Source: Candidatus Hydrogenedentota bacterium | Lineage (GTDB): Bacteria; Hydrogenedentota; Hydrogenedentia; Hydrogenedentales; JAEUWI01 | Reading direction: 5' to 3' | Assembly (NCBI GenBank): GCA_016791475.1 | Contig: JAEUWI010000051.1 | Span: 1 to 52,696 of the forward strand | Length of the DNA: 52,696 nt | Shown: one piece after another, positions 1 through 52,696 of the stretch | Position numbering within the stretch: position 1 is the first letter of the stretch | Layout: every line of letters starts with the position of its first letter | Notes under the pieces: model-generated | Seen by the model: the letters and a program-made list of their open reading frames with translations, nothing else | The model's database searches: none | What the model was told of the DNA's origin: nothing | Program-made: the position numbers and the translations under genes

Positions 1-77
1 GTCTGGAGTCTGGAGTCTGGAGTCTGGAGTCTGGAGTCTGGAGTCTGGAGTCTGGAGTCTGGAGTCTGGAGTCTGGA
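1..77. repeat. Perfect heptamer tandem array (GTCTGGA) x 11
   Basis: Eleven uninterrupted identical copies of the 7-bp unit GTCTGGA run from the first base of the window, so the array may extend beyond it. It lies upstream of the first gene and is followed by a second heptamer family. Perfect identity suggests recent expansion by slippage, or an active process keeping copies alike. Confidence 0.97.
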
Positions 78-84
78 CAATTCG

Positions 85-124
85 CTGTCAACTGTCAACT
101 GTCAACTATCAACTATCAACTATC
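85..124. repeat. Heptamer tandem array (CTGTCAA / CTATCAA)
   Basis: Three copies of CTGTCAA are followed by two full copies and a partial copy of CTATCAA, differing by one base. The same heptamer family recurs at 4704, 6085, 7686 and 7866, in either orientation. It ends about 70 bp before the start codon of the first gene. Confidence 0.95.
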
Positions 125-194
125 TTGCATGGGCATTGGCCAGCGGCTATTATCGCTTCTCCTAGATTTTCCCCTGTCCTTGGAGAGATGTCCC

Positions 195-2684
195 ATGATT
201 GTTTCCCGTTTGCTGGCCCTGGCCACTGTAGTGTGTGCTGTATGTAGTCCTACGCATGCGGCGGCTCTTGACTTGAACAACGCCGCAGTGTTGAAGTCCG
301 GCGACAGTGCCATCGAACAGACGGCACGGCGCGTGCTGGTCGAGGAAATTGCCCGGCGTACGGGCATCACGCTGGACACGACGGAAATAACGCGGGAGGA
401 CGGCACACCGCTCATCGTTATGAAGGTGGTGAACGCCCAGACGACCAAAGGACCCGTCGAGCTTGCCGTACCGGAGAAGCCCGAAGGCTACTCGATTAAG
501 GTGCAGCAGTATAGGGACCGCCCGACCGTGTTTCTTGCGGGCTACGACGACGCCGGTCTCTTTTATGCCGTCGGTCGCCTGCTACTGGCGATGGAACTAC
601 GTCCGAATTCAATAATCATTGACGATGCCTTTGCGGTCGCGAGTGCGCCGCGTTTTCCCCACCGCGGGCACCAGATCGGTTACCGCAACCTGTCCCATTG
701 CTACGACGCCTGGACGCCTGAAATCTACGAGCAGTACATGCGCGAGCTGGGCATCTTCGGCGCCAATGCTTTCGAGACGACCCGTTTTCGTGATTCCGGG
801 GAGCTCGATGGGCCCCATACCAAGTTCACGGGCGCGGAGATGGCGGCGGCGTGGTCGCGTATCTGCCAGGCCTACGGCTTTGACTTCTGGCTCTTCTCCG
901 GCGCCTTCGGCGGCGAGGGACAGCCGGAGGAGGAAGTCAATGAAGCGATCGAGGCGCACGTGGAGACGTTGCGCCATATCCCCCACCTTGACCACATCTA
1001 CCTGACCGGGGGCGACGGCGGCAGCCCCCACCGCCGTCCCGATCTCATGTTCAAGGAACTGGAGCGCTTTGCGGCGGAGGCGCGAAAGATTCACCCCAAT
1101 CTCGGCGTGTGGACGTCCAACCAGGGCTTTGACCCGGAACAGAACAACTGGTTCTTTGACTACCTTCAGCGGGAACAGCCCACGTGGCTCACGGGCGTGG
1201 TCTATGGCGCGTGGACGCGCATTTTTGCGGACGAGCAGCGCGCCCGCACGCCGGAGCAGTATCCGATTCGCCGCTACGACGACGTGGGCCATGCGGTGCG
1301 TGCGCAATACACCGTGCCCGAGTGGGACCCCGTATTTGCGCGCACGCTGGGGCGTGAGCCATTCGCGCCTCGTCCCCGGGGCCACGCCAACATCCACAAT
1401 CGCTTCGCGGAGTTCTCCGACGGCTTCGTGACCTATTCCGACGGCATTGGCGACGATGTGAACAAGTTTGTGTGGTCGGCGCTCGGTTGGGACCCGGAGC
1501 GCCCGGTAGAGGATATCGTGCGCGACTATGCCCGCTTCTTTTTTGGCGAGGACATTGCGGAGGAAGTGCAGCGGGGCATCTTTCTCTTCGAGGAAAACTT
1601 CAGCGGCCCACTGGCGGAATGCGAGGGTGTGGAGGAGAACTTTCTACTTTGGAAGGGCCTTGAAGAAAAGGCCGACGAGAGGCTTCTGGCCAACTGGCGT
1701 TTTCAGTCCTGCGTCATGCGGGCCTATTTTGACCGCTACACCCAGATGCGCCTGCTGAAGGCCCTGGACCAGGAAGAGCGCGCCCTGGCGGTGCTGCGAG
1801 ATGCCCCGACGCTCGGGGTGGAGCCCGCGATCAAGCAGGCCCGCGCGGTTCTGGCGGAGTCGGATCAGGACACCGCCACGGATGTGCTGCGCAAGCGCAT
1901 GGAGGCCCTCGGCGGTGAACTCTTCAAGAGCATCGGCGCCCAGCTTGATGTAAAAAACTACAAGGCGCGCAATCCCGAACGGGGCGCCATTCTGGAGTTC
2001 CTGGACAATCCGCTCAATAACCGACTCTGGCTGGAAAATGAGTTTGACGCAATCCTCGAAGGGCGCACCACGGCATCCTCGCCCGAGGGCGCCGTGGAGG
2101 GCGATGTGCGCCTCGCGCGCCTCGACCGCGTGGCCCAATGGGAGACGCCGGGCGACGGCAGCTTCTATGACGATCTCGGCAATGCCGCAAAGCAACCCCA
2201 CCTGGTGCGCCAGCACTATGCCCACGATGACCCCGCCGCCATTGCCAGTCCCCGCGAAGGCTTCACGATGGACGACGGGAGCCCCCAGCGCCTCTCGTGG
2301 CTCGACGTGGCGGAGTGCCTGGGCAATACGCCCCTGCTGATGCGTTATGAGGGCCTCGATCCCGATGCGCACTATCGACTTCGCGTGACCTATGCGGGCC
2401 GTTACAATGCGGTGATGCGGTTGACGGCCGATGGCGCGTACGAAATCCACGGAGCCTATGGTCCTACGCTGGAAAATGTACGCTATACCATCAAGGGCGA
2501 TGGCGCGGCCCAGGTAAAGGTGGCGGAGAAAGCCCCGGGAGAAGAGTCCGAGTTGTTGCCCCAGTTCCCGCTGGAGTTCATCGTGCCCAAGGCAGCGACG
2601 GAAGACGGCGTACTCGATCTGCGCTGGGACAAGGTCATCGGACGTGGCAATCAAGTGGCGGAAGTCTGGCTGATCAAAGAATAG
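195..2684 (+). CDS. Secreted glycoside hydrolase-like protein (GH20/GH67-type architecture)
   Basis: An 829-residue exported protein. I chose the ATG at 195 rather than the upstream in-frame ATG at 129 because GGAGAG lies 7 nt before it and translation then starts with a signal peptide (MIVSRLLALATVV..., Ala-rich cleavage region near residue 24). Residues about 30-140 resemble the alpha/beta domain that precedes the catalytic barrel in GH20 and GH67 enzymes, including the typical GYDDAGLFYAVGRLL stretch. A TIM-barrel-like region follows (RGHQIGYRNLSHCYD, then YLTGGDGG with acidic residues), and then a helical region. The last 200 residues look beta-rich, like a carbohydrate-binding module. 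Substrate is unknown: a beta-N-acetylhexosaminidase- or alpha-glucuronidase-type activity is inferred only from fold similarity. The upstream tandem arrays separate it from whatever lies to the left. Confidence 0.72.
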   Translation: MIVSRLLALATVVCAVCSPTHAAALDLNNAAVLKSGDSAIEQTARRVLVEEIARRTGITLDTTEITREDGTPLIVMKVVNAQTTKGPVELAVPEKPEGYSIKVQQYRDRPTVFLAGYDDAGLFYAVGRLLLAMELRPNSIIIDDAFAVASAPRFPHRGHQIGYRNLSHCYDAWTPEIYEQYMRELGIFGANAFETTRFRDSGELDGPHTKFTGAEMAAAWSRICQAYGFDFWLFSGAFGGEGQPEEEVNEAIEAHVETLRHIPHLDHIYLTGGDGGSPHRRPDLMFKELERFAAEARKIHPNLGVWTSNQGFDPEQNNWFFDYLQREQPTWLTGVVYGAWTRIFADEQRARTPEQYPIRRYDDVGHAVRAQYTVPEWDPVFARTLGREPFAPRPRGHANIHNRFAEFSDGFVTYSDGIGDDVNKFVWSALGWDPERPVEDIVRDYARFFFGEDIAEEVQRGIFLFEENFSGPLAECEGVEENFLLWKGLEEKADERLLANWRFQSCVMRAYFDRYTQMRLLKALDQEERALAVLRDAPTLGVEPAIKQARAVLAESDQDTATDVLRKRMEALGGELFKSIGAQLDVKNYKARNPERGAILEFLDNPLNNRLWLENEFDAILEGRTTASSPEGAVEGDVRLARLDRVAQWETPGDGSFYDDLGNAAKQPHLVRQHYAHDDPAAIASPREGFTMDDGSPQRLSWLDVAECLGNTPLLMRYEGLDPDAHYRLRVTYAGRYNAVMRLTADGAYEIHGAYGPTLENVRYTIKGDGAAQVKVAEKAPGEESELLPQFPLEFIVPKAATEDGVLDLRWDKVIGRGNQVAEVWLIKE

Positions 2685-2715
2685 GCGGACCGTGCCCAGG
2701 GTGTCGGACACGTGG

Positions 2716-2749
2716 CGGACCGATCAGTCGGATCGGACGGATCGGTCCG
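2716..2749. terminator. Ten-bp stem hairpin between the first two genes
   Basis: CGGACCGATC at 2716-2725 is perfectly complementary to GATCGGTCCG at 2740-2749, with a 14-nt loop containing further GGATCGG repeats. There is no clear T-tract, so this may be a structural or processing element rather than a classical intrinsic terminator. A smaller hairpin of the same sequence family lies at 22398-22412. Confidence 0.45.
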
Positions 2750-2782
2750 AATCTATGCCAACACATAAGAGGGATCTTTCAC

Positions 2783-4702
2783 ATGACACGCAGTTCACTT
2801 GCGCTTCTCGTGGCGGCAGCCGCATTGTGCTTCAGTTCGGCTGACGCGCAACTGTCCGTCGTGGTCGATGGGAACCGCGCCGCTATTCATGATGGCGCTT
2901 CGCCCGTGTTCTCCGGTTCGGATTCTCTACCCGCGTTGCGGCTGACCTGCGCGACCGCGTCGGGCTCTGAGTCAACCGCCATTCCGGCTGCGAATCATGA
3001 GACGAGCGGTGGCATCACAGCGCTTGATGGAAACGTCCATGGTCTGGCGCTGCGCGACACCTATCGAAGCCTCGCCCCCAACCTGATCGAGCGCACCGTT
3101 ACCGTGACCGCCGAATCAGACGCGCGATACTACCTCGACTTTGGCTGGAAGGTAGCGGTTGAGGGTACGTTTCACTCCTTCACCGGCGAAGAACCAAAGT
3201 CGGCAACCTACACGCCCGGATGCGGCGGGCCCGAGTTTGGCGGTGCATCGCTTCAGACCTTTCCCTTTCTCGGCGTGCGATCGGGCGATACGCTTTACGG
3301 CATCATCGGCGATACACCGGGCAAGTGGGAGAACCGCTCCTTCCTCGGCTTTGACGTAGAGCACCGGAACTTTTCACTGACCAACGGGGACGGTTCCGCG
3401 AAGCGCGTCATTTCCATTCCCCGCGAAGTGGACGCGACGAGCGTCTACCGCGCCGAGTTCGATGGCTGGCAGCACATCGAGGCGGGCGAGACGCAGACTT
3501 TCACCACGTGGATCTTCTCGTCGCCCGTGAAGTCGCAGTATGACATTCAACTCGCCGCTCACCTTGCCCTCGCCAATGCGAAAGGCTTCAACAGCAGCGG
3601 GCTGGAGGCCATCCTCCGGAATACCTCCTACCTGCTGCTGCGCCGCAATCTGCTGCGCCCCGAGAGTGACTACATTTTCATTTCCGGTGTGGGCTATGGG
3701 TGGAAACAATGGGTAAGCGACGGTTTCTACATGAGCCGGGGCCTCGACATGCCGGAGTACGACATTCCGGCTCAGGCCGCGGTTTTCTTTGAGCGCATCA
3801 ACTATGAGGATAATGCCCAATACTACCTTATCTGGGCCGTACTGGCGAAGCGCGCCGGGGCCGACGTGGATCCGCGCACGATTGATCGGGCCTGGCACTT
3901 CATTCGCAACAACGACAAGGATGGATTCTTTCTCCCGCCGCGCCTGAAGCCCGAGTGGAAGCACATGCGCACCTACCACGACCAGTTGCCCTATGAGGAT
4001 GGCGATCCCCCCTCTTCCAACCAGGGCTTCCATTGCGGGGCGCTCTTTGCGGCGCGCGAGTTGGGGTATGAGGTGCCCGACGCCGATATCGAACGGGCCA
4101 AAGCCGGCTACCGAAAAATGTTCAACGAGGAGGGCGGCTACATGGCCACCAGCCTTCAACAACAAGAACATATCGGCCAGGATTCCCTCTACGGCGAGGT
4201 GCTCACCTATGCGGTGTTCGGCGAGAAATTGCTGCCCGATGAAATCGTGGCGAAGCACCTGGAAACCACCGCGCGGCTTCAGTCGCCCTACGGCATGCGG
4301 GTCATCTCCAAGGCCAATGGCGACCTGATCGACGGTCACTCCGGCGTGTACACCTTTGGCGGCTCGTGGTTTCTTAACGACGCCTGCAATTACCTCGACG
4401 GGCTCATCCACGGCGCGACGCCCGAGGAGACGGACGCGAAACTGCTTTGGCGCCTGGAGCGCGAGCTCGCGACCATGCCCGCCTTTCATGAGTCCATCAG
4501 CACGGTGGACGGTCACCCGCATGGGCACCATCTGTACTCCTGGAACTCGGGCTTCTGGTGGCTCCGCGCGCGGGTTCGCGAGCGCATGGGCATGACCGGG
4601 CCCGACCCATTGGCTGCGGCGCTTGATGAAAAGCTCGGCGTGGTGCAACGCGACGGCATGCTGCACCTGGTGCCGGAGAAGGCGACGTTGAGACCGAAAT
4701 GA
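2783..4702 (+). CDS. Secreted protein of unknown function, six-hairpin glycosidase-like
   Basis: A 639-residue exported protein with a signal peptide (MTRSSLALLVAAAALCFSSA, cleavage near ADA-Q). The first 260 residues look beta-rich. Residues about 265-610 look helical and carry aromatic/acidic stretches such as YGWKQWVSDGFYMSRGLD and HHLYSWNSGFWW, as in (alpha/alpha)6 toroid enzymes such as glycoside hydrolases and polysaccharide lyases. No family signature is certain enough to name a reaction. It lies 98 bp after the GH-like gene on the same strand, separated by a strong hairpin, and both proteins are predicted to be exported, so a joint role in polysaccharide breakdown is plausible but inferred. 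The gene ends just before a heptamer array. Confidence 0.7.
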   Translation: MTRSSLALLVAAAALCFSSADAQLSVVVDGNRAAIHDGASPVFSGSDSLPALRLTCATASGSESTAIPAANHETSGGITALDGNVHGLALRDTYRSLAPNLIERTVTVTAESDARYYLDFGWKVAVEGTFHSFTGEEPKSATYTPGCGGPEFGGASLQTFPFLGVRSGDTLYGIIGDTPGKWENRSFLGFDVEHRNFSLTNGDGSAKRVISIPREVDATSVYRAEFDGWQHIEAGETQTFTTWIFSSPVKSQYDIQLAAHLALANAKGFNSSGLEAILRNTSYLLLRRNLLRPESDYIFISGVGYGWKQWVSDGFYMSRGLDMPEYDIPAQAAVFFERINYEDNAQYYLIWAVLAKRAGADVDPRTIDRAWHFIRNNDKDGFFLPPRLKPEWKHMRTYHDQLPYEDGDPPSSNQGFHCGALFAARELGYEVPDADIERAKAGYRKMFNEEGGYMATSLQQQEHIGQDSLYGEVLTYAVFGEKLLPDEIVAKHLETTARLQSPYGMRVISKANGDLIDGHSGVYTFGGSWFLNDACNYLDGLIHGATPEETDAKLLWRLERELATMPAFHESISTVDGHPHGHHLYSWNSGFWWLRARVRERMGMTGPDPLAAALDEKLGVVQRDGMLHLVPEKATLRPK

Positions 4703-4703
4703 A

Positions 4704-4734
4704 TGGACAATTGACAATGGACAATTGACAATGG
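4704..4734. repeat. Heptamer array (TGGACAA / TTGACAA), reverse orientation
   Basis: Four alternating heptamers, two TGGACAA and two TTGACAA, plus a partial unit begin 2 bp after the stop codon of the preceding gene. The unit is the reverse-complement family of the TTGTCAA/CAACTGT heptamers at 85 and 6085. Confidence 0.93.
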
Positions 4735-4770
4735 AGAGCGGAGCTATGGCAGATCGACAATACTGACGTG

Positions 4771-4828
4771 CCATACGACCCATACGACCCATAAGACTCA
4801 TAAGACCCATTCGACCCATAAGACCCAT
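4771..4828. repeat. Nonamer array (CGACCCATA / AGACCCATA), reverse orientation
   Basis: About six 9-bp units (CGACCCATA, CGACCCATA, AGACTCATA, AGACCCATT, CGACCCATA, AGACCCAT). They are the reverse complement of the ATGGGTCTT/ATGGGTCGT nonamers at 6027 and 7755. The array ends 21 bp before the start codon of the next gene. Confidence 0.94.
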
Positions 4829-4849
4829 CAACCGCTACGGAGCCCCCAC

Positions 4850-6016
4850 ATGCCGCCAACCTCGATCACCCGACGCGCTTTCCTGGCAAGCAGCGCCAGT
4901 GCCCTCGCCCTGGCCGCGTCAGCCAGCCCGTCCGAACCCGGTTTGATCGGCTACACCGAATACCGCACCAACCTCCCCACGCGCTACGACAATATGATCA
5001 CGGCGCGGGCGTGCATGGTGCGCGCTGACGGCACCGGCCGCGAGAAAATCGCGCTTGAGTTGGTGAATGAGCCTTACGCCTGGACCCAATTCGCGGGATG
5101 GTCGCCGGACCGGACCCAGGCCATTCTCGGTCGCGGCTGGGAAACGCCGGAGAACGCCGCGTGGGAGGAGGAGCACAAGGACTTCCGCATGACAGAAGGC
5201 TGGCTCTACGACATGTACACCTATGACATGACCTCGAAGACCCTGACCAATCTCACGGCGGTGGAGCGGGTAAGCGATTACAATACGGGCATCATCTTCG
5301 TGCCCAACAGCGACAAGCTCACCTTCACCGCGTTGATCAAGGGCGTGTCCCACCCCTACTCCATGGATCGCGATGGCCGGAACAAGAAGGACATGACCGA
5401 CGGCGATGCGGCCTTCACCTACGGACTGAGTCCCTCACCCGACGGCGCACGCGTGGCCTACCACAAGGACTACCAGATCTACGTGGCCGATGCCGATGGC
5501 GCGAACGCGCGCAAGATCGAAACGGGTAATTCCTTCAACTTCGTGCCCCAATGGTCCCCCGATGGGTCGTGGCTCATGTTTGTTTCCGGCGAGCACTACA
5601 ACTGCCACCCCCACCTCGCGCGACCCGACGGCACGGAATTACACAAACTCGCGGATCGCGGCGGCTTCTCCGGCGTAACACCGGTCTATGACGTATTCGA
5701 TTTTCACGGCGGCAGCAGCGACGTGCCCGTGTGGGCTCCCGATGGCAAGGGCATTTTCTATACCTGCCAGCACGGCGAATCTGTGGAGCTGATGTACGTC
5801 ACCCTGGACGGCACGATCACACGCATCACGGAATCCGCCCCGAAAGTCACCCACTACCACCCCAAGCCCTCACCCAACGGGAAGTGGCTGGCTTTTGGCG
5901 CCACGCGCACCGGCACGCGCCAGCTCTACGTGATGCCGATTGGCGGGGGTGAGGCGAAGATGATCACGAGCGTTCCCGAGGGCCATGGTGCGATGTGGGC
6001 GAGCTGGCAGCCGTAG
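4850..6016 (+). CDS. Tat-exported TolB-like beta-propeller (PD40) protein
   Basis: A 388-residue protein with a twin-arginine export signal (ITRRAFLASSASALALA, residues about 6-22). The rest is a series of WD40-like PD40/TolB blades, visible as recurring W(S/A)PDG elements: GWSPDRT, SPSPDGARVAYH, QWSPDGSWLMF, VWAPDGKGIFY and PSPNGKWLAF. No catalytic domain follows the propeller, unlike the prolyl oligopeptidases that share these blades, so a binding or oligomer-recognition role is more likely than hydrolysis. Several PVC-type bacteria encode such single-domain exported propellers next to carbohydrate genes. The gene is enclosed by inverted tandem arrays (4704-4828 and 6027-6267). Confidence 0.8.
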   Translation: MPPTSITRRAFLASSASALALAASASPSEPGLIGYTEYRTNLPTRYDNMITARACMVRADGTGREKIALELVNEPYAWTQFAGWSPDRTQAILGRGWETPENAAWEEEHKDFRMTEGWLYDMYTYDMTSKTLTNLTAVERVSDYNTGIIFVPNSDKLTFTALIKGVSHPYSMDRDGRNKKDMTDGDAAFTYGLSPSPDGARVAYHKDYQIYVADADGANARKIETGNSFNFVPQWSPDGSWLMFVSGEHYNCHPHLARPDGTELHKLADRGGFSGVTPVYDVFDFHGGSSDVPVWAPDGKGIFYTCQHGESVELMYVTLDGTITRITESAPKVTHYHPKPSPNGKWLAFGATRTGTRQLYVMPIGGGEAKMITSVPEGHGAMWASWQP

Positions 6017-6026
6017 CAGTCAACGG

Positions 6027-6074
6027 ATGGGTCTTATGGGTCTTATGGGTCTTATGAGTCTTATGAGTCGTATG
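6027..6074. repeat. Nonamer array (ATGGGTCTT family)
   Basis: Five 9-bp units (three ATGGGTCTT, ATGAGTCTT, ATGAGTCGT) and a partial copy start 10 bp after the stop codon of the propeller gene, in the orientation opposite to the array at 4771. Confidence 0.95.
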
Positions 6075-6084
6075 TCGATGTGAT

Positions 6085-6267
6085 GTCAACTATCATCTAT
6101 CATCTATCATCTATCATCTATCATCTATCATCTATCATCTATCATCTATCATCTATCATCTATCATCTATCAACTATCAACTATCAACTGTCAACTGTCA
6201 ACTATCAACTATCAACTGTCAACTGTCAACTATCAACTATCAACTATCAACTATCAACTATCAACTG
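6085..6267. repeat. Long heptamer array (CATCTAT, CAACTAT, CAACTGT)
   Basis: About 26 consecutive 7-bp units: a block of TATCATC-phase repeats followed by mixed CAACTAT and CAACTGT units in runs. Neighbouring variants differ by single bases, as expected from slippage plus point mutation. The array abuts the 3' end of mgtE, whose stop codon (complement of 6269-6271) lies at its right edge. Confidence 0.96.
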
Positions 6268-6268
6268 C

Positions 6269-7639
6269 CTACACCAGTTTATCCAACATCATCGTGGCCA
6301 TGCCCAGCACGAGGAAGAAGCCACACATATCTGTGATCGTCGTGAGAATCGGTCCGGACGCGATGGCAGGATCCGTGTCAAAGCGCTTGAGCACCAGGGG
6401 CAGCAAACCGCCGAAGCTTACGGCGACGATGGTGTTCAGGCAGAGCGCCGCGCCCGCCACGAGGCCGAGGTAGGGCTGTCCCTTCCAGATCAGGGCGATA
6501 AGCCCCACCAGCGCGCCGAGAATCACGCCATTCACGACACCCACCGAGACTTCCTTCAGCCACACGCGCATCAACTCCGTGTGGCGCACGAGGCCGAGGG
6601 AGAGTTCGCGCACGCTCACGGCCACCGCCTGGCTACCGCTGCAGCCGCTCATGTCGCTGATAATCGGCAGGAAGACCGCCAGCGCGATCACCGCCGAAAG
6701 GGTATCCTGAAACAGGGCAATGACACCGGCCGCACCCAGATTGAGGACGATGTTGATGCTCAGCCAGGAGAGCCGCCGGGACGTGCGGCGCATCAGGGGC
6801 ATCGTTCGGAATTCTTCGCCTCCCACGATACCCTGGGACTTGAGGTAGTCGTCGTCGTGCTTCTCCGACACCGCCTCCTGCACGGCGCGCTGCTGCACCA
6901 CGCCGATGAGCCGCTCGTTTTCGTCGACCACGGGAACGCCGAGATAGTGGTGCTGGTCAAAGAACTCCGCCAGTTCATCCAGGCTCATCGTGTCGTGGAC
7001 GAATACCGGGTTCTTGATCATGATCGTTTCGATGGGCGTGGTGCGCTTGGCCATGAGCAGGCTGTGCATGCGCAGGACCCCCTTGACGCGACCGTCACCA
7101 TCAACGATGTACGAATACTGGATGTCGTAGTCCCGGTATTCTTCGCCCCGCTCGCAGAGATCGTCCACCACATCCTTCACCGTCGCGTCCATGGGATAGG
7201 CCAGGTATTCCTTCACCATGATGCCGCCGGCTTCGTCGCTGTCGTACTGGATCAGTTCCCGGGCGTTCGCGGCCTCCTCCGGATCCATATGGGCAAGAAC
7301 AGCTTCGGCGCTGTTCTCACTCATCTCCGAGATGATGTCCGCCTGCTCCGCGCTTGGCAGCTCATCCAGAATGCCCGCCGCCAGGTCCGGCGCGAGTTGC
7401 TCGATCAGATCCACGGCCTGCGCATGGGACAACTGCTCGATGATACCCGCAGCATCCTCCGTGGAGAGGGTCGTCAGCACCTTCGTCTGGTCTTCGTCGC
7501 TCAGGCGCGATAGCGCATAGGCCAACTCACCGGACGGCATGCTGTCCAGCAATTCCTCCAGGGCCTCGGCATCGCCGCCATCGACAACGGCTTCCAACTG
7601 CTCCTGGGTATCTGCGGGGTCGCTGTAGTGTTCGATCAT
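6269..7639 (-). CDS. mgtE: Magnesium transporter MgtE
   Basis: Encodes a 456-residue Mg2+ channel/transporter. I use the ATG at 7639 (MIEHYSDPADTQ...) because GGAGCG precedes it; the in-frame start 54 bp upstream adds a tail with no MgtE similarity. Order of parts: the MgtE N domain, a right-handed superhelix of short helical repeats (residues about 10-125, e.g. ELLDSMPSGELAYALSRL); a CBS pair (about 130-255, e.g. YSYIVDGDGRVKGVL and HHYLGVPVVDENERLIGVV); a plug helix; and five membrane helices with the conserved SDMSGCSGSQA segment of the pore region. In the family the N and CBS domains close the pore when cytosolic Mg2+ is high. The gene stands alone on the minus strand between two large repeat blocks. 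Confidence 0.95.
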   Translation of the reverse strand: MIEHYSDPADTQEQLEAVVDGGDAEALEELLDSMPSGELAYALSRLSDEDQTKVLTTLSTEDAAGIIEQLSHAQAVDLIEQLAPDLAAGILDELPSAEQADIISEMSENSAEAVLAHMDPEEAANARELIQYDSDEAGGIMVKEYLAYPMDATVKDVVDDLCERGEEYRDYDIQYSYIVDGDGRVKGVLRMHSLLMAKRTTPIETIMIKNPVFVHDTMSLDELAEFFDQHHYLGVPVVDENERLIGVVQQRAVQEAVSEKHDDDYLKSQGIVGGEEFRTMPLMRRTSRRLSWLSINIVLNLGAAGVIALFQDTLSAVIALAVFLPIISDMSGCSGSQAVAVSVRELSLGLVRHTELMRVWLKEVSVGVVNGVILGALVGLIALIWKGQPYLGLVAGAALCLNTIVAVSFGGLLPLVLKRFDTDPAIASGPILTTITDMCGFFLVLGMATMMLDKLV

Positions 7640-7685
7640 TCCGGTACGCTCCAAGTAAAAAGACCCGTGAGGATACAACAAGATA

Positions 7686-7720
7686 GTTGACAATTGACAG
7701 TTGACAGTGGACAGTGGACA
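7686..7720. repeat. Heptamer array (GTTGACA / ATTGACA / GTGGACA), reverse orientation
   Basis: Five 7-bp units about 45 bp upstream of the mgtE start codon. Its orientation is opposite to that of the heptamers at 6085, so mgtE is flanked by oppositely oriented heptamer arrays. Confidence 0.93.
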
Positions 7721-7754
7721 GCGAAACCCGATGCCTTGGGGCGGTGGGAGTCGT

Positions 7755-7844
7755 ATGGGTCTTATGGGTCTTATGGGTCTTATGGGTCTTATGGGTCGTA
7801 TGGGTCGTATGGGTCGTATGGGTCGTATGGGTCGTATGGGTCGT
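7755..7844. repeat. Nonamer array: 4 x ATGGGTCTT then 6 x ATGGGTCGT
   Basis: Ten perfect 9-bp units in two homogeneous blocks that differ by one base. The block structure shows that a single variant unit was amplified. It is followed at 7866-7894 by four heptamers (GTCAACT, GTCCACG, GTCAACT, GTCCACT), which end about 11 bp before the marR -35 box. Confidence 0.97.
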
Positions 7845-7904
7845 ATGGGTCTGGGTCACACCGGTTGTCAACTGTCCACGGTCAACTGTCCACTGAAAAA
7901 CTGC

Positions 7905-7933
7905 TTGACATATCAATCAATTTGATGTAGACT
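7905..7933 (+). promoter_or_regulatory. marR promoter with palindromic operator, probably leaderless
   Basis: A perfect -35 TTGACA (7905-7910), a 17-bp spacer and a -10 TAGACT (7928-7933). Initiation would fall at about 7940, which is the marR ATG itself, and no Shine-Dalgarno sequence is present, so a leaderless mRNA is predicted. ATATCAA (7910-7916) and TTGATGT (7922-7928) form an inverted repeat with one mismatch and a 5-bp centre, filling the spacer. That is the usual size and placement of a MarR autoregulatory operator. Confidence 0.7.
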
Positions 7934-7939
7934 TTAGTC

Positions 7940-8422
7940 ATGAGCCAACTCCAGTTCGAGATTAAGCAAACCAAGGCCTTCTCCTCCGCCGCCGAGGAAG
8001 CCCTGCTCAACCTGCAGCGGACGGCCGATCATATCCAGATCGCCTTCACCCGGCTGTTTCGCGAGTATGGCATCACGTCGCAGCAGTACAACGTGCTGCG
8101 GATCCTCCGGGGCGCGGGTGAACCCTTGCCCATTCTCGAGATTGGTGATCGCATGGTGACGGTGGTCCCGGCGATTACGGGGCTGATAGACCGGCTCGAA
8201 AAGCAGGGCCTGGTGCGGCGCACGCGCTCGGAGGAAGATCGCCGGGTGGTCAGTGTGACGATCCTGGGTCAGGGCCTCAAGCTTCTAGGCGATCTGGACA
8301 AGCCCCTGTCGAAATTGAACAAGCAGTTGCTCGACCATATGGAGGAAGCAGAGCTGAAGAACCTGATTGTGCTCCTGGAAAAGATGCGCTCCCACTGCCC
8401 ATCCTGCCAGGAAAAGGGCTGA
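7940..8422 (+). CDS. MarR-family transcriptional regulator
   Basis: A 160-residue winged-helix repressor. The DNA-binding core spans residues about 35-115, with the recognition region LEIGDRMVTVVPAITGLIDR followed by the wing (RTRSEEDRRVVSVTIL), where the DxR signature of the MarR wing is present as EEDRR. Flanking helices would form the dimer. Two Cys near the C-terminus (CPSCQ) could give redox or metal sensitivity, but this is only a possibility. It reads towards doxX on the same strand, 88 bp away. Similar TTGATAT elements precede both genes, so control of doxX and of itself is likely. Confidence 0.92.
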   Translation: MSQLQFEIKQTKAFSSAAEEALLNLQRTADHIQIAFTRLFREYGITSQQYNVLRILRGAGEPLPILEIGDRMVTVVPAITGLIDRLEKQGLVRRTRSEEDRRVVSVTILGQGLKLLGDLDKPLSKLNKQLLDHMEEAELKNLIVLLEKMRSHCPSCQEKG

Positions 8423-8433
8423 AATTTTTCAGC
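8418..8433. terminator. Short palindrome overlapping the marR stop codon
   Basis: GCTGAAA (8418-8424) and TTTCAGC (8427-8433) form a 7-bp stem that includes the marR stop codon. The central T-rich stretch belongs to the palindrome and no T-tract follows, so termination here would be weak at best. Confidence 0.3.
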
Positions 8434-8440
8434 ACAATAA

Positions 8441-8466
8441 TTGATATAGCAATAAATTATATACAA
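8441..8466 (+). promoter_or_regulatory. AT-rich candidate promoter/operator upstream of doxX
   Basis: TTGATAT (8441-8447) is identical to a consensus half of the marR operator. It is followed by an AT-rich stretch ending in ATATACAA (8459-8466), an imperfect inverted partner. This is the most AT-rich short segment nearby and lies 45-70 bp before the doxX start, suggesting a second binding site for the MarR protein. Confidence 0.45.
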
Positions 8467-8510
8467 ATCACATGCCAAACAGCAACCAACAACACACAAG
8501 AAGAACCACA

Positions 8511-8969
8511 ATGAAAAACACCCAAACCACCACAAACATCGCTCTGCTTGCCCTCCGCCTCATCCTCGCCACTGTGTTCATCTTCCACGGAAGCCAGAAG
8601 CTCTTCGGCTGGTTCGGCGGCTATGGCGTGACGGCCACGGGCCAGTATATGGAGAGCATCGGCATCCCCTTCGGCACCGTAAGCGCCTTTCTGGCCGGAT
8701 CGACGGAGTTTTTTGGCGGTATGCTTCTTCTTGTGGGTGTTCTTGTCCACTTCGTAACGATCCCCATGGTCTTCACCATGCTCGTGGCCAGTTTCGTGGC
8801 CCACGGCGGCGGGTTTAATGCTCAGGCGGGTGGTATGGAGTATGCTCTGACCCTCGCGGTGGTCCTCGCCAGCCTCGGCCTCCTCGGCGGCGGCGACTGG
8901 ACGCTGGAGCATTTCATTCGTAAGCCGGCTGCGATTCAGGTTGCCAGCCGCAGCACGACGCAAGCCTAA
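8511..8969 (+). CDS. DoxX-family membrane protein
   Basis: A 152-residue integral membrane protein with four hydrophobic segments and the DoxX hallmark after the first helix (FIFHGSQKLFGWFGG). The later segments include FLAGSTEFFGGMLLLVGV and ALTLAVVLASLGLL. I start at the ATG at 8511, preceded by AAGAAG, rather than the one at 8472, which adds a hydrophilic Asn/Gln-rich tail. DoxX proteins are linked to thiol/oxidative-stress membrane complexes in some bacteria, but most are uncharacterised. Placement directly behind a MarR regulator, with shared operator-like DNA, suggests induction by an electrophile or oxidant. Confidence 0.9.
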   Translation: MKNTQTTTNIALLALRLILATVFIFHGSQKLFGWFGGYGVTATGQYMESIGIPFGTVSAFLAGSTEFFGGMLLLVGVLVHFVTIPMVFTMLVASFVAHGGGFNAQAGGMEYALTLAVVLASLGLLGGGDWTLEHFIRKPAAIQVASRSTTQA

Positions 8970-8983
8970 TCGCAGGCAGTCGG

Positions 8984-9007
8984 GGCGTCGTCCGGATGGG
9001 CGACGCC
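8984..9007. terminator. Hairpin after doxX
   Basis: GGCGTCG (8984-8990) pairs with CGACGCC (9001-9007) across a 10-nt loop, 15 bp after the doxX stop codon. It is a plausible transcription terminator, but only a short TCT follows. Confidence 0.5.
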
Positions 9008-9043
9008 TCTGCCGCCAGAAACCTCCAGGTGGACCATCATGGA

Positions 9044-9148
9044 GTGGGGGCTTTCCAGGCCCCCTCTTATCGTGGCCCCCGGATGCCTACAGCCATACCG
9101 CCATTGGGCTCAGCAACGGCGTTGTGCATCGGGGGCTGGAAAGCCCCC
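9044..9148. repeat. Pair of inverted GC-rich hairpin repeats
   Basis: A GGGGGCTTTCCAGGCCCCC motif at 9047-9065 and its near reverse complement GGGGGCTGGAAAGCCCCC at 9131-9148 lie about 65 bp apart, and the flanking GGAG-type bases also match. Each arm is itself nearly palindromic. The rest of 8970-9325 holds no recognisable gene; the short open frames there have no family features. Confidence 0.7.
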
Positions 9149-9325
9149 GCTCCCTATGGCCCGAAGACGGCGAGTGAGCGTGGAGGTACGATGCGCAGGT
9201 GTCCGAGAGATCTCTTCCGGTCGACGGGAAGGCGCATTGGCGGCGTTTCCGGTAATCTCGCGATGCTTCGGAAGGTTTTCGATATCTGCGGCACTTGTAG
9301 AGGCCGCAGGTCGGTCCAGCCAGCG

Positions 9326-11750
9326 TCAAGGTGCGTCAATTGTATCCGTGAGGCCCTCGACATCATCTTCGACCACGCCGACATGAATCCCGTCTTTCTC
9401 CGTTTCGATTTCCGCGATGCCCAAGTCGAAGTGGACGTTCGTCGTCCGACCGGCAACCACCTGGACGCTCTCCTCCAGTGTACTCCCCCCGCTTTCGGGC
9501 CTGTAAGCCCTGATCAAGTATTCGCCTGGTTCCAACGTCGCGCCAGACTGCGGGAAGGTTTCGCCTCTTTCCTCTTCCTCCGTCATGAAAAATGGGTTGG
9601 GACCTTGCCGCTCGAGCACTGCTGTAGCGTCCGACGATTCGAGCAGATCGATTTGTGCTGCGTACGGATCCTCCCCGTCCGACACGGTCACGTGAATTAT
9701 CCCGCCAATTTCGTCGAAACTGATATCCAGATTATTTGCGCCGCCGTCGTATATGTTCAATCGTTTGTACACGGAGGATTGTTGAAATCGACCTTCGTCC
9801 GTCCAGAAGTATGCACACGCTAGATACTGGCCCCCTTCCAGCCCCGTCATCTCGTAGGTGCCATCGGGTCGTACATAAACGGTGTTGTGGCCTATCCGAA
9901 CAGAACAGTAGCCGTCTTCCGGGCGTACTTTGTCGCTGCCGGGTGGTGGTCCTCCCTGATACGTCACGCGACCGCGCACGGACGCGCCTCGACCAAGATA
10001 AACAGCCAACGGCCCATTTGTGCTCGTGACGGACACCTGCAAGGCTTCCCGGGCATAGCCCATCGCATCCACGTGCAACACCAAGTCGGTGTAGGCCGGA
10101 AGGTCCGTCAGGGTGAACGAGCCATCGTCCTTCGTCCTTACAGCGAACGTTTTGCGAGGCACTTCCACCATATCTGACGGAAGGCGCACCCATGCGTTCG
10201 CGATCGGCTCCCCTTGTCCGCTCATCATAGACAACACCGCCCACCTGCCCACCGGGTTCGAGTGCAATGACGACTCCTTCGGACGCCTCCCCCTGATACA
10301 ACCCGGTCGCGACGCTGCTCCCCAAATAACCTGACGCAATTACGTCCAGCTTACCGGCTCCGTACTGCCCTTCAATCTGGAACTCGCCCGAAACGGACTC
10401 GAAGTCTTGCCACACAGAATTGATGGGCATGCCGGTATCAGGATTGCGCATCGGTCCGGGACCATCTAACCGCAGCGAGAATTCTGGTATGGGCGCGTCC
10501 GTCTCCGCATCGACCACCCGCCCAGAAAGTAGCGCGGGACGCATTAATATCACTTGGACATCCGACGTACCCAGCCGGACGCTATCTACGGTGCGAGACA
10601 CGTAGCCCGGCATGCTGCAAGAAAGCGTGACATACTTCGACATTCTCCCCGCTTGAATTGTCGGTACGGGTTTGCTCACGTTGATGCGAAAGTTACCGTT
10701 GGGATTGGTCGCCGCTATCCCCCGGCTCTTGCCGCCAGTTACCGAGACCGTCACGTCTCGTATCGGCTCGCCGTCGGCATTCACCACCACGCCGGATACA
10801 AAACCCACTTCGGCCATGGGCGGCGGCGGAGGGATCTCAATGGTGGCCGGATCATTTTCCGCTCCTCTAAAAGTTCGCTCGATCAAGTTCCCCGCCACTG
10901 CCTTGGCGGTGGCGACCACGCTCTTCTCTTCGACCGGGGCCGTATTCGCCCCTGATACGGTAGTATCGCGAACACGGTCGCCTTGATTGGGGGTGGTATA
11001 AAGCGCGACCAGGGCCACGGCCGCCGCCGATGTAATCAATTTCAAGGCCTTGGTAGGTTCAAAAATCGCCGCAGCCAGTCCACCAACATTCAGCGCCTCC
11101 GTGCCCGCGCCACCCATGCTGGCCAATTGCGCCCCCCAATCTGGCCGGGGCAATAACACGATCGCGCCCATGACCCGGTATATGCCCGTAGCGGTCTGCT
11201 CGCGCTCCCCTCCACCCCACTCGCGCAGCAGGCGGTCGCCCAGTAGATCACGCCCGCGTGCGAGGCGCTTCACGACGGCGTTCGTGTTCAGATCCAGGCG
11301 CTCACCGATCTCGCGACATTTCAGTCCCTCGAAGTAGTGAAGCAATACCACCTCGCGAAGATTTTCCGGCAGGGCCTCCACCTGCCGCGCCACGGCGTCG
11401 AGGGTTTCGCGCCGTTCGTGATCGGGATGGACCAGCGGATCGATTGGACAGGCCTCGGCATTCCGCCGCTCCCGCTCGCGTCGGCGCACGAGCGATATGG
11501 CGCGGTTCCGCGCGATAGCCACGAGCCACGGCGCGAGGCGCTCGCGATTGCGCAGCACGCCCAGGGTCTCATAGGCCTTGATGAAGGTCTCCTGGGCCAC
11601 ATCTTCCGCGTCGGCCACATTCCCCGTTTTCGCCAGGGCTACGAGCCGCACCGTGGCAAAATAGCGCTCCACCAGGGAACGAAAGGCGTCCGTCCGCCCC
11701 GAGAGCACCTCCCGAATTACCGCGCCGTCGTCTGTTGCGTTCACCGCCAC
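9326..11750 (-). pseudogene. Frameshifted membrane-tethered ECF sigma factor with carboxypeptidase-regulatory-like domains
   Basis: Two overlapping reading frames (11750-9732 and 10339-9326) make one protein of about 806 residues if one base is removed between about 10208 and 10226. The start is a GTG at 11750 with GGAGGA six nt upstream. Residues 20-95 are sigma-70 region 2 (DAEDVAQETFIKAYETL) and 117-177 region 4 (LPENLREVVLLHYFEGLK..., helix-turn-helix CREIGERLDLNTNAVVKRL). A hydrophobic segment at 235-252 could span the membrane. Beyond it are four to five beta-sandwich repeats of CarboxypepD_reg/Ig type (GVVVNADGEPIRDVTVSV, GRVVDAETDAPIPEF, GEPIANAWVRLPSD, GRVTYQGGPPPG). Before the shift both halves are normal and the out-of-frame tails look like noise. 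A G4 tract at the junction makes a homopolymer indel likely, either natural or from sequencing. Confidence 0.85.
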
Positions 11751-11827
11751 AATGAATCCTCCATGGTACGCCCCTTCCGCCGCCGCGCCGATCTGCGGCC
11801 GCGCTCCAGGCGCATGTACATCATAGT

Positions 11828-11842
11828 CGCACCTCGGGTGCG
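11828..11842. other. Short hairpin between the sigma-factor gene and the cytochrome remnant
   Basis: CGCACC (11828-11833) and GGTGCG (11837-11842) with a 3-nt loop are followed by TTTT on the plus strand. This is intrinsic-terminator form, but no plus-strand gene lies upstream for it to terminate. Confidence 0.4.
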
Positions 11843-11938
11843 TTTTGTGCCATGGAAAACTCAGCTATCCATGAGCCCAATTTGCAACCGTCACCGCGCT
11901 CACCGGGTCCAAGGGTCTTTAACGGGATGGGATCGATC

Positions 11939-12340
11939 ATGTCACTCAGCGCACTACTTTTGTCACTTTTACCCTTTCTTACGGGCGTGCCCGCGGCCGA
12001 AGCCCCCGCCGAGCTGGATCCGCCGGAGATTCGCATTGGCGAGGCGCTGTTCATGGAGACGCGCTTCGCGGAGTATTTCGCCGAACACATGACCGGCATC
12101 AATGAGCCGCTCGTGCATGGCGACCCGGTGATGGACGCGACCGCCACCACAAACGGCGCGCTGCCGGGCCCGTTTCGGGGCAAGAGCATGAACTGCCGCG
12201 CCTGCCATCTGGTGGACGAATTCGCGTCGACGCCCGAGCAATCCGGCGCACCCCAGGCGGGCATGCGCACCTATGCGGACTTTGCCCAGCGCAGTTCCAT
12301 CCCCGATCGGGGCGATGGCCTGACCCACGCCATCGGTTAG
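11939..12340 (+). pseudogene. Truncated di-haem cytochrome c peroxidase-like protein
   Basis: A 133-residue exported fragment. The ATG at 11939 is followed by a signal peptide (MSLSALLLSLLPFLTGVPAAEA). One c-type haem site CRACH is visible at about residue 87, with a preceding region typical of di-haem oxidase/peroxidase proteins (EIRIGEALFMETRF...). Complete family members are about 350-550 residues and carry a second CxxCH. Here a TAG stop comes right after DGLTHAIG, where the next frame continues with VRNA, the motif expected at this point in the family, but that frame soon loses similarity. I read it as a decaying gene: a frameshift plus loss of the C-terminal two thirds. Confidence 0.65.
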
Positions 12341-13306
12341 GAACGCCGGTGCGGGCGATTTGCTTCGACATTGCGTTGGCGTGCGCCGGAGGCGCCGCAC
12401 GATGGCCCATGCCAACTGCTTGCGATTCGATTGAAGTGATATGTCCATGGCATCCTCGCAGTGTTCCGGGCGCGTCCGGCGTGGATGCCCCCCATTATAT
12501 TTGGATGGGACGTTGCAGTTTTAATGTTTGGAGTCTACAAGACCGGCTTTTTATGGCTCCCATCGGAAGAGTGAACATGCTTCGTTTCCCCCACCACTTG
12601 TCCGGATCATTTTGAACGGCAAGCCGCTCTTCCCTATGTGCCATGCCGAAATAGGTGGCCGCGATCCGCCGTTTCCGATGGCCTATTCGTGCCGAAATAT
12701 GCATGTGGGAAGAGTTGATGTACTTCCCCTATGGATCAGGAGCGGACGTTGCAGTGCTGGACGGGGAAGAGGTTGGCGGGTATGGGGTTCGGGCGGGTGG
12801 CGGGGACCCGCTACCTGAGAAGTCGAAGCCATGCTCTTCTGCCTGGTTGCGGCACAATCACCCACCCAGGGGAAGGTGGCCAAAGGTGGGTTAACCCTCC
12901 GGGTTGACGCAAACCATGCGTCGATTGGAATGGGCACGGTGATGGTGTGTGGTGTCTATTGTATGGTGCCTGGAATCGATCTCACAGAAGGGACACGACC
13001 TTTCGACACCGTGGGAGCCGTTGCCTCAACCTGGAAGGTTAAGCCACTTTCGGCACGCTCCCACATTCGCAATGGCGACGATAGACATGGTGTTTTGAGT
13101 GAACTCGTCGCGGTGGGCAGGAAAACCTCTCTTACAGGTGGCTGCCCCGTTTTCCCAGGGTGGTCCACGTGCCTGCGGTTAGCTCCACTGGGACAGGCCC
13201 GCGCTCTCGGGATGGCGTTGTTCGGTGGCGTGGGCGATGGGGATGAGCGGGCCTTTCGCTTCTGCCGGGGCCTGTGCGCGGGTCCGTCCCTACTCTCGGG
13301 TCCTTC
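12341..13306. other. Gene-poor interval of about 970 bp
   Basis: No supported gene. The open frames here (for example 12831-13310 plus) lack start signals, domain features and normal composition. Visible elements are a perfect GGGTTAACCC palindrome near 12892 and the repeated word GACGTTGCAGT at about 12508 and 12747. It probably holds degraded remains of the cytochrome locus or of other lost genes. Confidence 0.5.
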
Positions 13307-15400
13307 CTAGAGCAATTCCAGGGGATGCCAGGTGGGCAGTCCGGTGCCTTCTTTGAGGTGGATAGCGCAGACGGAGGATTCGGTCACGATGGCTTCGACG
13401 CTTTTTTCTTTGAAGGCGGCGAAGAGGGGTTTTCCGACGGCGTTGGAGAGTTCGTAGCCGAGGGGACCATGCTTCAGGCCGAAGGTGCCACCCATGCCGC
13501 AGCAGGTGCCGGTTTCGATGAGCTCGATGCTTCCGCCGTGTTTCTTGACCCAGGCCATGGCTTCGCTGCCCATGCCGAGGGGCCGCTGGTGACAGGAGCA
13601 GTGGAAGCCGTAGGTGCGGCCTTCCAATTCGTTGGTCACGGTGTCCCCTTCGATCATCATGAGGTAGGCGAAGTATTCGTGGCTGGCTTTGGCGACAAGT
13701 TTGGCCTTGGGGTTGTGGGGCAGCAGCTTGGGGTAGGACACGCGGAGGCAATAGGCCGCGGTGGGCTCGGTGGCGACGATGTCGTAGCCCTGTTCGACAT
13801 ATTCTGCGAGGCGGGACACGTTGTAGATCGCGGCGTCCTGGGCGCGGTCGAGATCGCCGTAGCCGATGTAGGGGTAGCCGCTGGCCTGCTGCTCGGGGAG
13901 CACGACGGCGCAGCCGAGCGCCTCCAGACGGCGCAGGGCCTTCATGCCGAGTTCGGGCGCGTTGTAGTTCGCGTAGATGTCGTGGAAATAGGCGACCTTG
14001 CGCTTGGCCGTGGCGGGGTTCAGCCTGCTGGTCCAGCGCTTGCGCAGGGTCTTTCGGGCGAAGGGCGGCAATTCGCGGCGGCGGTCGATACCCACAGCCT
14101 TTTCCATGACCCAGCGGAAGACGGGGTTGCGGAGGCTCCAGTTGGACAGGGGCGCGAAGGCGCAGCCGAGCTTCGCTGCGGTCTCGGCGGCCATGAGGAG
14201 TTCGTTGGTGATGGACTGGGGGTTCTTCTTGTGGTCTTCGTGCTTCACCTTGGCGATGGCCATGGGCATGTCGATCTGGGTGGGGCAGATTTCCTTGCAG
14301 AGCCCGCAGGAGATGCAGAGATCGGCGAAGTCCGCCGCGATGTCCTGCCCATGGACCTCGGCGGTCCAGGGGATGCCCATGGGGCCGGGGTAGATGTGGC
14401 CGAAGGCGTGTCCGCCGACGACGCCGTAGGTGGGGCAGACGTTCATGCAGGCGCCGCAACGGATGCATCGGAGGTTCTCGCGCATGAGGTGATCTTTGGC
14501 CATGCGGCGGCGGCCGTTATCCAGAATGACGATGTGGGACTCGCGGGGCTGTCCGTCGGCCCCGATGGGGTTGCGGCCGGCCATCCAGGTGACGTAGGTC
14601 GTGGGCAATTGGCCCGATGCGCTCACGGGGTGGGCCAGCACCATGCCGAGGGCGTCGTCCATGGTCTCGACGATCTTCTCCATGCCCATGACGGCGATGT
14701 GAACCTTGCCGATGGCGGAGACGAGGCGTCCGTTGCCCTCGTTGGTCTCGATGCAGATGGCACCGTTTTCCGCGACGCCCACGTTGGCCCCGGTCATGCC
14801 GATGTCGGTGTTGAGGAAGATGGGGCGCAGGTAGGCGCGCACCACGGGCATGATGGACTCGATGGTGGCCTCGACGGGCTTGCCGGTGGCTTTCGCGAAG
14901 ATCGCGGCGACGTCGTCGCGCATCTTGTGGACCGAGGGAAAGACGAGGTGGAAGGGGCGCTCGTCGACCAACTGGATGATGAGCTCGCCGAGATCCGTCT
15001 CCACGACGCTGAGTCCCGCGGCCTGAAGATCGTGATTCACCTCGGTCTCTTCGGTGGTGAGGGATTTCGATTTCGAGACCGTTTTCGCTTCGTGCTTCAG
15101 CGCGACTTGGACGCAGTAGTCGTTGGCGGCCTTGGCGTCTTTCGCGATGAAGACGTGGCAACCCCGTGCCTGGGCCGAGGCGACGAAGCGCTCCAGCAGC
15201 TCTTCCTGCTTGTCGATGCAGCGGTCTTTGATGGCGCGCACTTCATCGCGGAAGGCGGTGCCGCCGGGCAGGGTGAGGAGGCGCTCGGTGCGTTTGTCCC
15301 GGCCGCGCTTCATGCAGTTGTAGAGGGCGTTGGACTGTTTCGGTTCCGCGATGGCCTTGAGAATGGCGTCGTTCAGGTTCTGCTGGCGCGTTGTGGTCAT
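13307..15400 (-). CDS. Fused LutB/LutA-like lactate utilisation iron-sulfur protein
   Basis: A 697-residue cytoplasmic protein joining what are usually two subunits of the L-lactate oxidation complex. Residues about 60-310 form a LUD domain (GMTGANVGVAENGAICIETN). Two 4Fe-4S motifs follow (CIRCGACMNVCP and CISCGLCKEICP, about 330-400), as in LutB/LldF. The C-terminal 250 residues are two CCG-type domains as in LutA/GlpC. The second has CSCH and GTCCGMGG intact, but the first has ASG in place of CCG (QQASGYPYIG), so it may not bind its usual cluster. It overlaps the upstream lutC-like gene by ATGA, giving translational coupling. Role in the family: oxidation of lactate to pyruvate with electrons passed to the respiratory chain. 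D-lactate or another 2-hydroxyacid remains possible. Confidence 0.88.
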   Translation of the reverse strand: MTTTRQQNLNDAILKAIAEPKQSNALYNCMKRGRDKRTERLLTLPGGTAFRDEVRAIKDRCIDKQEELLERFVASAQARGCHVFIAKDAKAANDYCVQVALKHEAKTVSKSKSLTTEETEVNHDLQAAGLSVVETDLGELIIQLVDERPFHLVFPSVHKMRDDVAAIFAKATGKPVEATIESIMPVVRAYLRPIFLNTDIGMTGANVGVAENGAICIETNEGNGRLVSAIGKVHIAVMGMEKIVETMDDALGMVLAHPVSASGQLPTTYVTWMAGRNPIGADGQPRESHIVILDNGRRRMAKDHLMRENLRCIRCGACMNVCPTYGVVGGHAFGHIYPGPMGIPWTAEVHGQDIAADFADLCISCGLCKEICPTQIDMPMAIAKVKHEDHKKNPQSITNELLMAAETAAKLGCAFAPLSNWSLRNPVFRWVMEKAVGIDRRRELPPFARKTLRKRWTSRLNPATAKRKVAYFHDIYANYNAPELGMKALRRLEALGCAVVLPEQQASGYPYIGYGDLDRAQDAAIYNVSRLAEYVEQGYDIVATEPTAAYCLRVSYPKLLPHNPKAKLVAKASHEYFAYLMMIEGDTVTNELEGRTYGFHCSCHQRPLGMGSEAMAWVKKHGGSIELIETGTCCGMGGTFGLKHGPLGYELSNAVGKPLFAAFKEKSVEAIVTESSVCAIHLKEGTGLPTWHPLELL

Positions 15401-15966
15401 GCGTCGTCTCCGAGAATCAGGATGGCGTGGGCGTATTCCGGGCCGTGAACGCCGAGGGTGAGAATCATTTCAATATCGCCCGTGCGGCTGGGCCCAGAGA
15501 TATAGCTGATCATGATGTTTTCCGGGTGGGCGGCGTAGAGCTGGTTCATGCGGTCGGCCGAGCCACGCAGTGTGGGCACGAGATCGCGGGCGCGCACCAC
15601 GCCGATGTGGGTGCGCGGCAGCGAGGAGCAAAGGCGGCTGGCGTCGTCAAAGACGACTTCCGCGAGGGTGCCGGTTTCCGCGATGCCGAAGTTGGCGCCG
15701 GTGATGCCCACATGGACCTGATCGATCTCGGCGATGGCCGTGGCGGAGGCATAGGGCGGGCGCAGGACCTCCATGGCGCCGCAGTGGGCTGCGGCAGCGT
15801 CGATAAAGGCCTCCGGGAGCTCCGCAAAGGCGATTCGGCCCGCACCGGCGGCCTGGACGATCTCCGCGATCTTCGCGGCGGCCTCGGCGTCGTTCTGAAC
15901 GATATGGGCATGGCCCGAGACGGCCTCGAAGGCGGTCTTGAAGGTCTGGGCGAGGGTGATGGACAT
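15397..15966 (-). CDS. lutC: LutC-like LUD-domain protein
   Basis: A 189-residue LUD-domain protein and first gene of the lactate utilisation pair. The conserved core is VHVGITGANFGIAETGTLA followed by RLCSSLPRTHIGVVRARDLV, and the C-terminus carries SYISGPSRTGDIEMILTLG, the strongest LutC/YkgG signature. It overlaps the following gene by 4 bp (ATGA). The Shine-Dalgarno before the ATG at 15966 is poor. LutC works with LutA and LutB in lactate oxidation in Bacillus; here the other two are fused into one chain. No dedicated regulator or lactate permease is adjacent. Confidence 0.92.
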   Translation of the reverse strand: MSITLAQTFKTAFEAVSGHAHIVQNDAEAAAKIAEIVQAAGAGRIAFAELPEAFIDAAAAHCGAMEVLRPPYASATAIAEIDQVHVGITGANFGIAETGTLAEVVFDDASRLCSSLPRTHIGVVRARDLVPTLRGSADRMNQLYAAHPENIMISYISGPSRTGDIEMILTLGVHGPEYAHAILILGDDA

Positions 15967-16186
15967 CTGGGTGGCTTTCAGCAGGGTGGATAAATGAGCA
16001 GGTGGCCCTTCGCGAGCCAGGATGGGGGAATTTTAACCACAAAGAACGCAAAGATCACAAAAAGATTTCTCTTTGTGTTTTTTGCACTACGATCCACCAC
16101 TATCCTGTTTTCCTGGAAAGACAATCCAAACAAACTGTCGCGAACTGAGCAACGTACAAACAGGAAATGATGGCAATGAATTTTGC

Positions 16187-16406
16187 ACCACGAAGGCACG
16201 AAGAACACGAAGAAAGGGTAGACTGTGGGCATTATAGGGCTTCGGCGGTTATGCAGTCACCCATGGCTCATGTACTTTCCGATGTATTGCACGCAAAGGC
16301 GCAAAGATAGTGGGAATGTGATTCCCCTTGGATTGATGGGGGAACTATGAAGGCAGAACGCTTCTTGCTCTCCTTCTTCTTCGTGCTCTTCGTGGCCTTC
16401 GTGGTG
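16187..16406. repeat. Inverted pair of CACGAAG-type repeats
   Basis: A short array of CACGAAG units (16187-16217) and its near-perfect reverse complement (16372-16406) flank about 155 bp. Related CACAAAG/CGCAAAG words occur at 16036-16064 and 16291-16308. No gene is visible in 15967-16459. Such degenerate CACGAAG strings are common between genes in several environmental bacteria, and their function is unknown. Confidence 0.75.
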
Positions 16407-16459
16407 AAATATTTGGCTGCGGCCAATGGCTGCTCTAAGTTCGTTGTGGTTAAACTCTT

Positions 16460-17599
16460 CTACTCCACATTCAATACAACATAACTCAGGCTCTTGTAGT
16501 CGTCGCGCTCGTAGAGGCAACCGAGGCGGCCATCTTTGAGCACGACGAGGGCGCTGTAGGCGAAGCCGCCGGGGTAGATGATCTGGTCTTGCATCCAGGT
16601 CTTCCCGCCGTCCGCGCTGCGGAAGAGTGTGCCATTTTTTCGTTCATCGATTGTGTTGGGCAGGGTGTGGAAGAGTGTTACCTCTCCCCCGCTGTTCACG
16701 CGCGAGACGATACTGCTCATGCAGGGCGGGGTCCGCAGCGCGGATTCGAGGCGGGCGGACGACCAGGTCTGGCCGCCGTCTCGGCTTTCGGAGAGGATGC
16801 GCTCTGCACCGCCGTCCTGTAGTCGGGCGGACAGGATCAGCTTGCCCTCGGCACACTCGGCGATCTGCGCTTCGGTGCCCCAGCCGGTGATGTTTTCGTA
16901 GGAAATGCGCTCGCCGAGCTGCCAGGTGCCTCCAAGATCATCGCTGAAGGCCGCGCGGAGATTGTGGAGCTTGTCTCCTTCGCCGAGGGGCATGTTCTCG
17001 TAGAGGGGAAGCACGATGCGGCCCGCGTGGGGCCCCTGCTGGAGTTGGATGAAGTTTCCTGGACTGCCCACGGCGATCACGTCGGGCTGGCGCAATGTGC
17101 GGGTGATATCACGAGGCGGGGACCAGGTTGCGCCGTCGTCGTCGGACTGGATGATAAAGGACTGGCTGTTCGCAGGGCCGTCGTAGCCCGGCTCGACACG
17201 CTTTGCGTGATCCATGGCGCGGCCGTGGTAACCCTGGGGATAGCGATGGTAGACCAGGAGGACGCGATCGGGTTCATGAAGCGCGAGGGCGCAGGGATCG
17301 TTCAGGGAATCTTTCCCGGATTCCGCGACGACCTGCGTGTCGCTCCAGGTTTTGCCGTCATCATTGCTGCGACGGAGGATGATATCGTTCTCGCCGTGAT
17401 CGCTGTCCAGCACGCGACCCTCGGCGAAGGCGAGGAGGGTGCCACTTTTCGACTGGACAATGGCGGGGATGCGGATGGCCTCGTAGGCGTCGTTGGATTC
17501 GCGGGTGAATACGGTGACGGCGTCTGGGACTGGTGGCGCGGCGAGAGCGAGGGATGGGATTGCGAACGCGGACACGAGCAAGAGGAAACTAAAGATCAT
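16460..17599 (-). CDS. Secreted exo-alpha-sialidase (GH33-like)
   Basis: A 379-residue exported enzyme. The ATG at 17599 has GGAG upstream and opens a signal peptide (MIFSFLLLVSAFAIPSLALA); the longer frame from 17710 adds a non-signal tail. The RIP motif of sialidases is present (EAIRIPAIV), followed by ASP-boxes spaced through a six-bladed propeller: SNDDGKTW, SDDDGATW, SDDLGGTW, SRDGGQTW and SADGGKTW. The catalytic Tyr is probably in the C-terminal blade (GGFAYSALVVL) and acidic residues lie between blades. It lies downstream of the sialic acid lyase-like gene on the same strand, so release and breakdown of sialic acid are encoded together. The 256-bp gap contains hairpins. Confidence 0.9.
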   Translation of the reverse strand: MIFSFLLLVSAFAIPSLALAAPPVPDAVTVFTRESNDAYEAIRIPAIVQSKSGTLLAFAEGRVLDSDHGENDIILRRSNDDGKTWSDTQVVAESGKDSLNDPCALALHEPDRVLLVYHRYPQGYHGRAMDHAKRVEPGYDGPANSQSFIIQSDDDGATWSPPRDITRTLRQPDVIAVGSPGNFIQLQQGPHAGRIVLPLYENMPLGEGDKLHNLRAAFSDDLGGTWQLGERISYENITGWGTEAQIAECAEGKLILSARLQDGGAERILSESRDGGQTWSSARLESALRTPPCMSSIVSRVNSGGEVTLFHTLPNTIDERKNGTLFRSADGGKTWMQDQIIYPGGFAYSALVVLKDGRLGCLYERDDYKSLSYVVLNVE

Positions 17600-17680
17600 G
17601 CTGTCGCTCCTTGATTGCACAGAAACACGGGCTTTCATGCGTGGACCTTGGTGGCACCCAGTTCTTCTCGCGAAGTTTGC

Positions 17681-17725
17681 TCCGCAGAGCGGAACGGTAT
17701 GCATTCCCACGGCAGACCGTGGGAA
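17681..17725. repeat. Hairpin repeat upstream of the sialidase gene (copy 1)
   Basis: TTCCCACGG (17704-17712) pairs with CCGTGGGAA (17717-17725) across a 4-nt loop. The flanks GCA-TT and CGAGTGG match those of the hairpin at 20433. A smaller adjacent stem (TCCGC-AGA-GCGGA, near 17681-17693) precedes it. Both resemble REP-type intergenic palindromes. Confidence 0.75.
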
Positions 17726-17855
17726 CGAGTGGCATACGTAGTCTCTATAAAGCGTGGGACAGTCCTATGGGTAAGTACGCTATAAAACAGCGAGTGCTCG
17801 TCGTTGGGACACGCGAACTTTAAGAAGCTGGGTGGACCTTGCTGGACAGTCCCAT

Positions 17856-18767
17856 TCATTGCATCGCCCATTTCTCGAAGAAATCGATTTTTTCCAGGGC
17901 CACGCGCAGTGACGCGCACTCTGCATCGCTGAGGGTGTGGAGCGGCAGGCGACAGGGGCCGCAATCGAGTCCGAGCAATCTCATCATGGCCTTCAGACCC
18001 GCCATACCTTTGTACTCGAGAACCAGCGTAACGATCCGTCCGGCTTCTACCTGGAGGGCGATGGCCTCGCTGGTGTTCCCTGCGTCGTAAGCCGCGAGGG
18101 CCTTCTGGAAGAGGGGCGCCATGAAGCTGTAGGTCGTGCCGACGGCGCCGCTGGCCCCCAGACTGTGACCGGTGACGCAGAGATCGTCCACACCGAGGAA
18201 CATCTGAAACCGGCCGTCAGCCTGACTGACACAGCCTTGAAATTCGTGGAGGAGGTGGCTGCTGAACTTTACGCCGGCGAAGGACGGAATCTGATCCGCC
18301 ACGGCCCGCAGCAGCAAGCGCACGTCGAAGCTGACGTTGGTTACCGTGGGAATGTGGTAGTAGTAGAAGGGTAATCCCGGCGCACCCATAGCAATTTCTC
18401 TGAGGCACGCCGTCAGTTTATCCAGACTGTCCGGCTTGAAGTAGATGGGCGGCAGCGCACTCACGGCATCGGCACCAATGGCGGCGGCGTGCTCCGCGAG
18501 GCCCCGGGCTTCCCAGTTGCTCGCATGCCCCACCTGCACGATAACCGGGATGCGCCCGTCGGCGGCCTTGACGTAGGCCTCGGCGGTGGTCTTGCGCTCG
18601 GCGGTGGTCAGCAGGGGGCCTTCGCCGGTACTGCCGTTGACGTAGAGACCGCCCAGCTTGTACTGGACCATGCGATCGACGATGGCGGGAACGAGGTCCA
18701 GGTTCAAGGTGCCATCGGCATGCATGGGCGTGAAGGTGGCGGCGATAAGACCGGAGATGGACTTCAT
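17856..18767 (-). CDS. nanA: N-acetylneuraminate lyase / DHDPS-family aldolase
   Basis: A 303-residue (beta/alpha)8 class I aldolase. Family features: GLIAATFTPM at the N-terminus, the phosphate/carboxylate loop GSTGEG (residues 45-50), the catalytic Tyr in FYYYHIP (about 135-139), and the Schiff-base Lys in GVKFSS (Lys167). The YYYHIP and GAVGTTY segments are typical of N-acetylneuraminate lyase rather than dihydrodipicolinate synthase, and the following sialidase gene supports this. It would cleave sialic acid to N-acetylmannosamine and pyruvate in the cytoplasm. Genes for further ManNAc processing are not in the window. The substrate assignment is partly from context. Confidence 0.87.
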   Translation of the reverse strand: MKSISGLIAATFTPMHADGTLNLDLVPAIVDRMVQYKLGGLYVNGSTGEGPLLTTAERKTTAEAYVKAADGRIPVIVQVGHASNWEARGLAEHAAAIGADAVSALPPIYFKPDSLDKLTACLREIAMGAPGLPFYYYHIPTVTNVSFDVRLLLRAVADQIPSFAGVKFSSHLLHEFQGCVSQADGRFQMFLGVDDLCVTGHSLGASGAVGTTYSFMAPLFQKALAAYDAGNTSEAIALQVEAGRIVTLVLEYKGMAGLKAMMRLLGLDCGPCRLPLHTLSDAECASLRVALEKIDFFEKWAMQ

Positions 18768-18830
18768 GATGGTGCTTTCTATATCCGTAGGAGAGAAAAC
18801 TAAAAATAAACTTTATCCATGCGACGTGTT

Positions 18831-18847
18831 TGTCGCCATGGGCGACA
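18831..18847. promoter_or_regulatory. Candidate operator upstream of nanA
   Basis: TGTCGCC (18831-18837) and GGCGACA (18841-18847) form a perfect inverted repeat with a 3-bp centre, 64-80 bp upstream of the nanA start. A further half-like GCGAC word lies at 18821. The nearby GntR/FCD regulator is the obvious candidate ligand, but its motif is unknown. Confidence 0.45.
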
Positions 18848-18933
18848 CTTATCAAAGGGAAAGGCAATAAAAACTACCGATGTCCGCGTCTATCCCGCTC
18901 TTGTGGTACTCATTGCAGCTATCAATAGAGCGC

Positions 18934-19085
18934 CAAGGTGGGTTAGGCGTCCCGTCTGACCGATTCGACCTGGCTTTCGATAATGATTGAACATTGCGGC
19001 AACAAACGCAAGTGGCGCACGAAAATGCAGATTGCCGGAATGCGGCAGAGGCGCTATGGTCAGGCGGGACGCCTAACCCACCTTG
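18934..19085. mobile_element. MITE-like 152-bp element with 28-bp terminal inverted repeats
   Basis: The left end (18934-18961) and right end (19058-19085) are inverted repeats of 28 bp with one mismatch, beginning CAAGGTGGG and ending GGTCAGGCGG...ACCTTG when read outward to inward. The interior (96 bp) has no open reading frame. The size and ends fit a non-autonomous miniature inverted-repeat element or a long structured RNA repeat. No target-site duplication was confirmed and no matching transposase is in the window. A truncated second copy lies in the adjacent duplication (19267-19408). Confidence 0.7.
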
Positions 19086-19596
19086 ACTTGCGAAATGGGG
19101 CTGGAATAACCGCATAGCGTCGCAGTGGATCTCAGCGCCATAGCGCCGCATGCAGGCTTACCAAAAGTAAACAGCTCGACGCGTCGCCTAAACCCGCCCT
19201 TCCAGAAACGACAACTGCGCATTCATCCCGCGCTGCACGTGGGTGGCCATGGCCTCGCCCGCCGTGTAGGCGTCCCGCCTGACCGAATCGACCTGGCTTT
19301 CGATAATGATTGAACATTGCGGCAACAAACGCAAGTGGCGTACGAATATGCAGATTGCCGGAACGCGGCAGAGGCGCTATGGTCAGGCGGGACGCCCAAC
19401 CCACCTTGACTTGCGAAATGGGGCTGAAATAACCGCATGGCGTCGCAGTGGATCTCAGCGCCATAGCGCCGCATGCAGGTTTACCAAAAGTAAACGGCTC
19501 GGCGCGTCGCCTAGACGCGCCCCTCCAGAAACGACAACTGCGCATTCATCGCGCGCTGTACGTGAGTCGCCATGGCCTCGCCCGCCGTGTAGGCGT
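18944..19596. repeat. 323-bp tandem duplication bounded by TAGGCGT
   Basis: Two units (18944-19266 and 19267-19589) are highly similar over their full length at an exact offset of 323 bp. The word TAGGCGT occurs at both starts and again at 19590, marking the breakpoints. Each unit holds most of the inverted-repeat element plus the last roughly 80 bp of the gntR gene, so a stranded gntR 3' fragment lies at about 19188-19266. The functional gntR 3' end is in the second unit. Confidence 0.92.
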
Positions 19597-20191
19597 TGCC
19601 GTCGGCGATGGCCTTGGCGATTTCGCGATGCTCCTCCACCGTGAGCGCCGGATCCTGGGGCATTTTGTCGCGGGGCTTGCAGCGGGTGATGTGGGCGAGC
19701 AAGCGTGTGGCGTGGGCGGCGTGGCGCAGCCACTCGTTGTCCGCCGCTTCGATGATCGCCTCGTGAAAGGCCGTATCCTGGGCGTGCCACTCGTGGATGA
19801 GCTTGCGATCCGGCGCGGCGGGGTCCAGCTTCTCCAGCGCGGCGGAAAGTTCGGCCAGGGTGTCGCAGAGGGACAGCAGATTGCGCTTCTGGTGCGCCTG
19901 AATGTTGTCCGCCGCTTCCCGCGCCGCCAGCACTTCCATCTGCTCGCGGAAGGCATAGAGTTTGATGAGATCCTTCCCGCTGAACTCGCGGACAAAGGCC
20001 CCCTCCCCCGTGATCTGCTCCACCAGGCCGTCTTCGATGAGGCGGCGCACGGCATCGTGAATCGCGGGCGCGCCCACCTCCATCTCATCCGCCAGGGCCT
20101 GATCGCTCAGGCGCATGCCGGGCGGGTATTCCCCCGTAGTGACTTTCTTGAGGAGCTGCTCGTAGACGGCTTGGGAAGTGAGGGCGTTCAT
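19511..20191 (-). CDS. GntR-family regulator with FCD domain
   Basis: A 226-residue transcription factor. Residues 5-70 form the GntR winged helix (ALADEMEVGAPAIHDAVRRL, then QITGEGAFVREF). Residues about 80-215 form the helical FCD ligand domain, with the metal-coordinating pattern visible as DTAFHEAII, and HREIAKAI followed by MATHVQRAM (Asp and three His). Such regulators bind sugar acids or carboxylates. Location upstream of the sialic-acid genes, on the same strand, suggests a NanR-like role, though lactate or another acid is possible. Its own promoter is at 20242-20270. Its last 79 bp are inside the tandem duplication, which has nevertheless left the gene intact. Confidence 0.9.
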   Translation of the reverse strand: MNALTSQAVYEQLLKKVTTGEYPPGMRLSDQALADEMEVGAPAIHDAVRRLIEDGLVEQITGEGAFVREFSGKDLIKLYAFREQMEVLAAREAADNIQAHQKRNLLSLCDTLAELSAALEKLDPAAPDRKLIHEWHAQDTAFHEAIIEAADNEWLRHAAHATRLLAHITRCKPRDKMPQDPALTVEEHREIAKAIADGNAYTAGEAMATHVQRAMNAQLSFLEGRV

Positions 20192-20241
20192 GGGAATGGA
20201 GACTCCGGCGGCCTTGGGCCGATGCTGCGGGTTGTGGCATC

Positions 20242-20270
20242 ATGCTAACGGCTGCCGACGGGCAAGTCAA
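20242..20270 (-). promoter_or_regulatory. Promoter of the GntR gene
   Basis: On the minus strand, TTGACT (20270-20265) and TAGCAT (20247-20242) are separated by 17 bp. Transcription would start at about 20235, leaving a leader of about 45 nt before the ATG at 20191. Confidence 0.5.
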
Positions 20271-20432
20271 ACCGGAGAAACCAAGCGAGGGCAATGTATG
20301 CGGCATGGAATTCAGAATTTGACGATAGCAGTAAAGGCGGCATTTCCGATGACGGGTGTCGTCCTGATTATTGCTCCGTATATGCTACGAACGCTTTTCG
20401 CGATGTCGCGATAAGAGGGGAGCGTTTTGGCA

Positions 20433-20453
20433 TTGCCACGGGGGCCGTGGCAA
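20433..20453. repeat. Hairpin repeat (copy 2)
   Basis: TTGCCACGG (20433-20441) pairs with CCGTGGCAA (20445-20453) around a GGG loop. It is flanked by GCA and CGAGTGG exactly as at 17701-17732. One base pair has changed from C-G to G-C relative to that copy, keeping the stem intact. The rest of 20192-20695 holds no gene. Confidence 0.78.
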
Positions 20454-20695
20454 CGAGTGGGGTTTCGTTATGGCATTCGGGGTTTCGAATTGCGCCAGCC
20501 TGGGGACTTTCAGCGCCTGGGATTACGCAACCGGGCCCAACCCGTTTCGGATAGATTTCCTTCGTGAGGCAACGAAGGCATTTCGAGTAGATCTACTGTG
20601 AGGGAGTTCGTCCGCTTGCTTCGGGGCCCCCGAACACACGACAATTTTGTCGAAACGGTCGGCTGTGGCTCAGTTGACCCCGTTGCAAACGAAGC

Positions 20696-22354
20696 ATGAA
20701 ATTGCGAAGGCGGATAATGCAGTTTAGAAGGCCCTTTTCCGGCGCGTGTGGGCGGCTTGTCATACTCCTACTCCTCATTGCCGGGCTAGTGACGAATGGA
20801 GGCGCGCCGGCGCAGGAGTCCTCGGCCCCGGCGGCGGCGGCCGTGAGCGAGGGAGAGCTTCGTCAGCTCGTGCATCAGCTTGGCGTGGAGGATAGCAGCC
20901 TTCGCACGGAGGCGCATCAGAAGCTCATTACCCTTCGCGCGGAGGCGGCGTCGGCGCTGGCGGCGTGTGTCGGGGATTCCGGAGAGACGGTCGAAGCGCG
21001 GCGCGCGGCGGCCCATCTCCTCGGCGGTTGCGGAGCGCAGGCGGATGTTGCGGTTCCGGCGCTGGCGGCGGTGATGGGCGACACGTCGGTGAATATCGAA
21101 ATCCGGCGCGCGGCGGTGTATGCCGCCGGTGTGATGGGTCCTGCGGCGCGCGACGCGGTATCGGCCCTGGGCGGAATTCTGGCGGACGCGGAGGAGGATT
21201 CGCGGATCCGCACCAAAGCCGCCGCGTCGCTGGGCTTGATCGGGGAAGGGGCACGGCCCGCCCTTTCCGCGCTTCTCACGGCGGTCGGTGATCCTGCTGC
21301 GGTGCTGAGAACCCAATCCGTGCTGTCCCTCGGGAAAATCGGCGTGTCGGCGTCGGAGGCGGCCCCGGTACTTATTCGTGCCCTGGACGACGGTGAACCC
21401 GATGTGCGTGCGGGTGCGGCAGAGGCGCTTGGCGGCTTGATCGATGGCCCCGGGGTCGCGGCGGCGCTGATTGGCGCGCTGGACGACGGCGAATCGCAGG
21501 TCCAACTGGCGGCGCTCCAGGCCCTGTCGAAAGCCGTGCCGACGTCGCCGGAGACAATCGATGCGGTGATTGCGCTTCTGGAAGCCTCCGACGCGTCCGT
21601 CCGGGGTGCGGCGGCCGAGGCCCTCGGGGGGCTTGATCCCAAACCGCTGAGTGCCGTTCCCGCGCTGATCGCGGCGCTGGCGGATCGGGAACCGCTGGTG
21701 AAGTTCAGTGCCGCCGTAGCCCTGGGTTCCTTCGGGAGGGACGGCGCGGCGGCAATACCCGCGCTATCCCAGGCACTCCTGGCGAAGGACGACCGGAATG
21801 AGAGCCAGATTGTTGAACCGGATATCGTGGCGGCGCTCCGGTTGGTCGGGGCCGACATGGCGGCAGTAATCCCTCCGCTCGCCGAGGCGCTCGAAGGGGG
21901 AACGGAAGATGCCCGGGGCCGGGCGGAGCGGGCGTTGGGCGCGATAGGTGCGGAAGCCCTGCCGGCGCTTGCGGATGGGCTGGTGAGCGAAAATGAAGCC
22001 ACACGCCGCGCCGCCACATCGGCGCTCAACACCATAGAATTTCCGCTTGCGGTCGAGCCCCGTCTAAGCGGCGAACAGGCGTGGGAACTGAAGCGGCACT
22101 ATGAAATTTCGCTCTTTGATCTCGAGCGCCAGGCCTACGTGAATCCGACCTTCAAGGCGCGGTTTGAGCAGGCGGTGGCCTGGCTTGGGCCGCTGAGCAA
22201 AGCTCCGACGACGAAAGCGGCCGCGGCAAGAGACGCCCATACCAAGGATCGACCGGCGCTGGGTTGGGTGTTGCCGGGCGCGGGCCTGCTGTTGGTGGGG
22301 CTGGTGGCGGCCGTGTCGCGATACCTGCGCACGAAAAAACGCGCAAAGGGCTGA
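20696..22354 (+). CDS. Membrane-anchored HEAT-repeat protein
   Basis: A 552-residue protein made mostly of HEAT/PBS-lyase-type helical repeats, seen as recurrent ALIGALDDGESQVQLAAL and AVPALIAALADREPLVKFS elements of about 37 residues from residue 60 to 450. A hydrophobic stretch after a basic N-terminus (about 17-37) is a signal peptide or anchor. A second transmembrane helix near the C-terminus (VLPGAGLLLVGLVAAVSRYL) is followed by basic residues, a typical cytoplasmic stop-transfer. The repeats would then sit outside the inner membrane. The ATG at 20717, with AAGG upstream, is an equally good start. HEAT proteins act as interaction scaffolds; the partner is unknown. A frame on the opposite strand is a composition shadow. 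Confidence 0.85.
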   Translation: MKLRRRIMQFRRPFSGACGRLVILLLLIAGLVTNGGAPAQESSAPAAAAVSEGELRQLVHQLGVEDSSLRTEAHQKLITLRAEAASALAACVGDSGETVEARRAAAHLLGGCGAQADVAVPALAAVMGDTSVNIEIRRAAVYAAGVMGPAARDAVSALGGILADAEEDSRIRTKAAASLGLIGEGARPALSALLTAVGDPAAVLRTQSVLSLGKIGVSASEAAPVLIRALDDGEPDVRAGAAEALGGLIDGPGVAAALIGALDDGESQVQLAALQALSKAVPTSPETIDAVIALLEASDASVRGAAAEALGGLDPKPLSAVPALIAALADREPLVKFSAAVALGSFGRDGAAAIPALSQALLAKDDRNESQIVEPDIVAALRLVGADMAAVIPPLAEALEGGTEDARGRAERALGAIGAEALPALADGLVSENEATRRAATSALNTIEFPLAVEPRLSGEQAWELKRHYEISLFDLERQAYVNPTFKARFEQAVAWLGPLSKAPTTKAAAARDAHTKDRPALGWVLPGAGLLLVGLVAAVSRYLRTKKRAKG

Positions 22355-22423
22355 GCCATGGCGGGTTTGGGGGCGACCTGGCCCGTGAATCGGAGGGATC
22401 GGACCGATCCGGTTGAAAAAAAA

Positions 22424-22793
22424 GCGCGAGCAGGCCTGTAAGCCGGGTTCTGTCTAGGGGCCTGAGCCCCCGAGACGGCCATTCATCTGGGACGCGCGTC
22501 GCCGTGCGCCTCTAGCTTCCTACCCGGGAGCAGCGCGGGCCACGCCAATGCTCCCCTATTTGGAATTGCTCCAGGTGGGGTTTTGCAAGCCGCCGTGTCG
22601 CCACGACGCTGGTGCGCTCTTACCGCACCATTTCAACCTTACCGGCCTTCCGAGGAAGACGTAGGCGGTGTGTTTTCTGTTCCACTTTCCGTCGGGTTGC
22701 CCCGCCTTCGCGTTACGAAGCACCTCGCCCTTTGGAGCCCGGACTTTCCTCCATATCCCCGAGGGGATACCGCGACCGTCCGGCCTGCTCGCA
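22424..22793 (-). ncRNA. rnpB: RNase P RNA, bacterial class A
   Basis: Read on the minus strand, the RNA opens with GAGCAGGCCGGACGGTCGC and reaches the conserved GGAGGAAAGTCCGGGCTCC. It closes with ACAGAACCCGGCTTACAGGCC and a GCTCGC that pairs with the 5' end to form helix P1. These are the universal core elements of type A RNase P RNA, and the length of about 370 nt is normal. The 3' end is followed by eight T residues (complement of 22415-22423). The ends are set by helix P1 and could be off by a few bases. It is divergent from the ptsI-like gene. Function: catalytic removal of tRNA 5' leaders. Confidence 0.96.
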
Positions 22794-22797
22794 CCGT

Positions 22798-22803
22798 AGT
22801 ATA
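22798..22803 (-). promoter_or_regulatory. -10 element of rnpB
   Basis: TATACT on the minus strand (22803-22798) sits 5-7 nt before the predicted 5' end of the RNA, exactly where a -10 box should be. I see no good -35. The surrounding word GCTATACT recurs at 32418 and 46240. Confidence 0.6.
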
Positions 22804-22854
22804 GCGGATAGAGAGGCCCCGCCGCGAGGCCCTTGCGATACTTCGAAAAGTGCG

Positions 22855-22883
22855 TTGCGTGTTTGTTGTTTCCGTGCTATGCT
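22855..22883 (+). promoter_or_regulatory. Promoter of the PTS enzyme I-like gene
   Basis: TTGCGT (22855-22860), a 17-bp spacer with TG just before the -10, and TATGCT (22878-22883). The leader would be about 55 nt. Confidence 0.5.
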
Positions 22884-22944
22884 GGAGCGCGCCTTCCGGC
22901 GGACCGGCGGGCAAGTCGACTCCGTTCAGGGCAGCGAGAATTTC

Positions 22945-24570
22945 ATGGCAACGACAACCGCCACAGCGGAAATGCAGTTTTCCGGCCTGGCCATCAGCGA
23001 GGGCGTGGTATACGCCCAGGCGGTTGTTCTTCATCCCGTCACCCACCAGTCCGTGCCCTGGTTCCGCATTTCCAAGAGCGGCGCCACGCGGGAGAAGGCG
23101 CGGGTGATCGAGGCCATGGCGGAGGCGGCGCGGCAACTCACGGAACTCATCGATACGGTGGAACTGCGCGTGGGGCGGGCCCAGGCCAATATATTTGTGG
23201 CGCAGCGCATGATGCTGGAAGATCCAACACTCCACATTGAGATCATGCAGGCCATCGATGAGGAGCACCTCAATGCGGAGGCCGCCATAGCCAAGTGCCT
23301 CGACCGCTATGAAAAGTTGCTCCAGGAGGTGGATAACGAATACATGAGCGAGCGCGCCTCGGACATCGGCGAGTTGCGCCGCCGACTGCTGGATATCATG
23401 ATCGCGGAGAATGGCCCCCCCGCGCGCTCGGAGAAGCGCAGCCTGTCCAACGACTTTCACATCATTGTGGCGGCCGACCTGACGCCGGGCGAGACGGTGA
23501 ACTTAAACACGGAGAAGACGCTGGGCTTTGTCACCGCCCACGGTGGAGCGGCCTCCCATGCGGCGATCCTGGCCCGCGCCATGGGTATTCCTTCGATCAG
23601 CGGGATCCAGCATATCCATAATATGATCAATACCGGCGACTACATCCTGATGGATGGCGACACGGGCGATATCTTTCTCAATCCGTCCCCGGAGACCCTT
23701 TCCCTCTACCCGACGGCCCGGCGTGTCTCCGCGCAACGCGCCCGCAAAGTCGAGGCCGTGGCGGGCTTCCCGGTGCTGGCGAACATCGGGCTTACGGACG
23801 ATTTGGAAGTGCTGGAGCAGGTGGGCGCCGAGGGCATCGGACTCTATCGTACCGAGTTCGAGATTCTGGCCTCGGGCCGACTGCTCGACGAGGAAACCCA
23901 ATACGTCCGCTATGCCACGGTGGTGGAGGCGATGGCGGGCAAGCCGGTCTTCATGCGTCTGCTCGATCTTGGCGGAGACAAAGACGCCCCGTTCCTGTCC
24001 CTCACGCGGGAGGAAAACCCCTGTCTGGGCTTTCGCGGCGCACGCTTGTTGCTGGGCCGTCCCGACCTGCTCGTGCCCCACGCGCGCGCGCTGGCCCGGG
24101 CCTCGTGCCATGGCCCCATCCATGTGACCTATCCCATGATCGTGGACGTGGAACAGTTTCTCGTGTTGCGGGAGCGCATCCGACATGCGATTGCGGACAT
24201 CGAGGGCCACCACCTGATTCACGGGGTCATGTTCGAGGTGCCCTCGGCGTGCCTGCTGGCGGATGAGCTGATGGAAGTCGCCGCCTTTGGTTCCATCGGC
24301 ACGAACGACCTGATCCAGTACATCTTCGCAATTGATCGGAACAATGAGCGGGTTGCGGGGGACTACGACCCGGACAAGCCGGTTTTCTGGAAGATAATCG
24401 GCCAGATTGCCGAGGCCGCGCGCCGACATGGAAGACCTCTTTCCGTCTGCGGCGAGATCGGCGGCCAACCCCGCTACCTGCCCAAACTGATCGAGCTTGG
24501 AATCCGGTCGGTCTCGGTCAGTCCGCGCCAGATCGGTCTGGCTCGGGCCACCGCGCGGAAGTACCTGTAG
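22945..24570 (+). CDS. PTS enzyme I-like phosphoenolpyruvate-protein phosphotransferase
   Basis: A 541-residue homologue of enzyme I. The ATG at 22945 is chosen because upstream in-frame codons run into rnpB. Residues 5-130 are the HPr-binding helical region. The phosphohistidine site is GGAASHAAILARAMGIPS (active His at about 200). The PEP-binding TIM barrel shows FMRLLDLGGDKDAPF, ENPCLGFRGARLLL, SIGTNDLIQYIFAIDRNN and CGEIGGQPRYL, with the catalytic Cys present. It is slightly shorter than the usual 570 residues and lacks an N-terminal GAF domain, so it is not PtsP-like. No HPr or EII gene is in the window; it may serve a regulatory PTS. The gene converges on the pseudopilin gene with a 10-bp gap. 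Confidence 0.9.
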   Translation: MATTTATAEMQFSGLAISEGVVYAQAVVLHPVTHQSVPWFRISKSGATREKARVIEAMAEAARQLTELIDTVELRVGRAQANIFVAQRMMLEDPTLHIEIMQAIDEEHLNAEAAIAKCLDRYEKLLQEVDNEYMSERASDIGELRRRLLDIMIAENGPPARSEKRSLSNDFHIIVAADLTPGETVNLNTEKTLGFVTAHGGAASHAAILARAMGIPSISGIQHIHNMINTGDYILMDGDTGDIFLNPSPETLSLYPTARRVSAQRARKVEAVAGFPVLANIGLTDDLEVLEQVGAEGIGLYRTEFEILASGRLLDEETQYVRYATVVEAMAGKPVFMRLLDLGGDKDAPFLSLTREENPCLGFRGARLLLGRPDLLVPHARALARASCHGPIHVTYPMIVDVEQFLVLRERIRHAIADIEGHHLIHGVMFEVPSACLLADELMEVAAFGSIGTNDLIQYIFAIDRNNERVAGDYDPDKPVFWKIIGQIAEAARRHGRPLSVCGEIGGQPRYLPKLIELGIRSVSVSPRQIGLARATARKYL

Positions 24571-24580
24571 CGGGCCGGGG

Positions 24581-25474
24581 TCAGATCCCGTCGAAGGGCT
24601 TTCCGTAGCGCCCCAGCGTGCGGGCGCTGTCTTCCGTGAAGGGGAATTGCGCATTGGGATATTTCAGAAATTCCGCGTGACCATCGAGATACAGTACATT
24701 TCCGCCACCGGGCACATGGGAGAAATCGATGGTCTTCGTGCTGGCATGATCCCACATCAGGGGAATACTGCTGCTGGCCTTCGCACTGGCGCCGGGGTTG
24801 TTGATATCCGTTATCATGAATCGCTCGATGCCGTCTCGCAGGCGATAAAGGGTGTTGCCGCCCGACACCTGGGTTCCCGCGTAAGCCGCGGAGACGGTAA
24901 AGTCCGCCCGGCTCGCTTCGCCGCTCGAGGCCACGTTGCGGGCGGCCAGTTCACCCCAGGGCGTACCGGCGTAGGCGGGTTCTTCGTGCCGTCCATTGGG
25001 CCCCACCCCCAGGGTCCCCACGAGCGGCCCGATGATATTTCGGTCTTCCATGATCAGCCAGCCGGTGTAGTGGTAGGGCTCCTGGCCGATCTCCTCCGGC
25101 TCGATCACGCCGTCCCCATCACCCTTGCCGACGTCGTAGCGCTCCAGCGGTCCGCTGGTCGCCCCCCAGGAGGGGCACCAGATCACGTTGTAGTCGTTGA
25201 TGTACTCGGGAAACATCTCCGGGCCGTTGAACATCATCTCGACGCTCAGGGCGCCCGTGATCGTCCGGATTTGGCGCGGGGGATACATGCCGCGCTCCTC
25301 CGATGCGTACATGGCAAGGGAAAGGCCCATCTGCTTCAGGTTATTTGCGCAGGCCGTCCGCCGGGCCGCCTCGCGCGCGCGGGACAGGGCCGGCAACAGG
25401 ATGGCGGCAAGGATACCGATGATGGCGATCACCACCAGCAACTCGATCAGGGTGAATCCTCTTTTCACGATCAT
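24581..25474 (-). CDS. DUF1559-type pseudopilin / type II secretion-like protein
   Basis: A 297-residue protein with a class III prepilin signal: a short basic leader, then [19 protein letters not shown] with the peptidase cleavage site before Phe and the Glu at +5. The hydrophobic helix is followed by [20 protein letters not shown], typical of the planctomycete/PVC pseudopilin families. Near the C-terminus is [15 protein letters not shown], the H-x-DG-type element of that group. Dozens of such proteins are usual in these genomes. They probably form short pseudopili or minor subunits, and specific roles are unknown. It converges on the enzyme I-like gene and lies just downstream of the enoyl-CoA hydratase gene on the same strand. 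Confidence 0.93.
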
Positions 25475-25510
25475 GAGAACTTTCTTCTGGACAGTCTTTC
25501 TGGCTATGTA

Positions 25511-26281
25511 TTAGTTGAACTTGGAATAATCGGGCGCCCGTTTCTCGGCAAAAGCCTGGAAGGCCTCGGCCGCTTCGGGCGACATGAGGCGGGCCGTAAA
25601 CTGCTCAAACTCCACGCGCATCACCTCGGCTACGGCATCTCGATCCCGCCCGCGAATCAGCGCTTTGGATACGCGCACGGCTTCGGGCGGCTGAGCGGCC
25701 AGTTGGCGCACGACGGCCATCGCGCCGTCCACCAGGTCCGCAGATTCGAACTTAGCATTGGCGAGCCCCATGCTCACCGCCTCGGAGGCGTTGAATTCGC
25801 GCCCGAGCAGCAGGAGCTCCGACGCCTTCGCGGTACCCACCAGACGGGGCAGGAGCAGGCTCGACGCGGCTTCGGGACACAGCCCCAGATTCACGAAAGG
25901 CAGCTTCAGGCGGGCACTGGCGCCCAGATAAACCAGGTCGCAGTGAAGCAGCAGCGTGGTCCCCACGCCGATCGCCACGCCATCCGCAATGGCCACGAGC
26001 GGCTTGCCAAAAGTGGCGATCGCCTTGAGAAACTGGCCCACGGAAGAATCTTCACCCGTGGGGGGATGCTGCATGAAGTCCATCAGGTCGTTACCGCCCG
26101 TAAAACAGCCATCGGTGCCGCGAATGACGGCGACGCGTACGGAAGGATCCGCCTCGGCCGCCGCGAGGCCATCCGCCAGCGCCTGATACATCGCGACGGT
26201 GAGGGCGTTCTTCTTCTCCGGGCGATTGAGCTGGAGCGTGGTAACGGCGTCGGCTGTAGTGATGAGAATGTGATCGGTCAT
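25511..26281 (-). CDS. Enoyl-CoA hydratase/isomerase family protein
   Basis: A 256-residue crotonase-fold enzyme. LNRPEKKNALTVAMYQAL is the usual start of the core. The CoA/oxyanion-hole segments are RGTDGCFTGGNDLMDF and KPLVAIADGVAIGVGTTLLL, and LPFVNLGLCPEAASSLLLP follows. In the second catalytic position, where hydratases have Glu (GxxPExGxT), this protein has LCPEAASS, so the Glu is retained. The first position Glu of hydratases (NGxxxGxGxEL) is replaced here by GVGTTLLL, as in isomerases. A delta3,delta2-enoyl-CoA isomerase-like reaction is therefore at least as likely as hydration. AGGGAA precedes the ATG. It is not linked to other fatty-acid genes here. Confidence 0.9.
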   Translation of the reverse strand: MTDHILITTADAVTTLQLNRPEKKNALTVAMYQALADGLAAAEADPSVRVAVIRGTDGCFTGGNDLMDFMQHPPTGEDSSVGQFLKAIATFGKPLVAIADGVAIGVGTTLLLHCDLVYLGASARLKLPFVNLGLCPEAASSLLLPRLVGTAKASELLLLGREFNASEAVSMGLANAKFESADLVDGAMAVVRQLAAQPPEAVRVSKALIRGRDRDAVAEVMRVEFEQFTARLMSPEAAEAFQAFAEKRAPDYSKFN

Positions 26282-26333
26282 GGAGGGTTCCCTGTGGTGT
26301 GGCTCGTATTGGCCCGGCCTTTGAAGTATAGGC

Positions 26334-27476
26334 TCAGTCCGTCAACAACCTTGCAAGGAGCGGCGCCAGCACATCGGCCTGGCGGAGGAAACCGAGGTCG
26401 GTCGGATGGGTGCCATCTACGGTGGCGAGGCCATCGGCGCCGAGCAGGTTGTCGCAGGGGACATACGTCAGGCCCGCAACGCCCTCGGCCAAGAGCTGCT
26501 CGTAGACTTTCTTCAGTTCCACGTTCTTTGCCACGTGTCCTGCGTCTCCCTCAAAGAACCAACTGCTCTGGTAGATGATATTCTCCACGAGAACGATGGG
26601 CGTATCCGGGTGCGCCGCGCGCAGCGTCTTTACCGTCGGCGCGACGCGCTCCGCCACCTGCTCGGGGGTCATGTTGGGCAAGCAGTCGAGGACAAAGGCA
26701 CTGGCGTCGATCTCGGCGATAAGCGAGGCCATCTCGGGCTCCATCTTCCCATTGCCGGAGAAACCCAGGTTGATGTGCTTTCGGTCAAGGCGCTGGCCCA
26801 CGATAGCCGGGTAGGCCATGCCGGGCCTGGACGCGCAGCCGCCGTGGGTAATCGAAGTGCCGTAGAACAGGATCGGGCGCTCATCGGCCCGAGCGGGCGC
26901 CTTGGCGAGGGTCGTGCCGGGCTTCACGCCGATTTCGAGCTTCTCCGTGCCGTTGTAGAGCGGCAGGAATATCATGTACTCGTGCATGCCCGCCGGCGCA
27001 CCACCCACAAGCTTCGCCACGTTGTCCATCTGCTGGCTTGGACGCCCCTGGGCGAGCCAGCGCCAGCGCGCGCCATCCTTTGCATAGAGGTCCAGCCCGC
27101 TTACGCCGGTGGCGGGCATGTGGGGCATGGCGAGGTTTTCGCTTCGCACGGACCAGCGCGCGGAGATTTCCGGCGAATCGCTGACAAAGCGAACGGCGAG
27201 TCCGGCGGAGTGGTGAGACAGGGACCAGACGGCGGGCGGGGCCAGCTTCTCGGCCTTCGCGGGGAGGCGGTCGTAGGGGTGGGCATTCTCGGTCCAGCCC
27301 TGGCCCTCAAGGCCCAGTTGCAGCGCATCAAACCACTGGATGTCCGCGGCGGGGTCTTTTACCGCAAAATTTGGATCCAGCTTCTCCACTTCTTTCGGGT
27401 CGGCGGCGAAAACTGTCGAAGCAAGAACAGTAAACGCGGCGACTATTGCGAGGAACGGAAAACGAACTGCGAGCAT
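26334..27476 (-). CDS. Secreted SGNH/GDSL-type hydrolase with N-terminal jelly-roll domain
   Basis: A 380-residue exported esterase. The ATG at 27476 has AGGAGA 7 nt upstream and opens a signal peptide (MLAVRFPFLAIVAAFTVLAS). Residues about 50-170 are the beta-sandwich that precedes the catalytic domain in a subgroup of SGNH enzymes (GVSGLDLYAKDGARWRWLA). The catalytic domain shows block I FYGTSITHGGCASRPG (nucleophile Ser), block II GFSGNGKMEPE, and the C-terminal DGTHPTDLGF with the Asp-x-x-His pair. The likely reaction is deacetylation of carbohydrates or other ester cleavage, outside the cell. A longer open frame to 27770 is not needed. The gene is divergent from the hydrolase operon that starts at 27681. 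Confidence 0.9.
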   Translation of the reverse strand: MLAVRFPFLAIVAAFTVLASTVFAADPKEVEKLDPNFAVKDPAADIQWFDALQLGLEGQGWTENAHPYDRLPAKAEKLAPPAVWSLSHHSAGLAVRFVSDSPEISARWSVRSENLAMPHMPATGVSGLDLYAKDGARWRWLAQGRPSQQMDNVAKLVGGAPAGMHEYMIFLPLYNGTEKLEIGVKPGTTLAKAPARADERPILFYGTSITHGGCASRPGMAYPAIVGQRLDRKHINLGFSGNGKMEPEMASLIAEIDASAFVLDCLPNMTPEQVAERVAPTVKTLRAAHPDTPIVLVENIIYQSSWFFEGDAGHVAKNVELKKVYEQLLAEGVAGLTYVPCDNLLGADGLATVDGTHPTDLGFLRQADVLAPLLARLLTD

Positions 27477-27680
27477 GATCAAAGTCTCCTGGGTGCGGCT
27501 TATGCCGAAGCAGTGTAGGGGGGCACACCGCCGGGAATCAATGTTGCAGGCGGATGAAGGCGTGAGTCGTGTGGGACCAGCGGTGCGGCCCCATAAGACC
27601 CATGACACCCCTTCGCTGGATCTTTCCCGGAGCCCCGGTCTACCATGGCGCATCCACTTACCAGGAAGGACGACACGCCC

Positions 27681-28613
27681 ATGCTCCAGTTCATCGCCTC
27701 GCTGCTCATGCTCGCCGCGCCCCCCGTGGGAGACATTCCCTACGAGACGATCACCTTTGTCAGCTCCCACGACCAGACGGAGCAGCCCGCGCGCTTTTAT
27801 CCATCACCGGTGGATGGCCCCCAGCCCTTGCTGGTGCAACTCCACACCTGGAGTTCGGACATCAATTCATTTAATCCCGACGACTGGGTGACTGCGGCCC
27901 GGTCACACGACTGGCACGTGGTGGTCCCCCACTTTCGCGGAGCGAATAAGAATCCCGAGGCCTGCGCATCGCCCGCGGCGCGACAGGATATCCTCGATAC
28001 GGTCGCGGCCGCGAAGGCGCGCGCAGACGTTGACCCATCGCGCATTTACCTCTGCGGCGTATCGGGCGGCGGTCACATGGCCCTGGTGATGGCGGCCCAT
28101 GCGCCCGATACCTGGACTGCGGTCTCGGCCTGGGTCGGCATCAGCGATCTGGCGGCCTGGCATGATGAAACGAAGGCCGCAGGCCGGAATTACTGGGAAG
28201 ATGTGGTGGCCTCGGCGGGGGGCGCTCCCGGCAGCAACGCGGCAACGGACGCCCAGCTCAAGCTCCGATCTCCCCTTTACCACCTGGCTGCTGCGGCGGG
28301 TCTGCCCCTGGACATCAACACGGGCATCCACGACGGCCATACGGGATCCGTGCCAATCCACCACGGCTTGGATGCCTTCAATGTCATCGCCGAAACGCTC
28401 GGCCTGCCGCTTGTTTCTCAATCCCGTATCAACGCGCTCTCTCAGGAGTGGACTCCGGCCGCGACGCCCGTGGTGGACCCGAACTACGAACGGGCAATCC
28501 ATCTTCGCGAGGAGGCCGGCCCGGCCCGGGTCACAGTGTTTGAAGGCGGACACGACTGGTTACCCGATTCCGCTTGCCGTTGGCTCGCCGGACACGCGAA
28601 GCACAAGGAATGA
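27681..28613 (+). CDS. Exported alpha/beta hydrolase (prolyl oligopeptidase-like)
   Basis: A 310-residue alpha/beta hydrolase. It may be exported: the ATG at 27681 starts MLQFIASLLMLAAPPVGD. The nucleophile elbow is GVSGGGHMAL, an oxyanion-type HTWSSD loop comes earlier, and the C-terminal FEGGHDWLPDSA holds the catalytic His. This architecture occurs in S9-like peptidases and dienelactone-type hydrolases. It is the first of three genes with overlapping or nearly touching ends (stop at 28613, next start at 28610-28619; then ATGA overlap at 31237), so the three should be co-transcribed and co-translated. Substrate unknown. Confidence 0.8.
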   Translation: MLQFIASLLMLAAPPVGDIPYETITFVSSHDQTEQPARFYPSPVDGPQPLLVQLHTWSSDINSFNPDDWVTAARSHDWHVVVPHFRGANKNPEACASPAARQDILDTVAAAKARADVDPSRIYLCGVSGGGHMALVMAAHAPDTWTAVSAWVGISDLAAWHDETKAAGRNYWEDVVASAGGAPGSNAATDAQLKLRSPLYHLAAAAGLPLDINTGIHDGHTGSVPIHHGLDAFNVIAETLGLPLVSQSRINALSQEWTPAATPVVDPNYERAIHLREEAGPARVTVFEGGHDWLPDSACRWLAGHAKHKE

Positions 28614-28618
28614 TAAAC

Positions 28619-31240
28619 ATGATGAGACACGCCGGCCTTGCCTGCAGCCTGATATTTTGGCTTGTGGACGTTGCTTTTCTCGCGCCGTCGGCCCTGTGCG
28701 CTCCCGTGCGCTCGGATTTGGACGACCTTACGCGGGAGATGGCCGAATTTCGCCGCGGCCAGATTAAGTCGGTCTCCTATGCCTTCGACCTTGCACTACG
28801 GGAACGCTCGGAGACCTTTGAGGGTACGGCCCGACTGCAGGTGCAACTTCATGACGCGGACGCGGCGCTCAGTATTGACTTGAAGGCCCATGCGCTGCAT
28901 AGCGTGTTGGTCAACGGAAAGGCGGTTCAGAATCTGGTCGAACGGAACGGTAGTTTCGACATTCCGCCCGAACACCTTTCGCTGGAGCCCTTGGAAATTG
29001 TGGTCAACTACACCGGCGACTATTCGAGGTCCGGCGAGGGCTTGTGCCATTTCACCGATCCTGTCGATGATAAAGAGTATCTCTACACCAATCTGGAACC
29101 GTATGGCGCCCATCTGGTGGTTCCCTGTTTCGATCAACCCGATATCAAGGCCACGTTTTCCCTGACCTTGGAGGCCCCGGCGGCTTGGGTGGTGATCGGC
29201 AACATGCAGGAGGCGTCTCGATCATCGTCCGGGACCGTTCAGAAGGTGACCTTCAGACCCACGCCGCCCCTGAGCACGTACCTGTTCTTCCTGGGCGCGG
29301 GCGACTACCAGGTCTGGCGCGACACCCACGATGGCCTGCCCCTGGCCCTCTATGCGCGCGCGTCCCTGGCGCAGCACTTCGATCCGGAACGGCTCTTCGC
29401 CGAAACCAAGGCGGGCCTGGACTACTTCAATGCGTTTTTCCAGTATCCCTATCCGTTCGACAAGTACGACCACATTTTTGCGCCCGAGCTGAATCCCGGA
29501 GCCATGGAAAATGCCGGCGCGGTCACGATGAACGAGCACATGATCTTTCGCGGGGCCGTGAAAGCGGAGAACTACCGCGATCGCAACAACACGCTGCTCC
29601 ACGAAATGGCCCACATGTGGTTTGGCGATCTCGTCACCATGGCCTGGTGGAACGACCTCTGGCTGAACGAGAGCTTCGCGACGTTTTCGGCCTTTCTCGC
29701 CCAGGACACGATGACGAAGGATCCCGCGATCTGGCAGGATTTCTACGGCATGAAAGGCTGGGCCTACTATCAGGACCAGCTTAGCACGACCCATCCGATT
29801 GAGGCCGAGGTTCCCTCCGCACGGATGGCGATGGACAATTTCGATGGCATTACCTATGCCAAAGGCGCTTCCGCCTTGAAGCAGCTCTGGTTTAGAGTGG
29901 GCGCCGATGCCTATCAGCAGGGTGTGGCGGCCTATTTCAAGGCCTTTGCCTGGCGAAACGCCACCCGCGCGCAATTCATGGACGCCATCGCCCAGGCCTC
30001 CGGCACCGACCTCGGCGATTGGACCGAGGCCTGGCTCAAGACGGAAGGGCTGGCGCAGATGGTGATGGACATCACATGTGACGACGATAGGATCCAGCGG
30101 CTGTCCATCCGCCAGACGGCGGTGAACGCGACCCGGCTCTCGCCGCACAGAACGCAGGCGGCCCTCTTCTATCTGAACGCCTCGGGCAAACTGGAACGGC
30201 GCGAAGTGCTTGCTGTGGACTATGCAGAAGCCCTGACCGATGTGCCCGATCTGGTTGGAAAGCCCTGTCCCGATTTCATCGACCCGAATTTCGGCGATAT
30301 GGACTACGGCCTCTTTTTTCTGGATCCCCGTTCCTATGACACGATCATGAATCATCTTTCCGCGCTGGAGGAACCGTTCCAGCGCAGGATGGTCTGGGGC
30401 ACGCTGTACGCCATGGTGCGACATGAGAAACTTCGGGCTTCGGACTTCATGGCGCTGATTCTTGCCAACCTCCCCACCGAACACGATCTGGGTGTCCTGG
30501 AGTACCTCCTCGGCGGACGTGTTATCAACGAGACCCTGTTTAACTTTCTCGCCCCGGAGCACCGCCCCGATTTCGCAACGCGACTCGTGGGAATTCTGAT
30601 GGAAGGGCGCGACAAGGCCCCGGGCGACTCCGATAGCTGGTTACTCTGGCACGACGCCCTGGTGAGCCTGGCCTCCACCAGGGAATCCATCGACGTTCTT
30701 CGCCCCCTGCTCGAAGGCAATACGCTGGACCAGCCCCGGCGGTGGAACATTGTGAGCAAGCTCGCTCAGTTGGGCGCCCCGGATGCGGAGGCCCTGCTGG
30801 AGGCGGAGCTCGTGCGCGACCCCACCGATCAAGGCCATCGCGCCGCCTTTGGCATTCGCGGCGCCATCCCGACGGCGGAGGCCAAGCGGGCCCAGTGGGA
30901 GCGTCTCGCCGACTCCGGGCTTTCCCTCAGCCTGCAGCGCGCGGGGTCGGGTTCGTTCCACAGTGCGCTCTACCCCGAGCTTTCCGAGCCTTACGTGGAC
31001 AAATGGTTTGAGGCCGTTCGCACAACCGATTGGGAAACCGAGCAGCATCGAATTGGCGTGTGGTTCGACAATCTCTTTCCGCCGGTCTATACCCCCGAGT
31101 TCCTCGAACGCAGCCGGAGAGAACTCGCCGCCGCCAATCTGCCACCGCGCGCCCACCGCGCCTGGCAGGAATCCAACGACCAGATCGAGCGCGTGATCGC
31201 CATTCGCGCCTATGATCGCAGGAGCCCCGACACCCAATGA
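28619..31240 (+). CDS. M1-family zinc aminopeptidase (aminopeptidase N-like)
   Basis: An 873-residue exported metallopeptidase. The ATG at 28619 has AAGGA upstream at 9 nt spacing; a signal-like hydrophobic stretch follows (MMRHAGLACSLIFWLV...). The substrate-anchoring exopeptidase motif GAMEN is at about residue 295. The zinc site HEMAHMWFGDL is at about 327-337 with the downstream Glu in WLNESFATF, the normal H-E-x-x-H-18-E arrangement. The N-terminal beta domain and the long helical C-terminal domain (about 550-870) are complete, so length agrees with the family. It removes N-terminal residues from peptides. It is the middle gene of the three-gene operon and overlaps the next gene by ATGA. 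Confidence 0.95.
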   Translation: MMRHAGLACSLIFWLVDVAFLAPSALCAPVRSDLDDLTREMAEFRRGQIKSVSYAFDLALRERSETFEGTARLQVQLHDADAALSIDLKAHALHSVLVNGKAVQNLVERNGSFDIPPEHLSLEPLEIVVNYTGDYSRSGEGLCHFTDPVDDKEYLYTNLEPYGAHLVVPCFDQPDIKATFSLTLEAPAAWVVIGNMQEASRSSSGTVQKVTFRPTPPLSTYLFFLGAGDYQVWRDTHDGLPLALYARASLAQHFDPERLFAETKAGLDYFNAFFQYPYPFDKYDHIFAPELNPGAMENAGAVTMNEHMIFRGAVKAENYRDRNNTLLHEMAHMWFGDLVTMAWWNDLWLNESFATFSAFLAQDTMTKDPAIWQDFYGMKGWAYYQDQLSTTHPIEAEVPSARMAMDNFDGITYAKGASALKQLWFRVGADAYQQGVAAYFKAFAWRNATRAQFMDAIAQASGTDLGDWTEAWLKTEGLAQMVMDITCDDDRIQRLSIRQTAVNATRLSPHRTQAALFYLNASGKLERREVLAVDYAEALTDVPDLVGKPCPDFIDPNFGDMDYGLFFLDPRSYDTIMNHLSALEEPFQRRMVWGTLYAMVRHEKLRASDFMALILANLPTEHDLGVLEYLLGGRVINETLFNFLAPEHRPDFATRLVGILMEGRDKAPGDSDSWLLWHDALVSLASTRESIDVLRPLLEGNTLDQPRRWNIVSKLAQLGAPDAEALLEAELVRDPTDQGHRAAFGIRGAIPTAEAKRAQWERLADSGLSLSLQRAGSGSFHSALYPELSEPYVDKWFEAVRTTDWETEQHRIGVWFDNLFPPVYTPEFLERSRRELAAANLPPRAHRAWQESNDQIERVIAIRAYDRRSPDTQ

Positions 31241-32376
31241 AAATGCGCATTTGCACACTTGCCGTCATCGGCACCGGACTGTATAGCCTGTTTGCGGTTG
31301 CGGAGAGCCCCGAATCGCCCGGCCCTTATCCCGTTGGCGTCACGACGATTCAGATGCAGGATCCGTCCCGCATGGATCCGACACTCAAGGCCCCCCGACC
31401 GCTGCTGGTGGAAATCTGGTATCCGGCGGCCGAATCGGCCCGTGCCGGCACCCCCGCAAAGTTCACGGATTTCTTCATGGGCGGAAAGGACATACAGATG
31501 AACACCATCTTGACGATTGCCTTCCGCTTCAATATCACGGAAATCGACAAACATTTTAAGACCCTGGCGGTGCGGGATGGCGAGATCGCGGACGGCAAGT
31601 TCCCCCTGCTGATCTTTTCCCACGGCAACGGCGGCATGCGCTCCCAGAGCACCTTCTGGTGCGACCACATGGCGAGTCACGGCTACATCGTTGTCGCACC
31701 CGATCATACGCGCAACGCCTGTGCGACATCCTTCGAGGGCAAGGTGATCCCCTATGACAACGAAGGACGGCCCCAGGCGGCGCTGGATCGCCCGAAAGAC
31801 GTGAGCTTTCTGATTGACCAGCTCGGCCAACTGAACGGTGACGCCAAGTCTCATTTTTTCGGAAAGGTGGATCTCGAGAACATCGGCGTTGCCGGACACT
31901 CCTTCGGCGGGTTCACCGCGATGGCCGCGGTCGCCCAGGACCCGCGCATCGACGCCATCGCCCCGATGGCCGGCGTGGTGCCCGAATCCATCTCGGCCTC
32001 CCCCCGTCCCCTGCTCCTTTTCATCGCCACGGAAGACGACACGATCGGGGAGAAAGGCAACGCCGGCGCCCGGGCCTATTTCGAGGCAACCACCGCGCCG
32101 AAGTACCTTGTCGAATTCAAGGATGGCGGACACTACACCTTTTCCGATATGGACCAGATCAATCCGAAGTGGGGCGACGGCGCCGGATCGGGAACGCGCA
32201 TCACCAATGGCCAGCCGCTGGAGTACTTCTCCATGCGGCGGGCCCACACCCTCACGAATGGCTATAGTGTGGCCTTTTTCGATAAATTCCTGAAGGGCGA
32301 TAGTGACGGGGATGAATACCTGAACGCGAACCAACTCGAGGATTCCATCATCCACAAGGCCAATCACGGCGGCTGA
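31237..32376 (+). CDS. Exported dienelactone-hydrolase/PAF-acetylhydrolase-like esterase
   Basis: A 379-residue alpha/beta hydrolase with a signal peptide (MKMRICTLAVIGTGLYSLFAVAES). Conserved parts are FPLLIFSHGNGGMRSQ (oxyanion region), GVAGHSFGGFTAMAAV (nucleophile Ser), and a downstream Asp (ATEDDTIGEKG) and His (FKDGGHYTFSD). LEYFSMRRAHTLTNGYSVA follows. Closest in layout to the lipase/PAF-acetylhydrolase-like group. Its start ATG overlaps the stop of the aminopeptidase gene (ATGA), so translation is coupled. A stem-loop at 32392-32408 could end the operon. Confidence 0.87.
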   Translation: MKMRICTLAVIGTGLYSLFAVAESPESPGPYPVGVTTIQMQDPSRMDPTLKAPRPLLVEIWYPAAESARAGTPAKFTDFFMGGKDIQMNTILTIAFRFNITEIDKHFKTLAVRDGEIADGKFPLLIFSHGNGGMRSQSTFWCDHMASHGYIVVAPDHTRNACATSFEGKVIPYDNEGRPQAALDRPKDVSFLIDQLGQLNGDAKSHFFGKVDLENIGVAGHSFGGFTAMAAVAQDPRIDAIAPMAGVVPESISASPRPLLLFIATEDDTIGEKGNAGARAYFEATTAPKYLVEFKDGGHYTFSDMDQINPKWGDGAGSGTRITNGQPLEYFSMRRAHTLTNGYSVAFFDKFLKGDSDGDEYLNANQLEDSIIHKANHGG

Positions 32377-32391
32377 ACGCCGACTTTGGCC

Positions 32392-32408
32392 GCCCTCGAA
32401 TCGAGGGC
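32392..32408 (+). terminator. Hairpin after the hydrolase operon
   Basis: GCCCTCGA (32392-32399) and TCGAGGGC (32401-32408) can pair, with an effective 6-bp stem and 5-nt loop. Only TT follows, so termination efficiency is uncertain. Confidence 0.45.
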
Positions 32409-32417
32409 TTCAGAACC

Positions 32418-32425
32418 GCTATACT
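32418..32425 (+). promoter_or_regulatory. -10-like element GCTATACT upstream of the hybrid kinase
   Basis: TATACT (32420-32425) with the same GC prefix as the rnpB and 46 kb promoters. No good -35 is visible at 16-18 bp. Initiation near 32432 would give a leader of about 98 nt. Confidence 0.4.
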
Positions 32426-32529
32426 ACAGGCCTATCAGGTCATCGCGGTGGGAGTCTGGGAAGCCCGGATAAACACGCAGTGCCGGACGGTCAGTGATTT
32501 GTGGTTATGATACGGTGGGAGCCGACGCA

Positions 32530-34602
32530 ATGGATAGACCCATGGATAACGAGATGGCGCTCGTGCTGGATCTCCTGGGCGGGTGTGTCCTTTGCATTGA
32601 TCCGCTTGGAACCATTAGCTATCTCAGCGACGAACATTCCCCTCCCCTCTTCGGACTTCGAACCGCTACGCCGGGGAAAACCTTGCCTGATCTCGTTCCC
32701 GAGGGATGGCTGGCGCCGCTGGAGTCGCTGCTCGCGACCACCCTGCGGACGAGAACGAAGCAGAGCCTGCAAATTTCTCCATCCCGCGGGGAAGACGAGC
32801 GAGGCGTCACAGCCTCCGCGGCGCCGCTGCGCGACCAGATCGTCATTGTCCTGCGGGCGGACGCCCCTCCCCCGGCGGCGGCCATCACGGGTGTGGACAA
32901 TAGCGAGGCCCTCGTCCCGGCATCCGTGGCCCGCGCCATGGCCATCGCGGCGGAGCAGGCCAGCGAGGCCAAGAGCAGGTTTCTGGCCAATATGAGCCAT
33001 GAGATTCGAACGCCCATGAACGGGATTATCGGTATGCTCGAAATGCTCCGCGAGACTCCGCTGACCGGGGAGCAGGAGGAGTTTGCCGACATCATGTGGA
33101 CCTCCGCCGAGGCACTGATGGTGATCATCAACGACATTCTCGATTTTTCCAAAATGGAAGCCGGTCGACTCGACCTCGAGTACATCGATTTCGATCTGCG
33201 GACCTGCGTCGAGAGTGCCGTGGAACTCATGAGTTTCCGCGCGATTGAGAAGGGGCTCAATCTGGCCGTGGTCGTAAGCCCCGAGCTGCCCCGCACCGTC
33301 AGTGGAGATCCGGGACGGATCCGCCAGGTCCTCTTGAACCTCCTGAACAACGCGATCAAGTTCACCCACGCCGGGGAAGTGGCCGTTCATCTCGATCTGG
33401 AAGCACAGACCGAATCGGGCTATACCCTGCGTTTTACCGTGAGCGACACGGGCATCGGAATTCCCGAGGACATGGTCGAATACCTGTTTCAACCCTTCAC
33501 GCAGGCGGATGCGTCCACGACGCGCACCTTTGGCGGTACCGGACTGGGTCTCTCCATCTGCCGGCAGCTCGTCATCGCCATGCACGGCGCCATTCAGGCA
33601 AAGAATGGCCCGAATGGCGGCGCCCGTTTCACCTTTACCGTCCAGGTCCGCGATGCACGCAAGGACGAGGACACGTCCGAACCGGCTGTCGCACGGGCCC
33701 CGGCGTCGGTCCGGATTCTTATTGTCGACGACAACCGGGCCAATCGGATTATGTTTCAGGGGCTGTTGCGGCGCTGGGGGTACCAGACCGCCGAGGCGGG
33801 ATCGGGCCAGGCGGCGCTTGAAGCGCTGAACGCGGCGTTGCATGAAGGAAATCCTTTCCATATCGCCCTCATCGATTTCCACATGCCCGAGATGGACGGC
33901 GCCGCGCTTGGAAAGCGGATACGCGCCAATTCCGCGTTCAACCCGCTGGCCCTTGTCATGATTCCCTCCGCCCCGCAGCGGGGAGACGCCCAGCGGCTCC
34001 GCAGCGCGGGGTTTGACGGTTACCTGCCCAAGCCCATGAAGCGGGACGAGCTCATCGGATGTATTGAGGCCCTGCTCCGCCGTGCCGCGACCGGTCGCGA
34101 TCACCACGACGGCCTGGTGACGAAGTACACCATTGCCGAGACCATGCGTAACGCGGGAAGTATTCTCGTGGTGGAAGACAACCCGGTGAACCAGAAGGTG
34201 GCGCGCCGCATGCTTGATCGTTTGGGTCTGCGTTGCGAAATAGCGACAAACGGTGCGGCGGCCCTCTCTCTTCTGGGCCAGCGATCTTTCGACCTCATTC
34301 TGATGGACATCAATCTTCCCGACATGAGCGGCATGGAACTGACCGGACAGATTCGGGCCTGGGAAGGCGAGGTGATGCATGTCCCCATCGTCGCCATGAC
34401 CGCCGACGCTATGGCGGGCACGCGGGAACGCTGCCTGGAAGCCGGTATGGACGACTATCTTTCCCTTCCGGCAAGACTGGCGGATTTGAAGTCGATTGTG
34501 GCAACCCACTTGCCCATCGCGAAGGCCCAAATGGCGCTCTTGAATGAAGCTTCCACCTCAACCGAACCAACCGGCCGGGAATCCGCGGTCCCCCCTCGCT
34601 GA
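32530..34602 (+). CDS. Hybrid sensor histidine kinase with two receiver domains
   Basis: A 690-residue cytoplasmic kinase. The ATG at 32530 has GGGAG at 8 nt; the frame also opens at a GTG at 32494. Residues about 1-110 resemble a PAS-type sensor. A HisKA dimer domain carries the phospho-His in [10 protein letters not shown] (His157), followed by a HATPase with [10 protein letters not shown] and GGTGLGLSI. Receiver 1 (about 395-520) has phospho-acceptor Asp449 and the switch Lys in GYLPKP. Receiver 2 (about 545-665) has Asp593 in ILMDINLP, but the conserved KP is replaced by LP (DYLSLP, Leu646, codon CTT). No transmembrane segment, so an intracellular signal is sensed. No cognate output protein is adjacent. 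Confidence 0.92.
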
Positions 34603-34680
34603 ACGGGCGCGACTCGGGACGAGTTTTTCCCCGCGCATCCGAATCATGGTTAACTCGGGCGAGCGCCAGGAAGAGCGGGA

Positions 34681-35748
34681 TCAAAACAGGGCGAGCTGCT
34701 CGCCGCCAGCGGGTCGAAACCCGTCAGTCCGAAGGGGCATGGGGCCATCTTTGAAGCCCAGGCGCTTGTGGAGCAGGTTAAATAGATGGGCCACCTGATC
34801 GGCGTGAAATCCCGTGCCCCGCATGCGCTCGCCGAAAGCGGATTGATACAGGGCTCCCCCGCGCATCGAACGGAGCCGTCCCAGTACTTTCTCTTTGCGG
34901 TCGGGATAGTATTGTTCCAGCCACGCATCAAAGAGCGGTGCGACCGCGTGGGGCAGGCGCAGCATCACATACCCCGCATGGCGGGCGCCCGCGTCATATG
35001 CGGCTGAAAGCAACGCGGGAATCTCGTGGTCGGTCAGCCCGGGAATCACCGGCGCCACCAGGACGCCGACCGGCACCCCCGCCGCGCGTAGCGACTGAAT
35101 GGCGTCCAGGCGTTGCTGGGGGGAAGAACTCCGGGGCTCCAGAATGCGGTTGAGCCGCAGATCGAGGGTGGTGAGGGAAAGGAGCACCCCGGCGCAGCCC
35201 TGCTCCGCCATGGTGGCGAGAATATCGATATCCCGCGTCACCAGGCGGTTCTTTGTCACGATGACCGTCGGATTGCGGTACTTCCAGAGTACCTCCAGAC
35301 AGCCCCGGGTCAGCCGTTTCTCACGCTCGATAGGCTGGTAGGGATCCGTCACACCGCTGAGGGCGATAACATCGGGTTTCCAGGACTTCTTCGCCAGGGC
35401 ATCTTCCAGGAGGGCCGCCGCGCGGGGCTTGTAAAAAATCTGGGTCTCAAAATCCAGGCCGGCCGAGTAGCCCATGTATTCATGGGTCGGGCGCGCATAG
35501 CAATACACACAGCCGTGCTCACAGCCCCGATAGGGGTTGATGCTGAAATCGAAGCCAACATCCGGGCTGTCGTTCTGGCAGAGGATGCTTTTGGAACTGT
35601 CCTCGCGGAAAACCGTAGGGACCCGCGTCGGCCCGGCCGGTTGGTCGTCGCACTCATACACGAGGCTTCGTTCCTCGAAGCGATTCTCCGTATTCCACCA
35701 GGTTCCGCGCCCGGGGATGGTTTCATCATCAATCAGTCGTAGCGTCAT
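34681..35748 (-). CDS. Radical SAM protein (PA0069/Rv2578c-like)
   Basis: A 355-residue protein of a subfamily related to spore photoproduct lyase. The cluster site is CEHGCVYCYARPTHEY (CxxxCxxC). GVTDPYQPIER and VIVTKNRLVTRDIDIL follow, both typical of the group, and the C-terminal half is conserved. AGGTGA precedes the ATG. The reaction is not known. Members often occur beside DNA repair genes, but here it is next to signalling genes only. It converges on the hybrid kinase gene (gap 78 bp) and follows the CheC-kinase pair on the minus strand, with its own candidate promoter at 35769-35797. Confidence 0.9.
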   Translation of the reverse strand: MTLRLIDDETIPGRGTWWNTENRFEERSLVYECDDQPAGPTRVPTVFREDSSKSILCQNDSPDVGFDFSINPYRGCEHGCVYCYARPTHEYMGYSAGLDFETQIFYKPRAAALLEDALAKKSWKPDVIALSGVTDPYQPIEREKRLTRGCLEVLWKYRNPTVIVTKNRLVTRDIDILATMAEQGCAGVLLSLTTLDLRLNRILEPRSSSPQQRLDAIQSLRAAGVPVGVLVAPVIPGLTDHEIPALLSAAYDAGARHAGYVMLRLPHAVAPLFDAWLEQYYPDRKEKVLGRLRSMRGGALYQSAFGERMRGTGFHADQVAHLFNLLHKRLGFKDGPMPLRTDGFRPAGGEQLALF

Positions 35749-35768
35749 GGCTGTTCACCTCGTGAGAC

Positions 35769-35797
35769 AGCCTAGCACATACTGAATATTTGTTCAA
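35769..35797 (-). promoter_or_regulatory. Candidate promoter of the radical SAM gene
   Basis: Minus-strand TTGAAC (35797-35792) and TAGGCT (35774-35769) with a 17-bp spacer. It lies in the 63-bp gap between two same-strand genes and would start transcription about 15 nt before the Shine-Dalgarno. Confidence 0.4.
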
Positions 35798-35811
35798 GTG
35801 TCTGCCGTGCG

Positions 35812-37488
35812 CTAGAAGGGAAATTGCATCAAAACCCGCTGGACTACTTGAATCAGCTCATTCATGCGATAGGGCTTCTTCAAGAACCCGTCCATCTGGA
35901 GATCCGCATAGCGCGTCCGCGCCTCCACGTCCGCATAGCCGCTGCACAGCACGATGGGCGTATCCCGGCGAATGGCGCGAATGGCGGCCGCGACTTCATA
36001 GCCGTTTTTACGGGGCATCGTCATGTCCAGCAACACGAGCGAGAGGGTGTCGCAATGCTCCCGAAATGCGGCGATGGCTTCGTCCCCGTCGGATGCGGTG
36101 AGCACCACATAGCCGTGCTGCTCCAGAATAAGCTGTCCCAGCACCCGGACCATTTCTTCATCGTCGGCCAGAAGAATTCGGGTGGCGCCGTCGCTGTCCT
36201 CCACGAGGCGGTCCGCGTCATCCAGCACGCTCTCCGCCACGACCGTGGGATTCATGAGCGGCAGATGAATGCGGAAGGCGGTACCCTGGCCGGGGATGCT
36301 GAGCACGCGCACCCCGCCCTTGTGGGCGCGCACGATCCCCATTACGGCGGCGAGGCCCAGCCCGCGACCGGCGAATTTGGTGGTGAAGAAGGGGTCGAAT
36401 ATTTTGTCCAGCGCCGCTTCATCCAGTCCGGATCCGGTGTCTTTCACTTCGAGGTAGACGTAGCGCCCGGGGGCAAGATGTTCATCGAGGTAGAGCGAAG
36501 CGAGGTAGGCCTCGTCGGCGTCCACCAGGCCCGTCTCAATGCGGATATCCCCATTGTCTTCGCCCAGGGCGTCCGAGGCGTTGGTAACCAGGTTCATGAC
36601 GACCTGCTGCAACTGGGCGGCGTCTCCCGCCACTTCGGGCAGTTCGGTCGCCAGGGCGTACTCCAGTCTTGCTTTCTTCGACACCGACGAGCGCAGCAGA
36701 TACTGCATGCCCTCTATGAGGAGGGAAAGATCGACCGCGTCGGCGACAAAGGTGCCGCCGCCGGAGTAGGCCAGCATCTGCGCGACCAGATCGGAGGCGC
36801 GCTGGGCCGCTTTCTGGATTTCCATGTTGCAGTGGCCGATGAGCTGCCTGCCCCCCACTTCCGCGGCGATAATATCGGAATTGCCCACGATGACGGCGAG
36901 CAGATTGTTGAAGTCGTGGGCGATACCGCTGGCGAGAACCCCCAGGCTCTCCAGCTTCTGCATGTGCCGCACGTGCTCCTCCATCCGCGCCTTGTCTTCC
37001 TCCAGAAGCTTGCGCCGCTCCATTTCTTCAAGGGCGGTCTGGTGCATGGTTCGGTAATCCTGCACGCGCCGGGTCAGCTCGGTGACATCCTCCACGGTGA
37101 TGAGGGCGTGCCAGGCCTCGGCGGTCGCCTCGGGACCGTCGCCAACCGGAACAGCCATGACGGTGGTCTGCTGGACCCGCATCTTTCCGCCGGCCAGCTC
37201 GGCGGGAAAGAGGTGCTTGTGCAACTGGGAGGAAAAGACCGTCGGTGGCCCGCCCTGAAACACGGTTTCGATGCGGCTCCGGTAGCGGGCCTCGCCCAGG
37301 TGGGGAAAATAGTGGGTAATGGGGCGACCGAGGATGTCCCGCGCGCGGATACCGGTCCAGAAGGACATGCACTCGTTCCAGAAAACCACCAGGTAGTCGC
37401 TACTCAGCACGCACACCCCGACCGGCACATGATTTAGCAACGAAAAACGATTTGACTCTGCGTGCTCCCGATGTTCCGCGTCACTCAT
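35812..37488 (-). CDS. PAS - histidine kinase - receiver hybrid protein
   Basis: A 558-residue cytoplasmic protein. Order: PAS sensor (residues about 12-140, FSLLNHVPVGVCVL...), a coiled helical linker (140-180), an NtrB-type phosphoacceptor helix with GIAHDFNNLL (His191), HATPase (LQQVVMNLVTNASDA; DTGSGLDEA; GRGLGLAAVMG), and a C-terminal receiver (about 430-550; Asp in LLDMTMP, Lys in FLKKP). Unlike the 32.5 kb kinase the receiver is fully conserved. The start overlaps the stop of the upstream CheC-like gene by 8 bp, so both are made together. A receiver fused to its own kinase would be a natural target for the CheC-like phosphatase. Confidence 0.93.
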   Translation of the reverse strand: MSDAEHREHAESNRFSLLNHVPVGVCVLSSDYLVVFWNECMSFWTGIRARDILGRPITHYFPHLGEARYRSRIETVFQGGPPTVFSSQLHKHLFPAELAGGKMRVQQTTVMAVPVGDGPEATAEAWHALITVEDVTELTRRVQDYRTMHQTALEEMERRKLLEEDKARMEEHVRHMQKLESLGVLASGIAHDFNNLLAVIVGNSDIIAAEVGGRQLIGHCNMEIQKAAQRASDLVAQMLAYSGGGTFVADAVDLSLLIEGMQYLLRSSVSKKARLEYALATELPEVAGDAAQLQQVVMNLVTNASDALGEDNGDIRIETGLVDADEAYLASLYLDEHLAPGRYVYLEVKDTGSGLDEAALDKIFDPFFTTKFAGRGLGLAAVMGIVRAHKGGVRVLSIPGQGTAFRIHLPLMNPTVVAESVLDDADRLVEDSDGATRILLADDEEMVRVLGQLILEQHGYVVLTASDGDEAIAAFREHCDTLSLVLLDMTMPRKNGYEVAAAIRAIRRDTPIVLCSGYADVEARTRYADLQMDGFLKKPYRMNELIQVVQRVLMQFPF

Positions 37489-38086
37489 GAGGCATCAGGG
37501 CTCCCAGCGCCTCCAGCAACGAATCGAGCGCTCCAACTTCAAACAGCAACAGTAAATCCCCTTCGATCTGATGACCTTCAAGTGTAAAACGGGTGCGCGC
37601 CAGCATCACTGTGTAGCCCTTGCCCCGATCCGGGGTGCAGAGCAGGCTTTCGGCTTTCTCTTCCAGGTACGTGGGCACGGAATAGACGAAGTGCTGGCCC
37701 AGCATGCCGCTGATGGTGCCCAGAACGCCATTGATGACAATGTTTCCGACTTCACTGAGCGTTCCCGCCTGGATCAGATCGAAATCGTCCGAATCCAGCG
37801 CCTCCCGGGTCAAGACGGTCACCAGTTTTGACGCGCTTGCGGTGGAAAACAGCAACTGCGCCTTGCCGGAAAAGGCGCCCTGATAACCCAATTGCACGGC
37901 GGAAAGGTGATCGGGGCCCGAGCCCCGAAGCTGATCCAGATAGGCGTCCAGCGCCTGGATCCGCACGGGTGACGCCTGCAGGGAAACGTGGGACTGGAGC
38001 ATGGTCTTGAGCACCCCGGCTCCCCGGCCCATGCCGACGTTCAGCACCTCGGTGAGGGCATCGATCTGCTTGTCACTCAGCTTCAT
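37481..38086 (-). CDS. CheC-like phospho-receiver phosphatase
   Basis: A 201-residue protein with two copies of the CheC/FliY active-site pattern. The first is around EVLN (Glu13, Asn16) with Pro40. The second, EVGN (Glu112, Asn115), has Pro138 exactly 22 residues later, the canonical spacing; the first has one extra residue in the gap. Each site in this family directs a water onto the phospho-Asp of a receiver such as CheY. It overlaps the PAS-kinase-receiver gene by 8 bp. No chemoreceptor, CheA, CheW or flagellar gene is in the window, so the partner is probably the receiver of that kinase or a distant CheY. Confidence 0.9.
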   Translation of the reverse strand: MKLSDKQIDALTEVLNVGMGRGAGVLKTMLQSHVSLQASPVRIQALDAYLDQLRGSGPDHLSAVQLGYQGAFSGKAQLLFSTASASKLVTVLTREALDSDDFDLIQAGTLSEVGNIVINGVLGTISGMLGQHFVYSVPTYLEEKAESLLCTPDRGKGYTVMLARTRFTLEGHQIEGDLLLLFEVGALDSLLEALGALMPHE

Positions 38087-38367
38087 TCAACACTCCGGCA
38101 GGCCCGTACAAGGACTGACTGTGGGCCGCGCCTGGCGCGGCCTCGCTATACCGCTCGTTCCGGTTCGGGAACCCGCCGCACACGCCACGCACCCGTCGTG
38201 ACCTCTGAGTAAACCCTCCCGTGCCGCAAGTATACGCAACCCGTAAAGAAACCACAATGACGTATTGCCGCCACAGCTTGCACCGGCGCCTCCGGGCCTG
38301 CTTTAATCGCTTCGACATCGGGCTTTCCCCGAATTTCCTGCGAATCTCCCGGAGCATCGGCACCATC

Positions 38368-40245
38368 ATGAAACCTCTGCAATCCACACTGCTTCGACTA
38401 GGCATGCTGCTCCTGCTCTGGAGTGTCCCGATAGCGCCGGCCCGAGGTGTGGAGAGCGATCCGCTTGCGACGCTGAAACCGGGCCATCCGAGGCTACTCC
38501 TGGATGATGCGGCGCTGGCGGCCCTGAAGGTGCGGACCCGGGACGACCCAGCCTTCGAGCGCATGTGGGCCCAGGTTCAGGATCAGGCCCTGACCTACCA
38601 GCAGGCCCCGGCACTCAAGCATGAACTCAAAGGCCCCCGGCTCCTGGCGGTCAGCCGCGATTGTCTGGATCGGGTCTATGCACTGGCCTTCGCCTGGCGC
38701 TGGACCCGCGACGAAGCCTATGCCGGAGCGGCCATCGCCAATCTCAAGACCGTTTGCGCTTTCCCGGACTGGAATCCGTCCCATTTCCTCGACGTGGCCG
38801 AGATGACCCATGCGGTGGCTATCGGCTATGACTGGCTCTATGACGCGATGGATGAACCCACGCGCACCGAAATCAGGGCTGGACTCATCCGCCATGGCCT
38901 TGAGGCGGGCGTGGCGGCCTACGCCGGTGATGCGTGGTGGGTCGGATCGGAGTTCAACTGGAATCAGGTTTGCAACAGCGGTTTGCTGATCGGCGCTCTG
39001 GCCGTTGCCGAAACCGATCCCGACTACGCCCGTTCCTTCGTTCCCAAAGCAGTGACCTCCCTGCCGATCGCGCTGGCCTCCTACGGGCCGGAAGGGGTCT
39101 GGAGCGAAGGGCCGGCCTATTGGCACTACGCCACACGCTACACCGCCTACGGCATTGCCGCGCTCCGCTCCGCCCTGGGGACCGACTTCGGGCTGGGTGA
39201 GACGCCCGGACTTCGAGAAACGGCCTGGTTCCCGCTCCTCACGACCGGGCCAACCGGCCTCCTGCTGAATTTCGCGGATTGCAGCCAGAACAGCCTGCGC
39301 AAGCCGATGCCGGCCCTTTTCTGGCTCGCAAAGACCTACGACCTGCCCGCGGTGGCTTCTCTGGAGCACGCGATGCTGGAGATGGAACCCGCCGAGGCGT
39401 TGCACCTGATCTGGTATGTGCCGAAGCCGGCGGGCGCCTCCGCCGCGCCGCCCCGAGACCGGGTCTTCCGGGGTAGTGTGCCCGTGGCGGTAACGCGAAG
39501 CGACTGGGAAGATCCCGATGCGCTGTTTGTCGGGGTGAAAGGAGGCTATAATCAGGTCAATCACGGCCATCTGGATCTGGGCAACTTCGAGATGGACGCA
39601 CTGGGGGTGCGCTGGGCACGGGACCTCGGGTCGGACGACTACAACCTGCCGGGGTATTTTGATCGGAAACCCGGAGGCCAGCGATGGACCTACTACCGCA
39701 ATAGTTCTCAGAGTCACAATGTACCCCTGATCGACGGCCAGGGTCAGGACCATTCAGGCAAGGCGGACATCACCCGCGCGGGGAGCAACGCGGGCTGTGC
39801 CTTTGCCATCCTCGACCTCAGCGGCGCCTACTCGGCCCAAACCCATTCCGTGGCGCGGGGCGTCGCGGCCATCGCGAATCGGAGAGCCCTGATCGTGCAG
39901 GACGAATTCTCGCTGAAGGCGCCTGCCTCAATCACGTGGGGCATGACGACGGATGCGGCGATTACCATTTCAGAACCGGGAGCCGCCACATTGGTCCAGA
40001 ACGGAAAACGTCTCGAGGCCCGCATTCTCTCTCCGGAAAACGCGATCTTCACGACGGAATCGGCGGAGCAAGCCGAACCGCAGCGAACCAACAAGGGGGT
40101 AAGCCGATTGATCGCCACCGTTCCTCCGGGCGCGGAATCCGTCACCCTCTCGATCTTGCTGCGCCCGGAATGGCCGGGCGAAAATGAAATCCCGATTCCC
40201 GATGTTCGACCGCTGGAACGGTGGGACGGAATCTGGAACCAATGA
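38368..40245 (+). CDS. Secreted heparinase II/III-like polysaccharide lyase
   Basis: A 625-residue exported enzyme. I place the start at the ATG at 38368 (MKPLQSTLLRLGMLLLLWSVP signal peptide); the frame is open to 38221 but without a sensible N-terminus. Residues about 60-350 form the (alpha/alpha) toroid with RPRLLLDD-type start, HAVAIGYDWLYDAM and GSEFNWNQVCNSG. Residues about 370-620 are the heparinase II/III-like beta-sandwich (VGVKGGYNQVNHGHLDLGNF, NSSQSHNVPLIDGQGQD). Catalysis in the family uses Asn/Tyr/His from both domains; NWNQ and NHGHLD are present. It would cleave acidic polysaccharides such as heparin-, alginate- or chondroitin-like polymers outside the cell. Divergent from the CheC gene. 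Confidence 0.9.
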   Translation: MKPLQSTLLRLGMLLLLWSVPIAPARGVESDPLATLKPGHPRLLLDDAALAALKVRTRDDPAFERMWAQVQDQALTYQQAPALKHELKGPRLLAVSRDCLDRVYALAFAWRWTRDEAYAGAAIANLKTVCAFPDWNPSHFLDVAEMTHAVAIGYDWLYDAMDEPTRTEIRAGLIRHGLEAGVAAYAGDAWWVGSEFNWNQVCNSGLLIGALAVAETDPDYARSFVPKAVTSLPIALASYGPEGVWSEGPAYWHYATRYTAYGIAALRSALGTDFGLGETPGLRETAWFPLLTTGPTGLLLNFADCSQNSLRKPMPALFWLAKTYDLPAVASLEHAMLEMEPAEALHLIWYVPKPAGASAAPPRDRVFRGSVPVAVTRSDWEDPDALFVGVKGGYNQVNHGHLDLGNFEMDALGVRWARDLGSDDYNLPGYFDRKPGGQRWTYYRNSSQSHNVPLIDGQGQDHSGKADITRAGSNAGCAFAILDLSGAYSAQTHSVARGVAAIANRRALIVQDEFSLKAPASITWGMTTDAAITISEPGAATLVQNGKRLEARILSPENAIFTTESAEQAEPQRTNKGVSRLIATVPPGAESVTLSILLRPEWPGENEIPIPDVRPLERWDGIWNQ

Positions 40246-40363
40246 CCTTCCGATGGGGTCGCATGGCGTAACGACGAGAAGTGACGCCCGCATAACCGCA
40301 CTCCCGATCAGTGAAGCAGTGGGAAGCTCCACGCGCAACTACGGGACAAGGAATCCCGATACC

Positions 40364-40879
40364 ATGCCCCGTGCCCGAATCGAAATTGTCGAAGGCGACT
40401 TAACCCGCCAACACGTCGACGCGATTGTCAACGCCGCCAACGAAAGCCTCCTCGGCGGGGGCGGTGTTGACGGTGCAATTCACCGCGCGGGCGGTCCCGC
40501 CATTCTGGAGGCCTGTCGCAAGCTCCACGGCTGCGCGACTGGAGACGCCAAGATCACCACGGGGGGCAATCTGCCCGCGAAACACGTTATTCACACCGTG
40601 GGGCCGATTTTTCGCGGCGGCCAGCAGGGCGAACCCGAGCTGCTTGCCCGCTGCCATCGTCGCAGTCTCGAGGTCGCCCTTGAAAACGCTCTCAAGACCA
40701 TCGCCTTCCCGGCCATCAGTTGCGGCGTGTATGGCTATCCCATTCCAGAAGCGGCATGGATCGCCCTGGGCACGGTTGCCAGCGTTCTGGAGAGCCACGG
40801 GGAAATTGAACTCGTCCGCTTCGTCCTCTTTGGCAGCGCGACCCATCGGGCTTTTCTTCAGGCATATGAAAGGCTCTGA
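40364..40879 (+). CDS. Macrodomain protein (ADP-ribose/O-acetyl-ADP-ribose hydrolase-like)
   Basis: A 171-residue single macrodomain. Start ATG at 40364 (MPRARIEIVEGDLT), since the longer frame to 40184 overlaps the lyase gene. Family motifs: VDAIVNAANESLLGGGGVDG for ADP-ribose binding and catalysis, HTVGPIF, and AISCGVYGYPIPEA. This pattern matches the MacroD/YmdB group, which removes ADP-ribose from acidic residues or deacetylates O-acetyl-ADP-ribose. It is downstream of the lyase gene on the same strand by 118 bp but is likely unrelated in function. Confidence 0.94.
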   Translation: MPRARIEIVEGDLTRQHVDAIVNAANESLLGGGGVDGAIHRAGGPAILEACRKLHGCATGDAKITTGGNLPAKHVIHTVGPIFRGGQQGEPELLARCHRRSLEVALENALKTIAFPAISCGVYGYPIPEAAWIALGTVASVLESHGEIELVRFVLFGSATHRAFLQAYERL

Positions 40880-40926
40880 CGTTGGCCCATGCGGCAACAG
40901 TGAAACGCTACCGACATCCTGTTGAG

Positions 40927-41208
40927 CTATCCCCGACCTCGCCGGTGCTTGTAGCCCGAGTGGGTGCCGCCCCAGCCGCCCAAATCAAATACGACGCCAA
41001 CGATCACCAGCGCGAGACCGAGGCCATGGACGGCCCCCACTTCGTTCATGGCGATGGCGTAGGCCAGGGTGGTGTAGGGCATGACGAAGAATCCCGCCAG
41101 GGGCACAATCGTGGAATCAAAGGCCCGGGCGCCATAGCCCGTGAGCCACACGAGAACCAGCACGACGCGGGGGAAGAAGGCTCCGATCAAAATCATCAGG
41201 CAAGGCAT
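40927..41208 (-). CDS. Small membrane protein of unknown function
   Basis: A 93-residue protein with three hydrophobic stretches (LMILIGAFFPRVVLVLVWL, VPLAGFFVMPYTTLAYAIA, LGLALVIVGVVFDLG) and a basic, Gly-rich tail (SGYKHRRGRG). GGAG lies 8 nt before the ATG. It follows another small membrane protein gene by 11 bp on the same strand, forming a two-gene unit. I do not recognise the family. Confidence 0.75.
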   Translation of the reverse strand: MPCLMILIGAFFPRVVLVLVWLTGYGARAFDSTIVPLAGFFVMPYTTLAYAIAMNEVGAVHGLGLALVIVGVVFDLGGWGGTHSGYKHRRGRG

Positions 41209-41219
41209 AATACTATCTC

Positions 41220-41381
41220 CTAACGCTCAACAAGAATGAGTAGGCCGGCGGCCAGCGCCAGCACAGACATGAGCACCGCCAGACCGGCGAAGGTGAGATT
41301 CACCAGACCGATCAAGCCCGTGGCAATGAGCCAGGCCGCCGCCAGCTTCAACCCAAGGTTCGGGGGTACCTTTCCGCTCAT
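41220..41381 (-). CDS. Very small two-helix membrane protein
   Basis: A 53-residue protein starting at the ATG at 41381, which has a perfect AGGAGG 8 nt upstream; a longer frame starts at 41423. It consists of two hydrophobic helices (LGLKLAAAWLIATGLIGLV and AGLAVLMSVLALAAGLLILV). It precedes the 93-residue membrane protein by 11 bp and is probably co-translated with it. Function unknown. Confidence 0.78.
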   Translation of the reverse strand: MSGKVPPNLGLKLAAAWLIATGLIGLVNLTFAGLAVLMSVLALAAGLLILVER

Positions 41382-41607
41382 CGTACAATCCTCCTGCCTT
41401 CGGCGGCGCGTCAGCCGATCCAATTACACACATCGCGCCTTCGCTATTCGGAGTGCAACTGTCGTGCCAATCGGTCTAAGTCGTTACACGACGCGATTAC
41501 GAAGATTGCCGCTTGGTGAATCATGCAACTTTAAGGCGAAAACGACGCGATTGTATAGTTTAGAAACAGTATTCGTCTCCATAGGATACATCCCTGGAGA
41601 ACTTGAC

Positions 41608-41636
41608 TTGATGTTACGCCTCGAATGGCGTAGAGT
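41608..41636 (+). promoter_or_regulatory. Promoter of the aldo/keto reductase gene, palindrome in the spacer
   Basis: TTGATG (41608-41613), 17-bp spacer, TAGAGT (41631-41636). TACGCC (41615-41620) and GGCGTA (41627-41632) form a perfect inverted repeat with a 6-bp centre within the spacer and reaching the -10, a typical repressor-site position. The surrounding 41382-41695 region has no gene. Confidence 0.5.
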
Positions 41637-41695
41637 GGAAACAATTGCTTCAATTCGATTCGGATGCCGCTCGCAACCCTCGGAGGATGTCCGCC

Positions 41696-42562
41696 ATGCG
41701 CTCCATCGACCGCCGCACTTTCATGAAGACTTCGGCCGGGGCTTTCGCCGCCTCTTTAATGTATTCAGGCGCCAGCCGTGCCGAAGTGAAGGCCCTCACC
41801 GCCACCACCACCCGCACCCTGGGCAAGACCGGCATCACCACGACGCTCCTCGGCATGGGGACGGGGACCGTGTCCTGGAACAAGGACTCCGCACAGATTC
41901 GTGCGGGCAAGGATGTCTTCGTGGATACGCTGATCCATGCGCACGAACAGGGCATCCGCTATTTTGACCTGGCGGACATGTACGGCTCCCACCCGTACAT
42001 GGCGGAAGCCAAGAAGAAGGCGGGGATGAAGCGCGACGAATTGACCTTGCTGACCAAGACCACCAGCAAGACCGCCGAAGAGACCCAGGCCGATGTGGAG
42101 CGCTTTCTGAAGGAGGCGGAAACGGACTATCTCGATATTGTGCTGCTTCATTGCATGACGGAAGGCAATTGGAACGAGACCCTCGCGCCATGCATGGAAG
42201 TATTGTCCAAGGCCAAGGAAAAGGGTCAGATCCGTGCTCTGGGCGTCTCCTGCCACAATCTGGATGCCATGAAGACCGCGGCCTCCCTCGACTGGGTTGA
42301 TATCATGCTGAATCGTATCAACCCCTACGGCGTGAAGATGGACGGAACCCCGGAGGAAGTCACCGCAGTACTGAAAACTGCCCACGACAATGGCAAGGGC
42401 ATGATCGGAATGAAGATCCTGGGCGAAGGACAAATCGCCGACAAGATCGACAGCAGTCTCAGCTTCGTGATGGGACTCGGCTGCATCGATGCCTTCAACA
42501 TCGGCTTCCTGAACAAGGGCGAGGTTGACGACACCATCAAGCGCGTTGCAATGGCAAGCTGA
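41696..42562 (+). CDS. Tat-exported aldo/keto reductase
   Basis: A 288-residue protein with a twin-arginine signal (IDRRTFMKTSAGAFAASLM), initiated at the ATG at 41696 (GGAGG 9 nt upstream). The barrel carries the AKR tetrad: Asp in YFDLADMYGSHP with the Tyr following, Lys in LLTKTTSK, and His in VLLHCMTEGNW. IRALGVSCHNLDAM follows. The C-terminal part is shorter than in most AKRs (which have about 320 residues). Export of a NAD(P)H-dependent enzyme is unusual because the cofactor must be folded in before Tat transport. The substrate is not known. Its promoter has an operator-like palindrome. Confidence 0.86.
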   Translation: MRSIDRRTFMKTSAGAFAASLMYSGASRAEVKALTATTTRTLGKTGITTTLLGMGTGTVSWNKDSAQIRAGKDVFVDTLIHAHEQGIRYFDLADMYGSHPYMAEAKKKAGMKRDELTLLTKTTSKTAEETQADVERFLKEAETDYLDIVLLHCMTEGNWNETLAPCMEVLSKAKEKGQIRALGVSCHNLDAMKTAASLDWVDIMLNRINPYGVKMDGTPEEVTAVLKTAHDNGKGMIGMKILGEGQIADKIDSSLSFVMGLGCIDAFNIGFLNKGEVDDTIKRVAMAS

Positions 42563-42824
42563 AATTCGGCGCTCGCCGCCCCCACGGCACTCCTCTCCCG
42601 GTCGAGGCGTTCTGCGCCTGTATCCCGGTGTGGACGCACCCCCGCACGTAATTTTTCTGCACCGGGGCGATATTTCTCAAGTTCACCCCTGACGGCCTCT
42701 CCAACGCGTCCTTCCCGCATATTTACAGTAAATTCTTTACTTCGCGCGCCGGCAACACAGAAAATCGACAAATTTCCGGCACCACCAAATTCGAGAATTG
42801 CGCCCTTATGATATTTTTCGCCAC

Positions 42825-42852
42825 TTGACATGGGGTATTTTCCCCATATGAT
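42825..42852 (+). promoter_or_regulatory. Promoter of the DUF1800/DUF1501 operon, palindrome in the spacer
   Basis: A perfect TTGACA (42825-42830), a 16-bp spacer and TATGAT (42847-42852). The spacer is filled by an inverted repeat ATGGGG (42830-42835) - TATTTT - CCCCAT (42842-42847), a strong repressor-site candidate. The preceding 42563-42824 contains nothing recognisable. Confidence 0.75.
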
Positions 42853-42936
42853 TAGGGCGGATGACGACGTTCGAAATCCAGAATCGGGGGTGCAACATCT
42901 GCATAAGGTCGGAGATCCGACCACGGGAGGAGTACC

Positions 42937-44604
42937 ATGGCGTTACTGGACGAGTATCGTGTGGGTGAAGATGGAAATTGGTCTGATTTGGAGGCCGCCC
43001 ATCTTTGGCGGCGCGCGGCTTTCGGCGCCACAGCGGCCGAGCTGGCGGTGGCGGTGGGCGACGGCACCCAGGACGCCCTTTACGCCGCAGTCGACAGTCT
43101 TTTGGACATACAGCCGGAAGATCCGAACCTGGACGCGCCTTCGGGCCCCGGACGCTGGGGCGGGCCGATTGCGGGCCTCCCGAATCGTGCGGAGGGCGAG
43201 GAGGAGCCCCCGGCGGAGGCCGAGGTCAAGTCTCCGCGCTATGACCGCCATCTGGAAGCCCATCTTTTCTACCGGATGTTCTATACATCCCAACCCTTCC
43301 AGGAGCAGTTCAACCTCTTCCTGCACGACCACTTCGTATCCGAATTTGGGAAGGTGCGCCAGGTCGTGGGTGATTATCAACCCAGTATCGATTCCTACCA
43401 GGCCACGTGCGATCTCCTGTTGGAGCAGAACCGGCTCCTGCGCCAGATCGGTCTCGACGACTTCCGCGAGACGCTGATCCAGATATCGCGCAATGCGGCC
43501 ATGCTGATCTACCTCGACAATTGGCTCAACGGCGTGGGCGAAGGCCGGGCCCAGGAAAACTATGCCCGCGAGATCATGGAGCTGTTCTCCATGGGCGTGG
43601 ACAACTACAGCGAAGAAGACGTTCGCGAAATTGCCAAGTGCCTGACCGGGGAAACCCTGGACGGCATACGTGACGACGGCTCGCCGGATGCCTTCGATTA
43701 CCGATTCCGCGCGGGCAACCATGCGTCGGGAGACAAGAACGTCTTTGGCCTCACGGTCACCGAGGACAACGCCGGCGGCGAATTGATCCAGGTTGTCGAC
43801 CTCATTCTTGCCCGCGTCAGTGTCAACCCCAATGTCAGCGGCCTCTCCGCCCCCTACAATGACCTTCCCGCCGCGGCCGTTTACATGTCGTGGAAGATCC
43901 TTCGCTGGTTTCTGAACCAGAATGTCACCCTCGATCCGCCGGATCCCGCCGTGCTGGAACTGGCCGATTACATGCGCGGCAGCGACGGCGCCCCCTATCC
44001 GCAGCGCCGCTACCCCTATGACCTTCGCGCGTGCATGCGGCGGCTCTTTCTGTCGAAGCTCTTCTACGATACGGACAACTTCTTCACCATCACCAAGACC
44101 CCGGCGGACTTCTGCGTGGCCGGGCTGCGCATGTCCCAGGCCGCCGTCGGTATTGCCCCGGAGGATTTCGACTACGAACGGGGATTCTGGTGGGATGCGC
44201 CCATCGACCGCATGCGGAACATGGGCATGACCCTGTTCAGCCCGCCCAACGTCTCGGGCTGGCGCCATGGCCGCCCCTGGATCAATGCGGAGTATCTCCT
44301 CAATCGCTACCAGTTTCTCGAGCGCACCACCTCGCGCTTCGTCACCGAGGAGGCGATTGACGATCTCACCGTCATCAATGGCGGCGTACTGGACCCGGAA
44401 GACTACGAAGGGCTCCGGGACTACTTCCTGAAAGCCATTATTCAGGACGACATCGATCGGTGGGCACCGGGCGCCAAAGAAGGCATGATAACGTTTCTCA
44501 ACGAGCAGGCGGCCGAATCCGACTGGCCGCCCGACCGCTTCCGGCGCCAGGTGCGCGGGCTCATCTTTCTCATGATGTCCCTCCCCATGTGGCAGATGAA
44601 GTAA
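42937..44604 (+). CDS. DUF1800-family protein
   Basis: A 555-residue protein of the DUF1800 family, initiated at the ATG at 42937, with GGGAGGAG 4 nt upstream. The N-terminal HLWRRAAFGATAAEL and the central QENYAREIMELFSMG (with the aromatic/acidic core) are the family signatures. The C-terminal half has NVSGWRHGRPWINAEYLLNRY, also conserved. In many Planctomycetes, Verrucomicrobia and proteobacteria the gene is directly followed by DUF1501, as here (50-bp gap). No Tat or Sec signal is evident in this member, whereas its partner has one. Biochemical role unknown; polymer or surface polysaccharide processing has been proposed by context only. Confidence 0.93.
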   Translation: MALLDEYRVGEDGNWSDLEAAHLWRRAAFGATAAELAVAVGDGTQDALYAAVDSLLDIQPEDPNLDAPSGPGRWGGPIAGLPNRAEGEEEPPAEAEVKSPRYDRHLEAHLFYRMFYTSQPFQEQFNLFLHDHFVSEFGKVRQVVGDYQPSIDSYQATCDLLLEQNRLLRQIGLDDFRETLIQISRNAAMLIYLDNWLNGVGEGRAQENYAREIMELFSMGVDNYSEEDVREIAKCLTGETLDGIRDDGSPDAFDYRFRAGNHASGDKNVFGLTVTEDNAGGELIQVVDLILARVSVNPNVSGLSAPYNDLPAAAVYMSWKILRWFLNQNVTLDPPDPAVLELADYMRGSDGAPYPQRRYPYDLRACMRRLFLSKLFYDTDNFFTITKTPADFCVAGLRMSQAAVGIAPEDFDYERGFWWDAPIDRMRNMGMTLFSPPNVSGWRHGRPWINAEYLLNRYQFLERTTSRFVTEEAIDDLTVINGGVLDPEDYEGLRDYFLKAIIQDDIDRWAPGAKEGMITFLNEQAAESDWPPDRFRRQVRGLIFLMMSLPMWQMK

Positions 44605-44654
44605 CCCCAACCGGAACATCGCGCCCAGCACGCAACGAAGGGAGAACCCGATCC

Positions 44655-46040
44655 ATGAAACTTTCACGACGTGATTTTATGAAAGCCAGCCTCGGCAGTC
44701 TGGCCTATATCAGCGCAACGGCCACGGTGCCCGTCTGGGTGGCCAAATCCGCCCACGGCCTCGGCGCGGGCGAATTCGAAGACCGCATCCTCGTGCTGCT
44801 CCAGATGGGCGGCGGCAACGACGGACTGAATACCGTGATCCCCTATCAGGATGATCGCTATTACATCGCCCGACCGAATATCGGCATCACCGGCGAATAC
44901 CATGAACTGGGCGACGGCCTGAATGCGCTCCACCCGCGCATGGGCGATTTGAAGAACTGGTACGACGACGGCTATATGGCCCTGCTGCAGAATGTGGGCT
45001 ACCCCAATCCCAATCTCTCCCACTTCCTCTCCACGGACTACTACGAGTTTGGCGCCTCCCCCGGCAGCGTTACCGTGCCCGATGGCCGGGGCTGGATTGC
45101 CCGCTTTTTCGACAACGCCTGCGCCGGCGTGAACCCCGAGGACATCCCCGCCCTGTCCATGCTCGCCCTCAACACCTACGAGTTGCCCAATACCCTCGCG
45201 GGAAGCGACCTCTACCTGCCGCCCCGTGTGAGCGACCTGAACGAGTTCTATCTGCCCGATGACGGCGGCCTGCTGGCGCGTTACCTCTCGGCCTTCAACC
45301 GACTCAACGTCCCCAGCTCGGATCTGGACTATATCCAGCGCGTGGAGAATGTCGTCGAGGCCACGGTGGAAGAATTCAACCAGGCAAGCGAAACACCCGA
45401 CCTGCGCGAGTACCCCGGCGACAGTCTCGGACAGGGTCTTCGCAATGTATCGAAGCTCATCCGCTCGGGACGCAACACCAAGATCTACTATTGCAGCCAG
45501 GGCGGCTACGACACCCACGCCAATCAAACGGACGGCAACACCGCTTACGGCGAGCACGCAAACCTGCTGGGCGATTTCAACAACTCGCTCAACGCCTTTC
45601 TCAGCGACTTGCGCGACACCGGCAATCTGCACAAGGTCCTCGTGCTCACGTTCAGCGAGTTCGGGCGACGCATCGATGAGAACGGCAGCATGGGCACCGA
45701 TCATGGCGGCGCGAGCGCCATCATGGCCTTCGGCGGCGGTGTGAAGGGCGGCGTTTATGGCGGCCAGCCCGACCTGAGCGAGGAAGCGCTCCTGCGCGGC
45801 AACCTCGCCCACAAAGTCGATTTCCGTTCCATCTATTCCAACGTCATCAAAGACTGGTTCGGCGAAAGCCCCGAGGCGGTTTTTGGCGCCGATTTCAACG
45901 ACCCCATTTTCGAGATCCCCGCGGGTATGGCCCTGGCCTCCTTTGTCAATCCGAACCCCACGGCGGGCGAGGGTGAAGGCGAAGGGGAAGGCGAGGGCGA
46001 AGGAGAAGGGGAAACTCCGATTGGATGCACGATGACCTGA
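44655..46040 (+). CDS. DUF1501-family Tat-exported protein with (Gly-Glu)n tail
   Basis: A 461-residue protein. The Tat signal is SRRDFMKASLGSLAYISATA, from the ATG at 44655 (GGGAG upstream). DUF1501 belongs to the alkaline-phosphatase/sulfatase-like fold: LLQMGGGNDGLNTVIPY near the start, YDTHANQTDGN, and LTFSEFGRRIDENG with GTDHGGASAIMAFGGGV carry likely metal-binding Asp/His residues. The last 28 residues are a run of Gly-Glu repeats followed by TPIGCTMT. The DNA under the repeat (45966-46013) is a GAAGGC/GAGGGC-type hexamer array. The single Cys after the linker could be a surface anchor point. Co-transcribed with DUF1800. Confidence 0.92.
   Translation: MKLSRRDFMKASLGSLAYISATATVPVWVAKSAHGLGAGEFEDRILVLLQMGGGNDGLNTVIPYQDDRYYIARPNIGITGEYHELGDGLNALHPRMGDLKNWYDDGYMALLQNVGYPNPNLSHFLSTDYYEFGASPGSVTVPDGRGWIARFFDNACAGVNPEDIPALSMLALNTYELPNTLAGSDLYLPPRVSDLNEFYLPDDGGLLARYLSAFNRLNVPSSDLDYIQRVENVVEATVEEFNQASETPDLREYPGDSLGQGLRNVSKLIRSGRNTKIYYCSQGGYDTHANQTDGNTAYGEHANLLGDFNNSLNAFLSDLRDTGNLHKVLVLTFSEFGRRIDENGSMGTDHGGASAIMAFGGGVKGGVYGGQPDLSEEALLRGNLAHKVDFRSIYSNVIKDWFGESPEAVFGADFNDPIFEIPAGMALASFVNPNPTAGEGEGEGEGEGEGEGETPIGCTMT
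45966..46013. repeat. In-frame hexamer repeat encoding Gly-Glu linker
   Basis: Eight successive GA(A/G)GG(C/T/G/A)-type hexamers encode alternating Glu and Gly. Such runs are prone to slippage, which would change linker length in steps of two residues. Confidence 0.9.
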
Positions 46041-46239
46041 GGCGTCAGATAGATTTACCGGTTTGAACCGATGGCCGCGCCGCTCTCCGCCCGGGGGCGG
46101 CGCAGCCTTTACCGCGTGCTTCGCGCTCCCACTGGCATGCTCGGGTTTGTTGTTCCCACCGCAGATCCGGAACCGTCCTGGCGACCCGATCCAACACGAA
46201 CCCGATGCACAGAATTTGGGCACTTTTTTTGTAATCTGT

Positions 46240-46247
46240 GCTATACT
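46240..46247 (+). promoter_or_regulatory. Extended -10 promoter of the giant secreted protein gene
   Basis: TG-C-TATACT (TG at 46239-46240, TATACT at 46242-46247). A TTGGGC lies 20 bp upstream, which is longer than ideal, but an extended -10 can act without a good -35. The leader would be roughly 30 nt. Confidence 0.5.
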
Positions 46248-46284
46248 CCGCCCTTAAATTCTGGTGGACTGGAAACCTCACTTG

Positions 46285-49200
46285 ATGAGCAGCTTAAAAT
46301 TCGATCTTCGCGCCGCCGCTATTTTTTTGATTCTCTGCGCGACCACAGGGCTTTCCTTTTCGGCTTGGAGTCAACCTTCCCAACTGGAGGCCCCGGTCGT
46401 TGCCGAGAGCTTTCCCGCAATCGCCCCGGGCACTTCCCTGCCGCCGGATACCAACGGCGCGGTGGGCCCCAATCATTTGTTGCTGGCAACCAACGGCAGC
46501 GTTCGCATTCAAGATCGTTCGGGCAACGTGATCAGTTCGATTACGCTTCTGGCCTTCTGGCAGGACCTGGGGGTGGTTGACGCCTTTGACCCGCGCAGTT
46601 ACTATGATCCCCATAGCGGGCGCTACATCATGATCACGTGCGGTGATCGCCGCAGCGCCTCCTCGAGCCTGCTGCTGGCCGTCAGCGCAAACAGTGATCC
46701 GACGGGAATCTGGCACCGCTGGGTTCTGGATGCGGATCCCGCCAACCTAAGTTGGCTGGACTACGGGAATCTGGGCTTTACTTTCGACGAGATCACCGTC
46801 ACGGGGAACATGTTCCGCGTGTCCGACGACACCTTCACCGGTGTGCAATTCTGGCGGATCAACAAGGCCTCGGCGCTGGACGGCGGCGCGTTGACCCGAG
46901 AGACTTTCAAGGTTACGAACGCGGGAGGCACGCTGGTGCCCGTGTGCACCTTCGATGCCGACGTGAGTACCCAGTATGTGGTGCGCACGGGTTCGGCCAA
47001 CTTGTTTTCTCAGGGGCGGATCCAGCTTTTCACCCTCGGCGGAATCCTCGGGGCTTCGACCTTTCTGGCCGCGCCCTTTGCGGCGCTGGGCGATCCGTGG
47101 TCCACATCCCTCCCCAACGCCCCCCAACTGGGATCCACGGCGACCATCGAGACCAACGACGACCGCCTGCTCTCCGCCGTATATCGCGACGGCCGTATCT
47201 GGGCCTGCCACAACGCGGGCTTTCCAGCCGGCGGCGCCGTGAGAACCGGGGCCAAGTGGTGGTGCCTGGATCCGGCAACGGGCATCACCGAACAGCAGGG
47301 CGCGCTGGACGACGGCGCGGCGCAGCGTTCCTTTTACTATCCCAGTCTGGTAGTCAACAACCAGGGTGTGATGATGCTGGCCTGCTCGGGAAGTTCGCCC
47401 ACGGAGTATGTGGGGGCCTTCTACGCCTGGCGCACTCCGTCGAGCCTGCCGGGGACGCTGGATGGCTACCAGAAGTTCCGCGCGGGCGCCGGCCCCTACA
47501 CCGGACCGCGTTGGGGCGATTACAGCGGCATCTATCCCGATCCGCTGAACGGCGCCTCGATCTGGGCACTGCAGCAGTACGCCGAAGTTTCCAATCGCTG
47601 GGGTATACAGTGGGCGAAATTGACCATATCCACCAGCAGTCCCTCGCCGGATACCGATGGCGACGGACTCGATGATGCGGAGGAAGCGGCGCGGGGCACC
47701 AATCCCCTGGTGGCGGATACGGATGGAGACGGGCTTGACGATGGCGACGAGGTGACGCGCACGACCAACCCGCTCCAGTCCGACACGGACGGCGACGGGC
47801 TGAGCGATGGTCAGGAGGTGGGCCTCGGCACTAACCCGCTGCTTGCCGACACCGACGGCGACGGTATTCCGGACGGCACGGAAGTAGACGGGGGCACGAA
47901 CCCGTCCAGCAGCGCATCGGTCCTTTCGAGCGTCTACGTGGATGGCGCGTCGGGCAGCGACAGCAGCGGCTTCGGCACACAGGCCCACCCCTGGGCCACT
48001 ATCGCCCGGGCCGTGGCGGCGGTCCGCGGGACCGCGGCAAACACGGTGTCTATCCGCGTGGCCAAAGGCACATACCGCCACTTGCGCACGGGCGGCGGCG
48101 CGCTCATGGCCGACAGCCACGAACATCTGATTGGGGGGTATCAGGCGGGCGCCTGGACCCGGGATATTCAAACCCATACGACGGTGCTGGACGCCTCTAT
48201 CGCGGTCAGCGGCGGTCCGGCACCCAACGTCGTGGTGCTGAATGGCGTTGTAAATGTCATTCTCGACGGATTCACCGTGACGGGTGCATACGCCCCGGCA
48301 AGCGGCCCGGCGAACAGCGCGGGCATATTGGGCGTGGGCCTCGATTCAACCACGGAGATTGCCAACTGCACCGTGATCGGCAATACGGCCGGCACGAATG
48401 GAAGCGGCGGTATCCGGCTGATCGACGCGAGTCCCGTAATATCAAGTACGACCATCGCCGAAAACTACACGGACGGCGAAGGTGGCGGGCTCTACGCAGG
48501 CGGCGCGAGCGCGCCCCTGATAGAGCGCTGTGTCATCGGCGGCAACCGGGGCGCGGGCGGCGGTGTGTTCATCGGGGACGCGGCCACGGCCCTCATCGCC
48601 AATTGCGTTATCAGTGGCAACGATGCGGGACAGATGGGCGGGGGCGGACTCAGCATCGGCGGGGGTGCGGGCACGGTGGTTTCCAATACCACCATCGCGC
48701 ACAACGACGCGGGTGCCAACGGCGGCGGCGGCGTGGAAGTTCTGGCGGGTACGCCCGTCTTTGTCAATTGCCTCTTCGCGGGCAACCGAAACTACGCCGT
48801 GGTCGACTATGCCAACGGCACCGGACTCGTGATGGAAAATTGCCTCTTCGATGGAAATTCGGAGGGCGACTACTACCAGTTTGTGAGCGGCGCCCCCGTG
48901 ATCCGCAACGGCGCCACCGCCATCAACGCGGGAGTTGTCGGCGCGAGTGGTAATGTTGACGGCCCCTCCGACTTCACCATGCCCCAAGGCGCCTGGACCG
49001 CGGCCGTTTCCTACAACGCCACCACGGGGCGAAGCACGCTGACCGATGGCGCGGCCACCTTTGTGCCCGGTGCGCTGCGGGGCCAGTTGATCGCGCTTTC
49101 CGCGGACAGGACCGTTCAGCTCCTCATCCAGGACAACACATCGAACGCCATCGAAGTCCGGGGCGACCAGTCCTCGTGGATTCTATCGGGCCAGAGCTAC

Positions 49201-51729
49201 CAATTGGCCGACTACCACCTGGAGCTGGATTCGACGGCCATCGACGCGGGACTCGATACCAGCGGCCCGGCGGATGGCGCGGTCGTGGAGGACTTCGACG
49301 GTACGCCGCGCGGCTTCGACGGCGATGGCCTCGGTTCGGTCACGGGCGACGGATCCAACTACGACATTGGCGCCTTTGAGAGCGATACGCCGCCTATTCT
49401 GGATACCATCACGGTGACCCGTCCCAATGGGGGCGAGGTGATTCCCTGGGCCACGCTGCAGCCAATTACCTGGAACAGCCGGGGCGACATCGGACCCAAC
49501 GTGAAAATCGTCGCTCGGAAGGGGAGCTTCAGCGCGGTGCTCTCGTCCATCACACCGAACGACGGGGCCTACGATTGGCTGGTGCCAATGAATTTTCCAG
49601 CCGTAAGCGGACTGACCGTCGAGATCAGTTCACTGGCCAACCCGACCATCCTGGATAGCAGCGATGCGCCGTTCACCGTCGTTGGGACGGAGCCACTGGC
49701 CGGAACGATCACCGTGCTTTCACCCAACGGCGGCGAGTCCATCCTTCGCAATGTCTCCTATCCGATCACGTGGAGCACAACCGGCAATATCGGTGGCGCG
49801 GTCAAGATTGCGCTGCGACGGGGCGCCTCGGTCATCAATGTCACCAGCGTCACGGCAAACAATGGGCGCTTTGACTGGATGCCCGGCAGCCCGGTGGCGT
49901 CGGACTACTACATCGAGATCACCGCCGTTCTCGCACCGGCCATCACCGATACGAGCAACGGCCTCTTCAGTCTGGTGAACACCCTGCCCAGTGGAACGCT
50001 CACGGTGACCGCGCCGAATGGCGGCGAATCTTATCTTCAGGGCGGGGTTCTCCCTATCGCGTGGACCACCACGGGAACGACCGGCGCGGACGTGCAGATT
50101 CTTGCGCGAAGCGCGGGGCAGACCTACACCGTGGCCACATCCACCGCCAACGACGGCAGCTTCAACTGGACCGTGCCCACAGCCCAGGCGCCGGGGACCG
50201 ACTACAACATTGAGGTGCGCTCCGTCGAACTGCCGAGCATCGGCGATGCCAGCAACGCCGCCTTCACTATTGCCCCGCCGTCGACGCTCACGGTGACCGC
50301 GCCAAACGGCGGCGAGTCTTATGAGCAGGGCGGGGTCCTCCCCATCACCTGGACCACGACGGGATCGACCGGCGCCGATGTGCAGATTCTTGCCCGGAGC
50401 GCGGGGCAGACCTACACCGTGGCCGCATCCACCGCCAACGACGGCAGCTTCAACTGGACCGTGCCCACGGCCCAGGCGCCGGGGACCGACTACATCATTG
50501 AGGTGCGGTCCCTCTCCCTGCCGAGCATCGGCGACACCAGCAACGCCGCCTTCACGATTGCCTCGCCGCCAAGTATTACCGTGACCGCGCCCAACGGCGG
50601 CGAATCTTATCTTCAGGGCGGGGTCCTCCCCATCGCCTGGACCACAACGGGAACGACCGGCGCCGATGTACAGATTCTTGCCCGGAGCGCGGGGCAGACC
50701 TACACCGTGGCCGCATCCACCGCCAACGACGGCAGCTTCAACTGGACCGTGCCCACGGCCCAGACGCCGGGAACCGACTACATCATCGAGGTGCGGTCCA
50801 CCTCCCTGCCGGCCATCGGCGACACGAGCAACGCCGCCTTCACCATTCTGACGGCGGCCACGATAACAGTGACGAACCCCAACGGCGGGGAGTCCTACTT
50901 CCAGGGGGGCGTCCTGCCGATCGCGTGGAACTACACCGGGGCGGTGGGCGGCAGCGTAAAAATCCTTGCCCGCGGCGCAGGCCAGACCTTCACCGTGACC
51001 CCATCCACGAACAATGATAACGCGTTTAACTGGACTATCCCCTCCGCGCAACTCGCCGGGGCCGACTACACCATTGAGGTGAGCTCGGTAGCCTTTCCCG
51101 CTGTACTGGATAGCAGCAACGCCACCTTTTCCATCACGGCGCCTGCTTCGATTACGGTGACGACCCCGAATGGCGGCGAATCTTACCTTCAGGGAGCTGT
51201 CCTCCCCATCACCTGGAACTCCACGGGCCCGGCGGGCGACAGCGTGAAAATCGTCGCCCGAAGCGCGGGCCAGACCTACACCGTAACCTCTTCCACGAAC
51301 AACGACGGAAGTTTCAACTGGACCGTACCGTCGGCGCAGTTCCCCGGAACGGATTACCGGATCGAAGTGAGTTCCGTCGCGATTCCGACGCTGTACGACA
51401 GCAGCGACGCCAACTTTACGATTGCCACGCCGCCCCCCATGGATAGCCTCACCCTGCTGTCGCCCAATGGCGGCGAGATAATCCGCCGGGGCACCTCCCA
51501 TGAAATCCGGTGGGAATCGACCGGCAATGTTGGCACCACCATCAAGATTGTGATCCGGAGGGGCGCCTACAGCGGCACCCTCGCGGGGGGAACCCCCAAC
51601 GACGGAAGCTACATTTGGAACATCCCGGCCACCTACGGTTACGGGCCCGGCTGGACAATCGAGGTCATCTCAGCCGCCACGCCGACCCTGTTCGATGCGA
51701 GCAATGCGACCTTCACCATCGAGCCCTGA
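46285..51729 (+). CDS. Giant modular secreted protein: N-terminal sensor-like domain, TSP3, beta-helix and eight SPNGGE repeats
   Basis: An 1,814-residue exported protein (ATG at 46285, signal peptide MSSLKFDLRAAAIFLILCA; a GTG at 46264 is the alternative). Residues about 30-450 hold a domain with the TNGAVGPNH motif found in many secreted proteins. About 455-545 are thrombospondin type-3 calcium-binding repeats (DTDGDGLDDAEE, DTDGDGLDDGDE, DTDGDGLSDGQE, DTDGDGIPDGTE). About 550-1030 look like a right-handed parallel beta-helix with Gly-rich turns. The last 770 residues are eight repeats of 96-97 residues, each beginning near PNGGE and containing PI(A/T)WTTTG, ARSAGQTYTV, NDGSFNWTVP and DYxIEVxS, the Kre9/Knh1-like Ser-Thr-rich fold. 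No C-terminal anchor is visible. The role is probably adhesion or polysaccharide binding, by inference. It has its own promoter, 245 bp after the DUF1501 gene. Confidence 0.9.
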   Translation: MSSLKFDLRAAAIFLILCATTGLSFSAWSQPSQLEAPVVAESFPAIAPGTSLPPDTNGAVGPNHLLLATNGSVRIQDRSGNVISSITLLAFWQDLGVVDAFDPRSYYDPHSGRYIMITCGDRRSASSSLLLAVSANSDPTGIWHRWVLDADPANLSWLDYGNLGFTFDEITVTGNMFRVSDDTFTGVQFWRINKASALDGGALTRETFKVTNAGGTLVPVCTFDADVSTQYVVRTGSANLFSQGRIQLFTLGGILGASTFLAAPFAALGDPWSTSLPNAPQLGSTATIETNDDRLLSAVYRDGRIWACHNAGFPAGGAVRTGAKWWCLDPATGITEQQGALDDGAAQRSFYYPSLVVNNQGVMMLACSGSSPTEYVGAFYAWRTPSSLPGTLDGYQKFRAGAGPYTGPRWGDYSGIYPDPLNGASIWALQQYAEVSNRWGIQWAKLTISTSSPSPDTDGDGLDDAEEAARGTNPLVADTDGDGLDDGDEVTRTTNPLQSDTDGDGLSDGQEVGLGTNPLLADTDGDGIPDGTEVDGGTNPSSSASVLSSVYVDGASGSDSSGFGTQAHPWATIARAVAAVRGTAANTVSIRVAKGTYRHLRTGGGALMADSHEHLIGGYQAGAWTRDIQTHTTVLDASIAVSGGPAPNVVVLNGVVNVILDGFTVTGAYAPASGPANSAGILGVGLDSTTEIANCTVIGNTAGTNGSGGIRLIDASPVISSTTIAENYTDGEGGGLYAGGASAPLIERCVIGGNRGAGGGVFIGDAATALIANCVISGNDAGQMGGGGLSIGGGAGTVVSNTTIAHNDAGANGGGGVEVLAGTPVFVNCLFAGNRNYAVVDYANGTGLVMENCLFDGNSEGDYYQFVSGAPVIRNGATAINAGVVGASGNVDGPSDFTMPQGAWTAAVSYNATTGRSTLTDGAATFVPGALRGQLIALSADRTVQLLIQDNTSNAIEVRGDQSSWILSGQSYQLADYHLELDSTAIDAGLDTSGPADGAVVEDFDGTPRGFDGDGLGSVTGDGSNYDIGAFESDTPPILDTITVTRPNGGEVIPWATLQPITWNSRGDIGPNVKIVARKGSFSAVLSSITPNDGAYDWLVPMNFPAVSGLTVEISSLANPTILDSSDAPFTVVGTEPLAGTITVLSPNGGESILRNVSYPITWSTTGNIGGAVKIALRRGASVINVTSVTANNGRFDWMPGSPVASDYYIEITAVLAPAITDTSNGLFSLVNTLPSGTLTVTAPNGGESYLQGGVLPIAWTTTGTTGADVQILARSAGQTYTVATSTANDGSFNWTVPTAQAPGTDYNIEVRSVELPSIGDASNAAFTIAPPSTLTVTAPNGGESYEQGGVLPITWTTTGSTGADVQILARSAGQTYTVAASTANDGSFNWTVPTAQAPGTDYIIEVRSLSLPSIGDTSNAAFTIASPPSITVTAPNGGESYLQGGVLPIAWTTTGTTGADVQILARSAGQTYTVAASTANDGSFNWTVPTAQTPGTDYIIEVRSTSLPAIGDTSNAAFTILTAATITVTNPNGGESYFQGGVLPIAWNYTGAVGGSVKILARGAGQTFTVTPSTNNDNAFNWTIPSAQLAGADYTIEVSSVAFPAVLDSSNATFSITAPASITVTTPNGGESYLQGAVLPITWNSTGPAGDSVKIVARSAGQTYTVTSSTNNDGSFNWTVPSAQFPGTDYRIEVSSVAIPTLYDSSDANFTIATPPPMDSLTLLSPNGGEIIRRGTSHEIRWESTGNVGTTIKIVIRRGAYSGTLAGGTPNDGSYIWNIPATYGYGPGWTIEVISAATPTLFDASNATFTIEP
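49402..51729. repeat. Eight coding tandem repeats of about 290 bp
   Basis: Repeats start near 49402, 49706, 49995, 50281, 50571, 50860, 51151 and 51440. The third to fifth are nearly identical in nucleotide sequence, including at synonymous positions, while the outer ones are diverged. The array would recombine easily and could vary in copy number. Confidence 0.93.
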
Positions 51730-52075
51730 GTTCGATCAGGTAGACGTCGCAGGCAGGACGGAGGAAACGGGCGTACTTCGGATGCCACCTTAAGTGACTT
51801 GGTGCTGCCCCGGGGCTCGGTTTCGTGCTTCACCACGAATACGAAGTATTGTATGATTGCTGCGCGAAGGGATGTAGTTGCTCGCTGAATCACCGATTTC
51901 GCTCTTACTCACCTGATGCACACATGGGCGCAGAGAACATACTCTATAGGACCCTGCTCCCGGCGCACCTGTAATTGACTTTGACCGCCGGGCGTGCGAG
52001 AATCGATGGGGGTGGGATCTTGGGGCCTGGGTGCCTGGCACCAATGCCATGTATCCGCGGGCTATTGGAGTGGCC
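51730..52075. other. Intergenic interval without recognised features
   Basis: About 345 bp with no supported gene, tandem repeat or clear terminator after the giant gene. Short frames here lack start signals. Confidence 0.5.
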
Positions 52076-52675
52076 ATGACTTCTGCACGCAATTGGTTCT
52101 CGTTCAATTGCGACGTGATGCGGTTCTACCGCCTCTCCGCCCTCCTGTTGCTTGTTCTACTTGTTCCGGGGGCTGTGGCGCTGGACGCCCTGGCGGGTGA
52201 TTCGCGGACCTTTTGCGCGGCTGTGCCGGCGACGGACTTCTCTGGGGGGCATGTGCCGTGGTCGTACGACGTGGGAGCCGACGCCGACCTGGCGGCCGCG
52301 CCCCTTTCCCCCCGCGCGGACGCGCGTCATTGGGCCGCTCCTTCCTCCGATACCACCCCCCGCGCCCTGGTGTACGAACTGGCGCTTTCCGGGTTCGTGG
52401 CGGCGCTCGCGCTGGCCGCCCTGTTTCTCTTCTCCACTCGCCGCTGGGGCGCCCACGGAAGCGTGGGCCGAATGCGACTGCTGGTCACGGCCGGTGGCAC
52501 GGACGTTGCCGGGTTCGCGCTCACATTGACATGGCTCGTGTTGGAGCGGATCGAACAAAGCGAGCGGGACTCGGTTGTCGACGAGCTGCAGTCAAGCCTC
52601 CGGATGACGCGGGATACCCTAGCCCGGATATTTCACCACCCGGGGAGCCATCGCGCTTGTAGGTCGTTTTTTTGA
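52076..52675 (+). CDS. Membrane protein of unknown function, probably an incomplete gene
   Basis: A 199-residue frame starting at the ATG at 52076 (GGAG upstream). It has one hydrophobic helix near the N-terminus (YRLSALLLLVLLVPGAVAL), an extracytoplasmic stretch of about 65 residues, and a second helix (LVYELALSGFVAALALAALF) followed by a basic, then helical region (LTWLVLERIEQSERDSVVD). This layout resembles the sensor part of a membrane kinase or cyclase, but no catalytic motif is reached. The frame stops in a T-rich stretch close to the window end, where a one-base shift may have cut it, so the true gene may continue beyond the window. Confidence 0.5.
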   Translation: MTSARNWFSFNCDVMRFYRLSALLLLVLLVPGAVALDALAGDSRTFCAAVPATDFSGGHVPWSYDVGADADLAAAPLSPRADARHWAAPSSDTTPRALVYELALSGFVAALALAALFLFSTRRWGAHGSVGRMRLLVTAGGTDVAGFALTLTWLVLERIEQSERDSVVDELQSSLRMTRDTLARIFHHPGSHRACRSFF

Positions 52676-52696
52676 TTTTGATGCGGATTTTTGGGC

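Follow-up and report, generated by a model that had tools for sequence, protein, structure and literature searches.

A one-chain ECF sigma factor with a predicted membrane anchor and a carboxypeptidase-regulatory-like outer half, a layout common in the uncultured phylum Hydrogenedentota

Sigma factors of the class represented by SigW, sigmaE and AlgU are released when an anchored anti-sigma factor undergoes regulated proteolysis. For ECF sigma factors that are instead fused to their own membrane anchor, knowledge has so far come mainly from Actinobacteria and a single Pseudomonas protein. One such fused sigma factor, with one membrane segment, is IutY of Pseudomonas putida (ECF243); it is cut by Prc and then by RseP (PMC9249621). 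In the actinobacterial group ECF52, the outer part consists of a proline-rich stretch with a ligand-type domain (PMC5826349; PMC8999054). Here, we describe a gene of a Candidatus Hydrogenedentota bacterium, located in a window of 52,696 nucleotides (the whole stretch of DNA that was analyzed). For its product a sequence-only reading had proposed ECF sigma regions 2 and 4 followed by a hydrophobic segment and an outer half, and this order is borne out by the Pfam domain matches (Table 1).

Table 1. Features of the fused sigma factor gene, with positions in the window and residues of the read-through protein.
Feature	Position	Strand	Basis
Fused ECF sigma / membrane segment / sensor gene	9326..11750	minus	807 aa after reading through a single frame break
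Sigma-70 region 2 (residues 26-93)	11472..11675	minus	Pfam PF04542 Sigma70_r2, E 1.1e-13; same place by genome search
Sigma-70 region 4 (residues 118-168)	11247..11399	minus	Pfam PF08281 Sigma70_r4_2, E 1.6e-11
Cytoplasmic linker, predicted (residues 169-234)	11049..11246	minus	AlphaFold2 helices 182-199 and 205-212
Single hydrophobic, predicted membrane-spanning segment (residues 235-253)	10992..11048	minus	Mean hydropathy 1.62; homolog alignment; predicted helix 235-251
First CarboxypepD_reg domain (residues 318-397)	10560..10799	minus	Pfam PF13620, E 2.6e-8, 34.5 bits vs cut-off 32.3
Frame break	10205..10226	minus	One extra base at ~10214 vs continuous reading; phase switch, homolog continuity
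CarboxypepD_reg domain split by the frame break (joined residues 503-576)	10022..10244	minus	Pfam on the read-through protein
Remainder of the sensor half, with probable additional beta-sandwich repeats	9326..10021	minus	Alignments to L066, L068 and others

The upstream open reading frame of the gene (9732..11750) begins with a GTG start codon, which is preceded by GGAGG 7 nt upstream, while the downstream frame ends at the stop codon at 9326 and carries the remainder of a second CarboxypepD_reg domain (Pfam, E 2e-10). Since this match begins only at profile position 10, the frame break cuts the domain. A domain search on the corrected protein, which had been suggested along with the sequence-only reading, restored it: in the read-through protein, a CarboxypepD_reg match (profile positions 2-71) bridges the join at residues 512/513, with a family total of 70.1 bits. 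Homologs, such as L066 and L068, align across the join in a single frame, and the GC content by codon position changes phase where the break lies (0.68/0.48/0.70 in the upstream part; 0.63/0.45/0.65 past it, counted in the downstream frame). On these grounds, the downstream frame is a continuation of the upstream one, and the locus is best read as a continuous gene that carries one lesion of a single base. The proposal that the sigma and sensor parts belong to one chain thereby stands, and separate genes for the two parts are rejected because the homologs run unbroken through the break and the break falls inside a domain. A programmed frameshift is also not favored; it is needed by none of the homologs examined, and the site (CGG ACA AGG GGA) contains no familiar slippery motif. 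When a second copy of the junction was sought in the same genome, the junction was found once, and no near-identical relative was found among 40 genomes of the order.

We give appreciable, if minor, weight to the alternative that the break is a real mutation and this copy a recent pseudogene or truncated form, which would retain no more than the sigma part, anchor and first repeats and whose product would end with about 155 out-of-frame residues. The break is present in the assembly, the locus may be decaying, as its divergent neighbor appears to be a truncated cytochrome-like gene, and a homolog from another genome (L085) is interrupted after region 4. On the other hand, there is one lesion only in about 2.4 kb, with the coding signature and the domain match intact on both sides, as would be expected from an assembly error and, no less, from a very recent change.

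With 75.3 bits against the ECF sigma model TIGR02937 (sigma70-ECF; cut-off 42.9), and with regions 2 and 4 present and regions 1 and 3 absent, the fused protein is an ECF sigma factor. By Foldseek and sequence search, the proteins nearest to its sigma half in both fold and sequence are SigW, E. coli sigmaE and AlgU, with the matches covering the sigma part. AlphaFold2 (43 sequences) confidently modeled the sigma domains and in addition gave the two linker helices and the helix 235-251. Searching the linker for an anti-sigma domain, we obtained no zf-HC2, FecR or RseA match by Pfam in the fused protein. An anti-sigma fold was not recognized in the linker either, for which AlphaFold gave two short helices only, and the best Foldseek matches were sigma factors over the sigma part.

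As the sequence-only reading had assumed for a one-chain ECF sigma factor with a membrane anchor, no separate anti-sigma gene was present among the scanned neighbors. Seven zf-HC2 anti-sigma domains are encoded in the genome, six of them adjoining short ECF genes; none adjoins a fused gene or matches at the locus described here, and the two FecR matches of the genome are both located away from this locus. Thus, canonical sigma/anti-sigma pairs are kept in this organism, and its fused genes have no such partner beside them. The scanned neighbors encode MarR, DoxX, MgtE, LUD-domain, BNR and PD40 proteins in addition to the cytochrome-like gene and, in agreement with the earlier reading, give no obvious target. 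This last gene (11930-12340, plus strand) is divergent to the fused gene, contains a CxxCH haem motif and ends early at 12340; it is probably a truncated remnant, because no full-length homolog was found in 40 relatives. The genome encodes a full-length protease of the M50 family (RseP-type) as well as four of the S41 family (Prc-type), but since both families are almost universal, their presence is permissive only and proves little. The conserved ECF promoter motif that had been suggested as a further check did not emerge: in a set of 62 long ECF genes, fused or related, an AAC-type bipartite motif occurred in eight upstream regions versus 5.4 expected in shuffles, so that there is no sign of self-activation.

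The fused protein probably carries an outside signal to genes by itself. We consider it reasonably likely that the anchored sigma factor is held at the membrane and freed by regulated proteolysis as in IutY, which would amount to one-protein transmembrane signaling. The N-terminal ECF sigma domain would reside in the cytoplasm and be anchored in the inner membrane by the single helix, and the chain of carboxypeptidase-regulatory-like beta-sandwich domains would be placed in the periplasm. As long as it is anchored, the sigma domain would be stopped from working freely. An outside event on the beta-sandwich chain, be it a ligand, surface contact or damage, might expose the chain to a site-1 protease, upon which a site-2 protease of the RseP type would cut within or beside the helix, and the freed sigma factor would bind RNA polymerase and reach its putative target genes. 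This copy would then presumably function despite its break. Regulated proteolysis is supported by the resemblance of the sigma half to SigW, sigmaE and AlgU, a class freed by proteolysis of an anchored anti-sigma factor. The precedent of IutY points in the same direction (PMC9249621). The weakly hydrophobic segment, the lack of a recognized anti-sigma fold between region 4 and the membrane and of a conserved promoter motif, and the frame break in this copy count against it. Rather unlikely, in our estimate, is a sigma factor of the same anchored architecture that is active in the membrane or comes free through a shape change instead of proteolysis, with the beta-sandwich chain passing a conformational signal as in one-component membrane regulators. 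The linker, with a median of about 51 residues, would offer slack enough for a tethered sigma factor to reach RNA polymerase, and no anti-sigma domain was found that would need removing; however, cutting is what frees IutY, the only fused ECF sigma factor with an experimentally resolved activation by proteolysis (PMC8999054; PMC9249621).

For the sigma factor released by proteolysis, as favored here, the proposed anchor is the hydrophobic segment ALKLITSAAAVALVALYTT (residues 235-253), which is marginal when taken alone and among the weakest in the family. Its position matches that of every fused homolog, with 58 other non-redundant fused proteins having such a segment, and the aligned segments score mostly 1.7-2.6. 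In the resulting set of 59 proteins, the median distance from region 4 to the segment is 51 residues, and in 53 of them a further hydrophobic segment is absent. The summed charges of its flanks amount to 71 basic and 15 acidic residues on the sigma side and to 80 basic and 118 acidic residues on the other side, and therefore the net charge favors an orientation with the sigma half inside and the sensor half outside. Ala, Pro, Ser and Thr abound in the 50 residues past the segment. Taken as a whole, the sequence layout of the 59 proteins fits a predicted topology with an N-terminal sigma factor, one membrane segment and a C-terminal half outside. A segment that does not span the membrane, with the whole sigma factor being soluble in the cytoplasm and its extension being regulatory as in ECF41 or ECF42, would agree with the hydropathy of only 1.62 in this copy and with AlphaFold confidence of about 48-68 at the segment, but is very improbable given the higher values of the homologs at the same place, the Ala/Pro/Ser/Thr-rich stretch typical of exported linkers, and the presence of CarboxypepD_reg and STN, which are usually exported domains.

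Concerning the outer half, several carboxypeptidase-regulatory or Ig-like domains had been claimed. Two of these exceed the Pfam cut-offs, whereas about three more beta-type repeats are read only from the sequence and from homolog alignments, with no Pfam match above cut-off in the residual sensor half (9326..10021). The accompanying view that this sensor composition is uncommon has to be given up, as among the scanned fused sigma factors of Hydrogenedentota the outer domain encountered most often was CarboxypepD_reg, which is also found in Planctomycetota. Other fused sigma factors of Hydrogenedentota carry STN (L040, and weakly L061) or Sel1 repeats (L039) as outer halves, and in two fused proteins (L052, L037) no outer domain was recognizable. 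The same genome also contains a long ECF gene without a membrane segment (L063:4696-6414, minus strand), the C-terminal part of which resembles ankyrin repeats by eye.

The fused layout is common across Hydrogenedentota, and the nearest named relatives all belong to Candidatus Hydrogenedentota. Among the best 150 matches listed from 40 genomes of the order, 75 fall in open reading frames that are 500 aa or longer and 64 in frames shorter than 300 aa. In the genome under study, at least 13 of the 44 sigma region-2 genes (about 30%) are fused with a membrane segment. The sequence of sigma factor, membrane segment and extension was also present in Planctomycetota (L110, L125, L142 and L140, the latter being strain Pla86), Sumerlaeaceae (L091) and Verrucomicrobiales (L111). 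A tree of 125 sigma domains places the fused protein in a Hydrogenedentota clade (SH-aLRT 94) in which 35 of 36 rows are fused. The single non-fused row is L085 (993-4121), where an in-frame TAA parts the sigma factor from the linker, membrane segment and sensor; the copy may be a pseudogene, or it may give rise to a free sigma factor. Parsimony on the same tree gave seven changes of the fused state, with a single origin statistically still allowed.

Some further observations were made on the fused genes. They often occur in adjacent same-strand pairs of paralogs (L032, L046, L058, L059, L069, L125). Their third-position GC in L052-L062 is mostly 0.63-0.73, below that of most neighbors (about 0.71-0.88). 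One fused gene (L062, 4962-6863) is located between paralogous small secreted proteins on both sides (L062:4212-7630), which are a possible target set. A literature search found no work combining ECF sigma factors with carboxypeptidase-regulatory-like domains, although the 2021 ECF re-classification was outside this search and an earlier description is possible; judged by titles and term counts, no literature on Hydrogenedentes sigma factors was found either.

It is plausible, though short of probable, that Hydrogenedentota use, as a main outside-to-gene route, one-chain membrane-anchored sigma factors whose outer domains are interchangeable (CarboxypepD_reg, STN, Sel1 and others); these would have expanded to at least a dozen copies in the genome under study and would work without a recognizable anti-sigma domain, with the anchor itself acting as inhibitor. 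A layout that makes up such a share of one genome's sigma region-2 genes, recurs across an uncultured phylum and apparently lacks an anti-sigma domain raises the question whether anchoring alone suffices to silence a sigma factor. The relatives in Planctomycetota, including strain Pla86, for which a complete genome exists, may provide an experimental system, and the modular outer halves could become sensor parts in engineering.

Of the known systems, SigW/RsiW and RpoE/RseA are the ones to which the sigma half is closest, and the same logic of an outside signal, proteolysis and a free sigma factor would apply here; their anchor and sensor, however, are a separate anti-sigma protein. With IutY, the fused protein shares one chain of a cytosolic ECF sigma factor, a single membrane segment and a periplasmic regulatory half (PMC9249621; PMC8999054), which in our case is a prediction from the sequence. 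In IutY, the half in the periplasm resembles FecR and is linked to the TonB-dependent receptor IutA, whereas the protein described here carries CarboxypepD_reg repeats, has no FecR match in Pfam and is encoded without a TonB-dependent receptor gene among the scanned neighbors. ECF52 (SCO4117 of Streptomyces coelicolor), ECF48 and ECF53 resemble it in their long C-terminal extension with one or more membrane segments (PMC5826349; PMC8999054), but these actinobacterial groups have a zinc-finger anti-sigma domain before the membrane segment, while the fused protein has no zinc finger. A large C-terminal extension is also found in ECF57 from Planctomycetes, where it consists of WD40-type repeats for which a protein-interaction mechanism was proposed (PMC8999054), in contrast to the extension described here, for which Pfam gives CarboxypepD_reg-type domains only and no WD40. 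Measured by the described features of these groups, the fused protein therefore falls outside ECF243 (no FecR), ECF52, ECF48 and ECF53 (no zinc finger) and ECF57 (no WD40) and, provided that the proposed mechanism holds, would work like IutY.
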